Part shown: one piece after another, positions 1 to 53,442 of the stretch
Layout of the letters: each line of letters begins with the position of its first letter
Numbering within the stretch: the stretch's first letter is position 1
Origin: Kalymmatonema hyalinum WJT4-NPBG1
Lineage (GTDB): Bacteria; Cyanobacteriota; Cyanobacteriia; Cyanobacteriales; Nostocaceae
Length of the DNA: 53,442 nucleotides
Direction: 5' to 3'
NCBI GenBank assembly: GCA_019359075.1
Contig: JAHHIB010000062.1
Location: 1 to 53,442, forward strand
The notes under the pieces: model-generated
What the model saw: only the letters and a program-made list of their open reading frames with translations
The model's database searches: none
What the model was told of the DNA's origin: nothing
Position numbers and translations under genes: made by a program

Positions 1-141
1 TTTTTCTCTCGCTTTCCCCCAATAATCCCCCCAAATAATTCCTAAACCCTTTTTTTGGGCTTTATGAGTAAAAGCTTTATCAAACCGTTGACACCATTTC
101 TCAAAACACGGAGGCATCGCTGCGGGGCTTGTCTCTTTCAT
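1..141 (-). pseudogene. N-terminus of IS701-like transposase, frame broken, cut by window edge
   Basis: Read on the minus strand from ATG at 141, this gives a start like MKETSPAAMPPCFEKWCQRF and then DKAFTHKAQKK, which I recognise as the N-terminus of cyanobacterial IS701-type (DDE) transposases. After the run of seven A (54-48 in minus reading) the annotated frame turns to nonsense, while the -1 frame continues with FRNYLGGLLGESERK, the expected family sequence. So either one A was lost (pseudogene) or a -1 slip at A AAA AAG joins the two frames. The rest of the element lies outside the window. Family assignment is from memory of the motif, not a search. Confidence 0.7.
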
Positions 142-179
142 GGGATGTGCCTTTGATGTGAAAGCTTTGCTAGTAAAGC

Positions 180-185
180 ATTATA
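180..185 (-). promoter_or_regulatory. Possible -10 box for the IS transposase
   Basis: On the minus strand a TATAAT hexamer lies 39 bases upstream of the transposase ATG, next to an imperfect palindrome (GCTTTACTAGCAAAGC) that may be part of the element end. No convincing -35 box was found, so this is only a suggestion. Confidence 0.3.
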
Positions 186-264
186 CTCTGTTTTTCTTTC
201 TTTTTTTGTTTAAGTCCCGATAGAGAATACAGAATCGAGAGTTCAAATGGGGATATAAACGTTT

Positions 265-299
265 AAGCCGCAGTCTGAAAACTTTTCAGATTACGGCTT
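265..299. terminator. Hairpin, terminator-like
   Basis: Two 17-base arms (265-281 and 283-299) pair with only two weak positions around a one-base centre, and the right arm runs into TTTTC. It lies outside the presumed IS end and could stop transcription on either strand. No gene to its right on the minus strand uses it. Confidence 0.5.
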
Positions 300-1229
300 T
301 TCATTGTTTGAAGAATCAATGACAAGAAACTTTTATTTAACAAAGAAGACAGAACAAGCAAGAATGCTTCCAGTAGACACTACCCTTGTTTGCCTAAACT
401 TGCTCAAACAAGAATGGGTTTTCCTAGCTAGATGGAAAACCTATTCCACTGATAACTGCTTTACATTACTAGATTAACTACAAGCCAGTAACCAACAAGC
501 ACAAGAAAAACGCTCAGCCACAAAATTGGTCTGTTCATATGCAGATGTTTTAGACTAGATTTTTATTGCTTTAGCGAATATACGCTGTAAGAATTAGGCA
601 ATAATTAATAACTTTTCCTCGGCTCTCTTAGCCTTTATGGTATGAGAAGCGAAGTCTATATCACTATTGCCGATTTTTTATCAAAGTTTCATCAAACAGT
701 ACCAGCCTCCGCAGGACTTCTAGCCTTTGGTTTTGGCTGATCAGCCACAATATGCTCTGTGGATAAAACTATTTTAGCGATATCAGCAGCATTTTGCAGG
801 GAGAAACGATGTTATTGGTATTAATAATACAAGTTTGAAAATTATCCAAAAAGGTTATTGACAAGGTTGTAAATAATAAAAAAACACCTTTTTTATATTC
901 CTATTGTTCTATTCCTTAGGAAGTATAAATAATAGATCTGGCAATATCTATTATTGGGAGTGCTCTACAATCATTCCAGAGACTGAAAAAAAACACTTTA
1001 AATTTTATTATGATCAAATATTTTTTGTAATTTTTAGAAAATAACTTCCCTACTTAAGATAGAAAGACAATCTTTAAATAAACAGAATAAAGTCCTTATT
1101 AAATTCTTACTCAGGTTTGTCTGCCAACTTAGCTCTCATTGGGTTGAGTAGCTGGAAATCATTCATTAGTGAGAAAGTCCGCAGTTTGAATTTAAAACTT
1201 AACTTTTTAGACTTTTTAGGAGGTTTTTG
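300..1229. other. Long AT-rich intergenic region / leader of the GT4 gene
   Basis: About 930 bases with no recognised gene. A 37-codon open frame (364-477, starting MLPVDTTLV) is present but has no ribosome binding site and no recognisable family, so I do not call it. The part from 780 to 1200 is strongly AT-rich. It probably holds the promoter and a long 5' leader of the glycosyltransferase that follows. No riboswitch or RNA gene pattern was recognised. Confidence 0.5.
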
Positions 1230-2318
1230 ATGCGAATTGCCCAAGTTGCTCCACTCTGGGAGAGAGTACCACCTCCAGCTTATGGTGGTATAGAGCTAGT
1301 CGTTGGACTTTTAACCGATGAATTAGTAAGACGCGGACACGAAGTCACGCTATTTGCATCAGGAGATTCCATCAGTTTGGCAAAGCTTGAATCAGTTCAT
1401 CCCTGTGCCCTACGACTTGATCGGACTGTGAAAGAACACAGCGTATACGATATGCTGAACTTAACAAGAGTGTATGAGCAAGCTGAAGAGTTTGATATTA
1501 TTCACTCCCACATCGGGTTCCCTGCATTGACCTACGCCAAGCTAGTAAAAACACCCACAGTTCACACGTTGCATGGAATTTTTACTCCTGACAACGAAAA
1601 GATGTTTAAACATGCAAAAAACCAACCTTACGTCAGTATTTCCGATGCACAGCGAGAACAAAGGTTAGGGCTGAACTGTGTAGCAACAGTCTACAACGGG
1701 ATTGATGTCAACAGCTATAAATTTTATGCCCAACCTGAAGAACCACCATATCTAGCATTTCTGGGTCGGATTTCTCCAGAGAAAGGAACGCACTTGGCGA
1801 TAGAAATTGCTAAAAAAGCAGGCTGGCGCTTGAAGATGGCGGGTAAGGTAGATGTCGTTGATGTGGAATACTATGAAAATGAAATCAAGCCTCTGATTGA
1901 TGGCAAGCAAATTGAATATTTGGGTGAAGCGAATCATGAGCAAAAAAATGCATTAATGGGCGGCGCGGTAGCAACCCTATTCCCTATTACCTGGCGAGAA
2001 CCCTTTGGGTTGGTGATGGTTGAATCAATGGCATCTGGTACCCCTGTGATTGCGATGAACCTCGGATCTACACAAGAGATCATTGCCCACGGGAAAACAG
2101 GTTTTCTCTGCAACAGCGTTGAAGAATGTGTGAGTGCTATTAGCAAGGTTGCTGAACTAGATCGCTTTGCTTGTCGGGAGAATGTCTGGAACCGTTTCAG
2201 CGTTCAGAATATGACTGATGGCTATGAAGCAGTTTATCAAAAGATTCTGGCTGAACGGTTTGCTCGGAATAACGGACATTTCCGCAAGCCAGTTCTTTTA
2301 AGTAACAGCTCGATTTAG
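1230..2318 (+). CDS. GT4-family glycosyltransferase
   Basis: A GT-B fold retaining glycosyltransferase, likely cytoplasmic, moving a sugar from a nucleotide-sugar donor to an unknown acceptor (polysaccharide, lipid or small molecule). The N-terminus has the glycine-rich acceptor-domain motif AYGGIELVVGLL near residue 20. The C-terminal donor domain begins near residue 170 (LAFLGRISPEKG) and carries EPFGLVMVESMASGTPV, the EX7E-type signature. The ATG at 1230 is chosen over the TTG at 1227 because AGGAGG (1218-1223) sits six bases before it. The length (362 aa) is normal. It stands alone between a long leader and a strong terminator, so it is probably a single-gene transcript. The substrate cannot be read from the sequence. 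Confidence 0.9.
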   Translation: MRIAQVAPLWERVPPPAYGGIELVVGLLTDELVRRGHEVTLFASGDSISLAKLESVHPCALRLDRTVKEHSVYDMLNLTRVYEQAEEFDIIHSHIGFPALTYAKLVKTPTVHTLHGIFTPDNEKMFKHAKNQPYVSISDAQREQRLGLNCVATVYNGIDVNSYKFYAQPEEPPYLAFLGRISPEKGTHLAIEIAKKAGWRLKMAGKVDVVDVEYYENEIKPLIDGKQIEYLGEANHEQKNALMGGAVATLFPITWREPFGLVMVESMASGTPVIAMNLGSTQEIIAHGKTGFLCNSVEECVSAISKVAELDRFACRENVWNRFSVQNMTDGYEAVYQKILAERFARNNGHFRKPVLLSNSSI

Positions 2319-2359
2319 GGGATTGCAAGTAATGTATCTTTTGCCATAGGTTTTCAAAG

Positions 2360-2406
2360 TGACGTACTCTACCTGCTAAACCTGGTATGGGGTGTAGAGT
2401 ACGTCA
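2360..2406 (+). terminator. Rho-independent terminator after the GT4 gene
   Basis: Perfect 13-base arms TGACGTACTCTAC (2360-2372) and GTAGAGTACGTCA (2394-2406), a 21-base loop, then TTTTATTTA. It begins 41 bases after the glycosyltransferase stop. Confidence 0.75.
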
Positions 2407-2528
2407 TTTTATTTATGGATGAACAGTGCAGAATGCAGCGATCGCCCCGCCGACACCCTCTCAACTACGAGCGATCGCACAAAGTGCCCGCCAGAGGCAA
2501 CTCGCCTACCCCGTCCTCCGCCTAAATC

Positions 2529-3053
2529 TTAAGTTTGCTCGGCATAGCCTTGCAAGTTTTCTGGCTCAAATTGACGCAGAATGCGAGTTGCCTGACGGAT
2601 CAATTCTTCTGTGCCTTTGACGACAATTAGATACTTACCTGCGTTAAGGCGGTTCCGGTAAGGTAGAGCATCCCCACTCCCCACGCTTAAACCAACTCCA
2701 CCGCCGACAAAGTACGCACCCAAAGCACCAGAAGCGGCTCCCAACAGTCCACCAATCGCGTGATTGCCAAGATTGCCAATGGGAAATATTTCAATTCCCG
2801 TCAAAACGTTGAAAGCGTAACCAGCAACAAAACCAAAGGGAATAAGCCAAGATGACAAACTAGTCATGCCTTTTTTCGCTTGCTGGTTTGGGTCAATAAA
2901 CCCAAACTCATCAGCACTTTTGTACCCCGTGCCTAAAATGTCAATTTGCTGAGTGGGTAAGCCTTCTTTTTCTAGGGCAGTGTAAGCTTCTTCTGCCTTT
3001 AATCGGTCTGGTAGAACTGCAACAAGATAATTCATAGCATTATTCTGAGTCAT
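2529..3053 (-). CDS. Conserved cyanobacterial glycine-rich stress/membrane protein, function unknown
   Basis: 174 residues. The first 90 residues form a small alpha/beta region (AVLPDRLKAEEAYTALEKEG) resembling domains of general-stress and DUF1269-type proteins. A hydrophobic glycine/alanine-rich stretch follows (about residues 85-125, IGGLLGAASGALGAYFVGGG) that may insert in a membrane as a glycine-zipper hairpin. Then comes a short beta segment (KYLIVVKGTEE). An internal ATG at codon 7 (MNYLVAV) is an equally good start. It lies upstream of no obvious operon partner, and a hairpin separates it from the HPP gene. I recognise the type as common in cyanobacteria but cannot assign a biochemical role. 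Confidence 0.75.
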   Translation of the reverse strand: MTQNNAMNYLVAVLPDRLKAEEAYTALEKEGLPTQQIDILGTGYKSADEFGFIDPNQQAKKGMTSLSSWLIPFGFVAGYAFNVLTGIEIFPIGNLGNHAIGGLLGAASGALGAYFVGGGVGLSVGSGDALPYRNRLNAGKYLIVVKGTEELIRQATRILRQFEPENLQGYAEQT

Positions 3054-3083
3054 GTTGTCATTGTTAAGTCAAAAAAGTCTTTT

Positions 3084-3115
3084 GCTCACTTTCATAACCA
3101 TCAAATAAAGTGAGC
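3084..3115 (-). terminator. Hairpin downstream of the HPP/DUF1622 pair
   Basis: Nine-base arms GCTCACTTT (3084-3092) and AAAGTGAGC (3107-3115). On the minus strand the hairpin is followed within five bases by a T-rich run. It lies about 170 bases past the HPP stop, so it could end that transcript. Confidence 0.5.
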
Positions 3116-3282
3116 CTACTAACCATAAACTTAAGTATCCAAGCAGTAGAAAACGTCAATCTTCAGATTGAGATAAAACTAGAACAGTTCTCTGTCTTTG
3201 CTTATTTCCAATAGAAATGTCATTTTTCATACTAGTCCTAGCTTTTGCCATAGAACTAGTAACTATCGAATAGACAGCAAGG

Positions 3283-3801
3283 TTAATGCTGATTATGTTT
3301 TGCTAATATCCAGAGAGCAAACCGCTCCAACCCCACTAGCGAAGCAGTGATTCCCACAGCTAAACCAAATAGAACTAAGTTACTTTCGTTACCAGCACGT
3401 AAAGCAAAACTCAGAGATGTGGAGACAGCAGGAGGATGCACTACGTCAAGCACAATCATCAGGACAATTGTGATCGACATTGCAATTCCGCCAGATATAT
3501 ACCCAGAACCAAAGATTGAGCACATTATTAAACCGATGGTGGCTGCCATCATTTGGGAGAGAACCAACGTTCGCGCCGTGTTTGTGCCGTGCTGTGGATC
3601 AAGGTAAATCAGAAACGCACTTGAAGCGAGCGATGCAAACAGCAAGTGCTGCCGACTCAGCACTTCGACGAGAGCCAGCACAGTTAGTATTAACACCGTT
3701 GGCGCTGTTGCCAATGCGAGCTCACCCTTGAGATCCAGCCTACTTCGGAGCGATCGATTTGCGCCCTCTAAGGGTTTTAAGCTGGAAAAGTTTTGATTCA
3801 T
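3283..3801 (-). CDS. HPP family integral membrane protein
   Basis: 172 residues with four hydrophobic segments (about 38-60, 85-105, 108-128, 150-168) and the family hallmark VHPPAVSTSL near residue 124. HPP proteins are small inner-membrane proteins; some plastid and cyanobacterial members have been linked to nitrite transport, but this role cannot be claimed here from sequence. The N-terminal 30 residues are polar (RSLRSRLDLKGE) and cytosolic-like. The ATG overlaps the stop of the upstream DUF1622 gene as ATGA, so the two are translationally coupled and probably work together. Confidence 0.85.
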   Translation of the reverse strand: MNQNFSSLKPLEGANRSLRSRLDLKGELALATAPTVLILTVLALVEVLSRQHLLFASLASSAFLIYLDPQHGTNTARTLVLSQMMAATIGLIMCSIFGSGYISGGIAMSITIVLMIVLDVVHPPAVSTSLSFALRAGNESNLVLFGLAVGITASLVGLERFALWILAKHNQH

Positions 3802-4301
3802 ATCTCTATCTCAGTACGTTCCTGTTCTGGTAAACGCCTTTGCTCTCCCTCCCTGATTTCGCGCTCTAAGAAATAATTCAGCAGAGTTCGCAAAAGAACA
3901 ATTGCTCCCAGGTTTAGAATATCCTGGCGAGTAGGCGCAACTGCCGTACGCAGGATGTCACTGGCAACTGTAAATTCTAATCCCAACGCCAAGACTCGTC
4001 CCAATTTTAAGCGGATCAATTCAGTGGAATCATAATGATGTGTCCTGCGGGAAAACAATTGCCGGACATAGCTCACAATTCCACGAAAAACCGCACCACC
4101 AATAACAACTGCAGCGGCAATTTCTGCCCCAACTGCTAAGTAACCAACAATCACCTTTAGCCATGATTCCAAAGGACTTTCCAACACTGCTGCTTGGTCA
4201 GTTCGTCCCACATTGAGACTCAACAGTAGAACCAGACCAAAGATTAATCCCAGGGGTAGCAGAATGTCAGCTAGAGAATCATGTCTCGTTTCTCGTTTCA
4301 T
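3798..4301 (-). CDS. DUF1622 family membrane protein
   Basis: 167 residues with about three membrane spans: LPLGLIFGLVLLLSL near 17-28, the GYLAVGAEIAAAVVIGGAVFRGI segment near 55-75, and ILNLGAIVLLRTLLNYFLEREI near 128-148. The last segment with its conserved R-L-L-N-Y-FLE pattern is typical of DUF1622. The function of the family is unknown. It is first in a two-gene operon with the HPP gene, with a four-base stop/start overlap. The C-terminus is charged (EGEQRRLPEQERTEIEI) and cytosolic-like. Confidence 0.8.
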   Translation of the reverse strand: MKRETRHDSLADILLPLGLIFGLVLLLSLNVGRTDQAAVLESPLESWLKVIVGYLAVGAEIAAAVVIGGAVFRGIVSYVRQLFSRRTHHYDSTELIRLKLGRVLALGLEFTVASDILRTAVAPTRQDILNLGAIVLLRTLLNYFLEREIREGEQRRLPEQERTEIEI

Positions 4302-4458
4302 GTCAGCTTGGTTTTGCTTGACTCAGTGTAAGGCTTTGCTGCAATTGCTTCTTCCCTCATTTGAAGGAAGAATTTATTATTGACAAAGTGCATATCGAGT
4401 GAATCTTTAATTAGGTCAAGGTTAATTTATCCCCACTTGGCGATCAATGTGTTGCAAG

Positions 4459-4558
4459 TTATAGCGGTTTTCATTTGCATGGAATACACCAAATTGTAGG
4501 GGCGTTCGCTCGCGAACGCCCCTACAAATCTATTGTGTTCAATCAAAAATCGCTATAA
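4459..4558. repeat. 100-bp MITE-like palindromic repeat
   Basis: The ends TTATAGCGGTTTT and AAAAATCGCTATAA are inverted repeats. The middle is a perfect 15-base-arm palindrome (GTAGGGGCGTTCG and its complement, loop CTCG; 4494-4527). The structure and the GTAGGGGCG core are typical of small mobile repeats scattered between cyanobacterial genes. No coding capacity. Confidence 0.7.
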
Positions 4559-4561
4559 ATA

Positions 4562-4592
4562 CCGCTCTTGACGCTTGCGTGTACAAGAGCGG
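4562..4592 (-). terminator. Terminator hairpin after the alcohol dehydrogenase
   Basis: Arms CCGCTCTTG (4562-4570) and CAAGAGCGG (4584-4592) form a nine-base stem 34 bases beyond the ADH stop. T-rich sequence flanks it on both strands (CTTTT on plus, TATTTATA on minus), so it may act in both directions. Confidence 0.6.
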
Positions 4593-4626
4593 CTTTTGGT
4601 GTCTACCGTATCGAGGCTTTTGCAAG

Positions 4627-5628
4627 CTAATGTTTCAGCACCAGCCGATACCGTGCTTTCCCACTCTGTAGCCGTTCTAATGCCTCGTTCACCTGATCGA
4701 ACTTAAAGGTTTCGATGACTGGCTCAATTTTGTGTCGAGCAACAAAATCGAGCATTTGGGCAACCGTGGCAGGGCTTCCAAGCGGGCTACCAGAAATTGA
4801 CTTCTGAGCCGCTATTAATGGGAAAACAAGGCTGGAAACGGGGTTAGGAACCACCCCAACAAAGTGTAGTCGTCCTTTTGGACGTAGCAAGGAAATGTAA
4901 GTACTCCAATCTAAATCAGCGTTAACGGTTGAGAGAATTAGATCGAAGGAATTTTCCACTGATTTAAGTGCATTTGGGTCGCGGGAATTGATGAAGTGAT
5001 TCGCACCAAGTTCTCTTGCTTCCGCTTCCTTATCAGGGCTAGTGGAGAATGCAGTCACATCACAACCCCAAGCATGAAGAAACTTCAATGCCATATGACC
5101 TAATCCACCGATACCAATCACACCAACACGGTTAGTTGGTTTGACATCAAACTGCACTATCGGATTAAAAACTGTGATGCCACCGCAAAATAATGGTCCA
5201 GCACTCACAGGGTCAATGTCAGAAGGTAAAGGCACAACCCAAGCCTCATGAGCGCGTACCTTGTCGGCAAAGCCTCCATGCCGAGCAACGATAGTACCCT
5301 CGGCTGTCAAGCAGAGATTATGGCTGCCGGACATACACCACTCGCAAGTCATACACGATCGCGAATACCAACCCAGTCCAACTCGCTGCCCCACTTGGAG
5401 TTTTTTCACGGCATCACCAACCGCTGCGATCGTGCCAACCACTTCATGTCCTGGAACAATGGGATACTGAGTCATTCCCCAATCGTTCTTGAGCATACTG
5501 AGGTCGCTATGGCAAATCCCACAGTATTCAACATCAATCTCCACATTCTCACTGCCAAGCGGTCCTAGATCGTATTCAAAGGGTTTGAGTTCTTCGCCGG
5601 GTTGAAAAGCTGCATAGGCGCGAACCAT
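4627..5628 (-). CDS. Zinc-dependent NAD(P) alcohol dehydrogenase (cinnamyl-ADH/YahK type)
   Basis: Cytosolic medium-chain dehydrogenase of 333 aa interconverting alcohols and aldehydes. The catalytic zinc site is seen as GICHSD (C39, H40) with H61-E62 and a cysteine in GPLFCGG (about 149). The structural zinc loop is C92, C95, C98 and C106. The Rossmann motif GIGGLGHMAL begins near residue 172. The closest type I recall is the cyanobacterial AdhA/YahK group, which prefers NADPH and reduces aldehydes, but cofactor choice is not settled by eye. The ATG at 5628 is followed by the family start MVRAYAAF. It is a single gene flanked by its own terminator. Confidence 0.9.
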   Translation of the reverse strand: MVRAYAAFQPGEELKPFEYDLGPLGSENVEIDVEYCGICHSDLSMLKNDWGMTQYPIVPGHEVVGTIAAVGDAVKKLQVGQRVGLGWYSRSCMTCEWCMSGSHNLCLTAEGTIVARHGGFADKVRAHEAWVVPLPSDIDPVSAGPLFCGGITVFNPIVQFDVKPTNRVGVIGIGGLGHMALKFLHAWGCDVTAFSTSPDKEAEARELGANHFINSRDPNALKSVENSFDLILSTVNADLDWSTYISLLRPKGRLHFVGVVPNPVSSLVFPLIAAQKSISGSPLGSPATVAQMLDFVARHKIEPVIETFKFDQVNEALERLQSGKARYRLVLKH

Positions 5629-5802
5629 AGAAATGACCTCAGGTGATGATGTTAAATTTTTTCCAAGTTGTTATTGTAAAGTTCGCTCATTGTGTATGAA
5701 GCTTTTTATATCTAACCTGATATAAAACTTTGCAATCCTATCCAAATTTTTAAAGATTATTGCGAAATTTTTCTCTTAATGGTGAAGGGGGATGTTGAAG
5801 TT

Positions 5803-6951
5803 TCAACCTAACTGCCGTCGAAACTGACGAATACTCAAGGTCATTAGCACTGTCGCAAAAACTAGTAAAATCAACACTTGATGCCACAGCGTCTCGATAC
5901 CGACTCCTTTAAGCAAAATCCCACGACAAACTTCGATAAAGTAACGTAAGGGGTCGAGATAAGTGAGCCATTGCACGAAGGTGGGCATCGAGGAAATCGG
6001 GGTAGTGGCTCCACATAAAAGAGTCAGGGGCGGGTTGACAAAGAATGCTGTTAACTGTGTCTGCTGTTCGCTTTTTGAGTAGGAAGCAATCAAGATGCCG
6101 ATACTGATACCTACCCAGAAGTAAAGCACAGCAATCATTAGGAACACAAGTAAATTACCCCGCAGTGGCACACCAAAGGCTAGCCTTGCTATAACAAGAG
6201 CAATCAGAACATCAACGGTAAGCAGAACAACTAACGGACACACCTTAGCAAGAATGACTTCTGTGTTGGAGGCTGGAGTCATAATCAGTTGCTCAATAGT
6301 TCCCGCTTCTTTTTCCCGTACCACCAATGATGCTGCGGCTTGAGAACCGATGACTGTAAGCAAAATTCCAAAGACCCCTGACACTATAAACCAGGAAGTT
6401 TCCAACCCAGGATTGTAGAATACTGAAGTCTGAACCTGCACCTGATTACGCTGTAGAGCTACAGCATCGCCACGCTTGTTTCTATGACGCAAGTTGTAGT
6501 CAGTGACTAACTGGCTAATGTAACTAGAAGCAATACTTGCCGTGTTTGCATCTACAGCATCATACAGCGCCTGCACTTCGACTGTACGTCTTTTGGCAAT
6601 GTCATCAGCAAATTCTGGCGGAATAGAAATACCGACTGTCAACGAACCTTTCGCCAAATCGGCAATCATATCCTCTTGATTAAGATAGTACCGACTAATG
6701 ACAAATGCATCGGTCTGATTGAATATTTCCACAAACTCACGCGAGGCACTACTTTTGCTATAGTCAGTAATTCCAACTTTCAGGTTTTGGAAATCTGGAC
6801 TGAGAGCAAAGCCAAACAACATTAAAAAGACAGTGGGTGGTACCAGCAATTGAATCACTAACTGACGGTTACGCAATATCTGAGCGAATTCTTTTTGAAA
6901 GAGCGCCCAAAAGCGGCTACCTAAAAGGGTGTCTATTAAATTTGAAAACAT
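5803..6951 (-). CDS. ABC-2 type permease, second of pair (YbhR-like)
   Basis: Inner-membrane half of an ABC exporter. From the ATG at 6951 it has 382 aa: a first membrane helix (LLVPPTVFLMLFGFAL), a large extracytoplasmic domain (about 60-185), then five helices in the C-terminal half, ending with a charged tail. This layout is the ABC2_membrane_3 / YbhS-YbhR type. An upstream frame reaches 7050, but those 33 residues come from repeat-like intergenic sequence and are not family-like, so the shorter start is chosen. It is the last gene of the tetR-hlyD-ATPase-permease-permease cluster. Confidence 0.85.
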   Translation of the reverse strand: MFSNLIDTLLGSRFWALFQKEFAQILRNRQLVIQLLVPPTVFLMLFGFALSPDFQNLKVGITDYSKSSASREFVEIFNQTDAFVISRYYLNQEDMIADLAKGSLTVGISIPPEFADDIAKRRTVEVQALYDAVDANTASIASSYISQLVTDYNLRHRNKRGDAVALQRNQVQVQTSVFYNPGLETSWFIVSGVFGILLTVIGSQAAASLVVREKEAGTIEQLIMTPASNTEVILAKVCPLVVLLTVDVLIALVIARLAFGVPLRGNLLVFLMIAVLYFWVGISIGILIASYSKSEQQTQLTAFFVNPPLTLLCGATTPISSMPTFVQWLTYLDPLRYFIEVCRGILLKGVGIETLWHQVLILLVFATVLMTLSIRQFRRQLG

Positions 6952-7098
6952 ACTAAATATACGGGTTTGCAACCCGGAGTAAGGTAGAAAAAGAAATAAT
7001 GAACCAGAGATGGACACAGATGGACACAGATAAATAATTACTTCATTCAATTCAGTGGCGCTATAATTTTGAACTTTGAATTTTGAATTTTGAATTAT

Positions 7099-8211
7099 TT
7101 AAGACCCCAATTGCATCTTCTGCAATTTACGCCAAGCCAAGAAGAAAAATAAGCTTGCAAGCAGTGTTAAAGCAAATACCTGAAACCAGATTCCCAACCA
7201 ACCTACGCCGCGAACATAGGCATCGCGAGTTAGTTCAATGTAGTATCGAGCTGGAATAATATTGGAAACCCAACGGATGCCAATAGGAATATTAGCTATC
7301 GGGTAGATGAAGCCGGATAATTGCAGTGACAGCAAAAAGGCGGTGAAGGCTACTGCTTGGATTGCAGCACTCTGTACTTTGGTATTGCAGCCCAGAAAAA
7401 TACCCCAAAATACACCGCAAGCAATGTAAAGTATTGAACTGAGAATTATGGGTGTGGGATCGCCAACAAATCTCAAACCGAAGAACAGCCATGCTTCTAA
7501 ATGGACAAACAACACCTCCGCCATACCCACCAACCAAAATGCTGCTGCTTTACCTAGCAAATACTCAGTACCTGTTAAGCTAGATGCATAAACTTGGAGG
7601 ATAGTCCCTTGTTCATACTCTTTTGCTGTAGCCAAGCCAGCCAGAAGTGGAGGAAACAGGGTGACAGTAATTGCAATAGCCCCAGGACCAATGTATTTTA
7701 AAGTTTCTAAGCCGGGGTTATACCACAGCCGAGACTGGAGCTTGACAAGCAGATGACTACTACCGCGCAGATTTTCTACAAAAGCATTGGTGGTTGCTTT
7801 GGCATAGCCTCTGACAATATTGGCAGTGTTAGCATCGGTACCATCTACCAAGATTTGCACTTCGGCTGCACGTCCACTCCGTTTTAAGTCGCGTGAAAAC
7901 TCTGGAGGGATAATTAAACCTGCTGCTACTGAGCCTTTATCTAGTAGTCGCGGCACATTAACCTGTGGTCCAGAAGCAACTATATTGAACTTATTGGTGC
8001 GCTCAAAGGTGGCAATATACTCGCGGCTAGTCGGTGTCAAGTCTAAATCTTGAATGGCAAAGTTAATTTTGTTTACTTCTAGGGATACTGCAAAACCAAA
8101 CAGCAGTAGCAGTATTAACGGCAACAAGAGTGCTAGTGTTAGGGTTAGGCGATCGCGTCCCAGTTGCGTTAGTTCTTTAACAGTCTGAGCAAAGATGCGT
8201 TTCGGTTTCAT
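7099..8211 (-). CDS. ABC-2 type permease, first of pair (YbhS-like)
   Basis: 370 aa with the same plan as its neighbour: an N-terminal helix (LALLLPLILLLLFGFAVSLEV, about 25-46), a periplasmic domain to about 170, then a helical bundle (ITVTLFPPLLAGLATAKEYEQGT, PTPIILSSILYIACGVFWGIFLG, AFTAFLLSLQLSGFIYPI, VFALTLLASLFFFLAW). The sequence KEYEQGTILQVYASSLT between helices is the coupling segment usual in this family. It lies 116 bases after the ATPase gene. The two permeases are related but diverged, so the pump is probably a heterodimer. Confidence 0.87.
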   Translation of the reverse strand: MKPKRIFAQTVKELTQLGRDRLTLTLALLLPLILLLLFGFAVSLEVNKINFAIQDLDLTPTSREYIATFERTNKFNIVASGPQVNVPRLLDKGSVAAGLIIPPEFSRDLKRSGRAAEVQILVDGTDANTANIVRGYAKATTNAFVENLRGSSHLLVKLQSRLWYNPGLETLKYIGPGAIAITVTLFPPLLAGLATAKEYEQGTILQVYASSLTGTEYLLGKAAAFWLVGMAEVLFVHLEAWLFFGLRFVGDPTPIILSSILYIACGVFWGIFLGCNTKVQSAAIQAVAFTAFLLSLQLSGFIYPIANIPIGIRWVSNIIPARYYIELTRDAYVRGVGWLGIWFQVFALTLLASLFFFLAWRKLQKMQLGS

Positions 8212-8326
8212 ACCAAGTCCTCATTGCTGAGTGATGAAAAAGTTAAAATGTTTTTGACTTTTGACTCTTGAGTCTTGACTCCTGACTTCTGAGTGTTGAC
8301 TTTTGAATGCGTGAATTTTGACTTTC

Positions 8327-10303
8327 TTAGTCTGTCGGCACATCTAAACCCCGCTGTCGCGCCTGTTCTACCACACTAATGAACACGTCTTCCAGCGAAA
8401 ACTCCATCTGTCGGTGGCTTTCCACTTTTATCCCAGCTTCAACGAGCCAATTTTCGACTTGGGGAATCTGCGTGCGCGGCTCGTCTAGAATGGTATGCAG
8501 ACGCGAACCGAAAATTGACACGCGCCTGCGCTCCAACTTCTGCTTGAGTAGATCCGCAGCCTTTTGCACCTGCTCACACTCCCATTCCACCAATTGTCCT
8601 GGCTGCTCTTGTTTGACTTGACGCGGTGTCCCTTGAGCTACGAGTTCCCCGGCTACCATGAATCCCAAGCGGTGACACTGTTCGGCTTCTTCTAGATAAT
8701 GGGTAGTTACCAGTATTGCCATACCTTCACCGGCAAACTGGTTGATCCAACGCCAAAATTCTCTTCTTGCAAGCGGATCAACACCAGAAGTTGGCTCGTC
8801 AAGAAACAAAACTTTCGGTTCGTGCATCACTGCTGCGCCAAAAGCAACGCGCTGCTTCCAACCTCCTGGTAAGTCCGCAGTTAGTCTATCCTCTTGACCT
8901 AGTAAATCACTCATCTGGAGTACCCAGTTTTTCTTGGCTCGTCGATGACGGCGAGGTATACCATAAACACCGCAGTAAAACTCCAGGTTCTGTCCTATCG
9001 TCAGGTCATCGTATAGGGTAAACTTTTGTGACATATAGCCGATTTTCTGACGCACTTCGGCACTGCGTAATTGACCCGTTTCCCCTGCCAAGCTCACTTT
9101 GCCAGAGCTTGCTGGCAGCAAGCCACAAACCATTTTGATGACGGTTGTCTTTCCGGCACCATTCGCCCCCAAAAGACCAAAAACTTCACCATATTTAATG
9201 TCTAAATTGATATTTTTAACTGCGTGGAAATTACCAAAAACTTTATTCAAATTTTCTGCGCCAATGGCTGTTCCCTGAGATTTTTCTCGATGGAAAATTC
9301 GCGGATAATTACCAGTAGAACTTTCGCCTTTGAGTTCCCGCAACCGGGCGACAAAGGTGTTCTCTAGAGTTGGGGTATCAATAGCAAGATTTTCAACCGG
9401 AATCTGTTGCTGCTGCAAGACGCGCTCAATTCTGTGACTGGTTTCTTTAGGCTGCGCTGTAAGTACATCTAGGCGATCGCCAAAACGTTGCACATCTTGC
9501 GCCAAATCTCGTAAATCAACGTTATTCTTGAGAATATCTGCAGCTTTGTCTAATTGCGCCACAGGCATATAAAGTTCTAACCGTTGCACGCCCAAGCTCG
9601 CTTTTACTTTAGCAGGTGTGTCGCATTGCTGAATTTTGCCCTCATACATCAAAGCAATCCGCGAACAGCGTTCTGCTTCATCTAGGTAGGGCGTAGCAAC
9701 GACTGTTGTCATCCCTTCACTTACAGCCAAATCTGCTAAAATATCCCAAAACTCCCGACGCGATACCGGATCTACACCCGTTGTCGGCTCATCCAATAAC
9801 AAAATTTTCGGCTGGTGAATCAGCGCACAGCACAAAGCGAGTTTTTGCTTCATTCCCCCAGAGAGGCGTCCGGCTAGACGTTCTTTAAACTGTGCCAAGT
9901 CCAGCAGTTGTAGGTAGTGTTCGCTCCGCATTTTAAAAGCCCCTTCACTGACCTCACGTAAACCTGCGGCATAACGCAAATTTTCCCAAATGCTCAGATC
10001 CAGGTAAAGACTAAAGCGCTGGGTGAGGTAGCCCATTTGCAGGCGCACATCCCTAGGCTGGGAACCTAACACTTCGACGATACCGCTTGTTTGTGGCATG
10101 ACTCCTGAGAGAATTTGAAATGTGGTGGTTTTGCCTGCCCCATCAGGTCCAATTAGCCCAAAAATCTCACCTTGATAGATGTCTAAGTTGATACCTGCTA
10201 CGGCTTCAGTTTGTTTGTTGTAGCGGTGTTGTAAGTCCCGGATGGAGATGACGGGGGAGTTGGTGCGTTTTTGTGGAGTGTTGGTCTGGAGAGTTGCTCT
10301 CAT
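8327..10303 (-). CDS. Double ABC-ATPase subunit of an efflux pump (YbhF-like)
   Basis: 658 aa with two fused nucleotide-binding domains. Domain 1: Walker A GPDGAGKTT (52-60), signature LSGGMKQ, Walker B ILLLDEPTTGVDP. Domain 2: Walker A GANGAGKTT (about 382), signature LPGGWKQ, Walker B VLFLDEPTSGVDP. The two signatures differ, and the second departs from LSGGQ. The fused design, with both permeases downstream, matches E. coli YbhF, part of the YbhFSR drug/cation exporter. It supplies the energy on the cytosolic face. It sits 48 bases after hlyD. Substrate unknown. Confidence 0.9.
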   Translation of the reverse strand: MRATLQTNTPQKRTNSPVISIRDLQHRYNKQTEAVAGINLDIYQGEIFGLIGPDGAGKTTTFQILSGVMPQTSGIVEVLGSQPRDVRLQMGYLTQRFSLYLDLSIWENLRYAAGLREVSEGAFKMRSEHYLQLLDLAQFKERLAGRLSGGMKQKLALCCALIHQPKILLLDEPTTGVDPVSRREFWDILADLAVSEGMTTVVATPYLDEAERCSRIALMYEGKIQQCDTPAKVKASLGVQRLELYMPVAQLDKAADILKNNVDLRDLAQDVQRFGDRLDVLTAQPKETSHRIERVLQQQQIPVENLAIDTPTLENTFVARLRELKGESSTGNYPRIFHREKSQGTAIGAENLNKVFGNFHAVKNINLDIKYGEVFGLLGANGAGKTTVIKMVCGLLPASSGKVSLAGETGQLRSAEVRQKIGYMSQKFTLYDDLTIGQNLEFYCGVYGIPRRHRRAKKNWVLQMSDLLGQEDRLTADLPGGWKQRVAFGAAVMHEPKVLFLDEPTSGVDPLARREFWRWINQFAGEGMAILVTTHYLEEAEQCHRLGFMVAGELVAQGTPRQVKQEQPGQLVEWECEQVQKAADLLKQKLERRRVSIFGSRLHTILDEPRTQIPQVENWLVEAGIKVESHRQMEFSLEDVFISVVEQARQRGLDVPTD

Positions 10304-10351
10304 AATTTATGAACCGCAGAGACACAAAGGACACAGAGGAGAGAATTAGTT

Positions 10352-11665
10352 TTAGAATTTCCACGGAAGGGAAAACTGAGTAGAAGCACGTTTTTGCTGT
10401 GTTTCTGGTACAAGGATTCGACCGTCAGCGGGCATTCCTGGTTTTGCTAAACCTTGGGAATTTTTCAGGCTGAGTTCTACTCCAAATACTTGTGTTACCC
10501 TGTCTTTTTTAAAATAAGTATTTTCTGGGGTGTAACTCGCTTTGGGGTCTATGCGAGTGACTGTTGCCTGTAGCGGTTGCTTGGGATAACTATCTAAGTA
10601 CACTAAACTAGACTGACCAATTCTGACTTTGCCGATTTCTCCTTCCGGGATAAAGCCACGTAGGTAAAGATTGTCAAGATTCACTATCGTTAACAGTGGC
10701 GCACCAGCTGCAACGACTTCGCCTGCTTCTACAGAACGGGTGATGACATTACCAGCGAGGGGGCTTTTAATTACCAAGTAATTTAAGTTTGCTTGAGTCT
10801 GCGCTTGTGTGGCTTCGGCATCGCGGACTTCCTGCTGGGAGACTGATACATCGGTACGGGCTTGGGCTATTTGTTTTTCAACTTGTAATGCCGCTGCGGC
10901 GCGAATTGGTGGATTGCTGAGAGTGGCTTGGGCTTGGGTTAGGGTTCCTTGAGCAGACTGAACCTGCTGCTGAGCAGCAGCAACGCGGGCAACACCAACA
11001 CCCAATGCAGCATTATCCTCATCCCGCCGCTGGGCTGACACAGCACCTTCGGCATACAAGGAACTGGTGCGTCGTTGTTTTGCCTGTGCCAGTTTCAAGT
11101 TTGCCTGAGCCTCCAATAACTGCGATCGAGCAGCAGCTAAAGCATTCTCTGCCTGCACGACTCGACCTTTACTTTCTTGATTCGCTTGTTGGGTGGTGAG
11201 ATTAGCTTGCTGTAGCTGTGCTTGCAGTACGGGTAACTGCTGGCGGGCGCGTTCTAACCTCTCCTGTGCTGCACGTACGCGGGCGGTGGCTCCTTGTAGT
11301 TGGGCACGTAATTCGGAGTCGTCTATTTGCACTAACAGTTGATCTGGCTTAACCATATCTCCTTCCCTGACGGCTACGTTGGCAATTCGACCACCGATTT
11401 TGGCAGAGACATCGGTTTCATACCCTTCAATACGTCCACTTAAAAACAGACCATCAGGCTCAGGCTGATAAAAAAATACACGATAACCTCCGTAGCCTAT
11501 GGAGGTTAGGAGAGCGATCGCCCCTAAAATCAGCACTGGTTTAGGAATGCGTCGTCGCGGCTTCTGCGGTGACGGCTGGGGCTTGGAGGGTTGCTTTAGG
11601 TCGTTTTCAGCAATGCTGGGAGCCTGTTTAGAGTCATGGGTAAGGTTGGGCTGCGTTTGTGTCAT
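10352..11665 (-). CDS. HlyD-type membrane fusion protein (YbhG-like)
   Basis: 437 aa periplasmic adaptor. A basic proline-rich cytosolic start (to about 42) leads into one membrane helix (VLILGAIALLTSIGYGGYRVFF). Then come a half-lipoyl segment (GRIANVAVREGDMVKPDQLLVQID), a long alanine/glutamine-rich coiled-coil hairpin (about 115-290), the second half-lipoyl (VIKSPLAGNVITRSVEAGEVV) and a beta-barrel domain. It bridges the inner-membrane ABC pump to an outer-membrane channel, which is not encoded here. It is the first pump gene, with a palindromic operator 41 bases before its ATG. Confidence 0.9.
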   Translation of the reverse strand: MTQTQPNLTHDSKQAPSIAENDLKQPSKPQPSPQKPRRRIPKPVLILGAIALLTSIGYGGYRVFFYQPEPDGLFLSGRIEGYETDVSAKIGGRIANVAVREGDMVKPDQLLVQIDDSELRAQLQGATARVRAAQERLERARQQLPVLQAQLQQANLTTQQANQESKGRVVQAENALAAARSQLLEAQANLKLAQAKQRRTSSLYAEGAVSAQRRDEDNAALGVGVARVAAAQQQVQSAQGTLTQAQATLSNPPIRAAAALQVEKQIAQARTDVSVSQQEVRDAEATQAQTQANLNYLVIKSPLAGNVITRSVEAGEVVAAGAPLLTIVNLDNLYLRGFIPEGEIGKVRIGQSSLVYLDSYPKQPLQATVTRIDPKASYTPENTYFKKDRVTQVFGVELSLKNSQGLAKPGMPADGRILVPETQQKRASTQFSLPWKF

Positions 11666-11705
11666 AACGACTCCGTGGGTAGTGATGAACTTCTAGAAAC
11701 TTCAA

Positions 11706-11727
11706 GTTGATTGATTGATTAATCAAC
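11706..11727. promoter_or_regulatory. Palindromic operator upstream of the efflux genes
   Basis: The site starts GTTGATTGATTG and contains the perfect palindrome TTGATTAATCAA. It lies between tetR and hlyD, about 40 bases before the hlyD ATG, where a promoter would be. Over 21 bases it matches the site before tetR at 19 positions, so both are likely bound by the same TetR protein. Binding is inferred. Confidence 0.7.
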
Positions 11728-11750
11728 TTTGATCTAAAAAAAATTTGGCT

Positions 11751-12476
11751 TTAAGCTTGGTTGTAGCCGTTTTCATTTAAGTCAAACACACCTTGCGGCA
11801 TAGAATGTGGTATTACATCTGCGGTAGTAGCAAACTGTCTGTATGAATCTTTATCAGGGATTAAAACCATGCCTTGCAGGAAAATCTCGACGGCAGTTGC
11901 TACCATCGTATCAGAGCTAATCTGTTGAGCATCGGGTTGTTGGAATACTTCACGCGTGAGTATATACGCAATAAATGGACCGACAAAACAGCGAGCTGCT
12001 GCTGCTGGATTCATAGGTTTCATGACTCCAACTGACATTTGCTTTGCCAGATAGCGAGTTAAGAAAGAAATAGAACGACTCGGTCCAATTTTGTTAATCA
12101 TCTCGGCAACTGCAGGCTGCCGAAAGGCTTCACCCAACAGCAGCTTCATCAGCGCGATAGATGTCGGGTTTTCCGATACTTTGAGAAAAGCTTTACCAAA
12201 AATGGTGAGGGCATCCTGCGGTGGTTTGCTCATTATGTCCTCCTCACTGTGGATCAGCAATTGCAGCACTGGTAGGCGTTGCTCAACCACTTGCTCAAAC
12301 AAGTCGCTTTTATCCTTAAAGTAGTGATATATCAACCCAGGTGAGCCAATCCCCGCTGCTGCTGCAATATCTTTGTTGGTCGCCTTCTCGAAGCCCTTGC
12401 TAGCAAAGACTTGTAATGCACCGTCAATAATCTGCTGTCGCCGATCTTCAAAGTCTTGTTCGTCGCGTGGAGGCAT
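11751..12476 (-). CDS. TetR-family transcriptional repressor of the efflux operon (CecR/YbiH-like)
   Basis: 241 aa from the ATG at 12476. The N-terminal TetR helix-turn-helix is clear (RRQQIIDGALQVFASKGFEK, then TNKDIAAAAGIGSPGLIYHYFKDKSDLF). The C-terminal ligand-binding/dimer part has weaker identity. An upstream TTG start at 12497 would place the operator inside the coding region, so the ATG is preferred. In E. coli the TetR-type CecR (YbiH) controls ybhGFSR, and gene order here is the same. The palindrome five bases upstream of the ATG implies autoregulation. The inducer is unknown. Confidence 0.88.
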   Translation of the reverse strand: MPPRDEQDFEDRRQQIIDGALQVFASKGFEKATNKDIAAAAGIGSPGLIYHYFKDKSDLFEQVVEQRLPVLQLLIHSEEDIMSKPPQDALTIFGKAFLKVSENPTSIALMKLLLGEAFRQPAVAEMINKIGPSRSISFLTRYLAKQMSVGVMKPMNPAAAARCFVGPFIAYILTREVFQQPDAQQISSDTMVATAVEIFLQGMVLIPDKDSYRQFATTADVIPHSMPQGVFDLNENGYNQA

Positions 12477-12480
12477 ATTT

Positions 12481-12501
12481 GTTGATTGATTGGTCAATCA
12501 A
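12481..12501. promoter_or_regulatory. Palindromic operator directly upstream of tetR
   Basis: Starts GTTGATTGATTG and contains TTGATTG-2-CAATCAA with perfect seven-base arms. It ends only a few bases from the regulator ATG, a position suited to blocking transcription or initiation. It nearly duplicates the site at 11706-11727. Confidence 0.7.
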
Positions 12502-12851
12502 AATTTAACATGATTAGTCATGGGTGTATATGCAAATGAAAAAAACCTTAGCATATAATAATATTAAGAACCCTAAGTAATTCCGTGAAGTGAACTTACA
12601 TCCCTACACCAAAATTGTTCAAAACTAGCAACCTTCTGGGGAATGATTTTGGGAGCGGTGCGCTCTGCAAGTCAAATTCCTCCTTTGTGGTGGCTCCCTT
12701 TGTCGAGATGTTGGTCTATATTTTAGCTAAACATGACACGTAGATTGAGCGTAATATCGTTCAAACAGATTTAATACGCTCAATATTAAAGTTGTTTTTA
12801 ACAAAAACACCATAAAAGCTTTTTCCACTCTATAACTATTTACTTTTGACT
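12502..12851. other. Intergenic region between tetR and the M48 protease
   Basis: 350 bases holding the divergent promoters of tetR and the protease. The only structured piece seen is the inverted repeat at 12745-12783. The rest is unremarkable, with no open frame of note. Confidence 0.5.
12745..12783. promoter_or_regulatory. Inverted repeat upstream of the M48 protease
   Basis: Arms TTGAGCGTAATA (12745-12756) and TAATACGCTCAA (12772-12783) match at 11 of 12 positions across a 15-base spacer, about 70 bases before the protease ATG. It could be an operator for a dimeric regulator or a leader hairpin. No regulator can be named. Confidence 0.45.
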
Positions 12852-13613
12852 ATGAAATCTCGCTTTTCTAAATTGCGTAAAAGTCTTGCCTTCTTTCTTG
12901 CTGGCTTAGGTACTGCTGTAGGTGTGGGATTAGTGACTCCTACGCCAGTAGGTGCGGTTCCCTGGGCTGAGTTACTTTTTAATGGCGTTCAGCTGTTGCA
13001 ACTGTCTAATTTGTCAACACAGCAAAAAGTCGAACTGGGTAGCCAGATTCACCAACAGGTACGCAGTAATTATAGACTCGGCACCAATGATAATGTTACC
13101 CGGGTGGGTCAAAGGTTAGCTCAAGCGAGTGACTGTTCTCAAACTCCTTTTAAATTTTATGTAGTTCAAGACCGAAACATTAATGCCTTCGCAACCACAG
13201 GCGGCTACGTTTACGTGCACACAGGGTTGCTTAATGCGGTAGATAATGAAGACCAATTAGCGGCGGTTATGGGTCACGAAATAGGTCACATTTGCAACGA
13301 CGACGTCATCAAGAAGCTCAGACAAGCGCAACTCGCTCAAGGTGCAGCCTCTGTGGCTGGTTTAGACAGAAGTACTGTGGCTGCCGCAGCTTATAAACTA
13401 GCTGTAGACCTACCTAATAGCCGGGATGCTGAATACAACGCTGATGACAAAGGACTGCGGTATATGCAACGGGCTGGTTATAACCCTAATGCCATGCCTG
13501 CATTTTTAAGCAAATTGGTAAAGCAGTCTTCTTCACCGTCGTTTTTAAGTAGCCACCCAGGAGCGCGAGAGCGGATTTCTATTTTACAAAGAAAAATTGC
13601 CGCTGGTCGGTAA
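12852..13613 (+). CDS. M48-family zinc metallopeptidase with signal peptide
   Basis: 253 aa exported protease. A signal peptide is visible (KLRKSLAFFLAGLGTAVGVGL, cleavage likely near the VGA motif at 33-35). The zinc motif HEIGH lies at 142-146, with the third ligand in the NSRDAEYNADDKG segment. The N-terminal part (QQKVELGSQIHQQV) and the C-terminal LSSHPGARERI are typical of BepA/LoiP-like single-domain M48 enzymes, which act in envelope protein quality control. The ATG at 12852 is chosen over the upstream TTG. It is monocistronic and converges on the broken amidohydrolase. Confidence 0.88.
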   Translation: MKSRFSKLRKSLAFFLAGLGTAVGVGLVTPTPVGAVPWAELLFNGVQLLQLSNLSTQQKVELGSQIHQQVRSNYRLGTNDNVTRVGQRLAQASDCSQTPFKFYVVQDRNINAFATTGGYVYVHTGLLNAVDNEDQLAAVMGHEIGHICNDDVIKKLRQAQLAQGAASVAGLDRSTVAAAAYKLAVDLPNSRDAEYNADDKGLRYMQRAGYNPNAMPAFLSKLVKQSSSPSFLSSHPGARERISILQRKIAAGR

Positions 13614-13620
13614 AGGATGC

Positions 13621-13655
13621 AAGAAACCTGAGTTGTCTATAAACCCGGGTTTCTA
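13621..13655. terminator. Bidirectional terminator hairpin
   Basis: 14-base arms (13621-13634 and 13642-13655) pair with two weak positions. The hairpin begins eight bases after the protease stop and reaches the last codon of the opposing amidohydrolase fragment, so it probably separates two convergent genes. Confidence 0.55.
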
Positions 13656-14303
13656 AGTTTCAGTCCGCAACCGAGGAAAAAGTTTTAGAGCGTTGTCGCG
13701 TTCAATCAATTGCCTATCATTGTTATTAAAGCCGTCATAAGTAGCCAGTTCTTGAATGCTTTTCTCAATGAAATGCTCTTGCATATAGGGGTAGTCGCTG
13801 CCAAACAGAATTTGCGTAGGCTCGACCAATTCTTGCAGGAAACGCAAAGCGTGAGGTATTGCTGATATAGCTGTGTCGTAATAAAGCCGCTTGAGATAAG
13901 CGATCGCTCCTTGCGGGGCGCGTTCTCCCAATTGCGGTATGATTTCTGGGGCGATGGCAAACCGTTGAGCCAAGTAAGGCACCGTACCACCAGCATGCGC
14001 CACAATAATTGAGATATCTGGATAGCGCTCTAGCGTTCCGTTGTAAATTAAATTTGCGACTGCCCGTGTCGTGTCAAAGACAAACTCGACTATAAACGGA
14101 GGCAGGTTGAGCTTTGGTACATCGCTTCCCGGCGGTGTTGTTGGGTGAAGCAAGACTGTTGCCTTTCTACGGTGAAGTTCCGCAAAAACCTCATCAAACG
14201 CCGAATCTCTCAGATACTGGTCGCCGTAGCTTGCAAGCAAAATCACGCCATCGAGTTGTAGTGTGTCCAGCGCATAGGTCATTTCTTCCAACGTTGCGTC
14301 CAC
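13653..14303 (-). pseudogene. C-terminal part of a broken amidohydrolase (ACMSD-like)
   Basis: 216 codons from a GTG at 14303. Family sequence resumes at VDATLEEM and runs to a normal end. Features include LDGVILLASYGDQYL, VAHAGGTVPYLAQR (metal-site histidine) and ILFGSDYPYM (metal-site aspartate) of the amidohydrolase_2 / ACMSD TIM barrel. About ten residues that should link it to the N-terminal part at 14834-14555 are missing and about 250 bases of foreign sequence stand in between. The enzyme would act on a small aromatic or acyl substrate, but the split gene is unlikely to give active protein. Confidence 0.8.
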
Positions 14304-14553
14304 CTAAAAGAATGCGGGAGCGCGGGAGCTGAGTCCTGACGGACACGGACTCGCGTTCGTCTTTTTAAAGCGAAGAGGAAGCGCGACACGGGCAGTTTTA
14401 ACTGCCTTCAAGACTTCTTGCCCAAACCTCTATCGTTTCGCTACTAAGTTGAGTTTGTTTGATTCAACTCAGTATAAGACGGTTGACAACCGGATATCTA
14501 AGAGATATGGCAGAACATCTTAGAGAATCCCCGTCTCTTTAGAGCGGGGAGCG
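14304..14553. mobile_element. Small non-autonomous insertion in the amidohydrolase gene
   Basis: About 250 bases of unrelated sequence replace the junction between NPRRF and VDATLEEM. One end has the hairpin CCCCG-TCTC-TTTA-GAG-CGGGG (14529-14549) followed by AGCGTCAA, which resembles ends of IS200/IS605-type elements. Another hairpin GGGCAGTTTTAACTGCC lies near 14390. There is no transposase, so if mobile it is a MITE-type derivative. The family call rests on resemblance only. Confidence 0.5.
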
Positions 14554-14834
14554 TCAAAACGTCGCGGGTTGTCGCTGATCAAGCGGGCAGAAATCTCGTT
14601 GCAGCGCCGCGCTAAACCACGGGCAAAATTAATATCACCGAAGTATACGCCTGGTGACGAAATGGACGTTATCGCGGTGGCAATACCTTGATTGTCCATC
14701 AGGGCAAGTGCAACGTCTAGACTCCAAGTAAGTAAAGACGCGCCACCAGAATTACTGGCACCGATACTGTCAAGCGCCTGAACGTATTCCTTTGGTAAGA
14801 TGTGATGGTGAACGTCGATGCGGTACGGTTCCAT
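14520..14834 (-). pseudogene. N-terminal part of the broken amidohydrolase
   Basis: 104 codons starting MEPYRIDVHHHILPKEY; the HxH metal motif (VHHH, 8-11) marks the start of an amidohydrolase_2 barrel. Family-like sequence continues to NPRRF (about residue 92) and then runs into the inserted hairpin (DAPRSKETGIL) and a stop. Together with 13653-14303 it accounts for an almost complete enzyme of about 320 residues. A truncated protein of this kind would lack most of the barrel. Confidence 0.8.
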
Positions 14835-14922
14835 TAGCTTTTTGTCGTCTATGATTGACGCAGCAAATGCTCTATCACATTTTAAAGTAATAGCTCAAGT
14901 CGAAAGTCTCTTCTTCCTCTAG

Positions 14923-15270
14923 GTCGAGCAGCAAGTGAGTTTAGAAGCACCGTTAGAAAGAATTCTCTTGCTGGTGAAAGCAGGGAGTATGATTCCAATG
15001 GAGGAAGGTAAGCAACTCATTCTCCATATTTATCCACCTGTGGAGGGAAGCAGCGAGGCAATTCTCTACTCTGATGCGAATGATGGGTATGGGGAATCGA
15101 GGCTGGATAAGTTTCGTATGGTGTGCTCAGAGAATAATCTAGAAATAACTTGGGAAGAACACGGAGAATATCCTTTCCCATACACGGGTGTGCAACTGCA
15201 TCTGCATGGTATGAAGTTACAGCAAGCCTGGGTGGATGATGCAGAGGTTGCTTGTCAGGAGCAAATTATG
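14923..15270 (+). pseudogene. C-terminal remnant of a GH31 alpha-glucosidase
   Basis: The frame opens just after a TAG (14920-14922) with VEQQVSLEAPLERILLLVKAG, then SMIPMEEGKQLILHIYPP and YSDANDGYGESRLDKFRM. This is the beta-sandwich tail (DUF5110 region) that follows the catalytic barrel of GH31 enzymes. The catalytic domain is absent. A GTG at 14935 could start a short protein, but nothing supports expression. After about residue 110 the frame runs into HIP1-rich repeat sequence to a stop at 15450. I read it as a truncated, decaying gene. Confidence 0.7.
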
Positions 15271-15450
15271 GAGTGCGATCGCCCTCTAAGCGGGCGCTTT
15301 GCGCCATCGCGCCTTGCGCGGCTCCCTATGCCTACGGCACGGCTGCGCCGAACGGGAGCATCGCGTAAGCCTGGCGGCACCGGAGGACTCAGCGGGCACT
15401 CCGTGCGATCGCCCCGAAGGGGTGGGTGCTCTGCGCCATCGCTTTCATAA
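15271..15450. repeat. GC-rich HIP1-containing repeat block
   Basis: A dense run of GCGATCGCCC, GGGCGCTTTGCGCC, CCTACGGCACGGCTGCGCCGAACGGGAGC and similar short inverted motifs, much more GC-rich than its surroundings. Such blocks of palindromic repeat fragments are common between genes of Nostocales. It has invaded the end of the GH31 remnant. Confidence 0.6.
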
Positions 15451-15549
15451 GCTTCGCATTCAGTCAGAGTTTGCTGACATTCTACCTTAATGATGAATCC
15501 CCCTAAATTAAGAGTGCGATTGTAAAAAACATCTATCAAAAATAAAAAC

Positions 15550-15567
15550 CCTCTGCATTAGCAGAGG
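15550..15567 (-). terminator. Rho-independent terminator for the YeaQ/GlsB-like gene
   Basis: On the minus strand CCTCTGC, loop TAAT, GCAGAGG is followed by a T-rich run (GGTTTTTATTTTT). It lies about 150 bases past the stop of the small membrane protein gene. Confidence 0.7.
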
Positions 15568-15719
15568 TCATCATGAGTATAATTCTGATATCTTGCACCT
15601 ACCCGTACAAACCACGGTTAACCAAAAAGCGTAGAAATCAAGTTACATTTTATTATCGACTTTTTCTCGAAAATAAAGCACTTTACGCTTAGTCCTTAGT
15701 GCTTAAATGCGGTAACACT

Positions 15720-15989
15720 TTAGTACACTCTTCGAGCTAGCTTATAGTACAAGAAAATAGCAATCATTGCACCCAATACAGCAACTAACAAACCGGGAAT
15801 ACTAAAACTTGCTGCAGTTAACGTAAAGCTTCCGGTTTCTAAAAGGTTAACCAAAGTTCCTCCAAGGATAGCACCAACAATTCCCAGGAACATTGTGCCA
15901 AGAATGCCGCCTCCTTGGTAGCCAGGATAGATCGCCTTTGCAATAGCACCTGCAAGTAAACCCAAGACGACCCAAGCTAGAATGCTCAT
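15720..15989 (-). CDS. GlsB/YeaQ/YmgE family stress-response membrane protein
   Basis: 89 aa with three hydrophobic glycine-rich helices (ILAWVVLGLLAGAIAKAI, GILGTMFLGIVGAILGGTL, SIPGLLVAVLGAMIAIFLYY) and the family sequence AKAIYPGYQGGG between the first two. This is the transglycosylase-associated protein family, small inner-membrane proteins induced by stress in several bacteria; the molecular function is not known. Length and start (MSILAWVVLG) are exactly family-typical. It has its own terminator and no operon partner. Confidence 0.9.
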   Translation of the reverse strand: MSILAWVVLGLLAGAIAKAIYPGYQGGGILGTMFLGIVGAILGGTLVNLLETGSFTLTAASFSIPGLLVAVLGAMIAIFLYYKLARRVY

Positions 15990-17202
15990 TGTTTTACTCC
16001 CATTGCGGTATTGAACGATGCAAAGCGTTTAAAGTACTTAAAACAACTTTTATCTTGCTTCTAATTTACTCGCATCCGTCGGCTTAACATAACTGTCTAG
16101 AGAAAGAAGGGCGCTCTTGCTCAAGTTAGATTAGACAATAAAGGATAGCTGCCTCAAAAGACAAAAAGACAATGCACTCAGTCAAGAAACGACATCACCC
16201 CTGTTTCGTGACTCTCACAATCTTTTTCTTTTTTTGGCAAATAAAGTCATATCCTTTTTTAACAAATTACAAAGGACACAGACTAAAGAGAAATCAGAGA
16301 AAATTACAAATTATTTAGGTTTACTATATTTCACGTAAAAAATGAGTTATTTAACCTAAATTAACTTTACATATTTCACCTCAATGCTAAAAAAATATTT
16401 TTGAATCAATTATCAGCACATCTATATCTAATAGTTTGTTATCTCATTTTATTTGAATTCCATGTCATTTTATTTGAATTCCATGTCAACGAAATGTATT
16501 CCTACAAAATGATGTTGATATATATTTTAATTTATAAAAAAATATATGTTTTGATAAATTTATGTTTAATCGGAGATTTTTTTCTCTAAACAACGTATAA
16601 TCATGATAACGTTTATGGTAGAAACGCAATATAACCCTAATTTTTCAGCAGGCGAGCATAGCCAAATAATGTTGTTAAGTGTTTGCATAACTTGCAATGG
16701 AACATATAAAAGCGCATTTGTGCTTGTAGCTAGTAGGAGTCACTTCTATAAAGAGGTTGACTTAAATCACCTTACAGGTTAAATTCTTAACAAATCTACA
16801 TCAGTCTGCCTAATCCACGAATTGCCTCAAACATTTTGTTATGTCGGGGTAATTTTGGAGCGGAGGAACCAAGTTTGGGGCTAATCTCACAAAAGAGGAA
16901 AGAATGAAAAATAAAGAATGAAAAAAGACAAAATTACTCTAGTTTTTTCTTCTGTCTTTTTTTTTCTTCTTCTCTCTCCCGCAGAAGGACATCTCTCAGT
17001 CCTAGCCCGTCAGCTAACTTCGTCGGCATTGGGAGGAGACTGAACGAGCAGCATTCTTACGAGTAATGCCTTGTTCTCGTCAGTGTCCTTGGCTGGTATC
17101 TGTGCGCTTCGTTGTACCTGCCCTCGACCATGAGAAAAGGGTTCTAGTGCCTTCTCTTTTGGTAGCTGAGGCAGGAAAATTGCCATATGGTGAAGTTCAA
17201 CT
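15990..17202. other. Long AT-rich intergenic region before the second GT4 gene
   Basis: About 1.2 kb. It contains a 21-bp tandem duplication (listed separately), T- and CT-rich tracts near 16200-16260 and 16940-16975, and no open frame with family resemblance. The 62-codon frame at 16401-16589 is only AT-rich sequence. The strand-flanking promoters of the YeaQ-like gene and the GT4 gene must lie here, but no box can be chosen with confidence. Confidence 0.5.
16444..16485. repeat. Perfect tandem duplication of 21 bp
   Basis: The 21-base unit TCATTTTATTTGAATTCCAT plus G occurs twice in direct succession (16444-16464, 16465-16485) with no mismatch, pointing to a recent slippage or duplication. 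Confidence 0.8.
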
Positions 17203-18480
17203 ATGTTACCGACCAAAAAACATCGCATAGCTCTGATTTCTGTTGATGGAGATCCGGCTGCAGAAATCGGACAGGAAGAGGCTGGGGGACAAAATGTCTA
17301 TGTGCGTCAAGTAGGTTTTGCCCTTGCTGCACAGGGTTGGCAAGTGGATATGTTCACTCGCCGAAGTAGTCGTGAGCAAGCTGCGATAGTACAACATGAA
17401 CCATTATGTCGCACTATCCGCTTGAAGGCTGGACCTGCTGCGTTCATAGGGCGATATGACTTATTTGACCATATGCCTGAATTCATCGCAGAGTTCAAAG
17501 CATTCCAGCAGGAGCAAGGATTTCAGTACCCTCTGATTCATACCAACTACTGGTTGTCCTCTTGGGCGGGTATGGAACTGAAAAAGCAGCAACCGTTGAT
17601 TCAGTTGCATACTTACCACTCTTTGGGAGCAGTCAAGTACAGTGCTATTTCTGATATCCCAGCAATTGGTAGCAAGCGACTAGCCGTTGAAAAAGCCTGT
17701 CTGGAAACTGTGGATCGAGTCGTTGCAACGAGTCCTCAAGAACAGGAACATATGCGAAGACTCGTTTCCACCCAAGGGCAAATAGAAGTCATTCCTTGTG
17801 GTACTGATGTCGATAAGTTTGGGTCAATTCAAAGGTCTGCAGCACGGCAGAAATTAGGAATTGCACCTGATGCCAAGATGGTTCTCTACGTCGGTCGTTT
17901 TGATCGGCGCAAGGGAATTGAGACACTCGTGCGAGCTATTGGAAAGTCGAGTTTGCGCTGTTCAGCTAACCTACAACTCGTTATTGGTGGTGGCTATCGT
18001 CCAGGTCACAGCGATGGAATTGAGCGCGATCGCATCGCCGGGATCGTCGCTGAACTTGGATTGGAAAATTGCACAACCTTTCCAGGTCGCCTAGATGATT
18101 CTGTTCTCCCCTTCTACTATGCAGCCGCAGATGTCTGTGTTGTACCGAGTCACTATGAACCTTTTGGTTTAGTTGCGATTGAAGCAATGGCTAGTCGGAC
18201 TCCAGTCGTAGCTAGTGATGTTGGGGGGTTACAGTTTACAGTCGTACCTGAAGTGACTGGGTTACTTGTTCCCCCTAAAGATGAAGCCGCTTTTGCCGAT
18301 GCTATTGACCGCATTCTGATCAACCCAACTTGGCGAGATCAATTAGGTGAAGCTGGTCGCCAACGTGTAGAAATCGCCTTCAGTTGGCATAGTGTCGCAT
18401 CCCGATTGACTCAGATCTACACACATCTACTGGCTCAAACCATGCCCTCAATAGAGAGCAAACCTCAAGTTGCAGCTTAA
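17203..18480 (+). CDS. GT4-family glycosyltransferase (sucrose-phosphate-synthase-like group)
   Basis: 425 aa GT-B enzyme. The N-terminal acceptor domain has the GGQNVYVRQVGFAL motif (about residue 28), as in the sucrose synthase / mannosyltransferase branch of GT4. IHTNYWLSSWAG and QLHTYHSLGAVK follow, with donor-site residues in YVGRFDRRKGIETLV (about 226) and the EX7E motif EPFGLVAIEAMASRTPVV. It probably transfers a sugar from a nucleotide donor in the cytoplasm; the product is not predictable. It is not obviously in an operon and lacks a clear Shine-Dalgarno box before the ATG. Confidence 0.9.
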   Translation: MLPTKKHRIALISVDGDPAAEIGQEEAGGQNVYVRQVGFALAAQGWQVDMFTRRSSREQAAIVQHEPLCRTIRLKAGPAAFIGRYDLFDHMPEFIAEFKAFQQEQGFQYPLIHTNYWLSSWAGMELKKQQPLIQLHTYHSLGAVKYSAISDIPAIGSKRLAVEKACLETVDRVVATSPQEQEHMRRLVSTQGQIEVIPCGTDVDKFGSIQRSAARQKLGIAPDAKMVLYVGRFDRRKGIETLVRAIGKSSLRCSANLQLVIGGGYRPGHSDGIERDRIAGIVAELGLENCTTFPGRLDDSVLPFYYAAADVCVVPSHYEPFGLVAIEAMASRTPVVASDVGGLQFTVVPEVTGLLVPPKDEAAFADAIDRILINPTWRDQLGEAGRQRVEIAFSWHSVASRLTQIYTHLLAQTMPSIESKPQVAA

Positions 18481-18691
18481 TTTCTACACCTTTGACAGCG
18501 TTGTGTGTGTAGGGGCAAGAACAACTTTGCACCCATACCAAGTGCTGGTTGGAAAATGCTCCGGACTTAGCACTGCGAATACAGCACTAGTAAAAAGAGC
18601 AATTCTGTCTAATGGCTATGCCGAGTGACAGAAACGCGCACAAACAGCAAAAAACAAGCCAATGAATCTCTCACATCAGGGAGTTATGAAT

Positions 18692-18913
18692 ATGCTGAAT
18701 ATCGGAGATTACGTACGGCATCAAATCACTGGACAAATAGGTCAAGTGATCGGTTATGGACATCAAATACTGCAGGGAGTCTATCTAACTACCCTAAAAG
18801 TACGAGCCAGCAACTGTCAGGGAATTGATAATCAAAGCAGATTTATTGAGGATGTGTATTCTGAATGGGTGCTAGCAGAGCCAACAGAAAGCGGGGTGGC
18901 ACTGCAAGCTTGA
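18692..18913 (+). CDS. Small hypothetical protein, SH3-like barrel candidate
   Basis: 73 aa starting MLNIGDYVRHQITGQIGQVIGYGHQ. The pattern of short beta strands with glycine turns (GDYVRH, GQIGQVIGYG, GVYLTTLKV) suggests a small SH3/KOW-like barrel. The ATG at 18692 is favoured over those at 18662 and 18686 because AGGGAG (18678-18683) lies eight bases before it. It sits downstream of the GT4 gene but 210 bases away. I do not recognise a named family. Confidence 0.65.
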   Translation: MLNIGDYVRHQITGQIGQVIGYGHQILQGVYLTTLKVRASNCQGIDNQSRFIEDVYSEWVLAEPTESGVALQA

Positions 18914-18924
18914 GACTTATTGAA

Positions 18925-19227
18925 TTAAGCGTTGAGAATAAATGAGATTCTCCAATCCTTTCTTTTAAAGGAGTTCAAAGGAGCATCTGTAGCCACCATT
19001 TGTTGAAACAATATGACTAGCTGCTGTCTTACAGCAGCTAAGTACTGCATTTTCCAACCACTTATCGAACCTAGTGACACATCTAAAATTGTCTGAATCT
19101 CTTCGTATAAGTAACCTTGATAAACCAGCTTAACTGCCAACGCTTTCCTTACCTCACGGGCTTCTGGACGAAGAGCGATAAATTCTTGCAATTCGGCGAT
19201 CGCGTCCTCTAGATTCTGGTTTCTCAT
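18925..19227 (-). pseudogene. IS630-type helix-turn-helix fragment
   Basis: 100 codons: EFIALRPEAREVRKALAVKLVYQGYLYEEIQTILDVSLGSISGWK is the DNA-binding N-terminus of IS630-type transposases in cyanobacteria. After about residue 62 the family pattern (gly-tyr-lys-gly-ser) is lost in this frame; a piece resembling it (GGYRCSFELL) appears in a neighbouring frame, so frameshifts have accumulated. There is no DDE catalytic part. Short stand-alone proteins of this type do exist, so a domesticated DNA-binding protein remains possible. Confidence 0.55.
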
Positions 19228-19325
19228 TGTTCGCTGTTAGACAGATGTACCTCTCCGTATTATCTCGTAGTCTTTTTCAAAAATCAAATCGGATTCCTAT
19301 ATGTCAAAAGTGTGATTACGTGTAA

Positions 19326-19568
19326 ATGGAAATTATACTCACCAACAGAGTCAGCTTAAATCTTCTCCCTAATACTTACAGCTTTGAATTAGACGGTGTA
19401 ACTTATAACGCTAATGAGTATTTTGATAATCTCCAAGAAATGCTTGAACATGCGGTTGAGGAAATCTGTCTCGAACATATGAGACGATCAAGTGATGAAG
19501 AACATGAAGAATTGATTCAAGCATTAGATTCTATGCTTCAAAGATACACACAAAGGTATGATTTGTGA
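19326..19568 (+). CDS. Small acidic hypothetical protein
   Basis: 80 aa, start MEIILTNRVSLNLLPNTYSF. The first half looks like beta strands (LELDGVTYNANEYF-type), the second an acidic amphipathic helix (MLEHAVEEICLEHMRRSSDEEHEELIQALDSML). No membrane segment, signal or metal motif. No Shine-Dalgarno box is obvious. It stands between the IS630 fragment and the carotenoid oxygenase locus. Family not recognised; coding status is supported by a coherent amphipathic pattern only. Confidence 0.55.
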   Translation: MEIILTNRVSLNLLPNTYSFELDGVTYNANEYFDNLQEMLEHAVEEICLEHMRRSSDEEHEELIQALDSMLQRYTQRYDL

Positions 19569-19848
19569 CTCCGCTGCGGGAATAAGGAACTCTTAAACTG
19601 TTCCCCGCTCTTGAGTTCTCTATTCCCTTGTCAGATGAGAAATAACTTGATAAACCTAACCAGAGAAAGACGATTCACAGTCTTTAATCTTCATAACATC
19701 TATGTAACTTAACTTTAACCAGGATTAATCAATCTGGAAACTTATCGCTCATCACATCTCCAATTCTCAAAAGACCTAGTGGTTACAGGCGGGAGATGTG
19801 ATACATCTATGCAGGTACAGGCATTTGTATATAAGCAAGGAAAACATT
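19569..19848. other. Intergenic leader of the carotenoid oxygenase locus
   Basis: 280 bases. Near 19577-19610 a GCGGGAATAAGGAAC / GTTCCCCGC pairing could form a bulged hairpin ending the upstream gene. The remainder is probable promoter sequence for the small membrane peptide and carotenoid oxygenase. Nothing else seen. Confidence 0.4.
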
Positions 19849-19944
19849 ATGCGGTTTAATCTGACTTTGCTTTGGGTAACTTTATCATTTGTGGTTGTGG
19901 GAGCGATTATGCTGCTTCTCCAACCTGCGATTGATTTTCACTAA
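19849..19944 (+). CDS. 31-residue single-span membrane peptide
   Basis: ATG at 19849, stop TAA at 19942-19944. The product is MRFNLTLLWVTLSFVVVGAI followed by MLLLQPAIDFH: one hydrophobic helix with a short polar tail. AAGG at 19837-19840 lies eight bases before the ATG. It ends 19 bases before the carotenoid oxygenase ATG, so the two are probably co-transcribed and might be coupled. The size and layout recall small photosynthetic-membrane subunits, but I match it to none of them. Too short for standard gene calling. Confidence 0.5.
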   Translation: MRFNLTLLWVTLSFVVVGAIMLLLQPAIDFH

Positions 19945-19963
19945 ATAGGTTGGTTTTTGGCTC

Positions 19964-21457
19964 ATGCAAACAATTCCATCCCAACAAAATACATCTTCTT
20001 CTGAATCTAAACCTTATAAGCTGGAAGACTGGCAGGGAGCTAATTGCTCCCTTAATCAAGAGTATGACTATTGGATTGAGGATGTCGAGGGAGAAATTCC
20101 AACCAATGTTAACGGTACACTGTTTCGCAACGGTCCTGGTCTACTAGATATCTTCGGTCGGGAAATTCATCACCCTTTCGATGGAGATGGTATGGTTTGT
20201 GCTGTCTCCTTCTCCAACGGACGCGCTCATTTCCGCAATCGCTTTGTTCGTACAGAAGGCTACTGTGCAGAACAGAAAGCAGGTCGGATGGTCTACCGGG
20301 GTGTGTTTGGAACCGAAAAACCAGGAGGCTGGCTGGCAAACGCCTTCGACTTAAGAAAGAAGAACGTTGCCAACACCAATATTATCTACTGGGGCGACAA
20401 ACTGCTAGCTCTATGGGAAGCTTCCCATCCCTATCGTCTTGACCCCAACACGTTAGAAACTTTGGGGATCGAAACTCTGGACGGCGTTCTGCACAAAGAC
20501 TCGCCCTTTGCCGCTCATCCAATGATAGATCCTGGTGATCAAAATCGGGAACCGCGTCTAGTCACTTTCGCCATCAAACCTGGCCCGATCACAACCATCA
20601 CAGTTTATGAGTTGAACCAGGCTGGTAAGGTAGTGCAACAACACGACCATAAAATTCCAGGTTTTGCCTTCATCCATGACTTTGCGATTACACCAAACTA
20701 TTGCCTATTCTTTCAAAATCCAGTTTCCTTCAATCCTCTACCGTACGTGCTTGGCTTTCGGGGAGCAGCGGAGTGCATCAAGTTTCATGGCGATCGCCCC
20801 ACTAAAATTTGGCTCATCCCTCGCGACCCCTCTCAAGAAGTTCAAGTTATCGAAACAGATCCCTGTTTTGTTTTCCACCATGCCAACGCCTTTGAGCAGG
20901 GCGATGAGTTGATTGTTGATTCAGTTTGCTACGAAACTTTTCCAGGCATTGACCACAATCTAAATTACCAGGAAATTGACTTTGATACTCGACCTCCTGC
21001 ACAGCTGTGGCGTTTTCACCTCAACTTGAAAACGAAAACAGCACAACGAGATTTACTTGTTGAGCGTTCGTGTGAGTTTCCGTTTATTCATCCTGATCGG
21101 ATTGGTAAACCACATCAGTGCATATTCTTAGCAGCTGCTCACCAACCACAAGGCGATGCACCCCAGCAAGCGATTATTAAAGTTGATCCCGAATTTGGTG
21201 AACAACAATTTTGGAGTGTTGCACCTAAAGGTTTCCTTGGCGAACCTGTGTTTGTGCCTCGACCAGGCAGTACTCAAGAAGATGATGGGTGGGTGCTAAC
21301 ATTAGTCTACGATGCAGAGCACAATCGAACTGATATCGTTATTTTGGATGGAACTTGTTTGGAAAAAGGGGCGATCGCTCGTCTGCACTTAAAGCACCAT
21401 ATTCCCTACGGATTGCATGGGAGCTTTGCAAAGGAAACAATGAAGTCTGAAGTATGA
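19964..21457 (+). CDS. Carotenoid cleavage oxygenase (RPE65 family)
   Basis: 497 aa non-haem iron dioxygenase that splits a double bond in carotenoids or apocarotenoids. Family sequence is continuous: NGTLFRNGPGLLDIFGREIHHPFDGDGM near residue 45, then the four iron-ligand histidine regions AHPMIDPG, FIHDFAITPNY, VFHHANAFEQGDELIVD and, at the C-terminus, YGLHGSF. Length and the close match to cyanobacterial apocarotenoid oxygenases suggest a soluble or membrane-dipping enzyme making retinal-type or other apocarotenoids. The exact bond is unknown. It follows a 31-residue membrane peptide and precedes a membrane protein 75 bases downstream. Confidence 0.92.
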   Translation: MQTIPSQQNTSSSESKPYKLEDWQGANCSLNQEYDYWIEDVEGEIPTNVNGTLFRNGPGLLDIFGREIHHPFDGDGMVCAVSFSNGRAHFRNRFVRTEGYCAEQKAGRMVYRGVFGTEKPGGWLANAFDLRKKNVANTNIIYWGDKLLALWEASHPYRLDPNTLETLGIETLDGVLHKDSPFAAHPMIDPGDQNREPRLVTFAIKPGPITTITVYELNQAGKVVQQHDHKIPGFAFIHDFAITPNYCLFFQNPVSFNPLPYVLGFRGAAECIKFHGDRPTKIWLIPRDPSQEVQVIETDPCFVFHHANAFEQGDELIVDSVCYETFPGIDHNLNYQEIDFDTRPPAQLWRFHLNLKTKTAQRDLLVERSCEFPFIHPDRIGKPHQCIFLAAAHQPQGDAPQQAIIKVDPEFGEQQFWSVAPKGFLGEPVFVPRPGSTQEDDGWVLTLVYDAEHNRTDIVILDGTCLEKGAIARLHLKHHIPYGLHGSFAKETMKSEV

Positions 21458-21532
21458 AGAATAAAAAAACTATAGTTTATTCTTCTCATTTTTACCTTCG
21501 TCTCATACTTCACAATTCAGGCTTTAGAAGTT

Positions 21533-22198
21533 ATGGGTAGAAAAGCCGTTTTGTTGATCATCTGGATAGGATTTGTCGCCTACACTATATGGTTGGCTCC
21601 ACTCGATCAACCAGACACATGGTCTTTAGGAGGGAAGCTGTTGACACTCCAGTGGGGAAAGCTTAACGCCGTCATCCCAGCTATATTCTGCCTGATGGGT
21701 ATTTGGCCCATGATTTATGCTTGCCTAATGTTTGCTGATGGCAGAATGCAAAACTTTCGTGCTTGGCCCTATTTCATTGGGTCAAACTTCACAGGTGTCA
21801 TCTGTCTTTTGCCGTATTTAATTTTTCGTCAATCTCATCAACAATTCTTTGGAAAAAAGGATAAGTTACTGGAAATTCTTGATCGGCGCTCAACAGGAGT
21901 TTCTCTTGTGATTGGTACAATTTGCATACTAGCTTATGCAGCAATTGCTGGAAATTGGCAAGATTACGTTCAGCAATTTCAGACTCAGCAATTTGTTCAC
22001 CTCATCAGTATCGACTTCTGTTTGATGTGCTTGATATTTCCCATAACTTCACTATTCGATGATGATATGGCACGAAGAGGTCTTAAAGACCCTCGTATTT
22101 TTTGGTCAGTTGCGCTCTTACCCTTGTTTGGTCCATTATTATATCTTTGCTTGCGTCCACCTCTACCAGAGACAGATGCACAAGAATTATTCGCTTAA
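21533..22198 (+). CDS. Conserved integral membrane protein, function unknown
   Basis: 221 aa with about six membrane spans (VLLIIWIGFVAYTIWL, LNAVIPAIFCLMGIWPMIYACLMF, AWPYFIGSNFTGVICLLPYLIF, VSLVIGTICILAYAAIA, FVHLISIDFCLMCLIFPIT, FWSVALLPLFGPLLYLCL). Polar loops carry motifs FADGRMQNFRAWPYF and DDDMARRGLKDPRIFW. I recognise this as a type shared by cyanobacteria and plastid-bearing plants but cannot name a family with certainty. It follows the carotenoid oxygenase by 75 bases, so a linked role is possible. Its 3' end overlaps the convergent amine oxidase by 12 bases. Confidence 0.75.
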   Translation: MGRKAVLLIIWIGFVAYTIWLAPLDQPDTWSLGGKLLTLQWGKLNAVIPAIFCLMGIWPMIYACLMFADGRMQNFRAWPYFIGSNFTGVICLLPYLIFRQSHQQFFGKKDKLLEILDRRSTGVSLVIGTICILAYAAIAGNWQDYVQQFQTQQFVHLISIDFCLMCLIFPITSLFDDDMARRGLKDPRIFWSVALLPLFGPLLYLCLRPPLPETDAQELFA

Positions 22199-23455
22199 CA
22201 AACTAAGAATCTGTTGTGCAGCACGCTGACCACTACGAATCGCACCCTCCATATAACCACGATACTCCACAGGGGCAGTATGCTCGCCAGCAAAGAAAAC
22301 CCGACCAGCGCTTTGCGTTAAATATGGGTCAAAGCGATGCAAGTCTCCCGGTCTAAAATAGCAGTAGGCACCTCGCGCCCATTCATCAGCACTCCAGTCA
22401 TAGGAACGAGAGGTGATAATTCCGGGTGCATCAGGATAGATAGTATTTAGTGCTGCCACTGCTAACTCACCAGCGCGCTCAGATAGCTTTAAACTGCGAG
22501 TACCCCCACTAAAACAGGAAAGAATTTTTTCCGTCCCCATCTGAGCGAAAGTCGGCTCCCAGATAGCCTGGTAATCACCCTCAAGCAAGACAATTCCAAA
22601 GTTTGGCTTTGACCAAAAGCGGTGTGGGTATTGCAGTAAGGTCTTGACTACACCACCGTAAGGTAAGCTGGAAATAGCCTCTCGCTGTGCGTCAACAAGT
22701 GGTGCTTCTATCGGAATGTGACGCAGCACGCTCCAAGGAATCGTCACTATCACGCTGTCAGCCACAACCTCAACTAAACCGCTTGCTGTCTCAACATTGA
22801 CACTCACAGTCTCATCTGTTTGGTGGATACGACGCACGGGAGTGCCAATGTGAACTCGCTCTTCCAGATGTTGAACTAAGGCATCCACCAGACGCGAAAT
22901 ACCGCCACGAACTCGCATATTGCAGCCTGTGTTGCCGCTCGCTGCAAGATAAGCAAAGAAACCTATACCAATCAACTCTGGGTCGGTTGCAAATAGTGAA
23001 GAAGCTAGCCAACGGGCAATTCGATGGGCAAAGGGCGCAATTGAGTGCGTATCCAACCACTGATCTAAGGTCTGTTGCGGGTCTTTTTGCTCTTCAAGCA
23101 GGCTTTCGAGCTTTGCATAGAAATTATCTAAAGCATTGCTTTGTTCCTCTGTGAGGGACATACGGTTGCGAAGACTTCCCTCTATAAACCAGTAAAGGTC
23201 GTCAGGAAATTTGCTCGCAGGGTCAAGTTGGATACCGAACTCGGCTGCATAAGTCATTAGCGCAGTGTGGTTATCGTCCACAAACTCGGCACCTAACTCG
23301 CCGTATTGTCCTGCACCTAGTTCAACGGTATAAGCCCGACCACCAACACGCTCACGCGCCTCAAAAACCTGGACATCCAAGCCTGCGCGTACCAATTCGT
23401 AAGCTGCACTTAGCCCTGCTAGTCCTGCACCAATGATAATAGTTTGATGTGACAC
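22187..23455 (-). CDS. Flavin-containing amine oxidase family protein
   Basis: 422 aa FAD enzyme of the monoamine oxidase / phytoene-desaturase-like fold. The dinucleotide motif IIIGAGLAGLSAAYEL (5-20) is followed by EARERVGGRAYT and the C-terminal FAD motif FFAGEHTAPVEYRGYMEGAIRSG. The middle holds the substrate domain. It oxidises an amine (or a related substrate) with oxygen, giving an aldehyde, ammonia and peroxide, or acts in another oxidation; substrate is not readable. It is convergent with the membrane protein (12-base overlap) and not obviously part of another operon. Confidence 0.88.
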   Translation of the reverse strand: MSHQTIIIGAGLAGLSAAYELVRAGLDVQVFEARERVGGRAYTVELGAGQYGELGAEFVDDNHTALMTYAAEFGIQLDPASKFPDDLYWFIEGSLRNRMSLTEEQSNALDNFYAKLESLLEEQKDPQQTLDQWLDTHSIAPFAHRIARWLASSLFATDPELIGIGFFAYLAASGNTGCNMRVRGGISRLVDALVQHLEERVHIGTPVRRIHQTDETVSVNVETASGLVEVVADSVIVTIPWSVLRHIPIEAPLVDAQREAISSLPYGGVVKTLLQYPHRFWSKPNFGIVLLEGDYQAIWEPTFAQMGTEKILSCFSGGTRSLKLSERAGELAVAALNTIYPDAPGIITSRSYDWSADEWARGAYCYFRPGDLHRFDPYLTQSAGRVFFAGEHTAPVEYRGYMEGAIRSGQRAAQQILSLLSE

Positions 23456-23738
23456 CGCTTAACTCCCGAAAAACATCAATCAAAACTAACTTATCGTGAT
23501 ATTTGGATCTGCATTTTAATTCATTCTCTAAGTAGACTGAGAAAACTAACACAACCCTCCATTAGTCAGAGGAAAGGAAATTTATAAGTTTTTAATATTA
23601 GTGCATAAGACTAATAAAGATTAAGGAAAAACTCAGAACCCAAGAGCCAAAATTCAACATGAAAAGGGTAGGCAAGGAAGGATGCGCTTTTATACTTAAA
23701 AACTCATTCCTTTAAAAACGAAAAAGGAGCGCAACACT

Positions 23739-24404
23739 ATGGTATTTCAAAACCGAAAGGCAGCAGGTCAATTTTTGGCTAAAGAGTTGGCAGGTTATGC
23801 TAACCGCCAAGATGTGCTGGTGTTAGCGCTCCCAAGGGGCGGTGTCCCCGTCGCTTTTGAAGTTGCTAAAGCATTAAATGCCCCTTTAGACGTTTTTGTG
23901 GTATGCAAACTGGGTGTACCCGAACAACAAGAACTCGCAATGGGAGCTATTGCTTCTGGTGGAGTGCGAGTATTAAATGAGAATATTGTGCGATCGCTTG
24001 GTGTATCCGAGGCAGCTATTAACCAGGTGGCGGCGAAAGAACAACAGGAACTAGAGCGACGGGAACGCCTTTATCGTGGCGATCGCCCCGTCCCAACATT
24101 ACACGGCCGTACTGTGATTTTAGTAGATGATGGTTTAGCGACGGGTGCAACTATGCGTGCGGCTTTGGGAGCGTTGCAGCAACAAAAACCCGCCAAGATC
24201 ATAGTTGCCGTACCAGTTTCTGCATCCGAAACTTGTCAAGAATTTCAATCCAAAGTAGATGAAGTTGTTTGCGCAGCGACGCCAAGTCCCTTCTACAGTG
24301 TTGGATTGTGGTACGAAGAGTTTCCGCAAACAACCGATGAAGAAGTCCGGGATCTGCTAGACAAGGCTGCAAACAGCCAACAGACAACAGCGATCGGCGC
24401 ATAG
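23739..24404 (+). CDS. Phosphoribosyltransferase-domain protein
   Basis: 221 aa type I PRTase fold. The PRPP loop VILVDDGLATGATMRAAL (about 127-144) is intact, and LVLALPRGGVPVAFEVAKAL lies near residue 25. This group of predicted PRTases often sits with stress genes, and members act on unknown bases. AAGGAG is nine bases before the ATG. It lies 96 bases upstream of the HPF/cold-shock fusion in the same direction, so both may be expressed together. The C-terminus (YEEFPQTTDEEVRDLL) is typical of the group. Confidence 0.88.
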   Translation: MVFQNRKAAGQFLAKELAGYANRQDVLVLALPRGGVPVAFEVAKALNAPLDVFVVCKLGVPEQQELAMGAIASGGVRVLNENIVRSLGVSEAAINQVAAKEQQELERRERLYRGDRPVPTLHGRTVILVDDGLATGATMRAALGALQQQKPAKIIVAVPVSASETCQEFQSKVDEVVCAATPSPFYSVGLWYEEFPQTTDEEVRDLLDKAANSQQTTAIGA

Positions 24405-24500
24405 ATGAATGTCATTTCCACTCAAACCTTGATACAGGTGTGAAGCCGCCGCCGCTTGTATACAAAGAAAATTCAGAAAGCAAAAATCACGCATTACATT

Positions 24501-25133
24501 ATGAAAGTTGCACCAGAAATTACTTATCGCAATGTAGACAAAACTGATGCTCTTGATAATTTAGTCAGCGAAAAAATTGGCAAGCTTGAGCAAGTTTGCG
24601 ACTACATTAGTAGCTGCCACATTGCAATAGAAAAGATACACGATCGCCCGCGGACTGGTTCTCCCTACCGAGTGCGGATTGATATCACCGTACCACCTGG
24701 GCACGAACTTGTAGCAGAAAGCAACCCATCAGACACCAACCAGTATGCACCAGTGGATGCAGTGATTCGAGATGCATTTAAAGCAGCTGTTCAGCAACTA
24801 AGAAAACTAGCCAAGCGCCAGCAAGAAAGTGATAAAGCCAAAACTCACGATGACGCCCAAGAGACTATAGCACTTGTCACAAAGCTATTTCCAGACAGAG
24901 GATATGGTTTTATCAAAACCATAGATGACGCTCAGGAAATCTACTTCCACCGCAATAGCGTTCTCCATGACGACTTTGACCGCATAGAAATTGGTACGGG
25001 TGTCCGTTTTTCCGTAGAGGAGGGTGAAGAAGGTCCTCAGGCAACGACAGTTCACATTGTCAATAAGCCAGGTGCTAGCGTCGGCAAGTCGGAGCAAACC
25101 CTAATCGAGCCGCCGCTGGGTTGGAGAGAATAG
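24501..25133 (+). CDS. HPF/RaiA-like ribosome protein fused to a cold-shock domain
   Basis: 210 aa from the ATG at 24501; the upstream frame to 24456 has no ATG and its residues are not family-like. N-terminal residues 1-100 follow the hibernation-promoting factor fold (ITYRNVDKTDALDNLVSEKIGKLEQVCDYI and RVRIDITVPPGHELVA). After an alanine/lysine-rich linker (about 95-125) a nucleic-acid-binding cold-shock domain follows (LFPDRGYGFIKTIDDAQEIYFHRNSVL, with RGYGFI replacing the usual RNP1 and YFHRNS as RNP2). The likely job is binding ribosomes or RNA in the cytosol under stress or dark growth. It follows the PRTase gene by 96 bases. Confidence 0.87.
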   Translation: MKVAPEITYRNVDKTDALDNLVSEKIGKLEQVCDYISSCHIAIEKIHDRPRTGSPYRVRIDITVPPGHELVAESNPSDTNQYAPVDAVIRDAFKAAVQQLRKLAKRQQESDKAKTHDDAQETIALVTKLFPDRGYGFIKTIDDAQEIYFHRNSVLHDDFDRIEIGTGVRFSVEEGEEGPQATTVHIVNKPGASVGKSEQTLIEPPLGWRE

Positions 25134-25710
25134 GCGATTGGAGAGCGCTGATTCTTATGATTAGACCACAAATCGTCGGGTGTTCCTTGCCTCTAAAAGC
25201 CTATATGATAGACGTTTGAGATATTGGTGAGCAATCCCCACCCAAAAGAAAACCCCTGTAAAAGTGCTGAGTGCTGAGTCGTTTTTGCTCAGCACTCAGC
25301 ACTTTTACCAATTTGAAAAATGATTGCGACAGATGGAGCGCCTAAAAGCTTATCCAATAACTCTTTCACAATCCAAAATCTAAAATCTAAAATCCAAAAT
25401 GGTATAATTTACGCTCCTGACAGCGACAAATGATTCTCCCCTGCTCAAGAACTCTCCCTTCCAAGGTACTTGACAAAATTACCAGCTTCATTATATTCTT
25501 TTCATAAGAGAAATCCGTGTGCTCATACTTACTCATATTTAGAAATTTCTAACGCCACGTAAACGGAAACACAAAATTTTTTTCATCTGTATTTGCCTAT
25601 GCAACGACTGCAAGCAGATGGATATAGATTTATGTGTAGATATACATATCTGTATAAAAATAGCTCATGTTTAGAGCCAACTTTGGACAAGATGCGATAC
25701 ATGGCTCACT
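25134..25710. other. Intergenic region with hairpin and heptamer repeats
   Basis: About 580 bases. It contains the long perfect hairpin (25258-25308) and a tandem heptamer block at 25371-25400 (CAAAATC/TAAAATC units), a repeat type frequent in heterocystous cyanobacteria. The last 250 bases are AT-rich and presumably hold the kinase promoter. No gene seen. Confidence 0.55.
25258..25308 (+). terminator. Perfect 21-bp-stem hairpin
   Basis: Arms 25258-25278 and 25288-25308 pair without a mismatch around a nine-base loop (TCGTTTTTG). The stem consists of repeats of GTGCTGAG. It ends 175 bases after the HPF/cold-shock stop, and is either a strong terminator or a copy of a mobile palindromic repeat. 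Confidence 0.65.
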
Positions 25711-27576
25711 ATGCAAATTTGTCAAAATCCCGGTTGCTCCAATCCCTTCAGCGCTGATAGCAATATATTTTGTACCAGTTGTGGACAAAGCAACTTTGGT
25801 AAACTCTTGAGGAGCCGCTATCGTGTATTAAGATTATTAGGCGAAGGCGGGTTTAGCAGAACATATGCGGCTCAAGACGTTGATAGACTAGATGCTCCTT
25901 GTGTCATCAAGCAATTCTTCCCACAAGTTCAGGGAACTTCAGAACGTACGAAAGCAGCAGAATTGTTTAAGGAAGAGGCAAAGCGACTTTATGAACTGGG
26001 AGAAAATCACTGGCAAATTCCCAGATTACTTGCTTACTTTGAACAAGGTTCTAGCCTCTATTTGGTACAAGAGTTTATTCAAGGGCAAACTCTGTTACAA
26101 GAACTTCAGCAACAAGCCTTTGGTGAAGAGCAAATTCGAGAACTTTTAGCTGATTTGTTACCGGTTCTCCAATTTATTCACGAGCGTAACGTTATTCATC
26201 GAGATATTAAACCAGAAAACATTATCCGTCGTCAAAGTGATAGCAAACTCGTTTTGATTGACTTTGGTGGTGCCAAGCAGGTGACGCAAACCAGTTTATC
26301 AAGACAAGCTACGGTGCTTTATACAATCGGTTATGCACCTAGCGAGCAAATGGCTGGATTTGCATGTCAAGCGAGTGATTTGTACGCCTTAGGAGTCACT
26401 TGTGTACGTCTTCTCACGCACTGTTTGCCCCTACAAGATCCTCATGGACAAATTCATGATAGCCTTTACGATCCTATGAACGGTAAATGGTCGTGGCGAG
26501 AAAATTTACAGCAAAAAGGGGTTACCCTGAGCGATGATCTAGGGCAAATTCTGGATAAGTTGCTGAAACATTTGGCAAAAGAAAGGTATCAATCAGCAAC
26601 AGAAGTTTTGCAAGATTTGAATGCAACAAAATTTTTTGCACAACCCATTTTGGCGATTTCCGAACCGGAATCACCGCCTCAAGAACAGAAAGTAACAACG
26701 TCAGTTCCCGAACTAGAAGCGTTCTTAGGATTCCACTCCTTACAGACTTTTGAATTTGAGGTAGTAACAGTAGACGGACAAGGTAACGAAATCAGCCGTG
26801 ACTGTCAGAGTACAAAGTTTTATGGAGAAAATTTAGGTAATGAAGTCACGCTGGAAATGGTAGCGATTCCTGGCGGTACTTTTATGATGGGTTCTACAGA
26901 TTATGAAGGGGATGGTGACGAACGTCCACAACACGAAGTGACTATCAAACCTTTTTTTGTGGGAAAGTTTCCCATCACCCAAGCACAATGGAAAGCGGTA
27001 GCAGCTTTACCCAAAGTCAAACAATCTTTGAACCCTTATCCATCCAAATTCAAAGGTGCAAATCGACCAGTTGAAAATGTTTCTTGGCACGAAGCGGTAG
27101 AATTTTGTGCAAGGCTGTTTGCAAAAACTGGACGGCACTATCGCTTACCCAGTGAAGCGGAATGGGAGTATGCTTGTCGTGCTGGAACGACGACACCCTT
27201 CCACTTTGGCGAAACAGTTACCGCTGAATTAGCAAACTGTGGTGAAAGTGAGACTCACAGTTACGAACAAAAAGCTAAATACCGAAAAGAAACAACACCT
27301 GTAGGTAGTTTTCAGGTGGCAAACGCCTTTGGCTTATATGATATGCATGGGTTAGTCTGGGAGTGGTGTGCTGACTCTTGGCACAAAAATTACGATGGCG
27401 CACCCACAGATGGATCAGTTTGGGAAGTTGGCGGCGATAATAATCGTCGGGTGCTTCGCGGTGGTTCTTGGAGTTTCAGTTCTGTGCTTTGCCGTAGCGC
27501 CAGTCGTAGCTGGAATGAACCTGATGGCGGACTGAGGATATGCGGCTTCCGAGTTGTAGCAAGTTGGTCATTTTGA
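25711..27576 (+). CDS. Zinc-ribbon Ser/Thr kinase fused to a formylglycine-generating-enzyme-like domain
   Basis: 621 aa. Order: zinc ribbon (C4, C9, C21, C24); Hanks-type kinase with GEGGFSRTY (44-52), K67, catalytic HRDIKPEN, DFGG in place of DFG, and GYAPSEQM; a linker (about 305-340); then an FGE/sulfatase-modifying domain (about 385-621: VAIPGGTFMMGS, RPVENVSWHEAVEFC, RLPSEAEWEYACRAG, RGGSW, GFRVV). All kinase key residues are present, so it should be active. No membrane span. The FGE fold here often serves for ligand binding or signalling rather than cysteine oxidation. It stands alone. The C-terminal 30 residues are unusual (see the variable-region entry). Confidence 0.9.
   Translation: MQICQNPGCSNPFSADSNIFCTSCGQSNFGKLLRSRYRVLRLLGEGGFSRTYAAQDVDRLDAPCVIKQFFPQVQGTSERTKAAELFKEEAKRLYELGENHWQIPRLLAYFEQGSSLYLVQEFIQGQTLLQELQQQAFGEEQIRELLADLLPVLQFIHERNVIHRDIKPENIIRRQSDSKLVLIDFGGAKQVTQTSLSRQATVLYTIGYAPSEQMAGFACQASDLYALGVTCVRLLTHCLPLQDPHGQIHDSLYDPMNGKWSWRENLQQKGVTLSDDLGQILDKLLKHLAKERYQSATEVLQDLNATKFFAQPILAISEPESPPQEQKVTTSVPELEAFLGFHSLQTFEFEVVTVDGQGNEISRDCQSTKFYGENLGNEVTLEMVAIPGGTFMMGSTDYEGDGDERPQHEVTIKPFFVGKFPITQAQWKAVAALPKVKQSLNPYPSKFKGANRPVENVSWHEAVEFCARLFAKTGRHYRLPSEAEWEYACRAGTTTPFHFGETVTAELANCGESETHSYEQKAKYRKETTPVGSFQVANAFGLYDMHGLVWEWCADSWHKNYDGAPTDGSVWEVGGDNNRRVLRGGSWSFSSVLCRSASRSWNEPDGGLRICGFRVVASWSF
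27472..27551 (+). other. C-terminal stretch resembling a DGR variable region
   Basis: After RGGSW the residues SFSSVL-CRSAS-R-S-WNEPDGGLRIC fall at positions that are commonly Asn in templates of diversity-generating retroelements acting on C-type-lectin-fold proteins (pattern GGSW-NNNxNN-CRSAN-RN-WN-PDN). Most codons at these places end in C or T, as expected for AAY-derived codons, but a few (GTG, CTG) do not fit. No template repeat or reverse transcriptase was seen in the window, so only trans action would be possible. Confidence 0.35.
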
Positions 27577-27696
27577 CAGCACTGTTCAAGGATGGAGAAA
27601 AACTATGCCCATCCCCCGTTTAAGCAGTGTTTTCCTTACTAGCATCTGCGCCAAATTGGTACGTGATGTCGTATTTCTCAGCTTCCTTTGCTATCC

Positions 27697-28263
27697 TTAA
27701 CGAGGAATCAAAACCGCACTGTGTTCTGGTTGAGAATCCTCGAAGATTGCTCCTCGTAGAATCAGGTCATACTTCATAGGTTCAGAAATTCCTGAATTAT
27801 TTCCAAATAGTGTTTCGTTAACATTGGCACTACTTAGGTTGGCATCTTTCAGGTTAGCACCTTTGAGATTGGCACCGCTTAGGTTGGCTACCATCAGGTT
27901 AGCATCATTCAGGTTGGCATATTTTAAATCAGCATCACTCAAGTTGGTACTACTGAGATTGGCACCACTTAAGTTAGCAACAATCAGGATGGCATCACTT
28001 AGGTTAGCACCATTGAGCTTGGCACCTCTGAGGTTAGCACCATTGAGGTTAGCACCATTGAGGTTGGCACCATTGAGGTTGGCATCACTTAGGTTAGCAC
28101 CATTGAGATTGGCATCACTTAGGTTAGCACCATTGAGATTGGCATCACTTAAGTTGGCACTAATCAGGTTAGCATCACTCAAATCTGCAAGAGTCAGGTT
28201 TCGACCTTTAGCTCCATAAGTGATAATTTCTTGGACTAGATGAGATTTATCATCAAATTTCAT
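27697..28263 (-). CDS. Pentapeptide-repeat protein
   Basis: 188 aa with about 25 consecutive A(N/D)Lxx pentapeptides between residues 22 and 155 (LSDANLISANLSDANLNGANL and so on), which form a right-handed quadrilateral beta helix. A non-repetitive tail follows (GISEPMKYDLILRGAIFEDSQPEHS). The N-terminus MKFDDKSHLVQEIITYGAKGRNLT is soluble-looking. Near-identical 30- and 15-base DNA units indicate recent expansion. Function unknown, as for most such proteins. It has no partner on its strand. Confidence 0.9.
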   Translation of the reverse strand: MKFDDKSHLVQEIITYGAKGRNLTLADLSDANLISANLSDANLNGANLSDANLNGANLSDANLNGANLNGANLNGANLRGAKLNGANLSDAILIVANLSGANLSSTNLSDADLKYANLNDANLMVANLSGANLKGANLKDANLSSANVNETLFGNNSGISEPMKYDLILRGAIFEDSQPEHSAVLIPR

Positions 28264-28819
28264 ATTATCTAGAAGTTACGCATTGTCAAAAAATGATTAT
28301 GTGAATTGAGTCAAATCTTGACTTTTAACTATTATTCAGATGCATGACTTTATCTCAATTAGAATCTTTTTCTTAAGAATATGTATAAAAAGTAAGGAAG
28401 TGGAAAGGGTTTTGTAAATTTTTTGAACAAAAACCCGTGAAGTTTGCAGTTTAGTTAATGCACATCATCCTCTATTTGTACAGTGCGTAAGTCCTATTGT
28501 TGTTCAAATCTGAAGTCTTGCTAGTTACAAAACGAACATCTTTGACGGGAATACCCAATAGCTTATGAGACTTACACATTAACAATAAGCTGATTATGCA
28601 GATAGGAGAGCTTTTCTTCTATATTCTTATTAGGTGTAAGCAAGATCAACTTATGCACTTAGCGGCTAGTCCTTAGAGCTGACGAATTGCCGTAGCGTGT
28701 CCGTTAGGACAAGGCTAGAACGCCAAAGAGGGTTTTAAAAAGCTCCGCCCATAAACCAAAAAACAAGGGCGGGCATTTTGCCCACCCCATAGGAGTTATC
28801 CTTTTACTGTGCAACGCCC
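28264..28819. other. Intergenic region
   Basis: 556 bases with no recognised gene. The left part must hold the pentapeptide-gene promoter. Near 28767-28788 a GC-rich palindromic repeat (listed separately) lies just past the DUF1517 stop. Nothing else stands out. Confidence 0.4.
28767..28788. repeat. GGGCGGGC...GCCCACCCC palindromic repeat, copy 1
   Basis: Core GGGCATTTTGCCC (28771-28783) inside GGGCGGGC...CACCCC. It lies 32 bases beyond the DUF1517 stop and may act as its terminator. A second copy with another loop occurs at 53230-53252. Confidence 0.5.
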
Positions 28820-29815
28820 TTAAACCAGTTTCAGATCTGGATACTCTGCTAACACATCATCAGAGGTGAGGGTATCGCCAGAAGCTTGGGGAGTCCAAAG
28901 AACTTCCATAGCAAGCAGTTGCTCCCCAGGGATGCTACCAAATTGACGTAGAGCTTGACGTAAGTCGTCAGCGCTGTTAACTTCTGGTAGCTGGTATTTA
29001 CCTAGAGTCGCAGCTAGTAATGTGACGATAATGTATTCGCCAGGTCCTTCAGTAATCAGACGGGTTGGGTTGTCTAATTCACCAGCAGCAGGTAAAGCAT
29101 CTTTGGGAGTGGCTGCTTTGAGCTGGTTATTGAAGTTAGAAAGAGTTTCTTCAGAGAATTTGCTGCGTTCTGCAAGTGATAAACGGTTGAATTGAGTTTC
29201 AGCTGCATTTAAACGCGCTTGTTGGGTACCACCACCTGCATACACCCAGTATTCGGGATGGCGTAGCAAAGCGAGGCTTGCTTCTTGCAGGATTTCTGCT
29301 CTACCTTCTGGTGAGTTGGTATCAGCAGTTTCAGCAATGCGGTTGAGTTCGGTTTGCAAGCCACGGGCGCTCGCTAACAAGCCCACTTGCAAACGAGTTA
29401 CGGAAACATTAGGGTTGCTGCTGTAGCCCACTTCACTGTCACCAGAAGCGTCACCAGAAGCGACGCGACGGAAAGTTTGCAACAGGAAGTTGGCGATCGC
29501 AATAAAAACTAAGATGCCCAGTAAACCGCCGAATCCTCCCCCAATACCCCAAAAAGGAAGCAGGAACGGAAATCCAAAACCACCGCCATAAGGAGGAGCG
29601 TAGTATCCTCCACCGTAACCGCCACCGGGAGGTGCATAGGTGCGAGGAGACGAGTAAGGACGGCTTGAGGGAACTCTGAAGGAACCACCGCCAATTCTAC
29701 CCCCACTGGCGGCTAGAGCCCCATCACTATGACCAAATGCCAATGTAAAAACAAGGCATAGGAGGAACAGGGATTTTAAGAGGGGTTTGATAGCTTGTTG
29801 TAATTTTTTACCCAT
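28820..29815 (-). CDS. DUF1517 family membrane protein
   Basis: 331 aa from the ATG at 29815 (MGKKLQQAIKPLLK); an upstream frame to 29911 lacks family sequence. A signal-type segment (LLKSLFLLCLVFTLAFGHSDGALAA) leads to a glycine/proline/tyrosine-rich stretch (GGGYGGGYYAPPYGGGFGF). One membrane helix (GLLGILVFIAIANFLLQTF, near 115) precedes the conserved DUF1517 domain (VSVTRLQVGLLASARGLQTELNRIAE onward). The family is conserved in oxygenic phototrophs, and I recall a plant member acting in acclimation to fluctuating light. Direct evidence of role is lacking here. No operon partner. Confidence 0.88.
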   Translation of the reverse strand: MGKKLQQAIKPLLKSLFLLCLVFTLAFGHSDGALAASGGRIGGGSFRVPSSRPYSSPRTYAPPGGGYGGGYYAPPYGGGFGFPFLLPFWGIGGGFGGLLGILVFIAIANFLLQTFRRVASGDASGDSEVGYSSNPNVSVTRLQVGLLASARGLQTELNRIAETADTNSPEGRAEILQEASLALLRHPEYWVYAGGGTQQARLNAAETQFNRLSLAERSKFSEETLSNFNNQLKAATPKDALPAAGELDNPTRLITEGPGEYIIVTLLAATLGKYQLPEVNSADDLRQALRQFGSIPGEQLLAMEVLWTPQASGDTLTSDDVLAEYPDLKLV

Positions 29816-31120
29816 GACACAGTCGGTTGAAAAACAGTATTGGTTATCTTTCATCTCCCAATGCACAAATGAGTGTTGTGCTTGGTCAATGACGCCAGCC
29901 CATAGCCCCACAGAGTGGTTGATTGGCAGTAGCTCTTTAACAGGCTACATTTCAAATGTATCGTCTCTGATGTTGGACACGCAGCAGGCTTTGGGGGGAT
30001 TTCTGGAGTAGATAACCGTACCTCATCAGCAATTGAATTTTTCAAATTTTCATCAAACTTTAAATTCGCGATTGCCAGTTTCCGCAATTGTTTTGCCAAA
30101 TTCCTGCGTCCATAAGTATACACACCGGAGAAACCAGTTTTATGGTTACATATTATACAAATGCCTTTTTTTTCTTAGTCCTTTTTTTGACTTATTTTTT
30201 ATTTTCTCAAAATAATTTATCATAGCTTTTTTATATTTTTTAATATAATAAAAATATTTTTTTAAAGTTCTGTATACAGCTTAACAATATTTATATATTT
30301 TACAGAAAAAAGTTAATTTAAAGATTTTTTCAAAAAAGATAATTAAGAAAGATAGCTTTTTGGCATTTTGGCATAATATTTTGAGTGGTATTCAGATATC
30401 CTACTAACAGCAGCCAGACTTAAAAATTTCAACAGGAGTCATTTGAAGTATGAAGTATGAAGTATAATTTTTTTTAGCATAGCCTGCACTTAAGTTATGC
30501 TGGTAAGTATATACATCTTTAAAACTTCAGCTTTTGTTCATCAGCTTTTGTTCATCTACTTTTGATAGCTTCATTTTTCAAAAATCAAGGTGTTAAGTTG
30601 AGAAAATTCTGGTATTGAAAAACTGAATTGAAACATTAAAAATTGAATTTTTCCCAAAAAGATAAGCATCTTAGCTGTTCCATCATTGAGGAAAGTAAAG
30701 GAATTAATAATTAAAAATTTATCATTCAAAGTGAGCCTGTCAATTCAACGACGAATGGCTCATGTTTGGTAAATTTTGTGTTTCAGGATATTAAGTATTT
30801 CTTAGCTCCTAAAACCTGGAACAAAATTGTTTTCATTTCTTCAATTGATTGAGAAGTAGAAATTACAAAGCTCACCAAAGTTTATGTATGTAGGTTTTTT
30901 ATGCTGTTTTGACCTTTTTTGAATTCAAAGTTCAAAGTTCAAAAATTAAGAATCTTTTTTTGAATTGATTAATTCTGGATACAAGCCCCCACCATAATCT
31001 TTGATTTGGTGGTCAACAAGATAGTGGCGCTTCCTTGCTCCCACTAAGTTAATTTTTAATTTTTAATTTTGAATTTTGAATTTGAGCGAAGCGAGTGACG
31101 TTTAGCTATCAAAATGTCTG
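29816..31120. other. Long AT-rich intergenic region
   Basis: 1.3 kb without a recognisable gene. The 29816-30110 part is moderately GC-rich with frames on both strands but no family resemblance and no start signals. From 30140 it is very AT-rich. Tandem heptamers occur near 30445-30470 (TGAAGTA), 30921-30945 (TTCAAAG) and 31048-31082 (TTTTAAT/TTTTGAA). These are noncoding repeats typical of the group. Confidence 0.5.
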
Positions 31121-32353
31121 ATGGAAAATATTTCACGTATCAGAGCAACGACCCGAGACAAAACTGCGTCATATCCGGACATCCTAGTTATATCTCGTAG
31201 CTTCCAACCAAAAGAGGGTGGAATTGAAGAATATATCTATAATCGCTGCTTGCAAGACCCAGAGCGAGTCATAGTTTTAGCGGCTAGTTGCTCGGGAGAT
31301 AAACTATTTGACAGAGCGCAAAAGTTTCCGGTATACCGCTGGCCCATTTCTCAATTCTGGCGTGGTAGTTTTTTGGGAAGTATGCTGCAAGCTTTTCTGA
31401 ATACGGTTTGGTCATGTCTGCTTGCAATCAAGCTCTATTTTCGCTATCACTATCGCTATATTGAATGGGGTCACGGCTACCATTTTCTTTCTGTTTTGGT
31501 ATTAAGTTATCTTCTACCTATTCGCTTTTTTATTTACCTGCACGGAAAGGATATTTTTGAGCCGTCACGCAACCCCGTATTGCGTTCTCTATTTGAATTC
31601 ACCCTCAGACGAGCCGAAGGAATTGTTTGTAACAGTTCCTTGACTCGGGATGAGCTGATTACCCATTTCCAAGTTGAGACGCCGACCTATGTGATTAACC
31701 CTGTTGTTAGAGTAGAAAAATTTGGTGTTTCGGCTCATCAAGATGATCTGGATGATTTACGTGTCCGGGTGCGGAGTGGATATAACATTCCGGAAACAGC
31801 AGTCGTCATTCTCTCAGTCGGACGACTCGTCAAGCGTAAAGGTTTTGATCGCGTGATTGAGAATTTAACACTCCTGCTGACTCTAGGAATGGATGTTCAC
31901 TATATACTGTGTGGGCAAGGTTCTGATGAGTCTGCGCTGAGAAATCTAGCCAATCGCTTGCGGGTACAGAAGCGGGTTCATTTTGCTGGGTATGTACCTG
32001 AGGGGGAATTAGCCGGATACTATGCAGCATGTGACATACTTGCAATGCTGAGTTTGGGAAACAAGAAAGCCTTGATGGGAGGTTTTGGAATCGTTTGTTT
32101 AGAAGCGGGTTATTTTGGGAAACCTGTGATTGCATCTCGCTTGGGGAGTGTAGTAGATACAGTTCAGCATGAAGAAAATGGCATACTCGTGAATCCCAAT
32201 TCTGGCTATGAGGTTTTTCATGCTTTCAAGCGGTTGTGTCAAGACCAAAAGCTGCGCGAACAACTCGGTCGTAAAGGAAAACAATTAGCTAAACGCAAAA
32301 CCTTACATCGGTCGATTTACATTCCTGATGGCTACTCATGTTTATTGACTTAA
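31121..32353 (+). CDS. GT4-family glycosyltransferase
   Basis: 410 aa. N-terminus ILVISRSFQPKEGGIEEYIYN (GGIE acceptor-domain motif near 34), a segment with two hydrophobic stretches (FLGSMLQAFLNTVWSCLLAI and FLSVLVLSYLLPIRFFIYL) that suggests membrane association, then the donor domain from about 225 (VVILSVGRLVKRKGFDRVI). The EX7E region reads GGFGIVCLEAGYFGKPVI, with Gly where the first Glu is usual. It probably adds a sugar to a membrane-bound or exported glycan. It is convergent with thiS (four-base overlap). Isolated from the other two GT4 genes in the window. Confidence 0.88.
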   Translation: MENISRIRATTRDKTASYPDILVISRSFQPKEGGIEEYIYNRCLQDPERVIVLAASCSGDKLFDRAQKFPVYRWPISQFWRGSFLGSMLQAFLNTVWSCLLAIKLYFRYHYRYIEWGHGYHFLSVLVLSYLLPIRFFIYLHGKDIFEPSRNPVLRSLFEFTLRRAEGIVCNSSLTRDELITHFQVETPTYVINPVVRVEKFGVSAHQDDLDDLRVRVRSGYNIPETAVVILSVGRLVKRKGFDRVIENLTLLLTLGMDVHYILCGQGSDESALRNLANRLRVQKRVHFAGYVPEGELAGYYAACDILAMLSLGNKKALMGGFGIVCLEAGYFGKPVIASRLGSVVDTVQHEENGILVNPNSGYEVFHAFKRLCQDQKLREQLGRKGKQLAKRKTLHRSIYIPDGYSCLLT

Positions 32354-32562
32354 CCACCACCAACGATGGTGACTATTTCCAAGCGATCGCCCTGCTGTAC
32401 TTCTGTTCCTGACCAAAACTGACGGTGTAAAATTTCGCCGTTATACTCTACCGCCACCAAGCGGGGATTGAAACCCAATTGTTGGAGTAAGTCGGGTAAA
32501 GGTGTTTGGGGTAAGCAGGAACGAGTTTCCCCATTGATAACAAGTGTAATCCTATCAGACAT
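32350..32562 (-). CDS. thiS: ThiS sulfur-carrier protein
   Basis: 70 aa beta-grasp protein of thiamine synthesis. It carries activated sulfur as a C-terminal thiocarboxylate for making the thiazole ring. The ubiquitin-like pattern ITLVINGETRSC ... LVAVEYNGEILHRQFW ... GDRLEIVTIVGGG is complete and ends in the required Gly-Gly. It overlaps the thiE stop by eight bases in the same operon, so the two are translationally linked. No thiazole synthase (ThiG) gene is in the window. Start at 32562, an ATG. Confidence 0.93.
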   Translation of the reverse strand: MSDRITLVINGETRSCLPQTPLPDLLQQLGFNPRLVAVEYNGEILHRQFWSGTEVQQGDRLEIVTIVGGG

Positions 32563-33676
32563 AAGACATACCAGATTCTGGTTTCATGCGACTTATTAGC
32601 TGTGAGAGGAAAAATTGTGTCACCAGGGTAGGTTGATCGGCTTGCATCAGACTACGCACCACCGCCACACGGTTTGCTCCGGCGTTGATCACGTCATTAA
32701 TGTTATTAGGATCGATTCCCCCAATGGCAAACCAAGGTATGGAACAATTTTTAGCCGCATAGCTGACGTATTCTAAGCCAGCTGCTGCTTTTCCTTCTTT
32801 TGTAGGAGTTTGATAAACTGGTCCCACACCAACATAATCTGCACCTTCAGCGATCGCTGCTTGCATTTCTTGCGAGTTTGTGGTAGAACGACCGATCAAA
32901 CGGTGAGGACCAAGTAATTGTCGGGCAATAGAAATGGGCAAATCTTGTTGTCCCAAATGCACTCCATCAGCATCTACCGCTAGAGCGACATCCACCCGAT
33001 CATTCATAATAAAAATAGCGCCGTAGGCGTGGCATAGTTGCCGCAGTTTTTTAGCTTGTTCTAGACGCACAGTATCATCGGCTATTTTGTCGCGATACTG
33101 TACCAGCGTTAATCCTCCTTTCAGGGCTGCTTCCACAGTTTCCACCAACCTTTCATTTGGGGAGGTGACAAGATACAGGCGCGATCGCGATAGCAGTTGC
33201 TGCCGATGATTTCCCATCAAATCACTTTCCAGGGTATAAATGCGATAACGCATCTGCTTAAAAGCTTTCCCCATGTTTGGGTTGTAAAGCTTGCTGTATT
33301 CTTCCAGCACCCGCAAAGCTTCTTGCACTCGGCAGAAGTTAGCTTGCAACAACGATTTGATGTTCGTACGTTGTTCTTCCTGAGGATGGGTTAAGTCAGT
33401 CCCAGGATCGCCTGGTGTATTCCGTGCCGCCCGCAATTCTGTGGTATGCCAACGAGCTATCTCTTGTCGCTCTTTTTTGCATTGGGCAGCTAACTGGGCG
33501 TTGTTCAACCCAAAGCGACACCATTCCTCAATGATTCGCAAGCCCTCACGAGCACGATCTAAATTTGCATCTAAAATGCGGTAAACAACTTGCTGGATTT
33601 GCTCTGTTTGGCTGTATGGCTCGACCATTACAACAACCCCATTAGTGCTTTCATCGTAACAGCCAGCCTGTTTCAT
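32555..33676 (-). CDS. thiE: Thiamine-phosphate synthase with N-terminal extension
   Basis: 373 aa, joining HMP-PP and thiazole phosphate into thiamine phosphate. The C-terminal half (about 160-360) is a ThiE barrel: LTLVQYRDK, FIMNDRVDVALAVDADGVHLGQQDLP, RLIGRSTTN, ADYVGVGPVYQTPTKEG and FAIGGIDPNN. The N-terminal 150 residues (DANLDRAREGLRIIEEWCRFGLN ... QEEQRTNIKSLLQANFCRVQEALRVLEEYSK) are the extension usual in cyanobacterial ThiE, helical and of unclear role. A second ATG at 33628 (MVEPYSQ) is an equally likely start. It is followed by thiS, overlapping by eight bases. I saw no thiamine riboswitch upstream. Confidence 0.93.
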   Translation of the reverse strand: MKQAGCYDESTNGVVVMVEPYSQTEQIQQVVYRILDANLDRAREGLRIIEEWCRFGLNNAQLAAQCKKERQEIARWHTTELRAARNTPGDPGTDLTHPQEEQRTNIKSLLQANFCRVQEALRVLEEYSKLYNPNMGKAFKQMRYRIYTLESDLMGNHRQQLLSRSRLYLVTSPNERLVETVEAALKGGLTLVQYRDKIADDTVRLEQAKKLRQLCHAYGAIFIMNDRVDVALAVDADGVHLGQQDLPISIARQLLGPHRLIGRSTTNSQEMQAAIAEGADYVGVGPVYQTPTKEGKAAAGLEYVSYAAKNCSIPWFAIGGIDPNNINDVINAGANRVAVVRSLMQADQPTLVTQFFLSQLISRMKPESGMSYV

Positions 33677-33826
33677 ATTGACACTGTTCTTCGCATCTCT
33701 ATTGATTCTTAACTAACTTAACTTTGTATCAAAAAGAGCGAACAGGTCAATATCTGAGTAACCTGATCCACATACTTACGTCTACAAAAGTATAAAAGTT
33801 TTTTTGGTAGAAGGAGTGTAGTAAAA

Positions 33827-35899
33827 GTGATTCACCACCACGTTTTTCCTAAGTCTTATTGGGCAAAGGATTTACCAGTAAAGCTAATTGCCAACGGTCA
33901 CAAACCATATTCATTCCTCAGTGTAGCAATATTATCAGTGTTTCGTTTTTTCGTTTTGTGTTTCACCACTGGCATGGGAGTGGCATACATGGCAATGCTT
34001 GGGGCAAGCTTTGATGCCGCCATTGCTCAAATGCCCGCAACAACAGATAGAGGGCAGATCGGTGCCAAAACAATGTCTCAGGTTAACGTGCTTTTTGTCA
34101 ACCCAAGTGCTGGGGATGACAAGGTAGGCAATGGTGGTGAAGGCACTCCTTTTAAAACCATCACCCAGGCGCTACAAGTCGCTGGTCCCAACACAGTCAT
34201 TATGCTCTCAAGCGGCACTTACACCGACGGAACTGGAGAGAGTTTTCCTTTGAGACTCAAACCGAATGTTTCCATTCAAGGGGACTCTCGCACTAAAGGA
34301 CGTGGTATTGTGATCCAAGGAGGAGGTGCTTACCTCAGTCGCACCTTTGGCGGTCAAAACGTCACCATTGTAGGCGCAAACCAAGCGAAGTTGACTGGCG
34401 TAACGGTGACTAATCCCAACCCTCGTGGTTACGGTTTATGGATTGAATACAGCAATCCAGTCATTGTGGAAAATACCTTTATTGGCAGTACCCAAGATGG
34501 AATAGCTGTGACTGGCAACAGTGCGCCCACCATTAGCAGTAATTTCTTTTATCAAAATGGGGCGAATGGAATCACAATTTCCGGGAATTCTCGACCGGAA
34601 GTGCGGAAAAACGTGTTTCAAGAAACGGGCTTTGGCATTAATATTACCCAAAATGCTCAGCCGATAGTGGTTGGCAATTCTGTTCAATACAACAGAAGTG
34701 GCATTGTGGTACAAGCGAATGCTCGCCCAATACTACGGAACAATCTCATTCAAGGCAGCAAAGAAGATGGCTTAGTAGCTATTTCTCAAGCGATCCCCAA
34801 TTTAGGCATTGCCTCTGAACCAGGCGGTAATCAGTTTCGCAACAATGCTCGTTACGACATTAACGCCAGCGCTGCCAAACAAATCTTTCCTGCTTTTGGC
34901 AACACTCTTGCCAACAACCGCATCAATGGCAAGGTGGATTTGGCTGGGACAACAGCAGTAGCCGAGGCGGGAATGGGGGGACTCAGCGCAGAGAACCCGA
35001 GGATACAGGAACGCGGGAATTCTTTAGCAAATCTCAGCGCGTCAACAGCAGCGTCAGGGCGTCTCCCCCTAAGCGCATCTTCGAGCAACGCTTCTGGACG
35101 ATTGAACAATCAATTGCAGCCATTATTACCGATCAATTCACCCCTGAGAGCAACTGCTGTCAATCAAAAACAATCTCCTCTCAATTCTGGCTTGCCAACT
35201 CCTAATAGCTTGACAAGGAGTCGGCAAGTTGCCCCAACTGCAAGGTCAATTCAACCACCAGCAAATACATCCAATACATCACAGCAAGCGAATTACGTAC
35301 GTATTTCTCCTAATACCGTAGAATTCACTGCACCCCAAGCGGCAGCTAACACCGTTGATGCGGGAACACAACAAAGCCCAGAGGCAATGAATTTAGAACA
35401 AATGGCTCCGCGTCCTCCCCTCTCGGTATCTGGGCGTCAAGTCCGACAACAAAATGTAACTTCCTATGACCAAGTCGCAGCAGTAGCCGTACAAAGAGCG
35501 TATCAAGGACAGTCGTCATTGCCAACACTAGAAGCTGCACCCGTCGGTAATGCAGCTCTTTTGCCCGTTCCCAATTCCAATATCCCTTTGGGCAATACTG
35601 GCAATATGCGAAAACAACCAGTCGCTCAAAGTTCTTCGACGACTGCGTATGTCGGTAGTCCATCCGCATCGCCTGCTGGGGAAAGTCAAATCAATTTACG
35701 TTACCGAGTCGTAGTTGAAGTACAAAATGAAAAGGATCAAGACTTAGTCAAGTTCCTTGCTCCTGGTGCTTTTCGCACTGTCTGGCGTGGTAAGGGAGTG
35801 ATGCAAGTCGGTGTCTTCAGCACTCGCTATAACGCTGATAACGTCATAAAAATACTTAATAACAACGGTTTAAAAGCTGTGGTTGAGCCAGTAAATTAA
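33827..35899 (+). CDS. Exported DUF1565 beta-helix protein
   Basis: 690 aa from a GTG with AAGGAG (33811-33816) ten bases upstream. A signal-like segment follows a polar N-terminus (LSVAILSVFRFFVLCFTTGMGVAYM, about 30-55). DUF1565 begins near residue 88 (VLFVNPSAGDDKVGNGGEGTPFKTITQAL) and runs into a right-handed parallel beta helix with turns such as NPVIVENTFIGSTQDGIAVTGNSAP. From about 390 to 590 it is a low-complexity, proline/serine/glutamine-rich spacer. The C-terminal 60 residues (YRVVVEVQNEKDQDLVKFLAPGAFRTVWRGKGVMQVGVFSTRYNADNVIKIL) look like a peptidoglycan-binding SPOR-type domain. Surface or periplasmic location is likely; role unknown. It is a paralog of 40511-42064. Confidence 0.85.
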   Translation: MIHHHVFPKSYWAKDLPVKLIANGHKPYSFLSVAILSVFRFFVLCFTTGMGVAYMAMLGASFDAAIAQMPATTDRGQIGAKTMSQVNVLFVNPSAGDDKVGNGGEGTPFKTITQALQVAGPNTVIMLSSGTYTDGTGESFPLRLKPNVSIQGDSRTKGRGIVIQGGGAYLSRTFGGQNVTIVGANQAKLTGVTVTNPNPRGYGLWIEYSNPVIVENTFIGSTQDGIAVTGNSAPTISSNFFYQNGANGITISGNSRPEVRKNVFQETGFGINITQNAQPIVVGNSVQYNRSGIVVQANARPILRNNLIQGSKEDGLVAISQAIPNLGIASEPGGNQFRNNARYDINASAAKQIFPAFGNTLANNRINGKVDLAGTTAVAEAGMGGLSAENPRIQERGNSLANLSASTAASGRLPLSASSSNASGRLNNQLQPLLPINSPLRATAVNQKQSPLNSGLPTPNSLTRSRQVAPTARSIQPPANTSNTSQQANYVRISPNTVEFTAPQAAANTVDAGTQQSPEAMNLEQMAPRPPLSVSGRQVRQQNVTSYDQVAAVAVQRAYQGQSSLPTLEAAPVGNAALLPVPNSNIPLGNTGNMRKQPVAQSSSTTAYVGSPSASPAGESQINLRYRVVVEVQNEKDQDLVKFLAPGAFRTVWRGKGVMQVGVFSTRYNADNVIKILNNNGLKAVVEPVN

Positions 35900-35937
35900 A
35901 AGGGATTCGGTATAGGGGACTGGGTACTGGGAAGAGA

Positions 35938-36114
35938 TTAGACCTCTTGCAAAAATGCTTGAATTGTCATGTTGAGCGGAGCGAAACATAGGCGTGGAGA
36001 TTCCTCGCTACACTGCGTTTCGTATGCGCTAAGGCGCACGCTACGCGTTCACGTAGTGTGCGCTTGCGCTTACAGAATGACATTCACGTTTTTTGACTTT
36101 TGCAAGAAGTCTAA
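35938..36114. repeat. MITE-like element A
   Basis: Ends TTAGACCTCTTGCAAAA and TTTTGCAAGAAGTCTAA are inverted repeats (one mismatch). The core has the common palindromic repeat GTCATGTTGAGCGGAGCGAA ... AGAATGACA, widespread in bacteria, with GC-rich HIP-like inner sequence. Confidence 0.7.
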
Positions 36115-36270
36115 GAGGATGTTTTAAAAGGGTCTTTTGGTGTCATGCTGAACGCAGCGCAGCGGAGTGAAGCATCTCAGTACGTGCCTAAAACTCTAGA
36201 TTCTTCGCTCCACTCCGTTCCGCTCAGAATGACAACTTTATACCTTCTTTGACTTTTAAAACATCCTCTA
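36114..36270. repeat. MITE-like element B
   Basis: Perfect inverted ends AGAGGATGTTTTAAAAG and CTTTTAAAACATCCTCT. The core again has GTCATGCTGAACGCAGCG ... TTCTTCGCTCCACTCCG ... AGAATGACA. It abuts or shares its first base with element A. Confidence 0.7.
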
Positions 36271-36327
36271 ATGGAATCGCTCACAAGCAGCTTTCAACCA
36301 ATTGCTAATGGTAGGCGGCAGTATGTA

Positions 36328-36517
36328 ATACTAAGTTGCAGTCATAGAGACAAGTTGTCATGCTGAGCGTAACGCTAGTGAAGCGTAAGCGCAAAGCGCA
36401 GGCTCCGCCAACGCGCAACGTGTCCCTTTAGGACTCAGCATCTTGCGAGATTCTTCCCTATGCCTGCGGCACGCTACGCGAACGGTCAGAATGACATGTT
36501 TGAACGCAACTTGGTAT
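36328..36517. repeat. MITE-like element C
   Basis: Ends ATACTAAGTTGCAGTCA and TGAACGCAACTTGGTAT are inverted repeats with some mismatches, and the core is GTCATGCTGAGCG ... AGATTCTTCC ... AGAATGACA. The ends differ from those of A and B while the core is shared. Confidence 0.65.
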
Positions 36518-36558
36518 AAAACGTAAAAGCCTTAAGCCCCTCCTAAAATGATTTTGGA

Positions 36559-39500
36559 TCAGCTTGAAAGCAGTTCTTGCATCTGCTCTTTCAAATCCCG
36601 AATATTGTCATCATTTGGGGCGATATCTAATGATCGGTTAAATGACACCAATGCTGTTTGGTAACACTGGAGGGCTTGATCATCATGAGATAAGTCTTTA
36701 AGTAAGTTACTCAAGTTCCGTAGCGCAAGCCCCTTATTGTTGTGAGCATTCACGTAATTGGGAGCAAGTGTCAGAGCAGTATCGTGGGATGCAATAGCTT
36801 GCTCGTACGTAGTCAGTGCTTGTGTGTGCTGCGATAACCTCGACTGTAGGGATGCCAAATTTTTTAGCGCATTCCCCTTGTTGTTGTGAGTATAGACCTG
36901 ATTGGGAGCAAGTGTCAGAGCAGTATCGTAGGATGCAATGGCTTGCTCGTACGTAGTCAGTGCTTGTGTGTGCTGCGATAAGCTCGACTGTAGGGATGCC
37001 AAATTTTGTAGCGCATTCCCCTTGTTGTTATGAGTATAGACGTAATTGGGAGCAAGTGTCAGAGCAGTATCGTGGGATGCAATAGCTTGCTCGTACGTAG
37101 TCAGTGCTTGTGTGTGCTGCGATAACCTCGACTGTAGGGATGCCAAACTTCCTAGCGCATTCCCCTTGTTGTTGTGAGTATAGACCTGATTGGGAGCAAG
37201 TGTCAGAGCAGTATCGTAGGATGCAATGGCTTGCTCGTACGTAGTGAGTGCTTGTGTGTGCTGGGATAACCTCGACTGTAGGGATGCCAAACTTCCTAGC
37301 GCATTCCCTTTGTTGTTATGAGTATAGACGTGATTGGGAGCAAGTGTCAGAGCGGTATCGTAGGATGCAATGGCTTGCTCGTACGTAGTGAGTGCTTGTG
37401 TGTGCTGCGATAACCTCGACTGTAGGGATGCCAAACTTCCTAGCGCATTCCCTTTGTTGTTGTGAGTATAGACGTGATTGGGAGCAAGTGTTAGAGCAGT
37501 ATCGTGGGATGCAATAGCTTGCTCGTAGGTAGTGAGTGCTTGTGTGTGCTGCGATAACCTCGACTGTAGGGATGCCAAATTTTCTAGCGCAATCCCCTTG
37601 TTGTTGTGAGCATACACGTGATTGGGAGCAAGTGTCAGAGCGGTATCGTAAGATGCAATGGCTTGCTCGTACGTAGAGAGTGCTTGTGTGTGCTGCGATA
37701 ACCTCGACTGTAGGGATGCCAAACTTTGTAGCGCATTCCCTTTGTTGAGGTGAGTTACAGTATCATCGGGAGTCAGGCGCAGTTGTAGCTCGTAAGCAGC
37801 GATCGCTTCCAAATATTCCTGTTCTGCTTCTTGATATTGAGACAATGTGACAAAATAATCACCTTCAGCACGTGAAACTCTTCCTAACTGAAGATTGCTT
37901 TGAATTATTAACTCGTTTCTAACTTCTAATAAACTGCGACATTGCTCATAGCGACTCTGCTTTAAAGCTTCCTCAAACTTTTCTACCCACTTATTGACAC
38001 CCCGTTGCCAATCTAAGCGATTAGCATGATAAATCGCTTCTGGCACTTCTCCAAGCTGGCGGTAGTACGTTTCTAACTCCGTATGTGCCTGCTGATGAAT
38101 TGTTTTTATTTCTTCCTGATTTGATTCGTAATCTAAGCGTCGAACCAAATCATGGATACGATACCAATTCTGACCCCGTTGCTGCGCCTCCCATACAAAG
38201 GAGAACTCTGTAAGAATATCGAAAGCGGGCTTGACAGTGTCAAAGCGTAATTTCTGACCCAAGTATTCATAAATTGAAAAATTGAATGCTCGACAAGCAC
38301 TCAGGGCGTGAACGGCATAAGCAATTTTTCGATCTACGTAACTGAGCAAGCGGTTAATGAGTTGAGACGCTTTCTCCTCAAAGCTGGTTGTTAAATCAAA
38401 CGTAGGAAGCACTTGAGATGGTGCAGAAAGCAGTACGACATCGGCACATAAACCCAGTAAAAAGGGATGTACCTGACCTGAAGCATCTAGCGAGTAGTTA
38501 ATAATATTTTGTCTTTGAGTTGCATCCTCAATTCCTGCTAATTGTAAATACTTATTAGCGTCAGTCGGTGAAAGATGATAAACAGAGTGAGCATCAAGGC
38601 AATCTTGAGGAATGGGAAATTTATGAGATTTATCCCATTTCGGTAATTCTCTTCCGGCAACGACTGTTACTATGCCAGATGAGAGTTCCAACTCTGTAAG
38701 AAAATGCCGTAACCATTCATCTTCAGCAAAATAGCGCTCACCTTGAAGAACACCTCGTTCCTCCACACCCCAAAATGCCTCATGAGTATCAAAAACCAGG
38801 ACTATTCTTTCTGGTGCATTTGGTTGAGACATCGCCGCATTTAAATCTTGTGCCAGCAGTTGTGGCAATTCAAAAATTAACTCCCTGTCTACATCCATCT
38901 CTTGAATCGCTTGGACATCTTCCTGCTTCAGTCCTCGCTGTTGTAAGAACAAGAGAAATTTTTCACCCAAATGTTTAGAAAAAAGACCTAAGACTGCTTT
39001 ACCAATAGCACCCCAAGAGGTGTCACTCAAAGCATTACCAATTTCAACTAAAAAGTCGATTTCTTCTTGAGGAAACAGTTCTTTGAGCTTTTCTGCTGAA
39101 AGCTTACCTTTTTGTTTCAAATACCAAACACAAGCGAAGTCAAATAGGGGAAAGCGCAAAGAGTAACCCAATTCTTGAGCTTTAGAGGAGATATTACGGC
39201 GCAGCATCAGTAACCCATAAAAGGGGTCTTGGGGTTGCTCCTCACCAGGTAGTCTTAACCCAAAGTCGTGTAATACCGCTGGCACTTTAATAAAGTCCCA
39301 ATCGTCAGCTTTTTGAGTAATGTATTCTGCTACCTCAACATCAGTTTTGGGTTTGAGTTCTTCCTGCCAAATATCCGACCGGAAACGCTTGCAACATTTT
39401 GTTAATAAAAATTTCAATAAAAGTGATTTCCCATTTCCACCATCACCGTGAAAAAACAAGATTTTTTCTGGAGATGGGTCATCATTGATATATGTCGCAA

Positions 39501-39588
39501 AGATGCGGACTAATCCTTCACGGTTGGTAAATAATTCTAATGCGCGGTTCCCTTCAGTGATAGAGCGTTTTCGGTTATTAAGACTCAT
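36559..39588 (-). CDS. STAND-like P-loop NTPase with C-terminal TPR repeats
   Basis: 1009 aa. Residues 17-60 lead straight into Walker A GDGGNGKS (48-55). Walker B is IVLVFDTHE (about 262-270). A winged-helix/arm region follows (to about 530), as in STAND-type signalling ATPases. A helical linker then joins tetratricopeptide repeats (about 570-1000), seven of which are almost identical 48-residue units (YEQAIASYDTALTLAPNHVY, THNNKGNALG and so on). There is no N-terminal effector domain and no signal peptide. Proteins with this plan act as sensors or regulators, some in antiphage immunity; its target is unknown. It is transcribed after a hypothetical gene 101 bases upstream. Confidence 0.85.
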   Translation of the reverse strand: MSLNNRKRSITEGNRALELFTNREGLVRIFATYINDDPSPEKILFFHGDGGNGKSLLLKFLLTKCCKRFRSDIWQEELKPKTDVEVAEYITQKADDWDFIKVPAVLHDFGLRLPGEEQPQDPFYGLLMLRRNISSKAQELGYSLRFPLFDFACVWYLKQKGKLSAEKLKELFPQEEIDFLVEIGNALSDTSWGAIGKAVLGLFSKHLGEKFLLFLQQRGLKQEDVQAIQEMDVDRELIFELPQLLAQDLNAAMSQPNAPERIVLVFDTHEAFWGVEERGVLQGERYFAEDEWLRHFLTELELSSGIVTVVAGRELPKWDKSHKFPIPQDCLDAHSVYHLSPTDANKYLQLAGIEDATQRQNIINYSLDASGQVHPFLLGLCADVVLLSAPSQVLPTFDLTTSFEEKASQLINRLLSYVDRKIAYAVHALSACRAFNFSIYEYLGQKLRFDTVKPAFDILTEFSFVWEAQQRGQNWYRIHDLVRRLDYESNQEEIKTIHQQAHTELETYYRQLGEVPEAIYHANRLDWQRGVNKWVEKFEEALKQSRYEQCRSLLEVRNELIIQSNLQLGRVSRAEGDYFVTLSQYQEAEQEYLEAIAAYELQLRLTPDDTVTHLNKGNALQSLASLQSRLSQHTQALSTYEQAIASYDTALTLAPNHVYAHNNKGIALENLASLQSRLSQHTQALTTYEQAIASHDTALTLAPNHVYTHNNKGNALGSLASLQSRLSQHTQALTTYEQAIASYDTALTLAPNHVYTHNNKGNALGSLASLQSRLSQHTQALTTYEQAIASYDTALTLAPNQVYTHNNKGNALGSLASLQSRLSQHTQALTTYEQAIASHDTALTLAPNYVYTHNNKGNALQNLASLQSSLSQHTQALTTYEQAIASYDTALTLAPNQVYTHNNKGNALKNLASLQSRLSQHTQALTTYEQAIASHDTALTLAPNYVNAHNNKGLALRNLSNLLKDLSHDDQALQCYQTALVSFNRSLDIAPNDDNIRDLKEQMQELLSS
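36750..37750 (-). repeat. Seven tandem 144-bp repeats inside the TPR region
   Basis: The anchor CTTGCTCGTA recurs at 36798, 36942, 37086, 37230, 37374, 37518 and 37662, exactly 144 bases apart. Units differ at few positions, so they have expanded or been homogenised recently. Flanking units are more diverged. Confidence 0.85.
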
Positions 39589-39688
39589 GTCAACTGTGGA
39601 ATATAGGTCAGTTTTCTGGAATTTCAGTTATCTCCTAGCCTCCACACCTCCACACGTTCTCCTTTGACCGAAAGACTTAAGTGATACT

Positions 39689-40429
39689 TTAGCAATAGCT
39701 ATTGTCATTTCCTATTTCTTCTGAAACGGAAGTGCGTAGACGTCCAGGGATCAGCTTGCCCGAAGGGAGTCGCTTTTCATTAGAAATTGCTTTGAGCTTT
39801 GATGTAAATGACTCTGAAAGAGCGCTTGTTTCTGGAGTAAACTGCCCAATGGGTGGATTGTTGGTAGCGACTGGGAGAAGATCATCCTTTTCTTGGTTTG
39901 CAGGTGGGGAGTGGGAAGTGGGGTGTGAGGGAGATGGGGGAGATGGGGGAGATGGGGAAGATGAGGAAGAGATTCTAATGCTTGAATTTTGTGTGCCCTG
40001 GGGGTAAGAAGGGGATATTATGAATTTTGAATTGATTTCTCCTCCTTGTGCCCGTGTCTCCATAGGATCTGGGGGGAGTGCGGGAACTGAGGTGAGGTTC
40101 TGTGGAAATTTGCTGCAAATCAGGCGTTCAAATTCCATGTTGAAATGAAAAATCGCCTGTCCCCGCCGCTGCCAACATATTAGAATTTGTTGCACCGAAA
40201 TCGCTTTGTAGCGACCTTGATACAGTGCCTCAATCACTGCCAAGTGTAGCCAGTTTCCTGGATATTGCTTTTGCCAAAGGTCAACTAGCTCATTGGCGCT
40301 ATAGCCACTGAGGTCGAAAGTATAGTGAATTAGTAGGGTTATTGCCAAGTCGGCAGAGGTGTCCAAGGCTGGTGTGAACATCTGGGTCTCAGCTTCTGGC
40401 AATAGGCGTAAATCCTGCTCCCATCCCAT
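39689..40429 (-). CDS. Conserved cyanobacterial hypothetical protein upstream of the NTPase
   Basis: 246 aa from the ATG at 40429; the frame extends to a TTG at 40468. The N-terminal 120 residues are conserved-looking (HYTFDLSGYSANELVDLWQKQYPGNWLHLAVIEALYQGRYKAISVQQIL, then RRGQAIFHFNMEFERLICSKFP), suggesting a helical domain. The middle is a serine/proline-rich low-complexity tract written in GGGAGATGG-type DNA repeats. The tail KLKAISNEKRLPSGKLIPGRLRTS is basic and possibly nucleic-acid-binding. I recognise the N-terminal type in cyanobacteria but know no function. It ends 101 bases before the NTPase start, so an operon is possible. Confidence 0.65.
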   Translation of the reverse strand: MGWEQDLRLLPEAETQMFTPALDTSADLAITLLIHYTFDLSGYSANELVDLWQKQYPGNWLHLAVIEALYQGRYKAISVQQILICWQRRGQAIFHFNMEFERLICSKFPQNLTSVPALPPDPMETRAQGGEINSKFIISPSYPQGTQNSSIRISSSSSPSPPSPPSPSHPTSHSPPANQEKDDLLPVATNNPPIGQFTPETSALSESFTSKLKAISNEKRLPSGKLIPGRLRTSVSEEIGNDNSYC

Positions 40430-40510
40430 ACAGCCTATCGTGTTTTTAGCTACAGTTTTGTTTGCCAAGTGTTTCTAAGTATATAAGCGAAGTGCCTTTC
40501 ATTTTACTTT

Positions 40511-42064
40511 TCACGCAGTAGAAGAGGAAACGATATAGGGCGAATTTATATTGGGCGCAAGCGCCGAATCTGTGGAGATTCGCCCGATCGCCACTAATGC
40601 TTGATAAACCATAGCAGCTGCTTCTCCTTGTGTCGCTTCTCGATTTGGCTGGAGTTGTTTAGGATCTGGATAATTCACGATAATTTTGTTTTGGGTGGCG
40701 GTGGCAACTGCGGTGCGGGCATACTCGGGGATCGTATTGCGATCGCTGTAGCTCACTAAAGTATTATCCGCTGCTTTGAGTGCCAATCCATTTACCAAAG
40801 AGACGATGACTTGTAATCGTAGAACATTTTGCCCAGGGCGGAAGGTGCGATCGCTAAATCCCCCAACAAAGCCACCCCGCGCCGCGATTTGAATCGCATC
40901 ATAAGCCCAAAAATCCTTTGGTACGTCCGTAAAATCAGGTGCGGGGTATTTGGGAATGGGGTTAAAGCAAGCCGCAACCAAAGCCGCGTATTGGGCGCGA
41001 GTTATCGGTTTGTCTGGCTCAAAGGTACCATCAGCAAAACCGTGAGTTAAACCCATGCTGATTAATGCCTGGATAAATGGTTCTGCCCAGTGTTCTGCAA
41101 CTTCAGTATCAGAAATCGTATTTACTGCTACTGCTTGGGTAGTGTCCTTTGTTGCTCTGAGCAATTTTACTAAGCCCTTTATTTGGGCAGAATTCAACTG
41201 GTTACCTACGGAAATCAACTGGACAGAGGTCGTATTTTGGACATCAAACTGCCCGTTATTCCGAAAAATGTTACCAGCAGGATCTTGAGTGCTGCCGAGA
41301 TCAGGAGCGGCGTTACCATTGACTAATAGCCCGTTTTGAATATTGTTTTCGATGAGATTATGACGCACTACAGGTCGGGCAGTTCGTGAGAGGGCGATCG
41401 CGTGTCTATTTTCTGATACCGTGTTATTTGCAACCAAAGGGGCAGCAAAGTCACTAATACCTATTCCCAAAACATTTTTTTGCAAAACATTCCGCAGCAC
41501 TTCCCCTTTGCTATTGCGTGCCATGACTAACCCACCAAGACCGTTTTGGACAAACACGTTGTCCTGAATCAGTGGTTTGGCACTACCGCTGACAAACACT
41601 CCCTCCCGACCGCATTTGATAAACGTGTTGTTCGCTAAAGTTGGTGAGGCTGGCTCCTCAAACTGCTGTGCTGTTGATTCAATCCAGACGCCAGTGCCTT
41701 TTTCCATAGGATTTATGACAGTGACGCCCAACAGTTGAGCATCATCTAGTAATAGTAGTGTAATCTTTTGTACACCAAAACTTTCGCTTTTATACTCTCC
41801 ACTTCCGGAAATCACAATGCCTTGACCTTTGGTTGCTTCGTGACCTACTACGATCACGCTCGCTGAAATGACCAGTGGAAAAACCTCTCCACTAGCAGTG
41901 GTGTAAGTTCCAGGTGCGAGCTGAATAATTTTAGGTGTTGTGGTTCCGTTGAGGGCACGGCTGAGAGTTTTGTAGGGGTTTAACCATGTCCCAGTATTGG
42001 CATCATTCCCAATAGCAGGGTTGACGTAAAGAGTGGGTGTGGCAACGAGGGTAGAGTTAACCAT
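40511..42064 (-). CDS. DUF1565 beta-helix protein with S-layer homology repeats, no signal peptide
   Basis: 517 aa. Starts MVNSTLVATPTLYVNPAIGN, straight into DUF1565 (residues 10-270, beta-helix turns such as KPLIQDNVFVQNGLGGLVMARNSKG). The C-terminal 190 residues hold S-layer homology motifs (FIQALISMGLTHGFADGTFEPDKPITRAQYAALV, then FWAYDAIQIAARGGFVGGFSDRTFRPGQNVLRLQ). The start is fixed by an in-frame TAA directly before the ATG, and no signal peptide precedes the domain, which is odd for a surface-anchor domain. Clear paralog of 33827-35899, from which it differs in the C-terminus and lack of leader. Confidence 0.85.
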   Translation of the reverse strand: MVNSTLVATPTLYVNPAIGNDANTGTWLNPYKTLSRALNGTTTPKIIQLAPGTYTTASGEVFPLVISASVIVVGHEATKGQGIVISGSGEYKSESFGVQKITLLLLDDAQLLGVTVINPMEKGTGVWIESTAQQFEEPASPTLANNTFIKCGREGVFVSGSAKPLIQDNVFVQNGLGGLVMARNSKGEVLRNVLQKNVLGIGISDFAAPLVANNTVSENRHAIALSRTARPVVRHNLIENNIQNGLLVNGNAAPDLGSTQDPAGNIFRNNGQFDVQNTTSVQLISVGNQLNSAQIKGLVKLLRATKDTTQAVAVNTISDTEVAEHWAEPFIQALISMGLTHGFADGTFEPDKPITRAQYAALVAACFNPIPKYPAPDFTDVPKDFWAYDAIQIAARGGFVGGFSDRTFRPGQNVLRLQVIVSLVNGLALKAADNTLVSYSDRNTIPEYARTAVATATQNKIIVNYPDPKQLQPNREATQGEAAAMVYQALVAIGRISTDSALAPNINSPYIVSSSTA

Positions 42065-42344
42065 TTAATTGAATAGACAAATTTTAAATAATGACAATAA
42101 TTATGAACGCTAGTTGCTCTAAGCACTCAGAACTATTGCGGGGGATTGAACACGGAAAAAAGCTTGCTTATAACCATTTTCCTCATATTCGAGTCTGTAG
42201 GAGAAGGAAAAACAAACAATACCACACTCAGCACTCGGTAGGGGCGCGGTAGTCGCTGCACCTGTGAACACTCAGGACTGTTTTGGTGATTTATCATGGT
42301 TTGATACATTATCATTTGCAATTCATGCAATTCAAATAAAGCGG

Positions 42345-43358
42345 ATGATTTCAGTTGAGCATCTAAGTAAAATATACGGTTCTACCCAAGGAATTACTGA
42401 TGTCACGTTCAACGTAGAACCAGGAGAGATTTTGGGGTTTTTGGGACCGAATGGCGCTGGCAAAACCACAACCATGCGGATTTTAGCCGGTTACCTACCA
42501 GCAACAAGTGGTACGGCTCGGATTGCGGGCTTTGACGTCCATGAAAATTCTCTGTTGGTGCGTCAACGGATTGGTTATTTACCAGAGACACCGCCGTTGT
42601 ATCCAGAGATGACGGTGGAGGGATTTTTGTATTTTGTGGCGCGGATTAAGGGAGTAAGAGCAGGCGATCGCACGAGCAAGGTAGCAGCAGCTATAGAACG
42701 CTGTAATTTACAAGACAAGCGCCACGTGATTATTCGCAAACTTTCTAAAGGATATCGCCAGAGAGTTGGTATTGCCCAAGCGATCGTCCACGATCCACCA
42801 GCCATCATTTTGGATGAACCCACAGTCGGACTTGATCCCCGGCAAATTATTGAGGTGCGAAATTTAATTAAAAGCCTTGCTGGGAGCCACACAATCATTC
42901 TTTCCACCCACATTTTGCCAGAAGTGAGCATGACCTGTAGCCGCGTGGCAATCATCAATCGTGGCAGAGTCGTAGCGACAGATACCCCTGAAAATCTCTT
43001 AACCCAGTTGACAAAAGGTTCAGGATATGAAATAGAAATTGAGGGAGAAGCTGCTCTAGCTAAACAGGTTCTGCAAAATGTACCAGGCGTGAGTTTGGTC
43101 GAATCAATTCCTGCTGTGGGAATGCACACTCATAGCGCCTTTAGGGAAAACCGAGGTTACCTGCGGGTGATATCGCAACCGGGAATGGAACCAGGAGGAG
43201 ATATTGCAACGGCGTTGATACGTGGAGGATTTGGTTTACATGAAATGCGGCGTGTTAGCGCTACTCTGGAAGATGTCTTTTTGCAACTAACAACAGAAGA
43301 AAAGAACTTGGAGACTGAGACAGAAATAGCAGAAGCCAACGAAGGAGAAGCTGCCTAA
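42345..43358 (+). CDS. ABC transporter ATPase, Gld/Nod-like operon
   Basis: 337 aa from the ATG at 42345 (MISVEHLSKIYG); upstream residues are not family-like. Walker A GPNGAGKTT, signature LSKGYRQRVG, Walker B AIILDEPTVGLDP and a switch histidine in STHILPE are all present. After about residue 225 comes the extra C-terminal region with RVSATLEDVFLQLTT usual in ABC-2 exporters. Four following genes run in the same direction, beginning with the permease whose ATG follows the TAA directly. The complex resembles the gliding-motility GldAFG system and similar extracellular-matrix or polysaccharide exporters; substrate unknown. Confidence 0.9.
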   Translation: MISVEHLSKIYGSTQGITDVTFNVEPGEILGFLGPNGAGKTTTMRILAGYLPATSGTARIAGFDVHENSLLVRQRIGYLPETPPLYPEMTVEGFLYFVARIKGVRAGDRTSKVAAAIERCNLQDKRHVIIRKLSKGYRQRVGIAQAIVHDPPAIILDEPTVGLDPRQIIEVRNLIKSLAGSHTIILSTHILPEVSMTCSRVAIINRGRVVATDTPENLLTQLTKGSGYEIEIEGEAALAKQVLQNVPGVSLVESIPAVGMHTHSAFRENRGYLRVISQPGMEPGGDIATALIRGGFGLHEMRRVSATLEDVFLQLTTEEKNLETETEIAEANEGEAA

Positions 43359-44171
43359 ATGGGTGTAGTACTGGGTAATATTATTGCCATTTATCGCCGA
43401 GAGTTACAGAGCTATTTTGTATCGCCTTTGGCATATGCAATTGCCGCCGTTTTTTGGTTTCTATCTGGGTTATTCTTCGTGCTCATTTTGATGGGACCAG
43501 AAGGCATTTTGCAAACAGTGGCTGCATTAGATTTACAAGGGCAACAATTTGGAGTGCCAGTTCCACCAATAGATGTACCTTACGAATTTGTTAGGGCATT
43601 TTTGGATCGCCTGGGGTGGTTGTTGTTGTTTTTGCTGCCAATACTCTCGATGGGACTTTATGCCGAAGAACGCAAACGCGGCACTTTGGAACTTTTAGCC
43701 ACATCACCAGTCACAAACTGGGCGGTAGCTGTCGGGAAATTATTAGGAGTGTTGACATTTTTCATCACAATGGTGATGCCTATGCTGGCATTAGAAGCTG
43801 TTGCTTTGAGTGGCTCAAATCCACCAATGCCGCCAGCCATTCCCTTACTAGGGCATTTGGCATTAATCTTACTAGCAGCAGCAATTTTGTCTTTGGGAAT
43901 GTTCATTTCCTCTTTGACAGACAGTACAATCTTGTCTGCCGTCCTCACATTCGCATTAGTTTTATTACTGTTGTTCGTTGATTTAATTGCCAAAAATATT
44001 GGTGGTTCTGTAGGAGAAGCCTTGAGTCATCTCTCGTTACTGAAACATTACAATACCTTAGTTCAAGGTATTTTCGATACCAGCAGCCTGATGTTATTTG
44101 CTAGTTACATCATTTTAGGCATCTTTCTCACAGCTCAATCAATTGATGCACTCCGCTTCCAACGTTCATAG
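43359..44171 (+). CDS. ABC-2 permease (GldF-like)
   Basis: 270 aa with six membrane segments (VSPLAYAIAAVFWFLSGLFFVLIL, WLLLFLLPILSMGLYA, VAVGKLLGVLTFFITMVMPM, LALILLAAAILSLGMFISSL, ILSAVLTFALVLLLLFVDLIA, MLFASYIILGIFLTAQS). The motif EERKRGTLELLATSPV is typical of ABC-2 permeases coupled to ATPases. It starts on the base after the stop of the ATPase gene, so both are one translational unit. It forms the channel half of the transporter in the inner membrane. Confidence 0.9.
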   Translation: MGVVLGNIIAIYRRELQSYFVSPLAYAIAAVFWFLSGLFFVLILMGPEGILQTVAALDLQGQQFGVPVPPIDVPYEFVRAFLDRLGWLLLFLLPILSMGLYAEERKRGTLELLATSPVTNWAVAVGKLLGVLTFFITMVMPMLALEAVALSGSNPPMPPAIPLLGHLALILLAAAILSLGMFISSLTDSTILSAVLTFALVLLLLFVDLIAKNIGGSVGEALSHLSLLKHYNTLVQGIFDTSSLMLFASYIILGIFLTAQSIDALRFQRS

Positions 44172-44202
44172 ACATTTATTATTAGTCATTAGCAGACAAA
44201 AA

Positions 44203-44223
44203 TAGACCTCTTGTAAAAGTCAA
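44203..44223. repeat. Single copy of the element-A terminal repeat
   Basis: TAGACCTCTTGTAAAAGTCA, running on by one more base, matches the end of element A (35938-36114) except at two positions. The rest of that element is missing here, so it is a solo or truncated end. Confidence 0.5.
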
Positions 44224-44238
44224 TGTTTTGGAAAATGG

Positions 44239-44293
44239 AACCACAGATGGACACAGATAGACACAGATGATTTATCTGCGTTTATCTGCGGTT
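44239..44293. repeat. Interspersed palindromic repeat (AACCACAGAT...ATCTGCGGTT)
   Basis: A 55-base sequence built of ACACAGAT units and their reverse complement (ATCTGCGTTTATCTGCGG), a dispersed repeat type in cyanobacteria. Related ACACAG sequence occurs at 7005-7030. Confidence 0.5.
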
Positions 44294-44347
44294 ATAAATA
44301 GCTTAAAACAAGATTTATGCGAGAAATATAATGACTAATGACAAAGA

Positions 44348-44379
44348 TGTAGAGACGCTTCAAACAGGGCGTCTCTACA
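44348..44379 (+). terminator. Hairpin repeat between permease and GldG-like gene
   Basis: Perfect 11-base arms TGTAGAGACGC (44348-44358) and GCGTCTCTACA (44369-44379) with a ten-base loop. This GTAGAGACGC repeat is scattered in cyanobacterial genomes. No T-tract follows, so it may be an mRNA structure rather than a terminator. Confidence 0.45.
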
Positions 44380-44393
44380 ATGACTCATAACTA

Positions 44394-46238
44394 ATGACTC
44401 ATAAAATGAAGACTATCGCTAAAAAGACACCTTGGAAATTTTTGTTTTGGTTTGGTCCGTTTCTAGTTGCTGCGGGCTTAACAGCTGGTTTGGTATCAAA
44501 TAATTGGGGAGTAATCCCATTAGGATTGATAATTTTAGGTTCTGTGATTATTGGGTTGTGGCTGTTATGGCAAAACAAGCAGAGTCACTGGTGGGGACAA
44601 CGTTCCACCCAAGCTGGTACTAATGCCTTAGTTGCGACTGTGGCAGTTTTGGCGATTTTAGGATTAATTAACTTCTTAGGGACTCGCTACCATACGCGAA
44701 TTGACTTAACAGAAACTAAGTTGTTTACTCTTGCTCCCCAGTCACGGGAATTGGTGCGTTCCTTACAAGTACCAGCAAAGGTATGGCTATTTGACCTCAA
44801 TCAAGACCCTGTAGACCGGGACTTGCTGGAAAATTATCATCGGCAAAGCTCAAAGTTTAATTTTGAGTACGTAGATCCGCAAGCTAGACCAGGACTTGCT
44901 CGCAAGTTTGGCGTTAAAGACTATGGAGAAGTTTACTTGGAATCTGGCGATAGACGGCAGTTGGTTCAGGTGGTCGGTCCCCAAGAACGCCTATCGGAAG
45001 TGAAGTTAACGAATCGCCTGCAACAAATCAGCAGCTTAGGTACAGCTAAAGTTTACTTTCTTCAAGGTCACGGGGAACACCAACTTTCAAACGGAGAGGG
45101 TGCAATATCGCAAGCAGTTCAGGCATTAAATGACAAAAATTACACCACCTCTCCCTTGAATCTGGCAGAAAAGCCTAGTGTTCCTCAAGATGCTGCTGTT
45201 GTCGTCGTTGCAGGTCCCAAAAGAGCGCTATTTGAAACTGAGATAAAAGCACTGCGGGACTACCTGAATCGAGGTGGCAATTTACTGCTGATGATTGATC
45301 CAAATACCGACCCCAAAGTTGAGAGTTTACTTGGCGAGTGGGGTGTGAAGTTAGATAATCGTTTGGCAGTTGATGCCTCTGGAAGTGTTGGGCTTGGTCC
45401 TGCGGCACCTTTAGTGACTCAATATGGAAAACACCCGATAACCAAAGATTTTGGCAATGGCATTTCTTTTTATCCCTTAGCACGACCGGTTGACACAACC
45501 CCAGTCGCTGGGATTGAGGTGACTCCCTTGTTGCTGACCAAACCTTATCCGAATAGCTGGGCAGAAAGTGACCAGGAAAGCGAAAACTTGCAGTTTAATC
45601 CCGAAAGCGATCGCAAAGGTCCACTGACATTGGGCGTAGCATTAACAAGGAAACCATCAGCCCAATCTGAAACCAAATCTAACCCTACACCCACACCTAC
45701 AGCTCCAGCAACCACTCAAACCCCAGCTAGTCCCACTCCCAGCGCCAAACCCACTACACTCCCAGCACCCACAGCAAAAACTGAGAGCAAACCTAGCCCC
45801 ACTCCCAGCGCCAAACCCACTACACTCCCAGCACCCACAGCAAAAACCGAGAGCAAAGCTAGCCCCACTCCCAGCGCCAAACCCACTGCACTCCCAGCAG
45901 CAGGGGTAACGACTCAAACTAAGGCTAGTCCCACTCCCTCATCTCCCCCCACTCCCTCATCTCCTTCCGCTGAGTCACGGATGGTAGTATTTGGAAATTC
46001 AGATTTCGCCATCAATGGCTTGTTTGATAAGCAGCTCAATGGAGATGTATTCCTCAACTCAGTCACTTGGTTGAGTCAGCAGGATCAGCAACCCCTTTCG
46101 ATTAGCCCTAAGGAAGCCAAAGACCGTCGCATCAACCTAACAGCAGCACAAGCGAATCTTTTAGAGTTGTCGTCTCTGTTAGTTTTACCCATGATAGGGT
46201 TGGTGGCAGCGGTTCTTCTCTGGTGGCTACGAAGGTAG
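44394..46238 (+). CDS. GldG-like membrane protein with proline-rich repeat linker
   Basis: 614 aa. Two N-terminal membrane helices (about 14-55), a third near 80-95, then a large extracytoplasmic domain of the GldG/ABC_transp_aux type (about 100-420: FTLAPQSRELVRSLQVPAKVW, VYFLQGHGEHQLS, RGGNLLLMIDPNTDPKV). A proline/threonine/serine/lysine linker with three copies of SPTPSAKPTTLPAPTAKTES follows (about 425-530). Then comes FGNSDFAINGLFDKQLNGDVF and a last helix near 595. It probably couples the ABC transporter to the periplasm. It is third in the operon, 222 bases after the permease. An ATG at 44406 is an alternative start. Confidence 0.88.
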   Translation: MTHKMKTIAKKTPWKFLFWFGPFLVAAGLTAGLVSNNWGVIPLGLIILGSVIIGLWLLWQNKQSHWWGQRSTQAGTNALVATVAVLAILGLINFLGTRYHTRIDLTETKLFTLAPQSRELVRSLQVPAKVWLFDLNQDPVDRDLLENYHRQSSKFNFEYVDPQARPGLARKFGVKDYGEVYLESGDRRQLVQVVGPQERLSEVKLTNRLQQISSLGTAKVYFLQGHGEHQLSNGEGAISQAVQALNDKNYTTSPLNLAEKPSVPQDAAVVVVAGPKRALFETEIKALRDYLNRGGNLLLMIDPNTDPKVESLLGEWGVKLDNRLAVDASGSVGLGPAAPLVTQYGKHPITKDFGNGISFYPLARPVDTTPVAGIEVTPLLLTKPYPNSWAESDQESENLQFNPESDRKGPLTLGVALTRKPSAQSETKSNPTPTPTAPATTQTPASPTPSAKPTTLPAPTAKTESKPSPTPSAKPTTLPAPTAKTESKASPTPSAKPTALPAAGVTTQTKASPTPSSPPTPSSPSAESRMVVFGNSDFAINGLFDKQLNGDVFLNSVTWLSQQDQQPLSISPKEAKDRRINLTAAQANLLELSSLLVLPMIGLVAAVLLWWLRR

Positions 46239-46317
46239 ACAAATTATGAATTATAAATTATGAATTATGAAAACTTTTATCATTCATAATTCATAACTCC
46301 TCTTTCTTAACTCATCT
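46239..46317. repeat. ATGAATT heptamer repeat between GldG-like and DUF4340 genes
   Basis: Four near-perfect ATGAATT-type units (46246-46270) followed by the reverse complement CATAATT units (46283-46301), which could fold into an AT-rich hairpin. Its intergenic position suggests a dispersed repeat. Confidence 0.5.
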
Positions 46318-46944
46318 ATGAAGCTACAAAAAACGACTTTAATTTTGATACTGCTAGCGTTGGGTTTAGGTGGTTTTGTTTACTTCTATGAAATTAAAGG
46401 TACGCCTCAGCGAGAGGAAATAAAGGAGAACAAGCAGCAAATTTTCTCCTTTAAAGAGGACGATGTGCAGTCTTTGACTGTCAAAACTAAAAATCAGACT
46501 CTAAATTTGGAACGTAGTGGCAAGTCTGATGGAAGCAAGTGGGAGATAAAATCTCCTGAAATCGCACCAGCAAGTAACGCTATTGTAGGTTATTTGATGA
46601 ATTTGCTCGTAGAAGGAAAGAGTGAGCGGATGATATCCATCCCAGCTAACGAGCTTACAGAATTTAGTTTAGATCAGCCTCAAGCAACGATTGATATAAA
46701 ACTCAAGAATCAGAAAACACATCAGTTGATTTTAGGTAAGCCTGACTTTAACCGCCGTTTCATGTATGCTCAAGCTGACCCTCCCGCAAAACCAGATGGA
46801 AATGTTAATGTCCTGTTAGTATCTACAGATTTTGAAAATGCTGTCAATCGAGAACTGTCAGAGTGGAAACAACTCCAACCTATAAATGATAGTGTGAAGC
46901 CTACCCCCAATGCTGATAAACCTACTCCAGCAAACAGCAAATAG
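46318..46944 (+). CDS. DUF4340 family protein of the Gld-like operon
   Basis: 208 aa with one N-terminal membrane helix (TTLILILLALGLGGFVYFYE, 7-26) and an extracytoplasmic domain (FSFKEDDVQSLTVKTKNQTLNLERSG ... EFSLDQPQATIDIKLKNQKTHQLILGKPDFNRRFMYAQ). DUF4340 proteins are the usual fourth partner of GldG-like genes in ABC-2 operons. The tail is proline-rich. It lies 79 bases after the GldG-like gene. Function is unknown beyond the shared operon. Confidence 0.87.
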   Translation: MKLQKTTLILILLALGLGGFVYFYEIKGTPQREEIKENKQQIFSFKEDDVQSLTVKTKNQTLNLERSGKSDGSKWEIKSPEIAPASNAIVGYLMNLLVEGKSERMISIPANELTEFSLDQPQATIDIKLKNQKTHQLILGKPDFNRRFMYAQADPPAKPDGNVNVLLVSTDFENAVNRELSEWKQLQPINDSVKPTPNADKPTPANSK

Positions 46945-46993
46945 CAGCTTTATTTTGATGTAGCCCGATGGCACAATCATTTTTTACTTGATA

Positions 46994-47266
46994 TCAGTCG
47001 TCATGGCTGCCAACTTTACGTTGCTTTATGATTAAATCGATGACGTTCTTGTGCTTTTTATGGAACTTAAGTAGTTCCAAATAAGCAAAAGGAACAACTA
47101 TAGGCCATAAAATAGTACCTATGACCAAAATGACAATAGAAAATAAGCGCAGATCTGAATCCATCTCTTCATCTGCTAGAAAAAATACTAGCCATTCATT
47201 GAAGAAACAGCAAGCCATTATCAAGTAAACTATAATTGCTAAATTAACGATCAATATTGGTGCCAT
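46994..47266 (-). CDS. Small hypothetical membrane protein
   Basis: 90 aa with two membrane helices (ILIVNLAIIVYLIMACCFF and LRLFSIVILVIGTILWPIVVPFAYLEL), a charged loop (LADEEMDSD) and a basic tail (FHKKHKNVIDLIIKQRKVG). The ATG at 47266 lies in a plausible context, and the hydrophobic pattern supports coding. It is convergent with the Gld-like operon. No family recognised. Confidence 0.6.
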   Translation of the reverse strand: MAPILIVNLAIIVYLIMACCFFNEWLVFFLADEEMDSDLRLFSIVILVIGTILWPIVVPFAYLELLKFHKKHKNVIDLIIKQRKVGSHDD

Positions 47267-47951
47267 GATATGGTTGTAAATAAAACTAAGCCAGGCAGTA
47301 CACTTGCCTCATGTTTGTCGCAATACCCTGGTACATATATACAAATCTTATCTGATCTTATCTGAATTATCTCTGTATAGTATGTCTTCTACGATACTTC
47401 TTAATTTCTAGGAACGTCTGGCTTAAAGTACTATCCAAGTTTATTCTATACAAAATAAAATTGTGTGTGATTTTTACTCTCGTTTCTCCAATTAGCACTT
47501 AGCTATAGCTGCTCAACGTTTCAAGGTTAAAAAAACAAATTGTCAAAATTATTACCATTATAATAACGATTAAGCGGCTGTACAGATACTCTACCTCAAA
47601 ACTTTCAGAGCTATAGATTTGTGGAAGCAGCCAGTGTAGTGATTTCACGCAACATTAATGCTACTGAGTGTAAGTGATTAATTCAAAAAATCACTGACAC
47701 TCACTTATGCTTTTTGGTTAAAGGTAGCTATCTTAAATTATTTTCTATAGAATAAATACAATTTATGTAAATTTAAAAATTAAACAATATTTTTTATTAA
47801 CTCAATTCCATTGAAAATTTATTCATTTTCAATGAAATTGAGTGTCAAATTCAGAAGTTCTTTTATCAAGGAAAGTGTATAAAATGACTTGGTATAAATA
47901 ATTTTACTTAAAAGTCGTTGTCTAAAGTATCCTTAGTCATTGAATGTATCC
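47267..47951. other. Intergenic region with two hairpins before purU
   Basis: About 685 AT-rich bases. Hairpin 1 has arms 47666-47679 and 47689-47702 (14 bases, one mismatch). Hairpin 2 has arms 47802-47818 and 47827-47843 (17 bases, one mismatch) with an eight-base loop, 109 bases before the purU ATG. They might shape the leader of purU or end the upstream minus-strand gene. No recognised riboswitch. Confidence 0.5.
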
Positions 47952-48806
47952 ATGACAAGTCCAACAGCAACATTGCTAATTTCCTGTCCCGATCAAAGAG
48001 GGTTGGTCGCAAAAATTGCCAATTTCATCTACGCTAATGGTGGTAATATTATTCATGCAGATCAGCATACAGACTTTGCAGCAGGATTATTTCTTACCCG
48101 CATTGAATGGCAGTTAGATGAGTTTAATTTGCCGCGTGACTTAATTGCACCAGCATTTAATGCCATTGCTCAACCATTGCAAGCCAAATGGGAATTGCAT
48201 TTTTCCGATACTGTGCGGCGCATTGCGATTTGGGTGAGTCGTCAAGACCATTGTCTATTTGACTTGATTTGGCGACAACGTGCAAAAGAATTTACTGCTG
48301 AGATTCCTTTGATTATCAGCAATCATCCTGATTTAAAAGTGGTAGCAGAGCAGTTTGGTATCGAGTATTACCACGTTCCTATCACAAGAGAAAACAAACA
48401 AGAACAAGAAGCTAAGCAACTGGAATTGCTACAGCAGTACAAAATAGATTTAGTTGTATTGGCAAAATATATGCAAATTCTGAGTGGAGAATTTATTGCC
48501 AAATTTCCACAAGTGATTAATATTCATCATTCATTTTTACCAGCTTTTGTTGGGGCAAATCCTTATCACAAAGCTTTTGAACGTGGTGTGAAAATTATCG
48601 GTGCAACCTCTCATTATGTGACTGATAATTTAGATGCAGGACCAATTATTGAGCAAGATGTGGCGCGAGTCAGTCACCGCGATGAAGTTGAGGATTTGAT
48701 TAGAAAAGGTAAGGATTTGGAGAGAGTTGTATTAGCAAGGGCAGTGCGTTTGCACTTGCAGAATCGTGTATTGGTGTATGGCAATAGGACAGTAGTGTTT
48801 GAATGA
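47952..48806 (+). CDS. purU: Formyltetrahydrofolate deformylase
   Basis: 284 aa from the ATG at 47952 (MTSPTATLLISCPDQRG); a TTG at 47940 would add four residues. It hydrolyses 10-formyl-THF to THF and formate, balancing one-carbon units for purine and glycine metabolism. The N-terminal ACT domain (LLISCPDQRGLVAKIANFIYANGGNI) is followed by the formyltransferase core with NIHHSFLPAFVGANPYHKAFERG (active-site N and H) and DAGPIIEQDVARVSH (active-site D). All key residues are present and length is normal. Single gene with a long structured leader. Confidence 0.93.
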   Translation: MTSPTATLLISCPDQRGLVAKIANFIYANGGNIIHADQHTDFAAGLFLTRIEWQLDEFNLPRDLIAPAFNAIAQPLQAKWELHFSDTVRRIAIWVSRQDHCLFDLIWRQRAKEFTAEIPLIISNHPDLKVVAEQFGIEYYHVPITRENKQEQEAKQLELLQQYKIDLVVLAKYMQILSGEFIAKFPQVINIHHSFLPAFVGANPYHKAFERGVKIIGATSHYVTDNLDAGPIIEQDVARVSHRDEVEDLIRKGKDLERVVLARAVRLHLQNRVLVYGNRTVVFE

Positions 48807-49311
48807 ACTTGACACAAAGACACGGAGACACCAGGACGCGGGGATAAAAAAGTCGCCCACGAGGGACGAGGTTTCAACCTTCCTTGAGAAAAGATTCCGC
48901 CCACGTAGACGGAACGCTTTCGGTGCAGCTGCGGTGGAGGTTTAGCCACTCGCTCCCACTGCTAATGACCAAAAAAGAAAAGGCTTCGCGGCTCGACTGA
49001 GCGTTCGACTGAGCTCACGCCGAAGTCTTCGCCGAACGTCCGTGAGCTCAGCGGCTCGAGTGAGCCTTCGCCGAACTCCGAACGGATATAAGCCCCCAAC
49101 TTATGGTATAGAGAATAAAAAATGCGGAGCAACTTTATTCAAGCCCCTGGATTCATCCGTCGGGTCTTCAATTTTGAATTTTGAATTTTGAATTTTGAAT
49201 TCGCCGTTCGCGTAGCGTGCCCGGAGGGCTTAGGGGCTGACTCCTCTCGGTGTCGCCGTGTCTCCCCATGTGAGTGTCCTGTTCGTAAACTTGGTGTGTT
49301 TGTGCCTCTAA
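48807..49311. repeat. Intergenic block of scrambled GC-rich repeats
   Basis: About 500 bases. It contains direct and inverted copies of CGACTGAGC / CGTGAGCTCAGCGGCTCGAG (48990-49065), HIP-like CGTTCGCGTAGCGTGCC (49205), and a tandem TTTTGAA heptamer run (49171-49200). No family-like protein is seen in any frame. It looks like a site where several small repeats have inserted into each other. Confidence 0.5.
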
Positions 49312-49851
49312 CTAATCAGAAGGTAGGGAATTTTCAGCTAACGGTTGCGTTTTTCCTTCTATTTTTTCGGAGTTACTAATTCTAGTGTTTTCCAAAACAT
49401 GAGGCACCCAAGGTAAAGCGACAAAAATTACCCCTAAAACGACTAAAAATACAGAAATTCCAAAAATTTGGTCACGAGGAATTTCGAGGACACCGCGTAA
49501 AATAACTTCTCGCAAAGCAGAAACAATGGTAATTTCCACTGCTGCTCCTACGGATATTTGTTGTACTTGCAAGTAATCAAGTAACAAGCGAAATAACTCT
49601 ACCAAAATCAAAATGAACAAGATATCAGATGTTACTTGTCGTAAATCCAATGGATGCAAAAAAGAGGAGAACATATCTCCCAGTCGTATAAGCATCACAC
49701 AGAATAAACCAAGGCATAGAGAAATAATGATAAAGTCTTGAAAAATCTCCAGGTTACGTACAATTCTATCTCGCTGGAACAAATTGTTTAACCCTGTAAT
49801 CAGCCGTTTTGGCATGGTATCTCCGGACAGTGTAGGTTCGTCCAGATCCAT
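49312..49851 (-). CDS. PsiE-family phosphate-starvation-inducible membrane protein
   Basis: 179 aa from the ATG at 49851 (MDLDEPTLSGD); upstream residues come from a low-complexity frame. Four membrane helices are visible (FQDFIIISLCLGLFCVMLI, ILFILILVELFRLLLDYL, ISVGAAVEITIVSALREVIL, ISVFLVVLGVIFVALPW), with the family pattern LVELFRLLLDYL ... VGAAVEITIVSALREVILRG. PsiE proteins are induced by phosphate starvation in E. coli; function is unknown. A further ATG at 49815 (MPKRLITG) is possible. No operon link to the catalase-like gene, which ends with its own terminator upstream. Confidence 0.85.
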   Translation of the reverse strand: MDLDEPTLSGDTMPKRLITGLNNLFQRDRIVRNLEIFQDFIIISLCLGLFCVMLIRLGDMFSSFLHPLDLRQVTSDILFILILVELFRLLLDYLQVQQISVGAAVEITIVSALREVILRGVLEIPRDQIFGISVFLVVLGVIFVALPWVPHVLENTRISNSEKIEGKTQPLAENSLPSD

Positions 49852-49976
49852 GATAAGCAATTTAAAATTTAAAATCCAAAACGACAAAATTTGGTTTTGA
49901 TAGTCATTTCAGTAAATAAACTGAGTCAAGGACAAAAAAATATCATCTCTAGGAATTAAACGAGTATAAAAACTAA

Positions 49977-49998
49977 AAAGCCTGCTTAAGCAGACTTT
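49977..49998 (-). terminator. Rho-independent terminator of the oxylipin gene pair
   Basis: On the minus strand AAAGTCTGCTTAAGCAGGCTTT (only partly shown: nine-base arms around TTAA, one weak pair) is followed by TTAGTTTTT. It starts 46 bases after the stop of the catalase-related gene. Confidence 0.75.
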
Positions 49999-50043
49999 GT
50001 TTGTATAGCTTTATCCTTTTCATATGCGAGCATTACACGAACA

Positions 50044-51111
50044 CTATTTACTACCAAAAAGTGCAAATAATTCTTCATCAGTAGGTTCAAGTTTGGAAAC
50101 ACCATTCAATTCATGCCGAAGCTGAGAAATTGATTCATATATTTGCTTGCGAGCGCGGTTCGTGTTACCTAATGGTTGATGTTCTGGTAAGGAATGCCAC
50201 GGATTGTAAGATAGATTCTCACAAAACTCCATTTGTTCGCGAGAGTCAAATTTTTGAGGAGGAACTTTGATAGTAGCGACTTTGTGAAAAGGAGATTTCC
50301 ATTCAACAGATGAATCTTCAATAGGCATTTTTTCAGCGTCTGTTTGAAACTGAATCAAAAAATCAAAACTAGATCCTTTACTGTTTAAATGCTCGACCAT
50401 TGCCTCACGGAGATAGTTGGGAGACTTAGAAACTTGCCTACCCGTAATATTCTCAGCAGAGGGTTTTGCCGAAAATTTAATTGCTCTATCACCAAATTTG
50501 TACGGCGTCATGCTCCAATATTGAATTTCCAGAGGACTGACAATCTTTTTACTCTGAATTGACCTGGCAATTATCAATTCTTGCAAACGCCATTTCAATG
50601 GATTGAAACCAGGCAAGAAAAATTTTAATGGTATAGTACCCTTTGCTGCTCTAATAGCAGCAAAAAACTCAACGTAATCTTGGAGATTGCGTATGAGAAA
50701 TACAGGATGGTTGACCAAAATAAAGTCTTGAGTGTTCTTTTCGTCTTCAACCAGCTTCTCGCCTTCCACACCCAAGAGTTTCACTGCCATACCTCGACCA
50801 TCACCTTTTGTATCAGGTTGGGCTGCATTTCCTGAAGCGTTGGAAAAGCGAATACACGCAGTAAACATCTTTCCTGGTTCTTTGAAAACGCCAACTTTCA
50901 TTTCTTCCGGTAAGTTGGTTTCAACAATAAATTCCCCTTTAACACAACCATGATGTTTAGCGTGAGCATCTCGTCGGGCTGGGCGATCGCCAGCTTGATA
51001 GTTTTGCTCAATCTGCTGTCTGGTCATTTGTTCAATGGCTTCGATAGCAGACGCCTCGTCTGGTGTTGGATATTCCCTACCAAGTTCTAATTTGCCTTTT
51101 TGAGTTTGCAT
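50044..51111 (-). CDS. Catalase-related hydroperoxide-metabolising haem protein
   Basis: 355 aa, much shorter than true catalases (about 480-750). Distal-side motif AKHHGCVKGEF (51-61), RFSNASGN (88-95) with the catalytic Asn, DGRGMAVKLLG (104-114) and NHPVF (134-138) match the catalase-related allene oxide synthase/hydroperoxide lyase group. The proximal ligand is Tyr325 in RARKQIY (RxxxY). Such proteins act on fatty-acid hydroperoxides, not on hydrogen peroxide. It lies 163 bases downstream of the cyclooxygenase-like gene on the same strand. In Nostoc punctiforme the equivalent pair makes and cleaves a 10S-hydroperoxide of linoleate. No signal peptide: cytosolic or membrane-peripheral. Confidence 0.85.
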   Translation of the reverse strand: MQTQKGKLELGREYPTPDEASAIEAIEQMTRQQIEQNYQAGDRPARRDAHAKHHGCVKGEFIVETNLPEEMKVGVFKEPGKMFTACIRFSNASGNAAQPDTKGDGRGMAVKLLGVEGEKLVEDEKNTQDFILVNHPVFLIRNLQDYVEFFAAIRAAKGTIPLKFFLPGFNPLKWRLQELIIARSIQSKKIVSPLEIQYWSMTPYKFGDRAIKFSAKPSAENITGRQVSKSPNYLREAMVEHLNSKGSSFDFLIQFQTDAEKMPIEDSSVEWKSPFHKVATIKVPPQKFDSREQMEFCENLSYNPWHSLPEHQPLGNTNRARKQIYESISQLRHELNGVSKLEPTDEELFALFGSK

Positions 51112-51274
51112 AGATCAGTTTTGGGTAGTGGGGAAGAGAAATTCGTATTTTGCACCGAGTCGTCTATCAATTTTGATTTGAAGGGTTCGTAGTAAGCGCT
51201 GTCTTCGCTAAAGCGCTTACTACAACAAAAGAAAAAAGGCAAAAGATATAATTTCTCTTTTGACTTTTGACTTT

Positions 51275-52837
51275 TTATTTACCTTGGGTCAAGGTTACTT
51301 TAAAGCGCTTGTCTGTTTGGGGAATATTGCGATGTAGGACATCCGAAAGATTTGAAGTCGTCTGAATAATTTCCATACCAATTGGTGAAAAAGTTTTTTC
51401 GTTGAAAATATTTTCAGCCAACAGGGGGTTCGTTAATGCTTGCGAAAAAGCATCGATGCCTACCAGTCTCCCAATTAAGGCACCTACAGCAGAGTTCTCG
51501 CGCGTATCTTCAGCGAAGAGTCCTACGTAGAATTCAATGTTGTCTACATGACCGTATAAACGTTTCAGCAGTTTTTGAGCTTCTACATTACCAGTAATCT
51601 GGTCGAAATCGGTGACTCGTGGAAACTGACACAATTCGCGGTAATCATTGTAGCTTGCTAAGCGTGCATCCCTACCCTGTTGGATGCTCTTTAAATCTGT
51701 ATCAATTAGGAAGGGTGCCGTGTTAAAAATACCTATTTCTCCAGCTGCTTGATTGGAAGCGTCCTCAAACAAGCGTCCCAAACCCCTACTAGTGACCATT
51801 TCCGTGTTCCATTGTGTCTCGGTTATGGGTATTTTCTGGCTATCCAAATAAACTTCATTTGGTACTAGACTGTGCCATCGATATAACAAATTAAACTCCA
51901 GAGTCATCCAATTTTGCCGATACCACTTTTCATTTGTAAAAGATAATGGCTCGACAAAGAATTTGAAGTTGTAGGGGGCAATATGATTAATATATTCTTC
52001 AAGAACAATTTTAATTAACAAAACAATGACAATATTTCTTGCTGTTTGAAAGAGTCGCTCGTCATCCCAACCACTATAATGAGCCGCTAGAACATCACAT
52101 ATGCGATTGTGTTCTCTTAAAAAAAGAGTGTTCATCATTACGTAGCCAATTTGCACATTGCCCCTCTCCTTACCCATTGCAAACAGCTTTTCTTTTTTAG
52201 CTGGCTCTAGTTCAGATTTAGGTAGAACTTCATCGGGAGATTTGAACAGAGATTTGAATTCTTCTTTAACAACTCCGTTCTCAAAATAATAGGGGCAATA
52301 TTCCTCGCCATTAATCATCTGACTCTTGAACTTACCACCTTGGTGTGACCTCAGGATGTCCGTCATTTTTTTGTTTAACCCATACAAGGGACTGACATCA
52401 ATTTCATGGTTTGAGGTGTTTTTTAAATTATTGGTGCGGTCAGTTCTTAAAAATCCATCCGTAAACCATTGGGCAAAATACGGAAACAAAAGAGTGGATT
52501 TAGAAGACAAAATTGTATCGCCTTTTCTTAAGAACAACTCCTTGAGTTCTTCAAGCGAAGGCAGTTTGTTCTCATCTACATTCACAGGTGGTAAATGACG
52601 CCCACTCCAAGTTCTATCAGTTAAGGAATCCCAAGATGTGTATTCCGCTAATGTGCTTAAAGGATAGGGGCGGGTTTTGCTTTTATATATTGCACTATTA
52701 ATCAGGAATTTGTTAATCCGCCGCTTAAGAGAGTTATTGCTTTGGGCAATATTCCAGAACCCTTGAAAATGAGTTAAAACGTAAGACTCTAACTGATTCC
52801 TGAACCCGTCCTTAACAGTACTTCTGCCTTCTTTCAT
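51275..52837 (-). CDS. Cyclooxygenase-like fatty-acid dioxygenase (haem peroxidase superfamily)
   Basis: 520 aa. The core aligns by eye with animal prostaglandin synthases: NTLFLREHNRICDVL (236-250; COX has WLREHNRVCDVL), then EFNLLYRWHSLVP (314-326) equal to COX EFNTLYHWHPLLP. The catalytic Tyr is thus Y319 and the proximal haem ligand H322. The distal region reads FAQWFTDGFLRTD (121-133), where COX has FAQHFTHQFFK; Gln is kept but the distal His appears as Asp127. It lacks a signal peptide and EGF domain. The likely reaction is peroxidation of linoleate or similar acids. The next gene codes for the catalase-related partner. AGGGA precedes the ATG at 52837. Confidence 0.87.
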   Translation of the reverse strand: MKEGRSTVKDGFRNQLESYVLTHFQGFWNIAQSNNSLKRRINKFLINSAIYKSKTRPYPLSTLAEYTSWDSLTDRTWSGRHLPPVNVDENKLPSLEELKELFLRKGDTILSSKSTLLFPYFAQWFTDGFLRTDRTNNLKNTSNHEIDVSPLYGLNKKMTDILRSHQGGKFKSQMINGEEYCPYYFENGVVKEEFKSLFKSPDEVLPKSELEPAKKEKLFAMGKERGNVQIGYVMMNTLFLREHNRICDVLAAHYSGWDDERLFQTARNIVIVLLIKIVLEEYINHIAPYNFKFFVEPLSFTNEKWYRQNWMTLEFNLLYRWHSLVPNEVYLDSQKIPITETQWNTEMVTSRGLGRLFEDASNQAAGEIGIFNTAPFLIDTDLKSIQQGRDARLASYNDYRELCQFPRVTDFDQITGNVEAQKLLKRLYGHVDNIEFYVGLFAEDTRENSAVGALIGRLVGIDAFSQALTNPLLAENIFNEKTFSPIGMEIIQTTSNLSDVLHRNIPQTDKRFKVTLTQGK

Positions 52838-53392
52838 AACGGTATCCCTATGATTTTGGTGTCTGATTTTAGGCTCAAGCTAATTTTCAATAAAAATTTA
52901 AATATTTCGTTTTTAGGTAATAGCAATAACAAGTCAGCTAACTAGACTAAAAATAGTTAATAGAAACTTTTAGTCGGCTAGCACTTGCATTGTAAAAACT
53001 TAGAAATTTGTTTAGCAGTACCCCAAAGGGTACTCTTGAAAAACATGATTTAATAGAGTAAATATATTCAAAGAAAAAAGAAACTATCCGGAAATCTAAG
53101 AAAATTTTTAGCTGCGTAGTTATAAGTAAAATCACCTAAATAAAATCTTCAAAAACCCGGTTTCTTTATGAAACAGACGAGTTTCCTAACCATCGGATAA
53201 GCTGTTGTGCCGTGCCGTTTGCACAATTTGGGCGGGCTGGACAGCCCACCCCACAAGAATTTGATTAAAAGATGATGTGCAAATTGTAGGATTTTCAGCT
53301 TATTAGATGGCGATCGCCTAGTAGTTCACCACAGAGATTTTGACAGGTGTCCAGGTTACTGAGAAACTAGTTGAAAATCTCGGTATTCACAA
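52838..53392. other. Intergenic region upstream of the dioxygenase gene
   Basis: 555 bases with the promoter of the dioxygenase on the minus strand. Inverted repeats: GACTAAAA/TTTTAGTC (52945-52952, 52968-52975) and AGTACCC/GGGTACT (53017-53023, 53028-53034). The GGGCGGGC...CACCCC palindrome (53230-53252) is a second copy of the repeat at 28767. No gene seen. Confidence 0.5.
53230..53252. repeat. GGGCGGGC...GCCCACCCC palindromic repeat, copy 2
   Basis: Same flanks as the copy at 28767-28788, with loop TGGACA instead of ATTTT. Both arms are conserved and the loop is free to vary, as in a dispersed palindromic repeat. Confidence 0.5.
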
Positions 53393-53442
53393 ATGGCAGA
53401 AAAATACATCGTTAACCTCACACAAGAGGAATATTCATCACT
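53393..53442 (+). CDS. Start of an IS630-type transposase, cut by the window edge
   Basis: ATG at 53393 begins MAEKYIVNLTQEEYSS, which resembles the N-terminus of IS630-type transposases (M-x-x-KYIVxLTxEE). The following sequence is outside the window, so length, integrity and DDE motif cannot be judged. The preceding bases (53320-53392) may include the element's end. Only 16 codons are available. Confidence 0.5.
   Translation, partial: MAEKYIVNLTQEEYSS

Follow-up and report, generated by a model that had tools for sequence, protein, structure and literature searches.

Does the pair of haem-protein genes near one end of the window (the whole stretch of DNA analysed here, a contig of 53,442 bp from Kalymmatonema hyalinum WJT4-NPBG1) represent this cyanobacterium's copy of the oxylipin pathway of Nostoc punctiforme, or does it encode a different one? 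A pair formed by NpDOX and a 10S-hydroperoxide lyase was reportedly described in N. punctiforme by Brash in 2014, and the initial annotation of the window took that organism as its model and the pathway as probably known in type. The two enzymes in question are a linoleate 10S-dioxygenase (NpDOX, B2J5P4) and a catalase-related 10S-hydroperoxide lyase (PMC13049297, PMC9579011), and they constitute the characterised bacterial pair found in our literature search. A cyanobacterial "catalase-heme dioxygenase fusion" of 2012 is reported to form from linoleate the two products that the mushroom pathway also yields (PMC11719350), but it is described as a fusion, whereas the genes in the window are separate. 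In the open-licence literature, none of the matches listed describes another such pair in cyanobacteria, going by their titles and the openings of their abstracts. N. punctiforme does hold as the closest described system, of which the window pair would be a divergent variant. Based on the protein families, the active-site residues, the clades and a recurring neighbourhood, which are its direct basis, we consider it rather probable that this pair is a second, divergent cyclooxygenase (COX)-like oxylipin cassette.

The gene pair and its surroundings

Both genes lie on the minus strand. The upstream one (51275..52837) encodes a COX-like haem fatty-acid dioxygenase of 520 aa (hereafter the window DOX), and after a gap of 163 bp it is followed by a gene (50044..51111) for a catalase-related haem protein of 355 aa, named CATW as the window-type partner; the partner type found on contig C101 of the same assembly, the Nostoc type, is named CATB. 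The two same-strand open reading frames, COX-like and short catalase-like, were found where the initial annotation had placed them. The window DOX matches An_peroxidase in Pfam (8.3e-58) and COX-2 in phmmer (1.4e-68), and CATW matches Catalase (4.2e-12); these family matches, together with the motifs described below, exceed chance. In NCBIfam, no model matched the DOX, and CATW matched catalase HPII only, far below the cut-off. With respect to the copies of Scytonema NIES-4073, dN/dS (NG86) is 0.18 for the DOX and 0.37 for its partner, and both genes look maintained.

Upstream of the DOX gene, 605 bp remain before the end of the contig. No gene for a Tle1-like lipase is present in those 605 bp or among the upstream genes of the corresponding locus of Scytonema sp. 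NIES-4073 (L003), where the DOX is preceded by a 229-aa protein without Pfam match and a GGDEF protein. Downstream of CATW there is a gene for a PsiE-like protein (49312..49887, minus strand; Pfam PsiE, 2.2e-10), which adjoins CATW also in L136 and L039, followed by a plus-strand gene for a purU-like formyl transferase (47940..48806; Formyl_trans_N, 2.3e-40), a DUF4340 protein and parts of an ABC transporter. In Scytonema NIES-4073, a partial duplicate of CATW (90 aa, 89% identical) is found past the PsiE gene (L003:9879-10151, L136:6178-6450).

The gap between the two genes, which folds at a z of -3.77, contains a palindromic hairpin of 35 bp (51189..51223, minus strand) that is a low-copy repeat, with three occurrences in the genome when up to 3 mismatches are allowed. 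A promoter scan was uninformative, with 2 sites vs 8.9 expected by shuffling. A terminator scan gave 3 sites vs 2.7 expected and none in the gap between DOX and CATW; with its loop limit of 3-8, it would overlook the hairpin described above.

Another DOX-partner pair on contig C101

The search of all 174 contigs of the assembly (8.4 Mb) located a second pair on contig C101, where a gene for a Tle1-like lipase is followed by those for a DOX of 544 aa and a catalase-related protein of 393 aa. Depending on the alignment method, the two DOXs of this genome are 53-57% identical, and CATW and the C101 partner share 29-33% identity over their length. Which of the two pairs is the Nostoc type? In the comparison, N. 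punctiforme and B2J5P4 are represented by NpDOX-like proxies picked by 16 published positions; four DOXs, each of 542 aa, match all of them. The C101 DOX matches 13 of the 16, is 86% identical to one of the complete matches (L069) and shares a clade (100/99) with these proxies. The window DOX matches 11, shares about 55% identity with such a proxy and falls in a nine-row clade (100/99) apart from the nine-row NpDOX-like clade (100/99) to which the C101 DOX belongs; it is thus outside the NpDOX orthologue group. In the catalase tree the CATB partners form a single clade (100/99) and CATW stays outside, carrying Ala49 where the CATB set, a proxy for the N. punctiforme lyase, has Thr.

The clade and residue matches of the C101 DOX identify the C101 pair, by sequence, as the Nostoc-type pair of this organism, and the window pair as the second, divergent one. 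The window pair was rejected as the orthologue of the N. punctiforme pair on the grounds of the C101 locus, the tree placements and the residue differences. Since CATW lies outside the CATB clade and does not have the Thr, the lyase activity is not simply transferable to it. The model chosen in the initial annotation is therefore apt for the two families and as the nearest described system, but the Nostoc-type pair here is that of C101. The alignment proposed as a check, made here with N. punctiforme-type proxies and COX, retained the catalytic Tyr and His, and placed the window DOX outside the NpDOX-like clade. The likeness between the window pair and that of N. punctiforme lies in the order, DOX gene then partner gene, and in the two haem-protein families; the difference is that the window partner is of another clade, without Thr beside its distal His.

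These comparisons are based on 72 DOX rows and 74 catalase rows, from which DOXs below 440 aa, catalases below 300 aa and identical rows had been left out beforehand (the DOXs of L017, L024, L037 and L073 and the partner of L011 among them). For the DOX tree 6 of the 72 rows were dropped (five truncated copies of rows present, and the short L036), and for the catalase tree 18 of the 74, which were hand-picked near copies. In both trees, the long branches of L137, L019 and L006 were flagged as unsure by the program.

The active site of the dioxygenase

The Tyr319/His322 pair and the REHNR motif, on which the initial annotation had relied to place the 520-aa protein close to prostaglandin synthases, are indeed present: YRWH begins at residue 319 and REHNR at 241. 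Tyr319 (codon 51881..51883, minus strand) aligns with the radical Tyr385 of COX and His322 (51872..51874, minus strand) with the proximal haem ligand His388, both invariant in the 66 rows of the DOX alignment, as is Tyr282 (COX Tyr348; 66/66). A point absent from that annotation is that Asp127 (52457..52459, minus strand) occupies the position of the distal His207 of COX, with Asp in 66/66 rows; the published NpDOX also has Asp there (F143tdsF; PMC13049297). In the catalytic and the central Tyr, the proximal His and the distal Asp, the window DOX resembles NpDOX as published or the NpDOX-like proxies. With an An_peroxidase domain, a COX-like fold and the catalytic Tyr and proximal His, it qualifies as a COX-like fatty acid dioxygenase, but not as a cyclooxygenase proper, lacking both the distal His207 (D127) and Gly526 (V459). 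Unlike mammalian COX-1 and COX-2, it has Asp at His207, Arg at Val291 (by alignment mapping) and Val at Gly526.

Among the 11 NpDOX positions that are kept are Y305, I306, Y342, D486, A487 and Q490, and the changes (in NpDOX numbering) are N88 to T, S146 to G, T310 to A, G469 to T and I483 to V, the last three corresponding to A287, T445 and V459 of the window DOX. A minireview names positions 306, 310 and 483 of NpDOX as worth testing for oxygen insertion, and aligns position 483 with Gly526 of COX and with a Val of 10R-dioxygenases (PMC13049297). A287 does not characterise the window-type clade as a whole, since its f3 members have Thr at NpDOX position 310. Regarding position 483, a scan of all window columns showed that column 459 (codon 51461..51463, minus strand) is the only one that separates DOXs by partner type, with Val in 5/5 DOXs beside CATW and Ile in 29/29 beside CATB. 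The residue matches the partner type in all 34 DOXs with an adjacent partner, although the sequences that show this correlation are related to one another. The 32 other DOXs, too, mostly have Val (Val in 25, Ile in 7), and for this reason the column was rejected as proof of a product switch and kept only as a correlate.

The haem pocket of the catalase-related partner

The RxxxY and HHG motifs noticed at the outset in the catalase-like neighbour are borne out as R321-KQI-Y325 and H53-H54-G55. Tyr325 (codon 50137..50139, minus strand) is the proximal haem ligand, corresponding to Tyr353 of the coral allene oxide synthase (cAOS), and is Tyr in 42/42 CATW rows. Of the haem-pocket residues, CATW keeps R47, H50, R88, N134, Y325 and R332, and its short catalase fold with H50, N134, R321, Y325 and R332 makes it a member of the catalase-related haem proteins. 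It shares that fold, the Tyr-ligated haem and the R/H/N/R pocket (residue list in PMC5617202) with the coral allene oxide synthase and hydroperoxide lyase domains (1u5u) and the catalase-related protein of M. avium paratuberculosis (3e4y), at 15-21% identity in the structural alignment. Compared with the coral enzyme, CATW is not fused to a lipoxygenase and has Ala in the place of Thr66.

That Thr, which in cAOS precedes the distal His (PMC5617202), is found in 32/32 CATB and 0/42 CATW; in CATW the Ala49-His50 codons (50962..50967, minus strand) take its place in the alignment, and the structure model is weak at residues 47-53. Two aligned catalases carry Pro where CATW has Ala49. The T66V variant of cAOS gains catalase activity, but the cAOS of Capnella imbricata has high catalase activity with no remarkable active-site difference from that of Plexaura (PMC5617202), and so Thr beside the distal His is no clean predictor of activity. 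In three other catalase-related proteins (L049, L107 and L113), Asn replaces the distal His.

Is the association of the two genes conserved?

In four lineages a CATW-group gene comes directly after a DOX gene, both being on one strand: the genus of the window (in the window itself and in NIES-4073; gap of 163 bp in the window), G392/L137 (101 bp), the Leptolyngbyaceae L006 (44 bp) and Geodermatophilus L019 (<50 bp). To explain the distribution of the pairing label over the DOX tree, at least four changes (gains or losses) are required, with the proviso that where a locus includes about 1.5 kb of flank, a call of "no partner" may overlook one lying beyond it. Of the 388 genomes sampled from the order, 18 have CATW (E<=1e-100), 55 have a DOX (E<=1e-60) and 12 have both, a co-occurrence with a Fisher value of 2e-7 when kinship is ignored. 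In the phylum sample of 386 genomes the CATW group (E<=1e-40) was found in 17, a DOX (E<=1e-60) in 16 and both in 5. The window-type DOX (E<=1e-250) occurs in 7 of the 388 genomes of the order, which amount to 3 genera of 2 families, and CATW is present in 7/7 of them vs 18/388 overall. A further carrier of a window-type DOX, the metagenome-assembled genome L004/G671, has no CATW match at E<=1e-10.

Linkage is a different matter. DOX and CATW genes are unlinked in 6 of the 7 window-type carriers; in all six f3 genomes with a window-type DOX, CATW sits beside a purU homologue and the DOX has a neighbourhood of its own, which makes same-strand adjacency weaker evidence than it looked. In Tolypothrix campylonemoides, the one of the three window-genus genomes with a DOX fragment (L039:5995-6270), the DOX is cut to an ORF of 91 aa matching residues 432-520 and CATW is intact; in G644 (L138), of the same family, there is no DOX at the matching locus and CATW is kept. 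Moreover, a DOX at E<=1e-60 is missing from 6 of the 18 genomes with CATW. The pair is hence a two-gene cassette in the sense of adjacent same-strand genes in several lineages (window genus, L137, L006 and L019), but conserved linkage among orthologues is absent (unlinked in 6/6 f3 genomes, truncated in L039, missing in L138). Given these breaks of synteny, losses of the DOX and unpaired carriers, the link between DOX and CATW is a tendency and not an obligate operon, and synteny does not bear out an ancient operon.

Could CATW then be an independent peroxide-handling protein, such as a small catalase or an organic hydroperoxidase, whose adjacency to the DOX is incidental to the genus? This is possible, though we lean against it. 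The purU neighbourhood without DOX in f3, the retention of CATW where the DOX is truncated or absent and the carriers devoid of a DOX all agree with it, as do the non-Thr distal pocket, recalling cAOS T66V (PMC5617202), and the Pro of the two aligned catalases. So does the proximity of CATW to a gene for a DyP-type peroxidase in G488, G431 (Moorena type) and G406, Pfam having been run on the G488 copy only. What speaks against independence is the same order and strand in four lineages, with gaps of at most 163 bp, and the presence of CATW in every genome of the order sample with a window-type DOX. A functional link between DOX and CATW is, on these distributions, plausible.

As for the DyP-type neighbourhood, a catalase-related gene lies near a DyP_N peroxidase and a protein of 391-406 aa in L128 (5873-10906), L129 and L141; on the L128 copies, the only ones searched with Pfam, DyP_N gave 2.8e-12 and the 406-aa protein had no match.

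A proposed two-step reaction and the alternatives to it

Under the favoured reading of a second oxylipin cassette, and going by family and residues, the haem ligated by His322 would form a tyrosyl radical on Tyr319, which would abstract a hydrogen in allylic or bis-allylic position from an unsaturated C18 fatty acid; O2 would then be added, most likely at C10 or C8, and a fatty acid hydroperoxide would result. With Asp in place of the distal His, reduction of the peroxidase type is probably weak and the hydroperoxide would be released. In the second step, the Tyr325-ligated haem of CATW would convert that hydroperoxide. CATW need not be a 10S-lyase, since it is without the Thr that coral cAOS and the Nostoc-type partners have; a peroxidase or reductase, an isomerase or a different lyase reaction would be as likely. 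Ten FA_desaturase hits in the genome pass the cut-off, including two that are fragments of the same frame, and a single lipoxygenase hit is interrupted by an in-frame TAG, so that unsaturated substrates in the host are plausible. The logic of a COX-like DOX plus a second haem enzyme is that of the fungal DOX-CYP linoleate diol and allene oxide synthases (PMC13049297), although there the second enzyme is a fused P450, whereas that of the window is separate and catalase-related.

It is less likely, and we rate it as unlikely, that the window pair is redundant and encodes the N. punctiforme pathway a second time, in which a linoleate 10S-dioxygenase and a 10S-hydroperoxide lyase lead to 1-octen-3-ol and a C10 oxo acid. 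The two families are the same, 11 of the 16 NpDOX positions and the six haem-pocket residues of CATW are kept, and Thr at position 310 is retained in those members of the window-type clade that belong to f3. Nevertheless, C101 already provides an NpDOX-type DOX with a Thr-type partner, the window DOX has changed (T310 to A, I483 to V) at two of the positions named for oxygen-insertion testing (PMC13049297), and CATW is only about 30% identical to CATB and of a different clade. A DOX that makes prostaglandin-like endoperoxides rather than simple hydroperoxides is highly improbable, for although COX-1 and COX-2 are the nearest in fold and sequence, Gly526 of COX is Val459 here, the terminal substrate motif is NpDOX-like and not COX-like, and the published 10S-DOX does not use 18:3n-6 (PMC13049297).

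The product of the window pair cannot be assumed to be the known Nostoc product. A bolder version of the cassette reading, tentative at this stage, is that of a second prokaryotic COX-like pathway beside the 10S pathway in one cell, in which the Val459-type DOX would give a hydroperoxide different from 10S-HPODE and the Thr-less catalase relative would carry out a chemistry not yet assigned to its family (isomerase, peroxygenase or a new lyase). One genome with the known pair and a distant one offers a comparison within a single host, which could address the residue setting the oxygenation site and, for catalase-related enzymes, the role of the residue next to the distal His. An exchange of partners between the pairs would directly test whether a DOX and its second enzyme are matched.

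Related loci with other neighbours

COX-like DOXs were also found in other company. In L004 (1170-4185, plus strand), a cytochrome P450 gene (PF00067, 1.4e-16) lies 82 bp upstream of the window-type DOX, neighbours that echo the fungal DOX-P450 fusions, and in L015 a P450 homologue lies about 4 kb from the DOX. Mycobacterial COX-like DOXs are followed by an FA_desaturase-family membrane protein in L020 (5971-8927, plus strand) and also in L018, L022 and L023, the assignment being by PF00487 (1.3e-28) for the L020 copy and by BLAST cluster for the other three. A Tle1-like (DUF2235-type) lipase and a COX-like DOX share one frame, followed by a catalase-related gene, in L070 (52-2886, plus strand; 944 aa) and L071 (1456-4254, minus strand; 932 aa), and frames of more than 900 aa occur in six genomes of genus g29. 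The lipase part of these fused frames was assigned through Pfam on a separate homologue in L002 only, and the arrangement suggests that lipase, dioxygenase and second enzyme may form one pathway.
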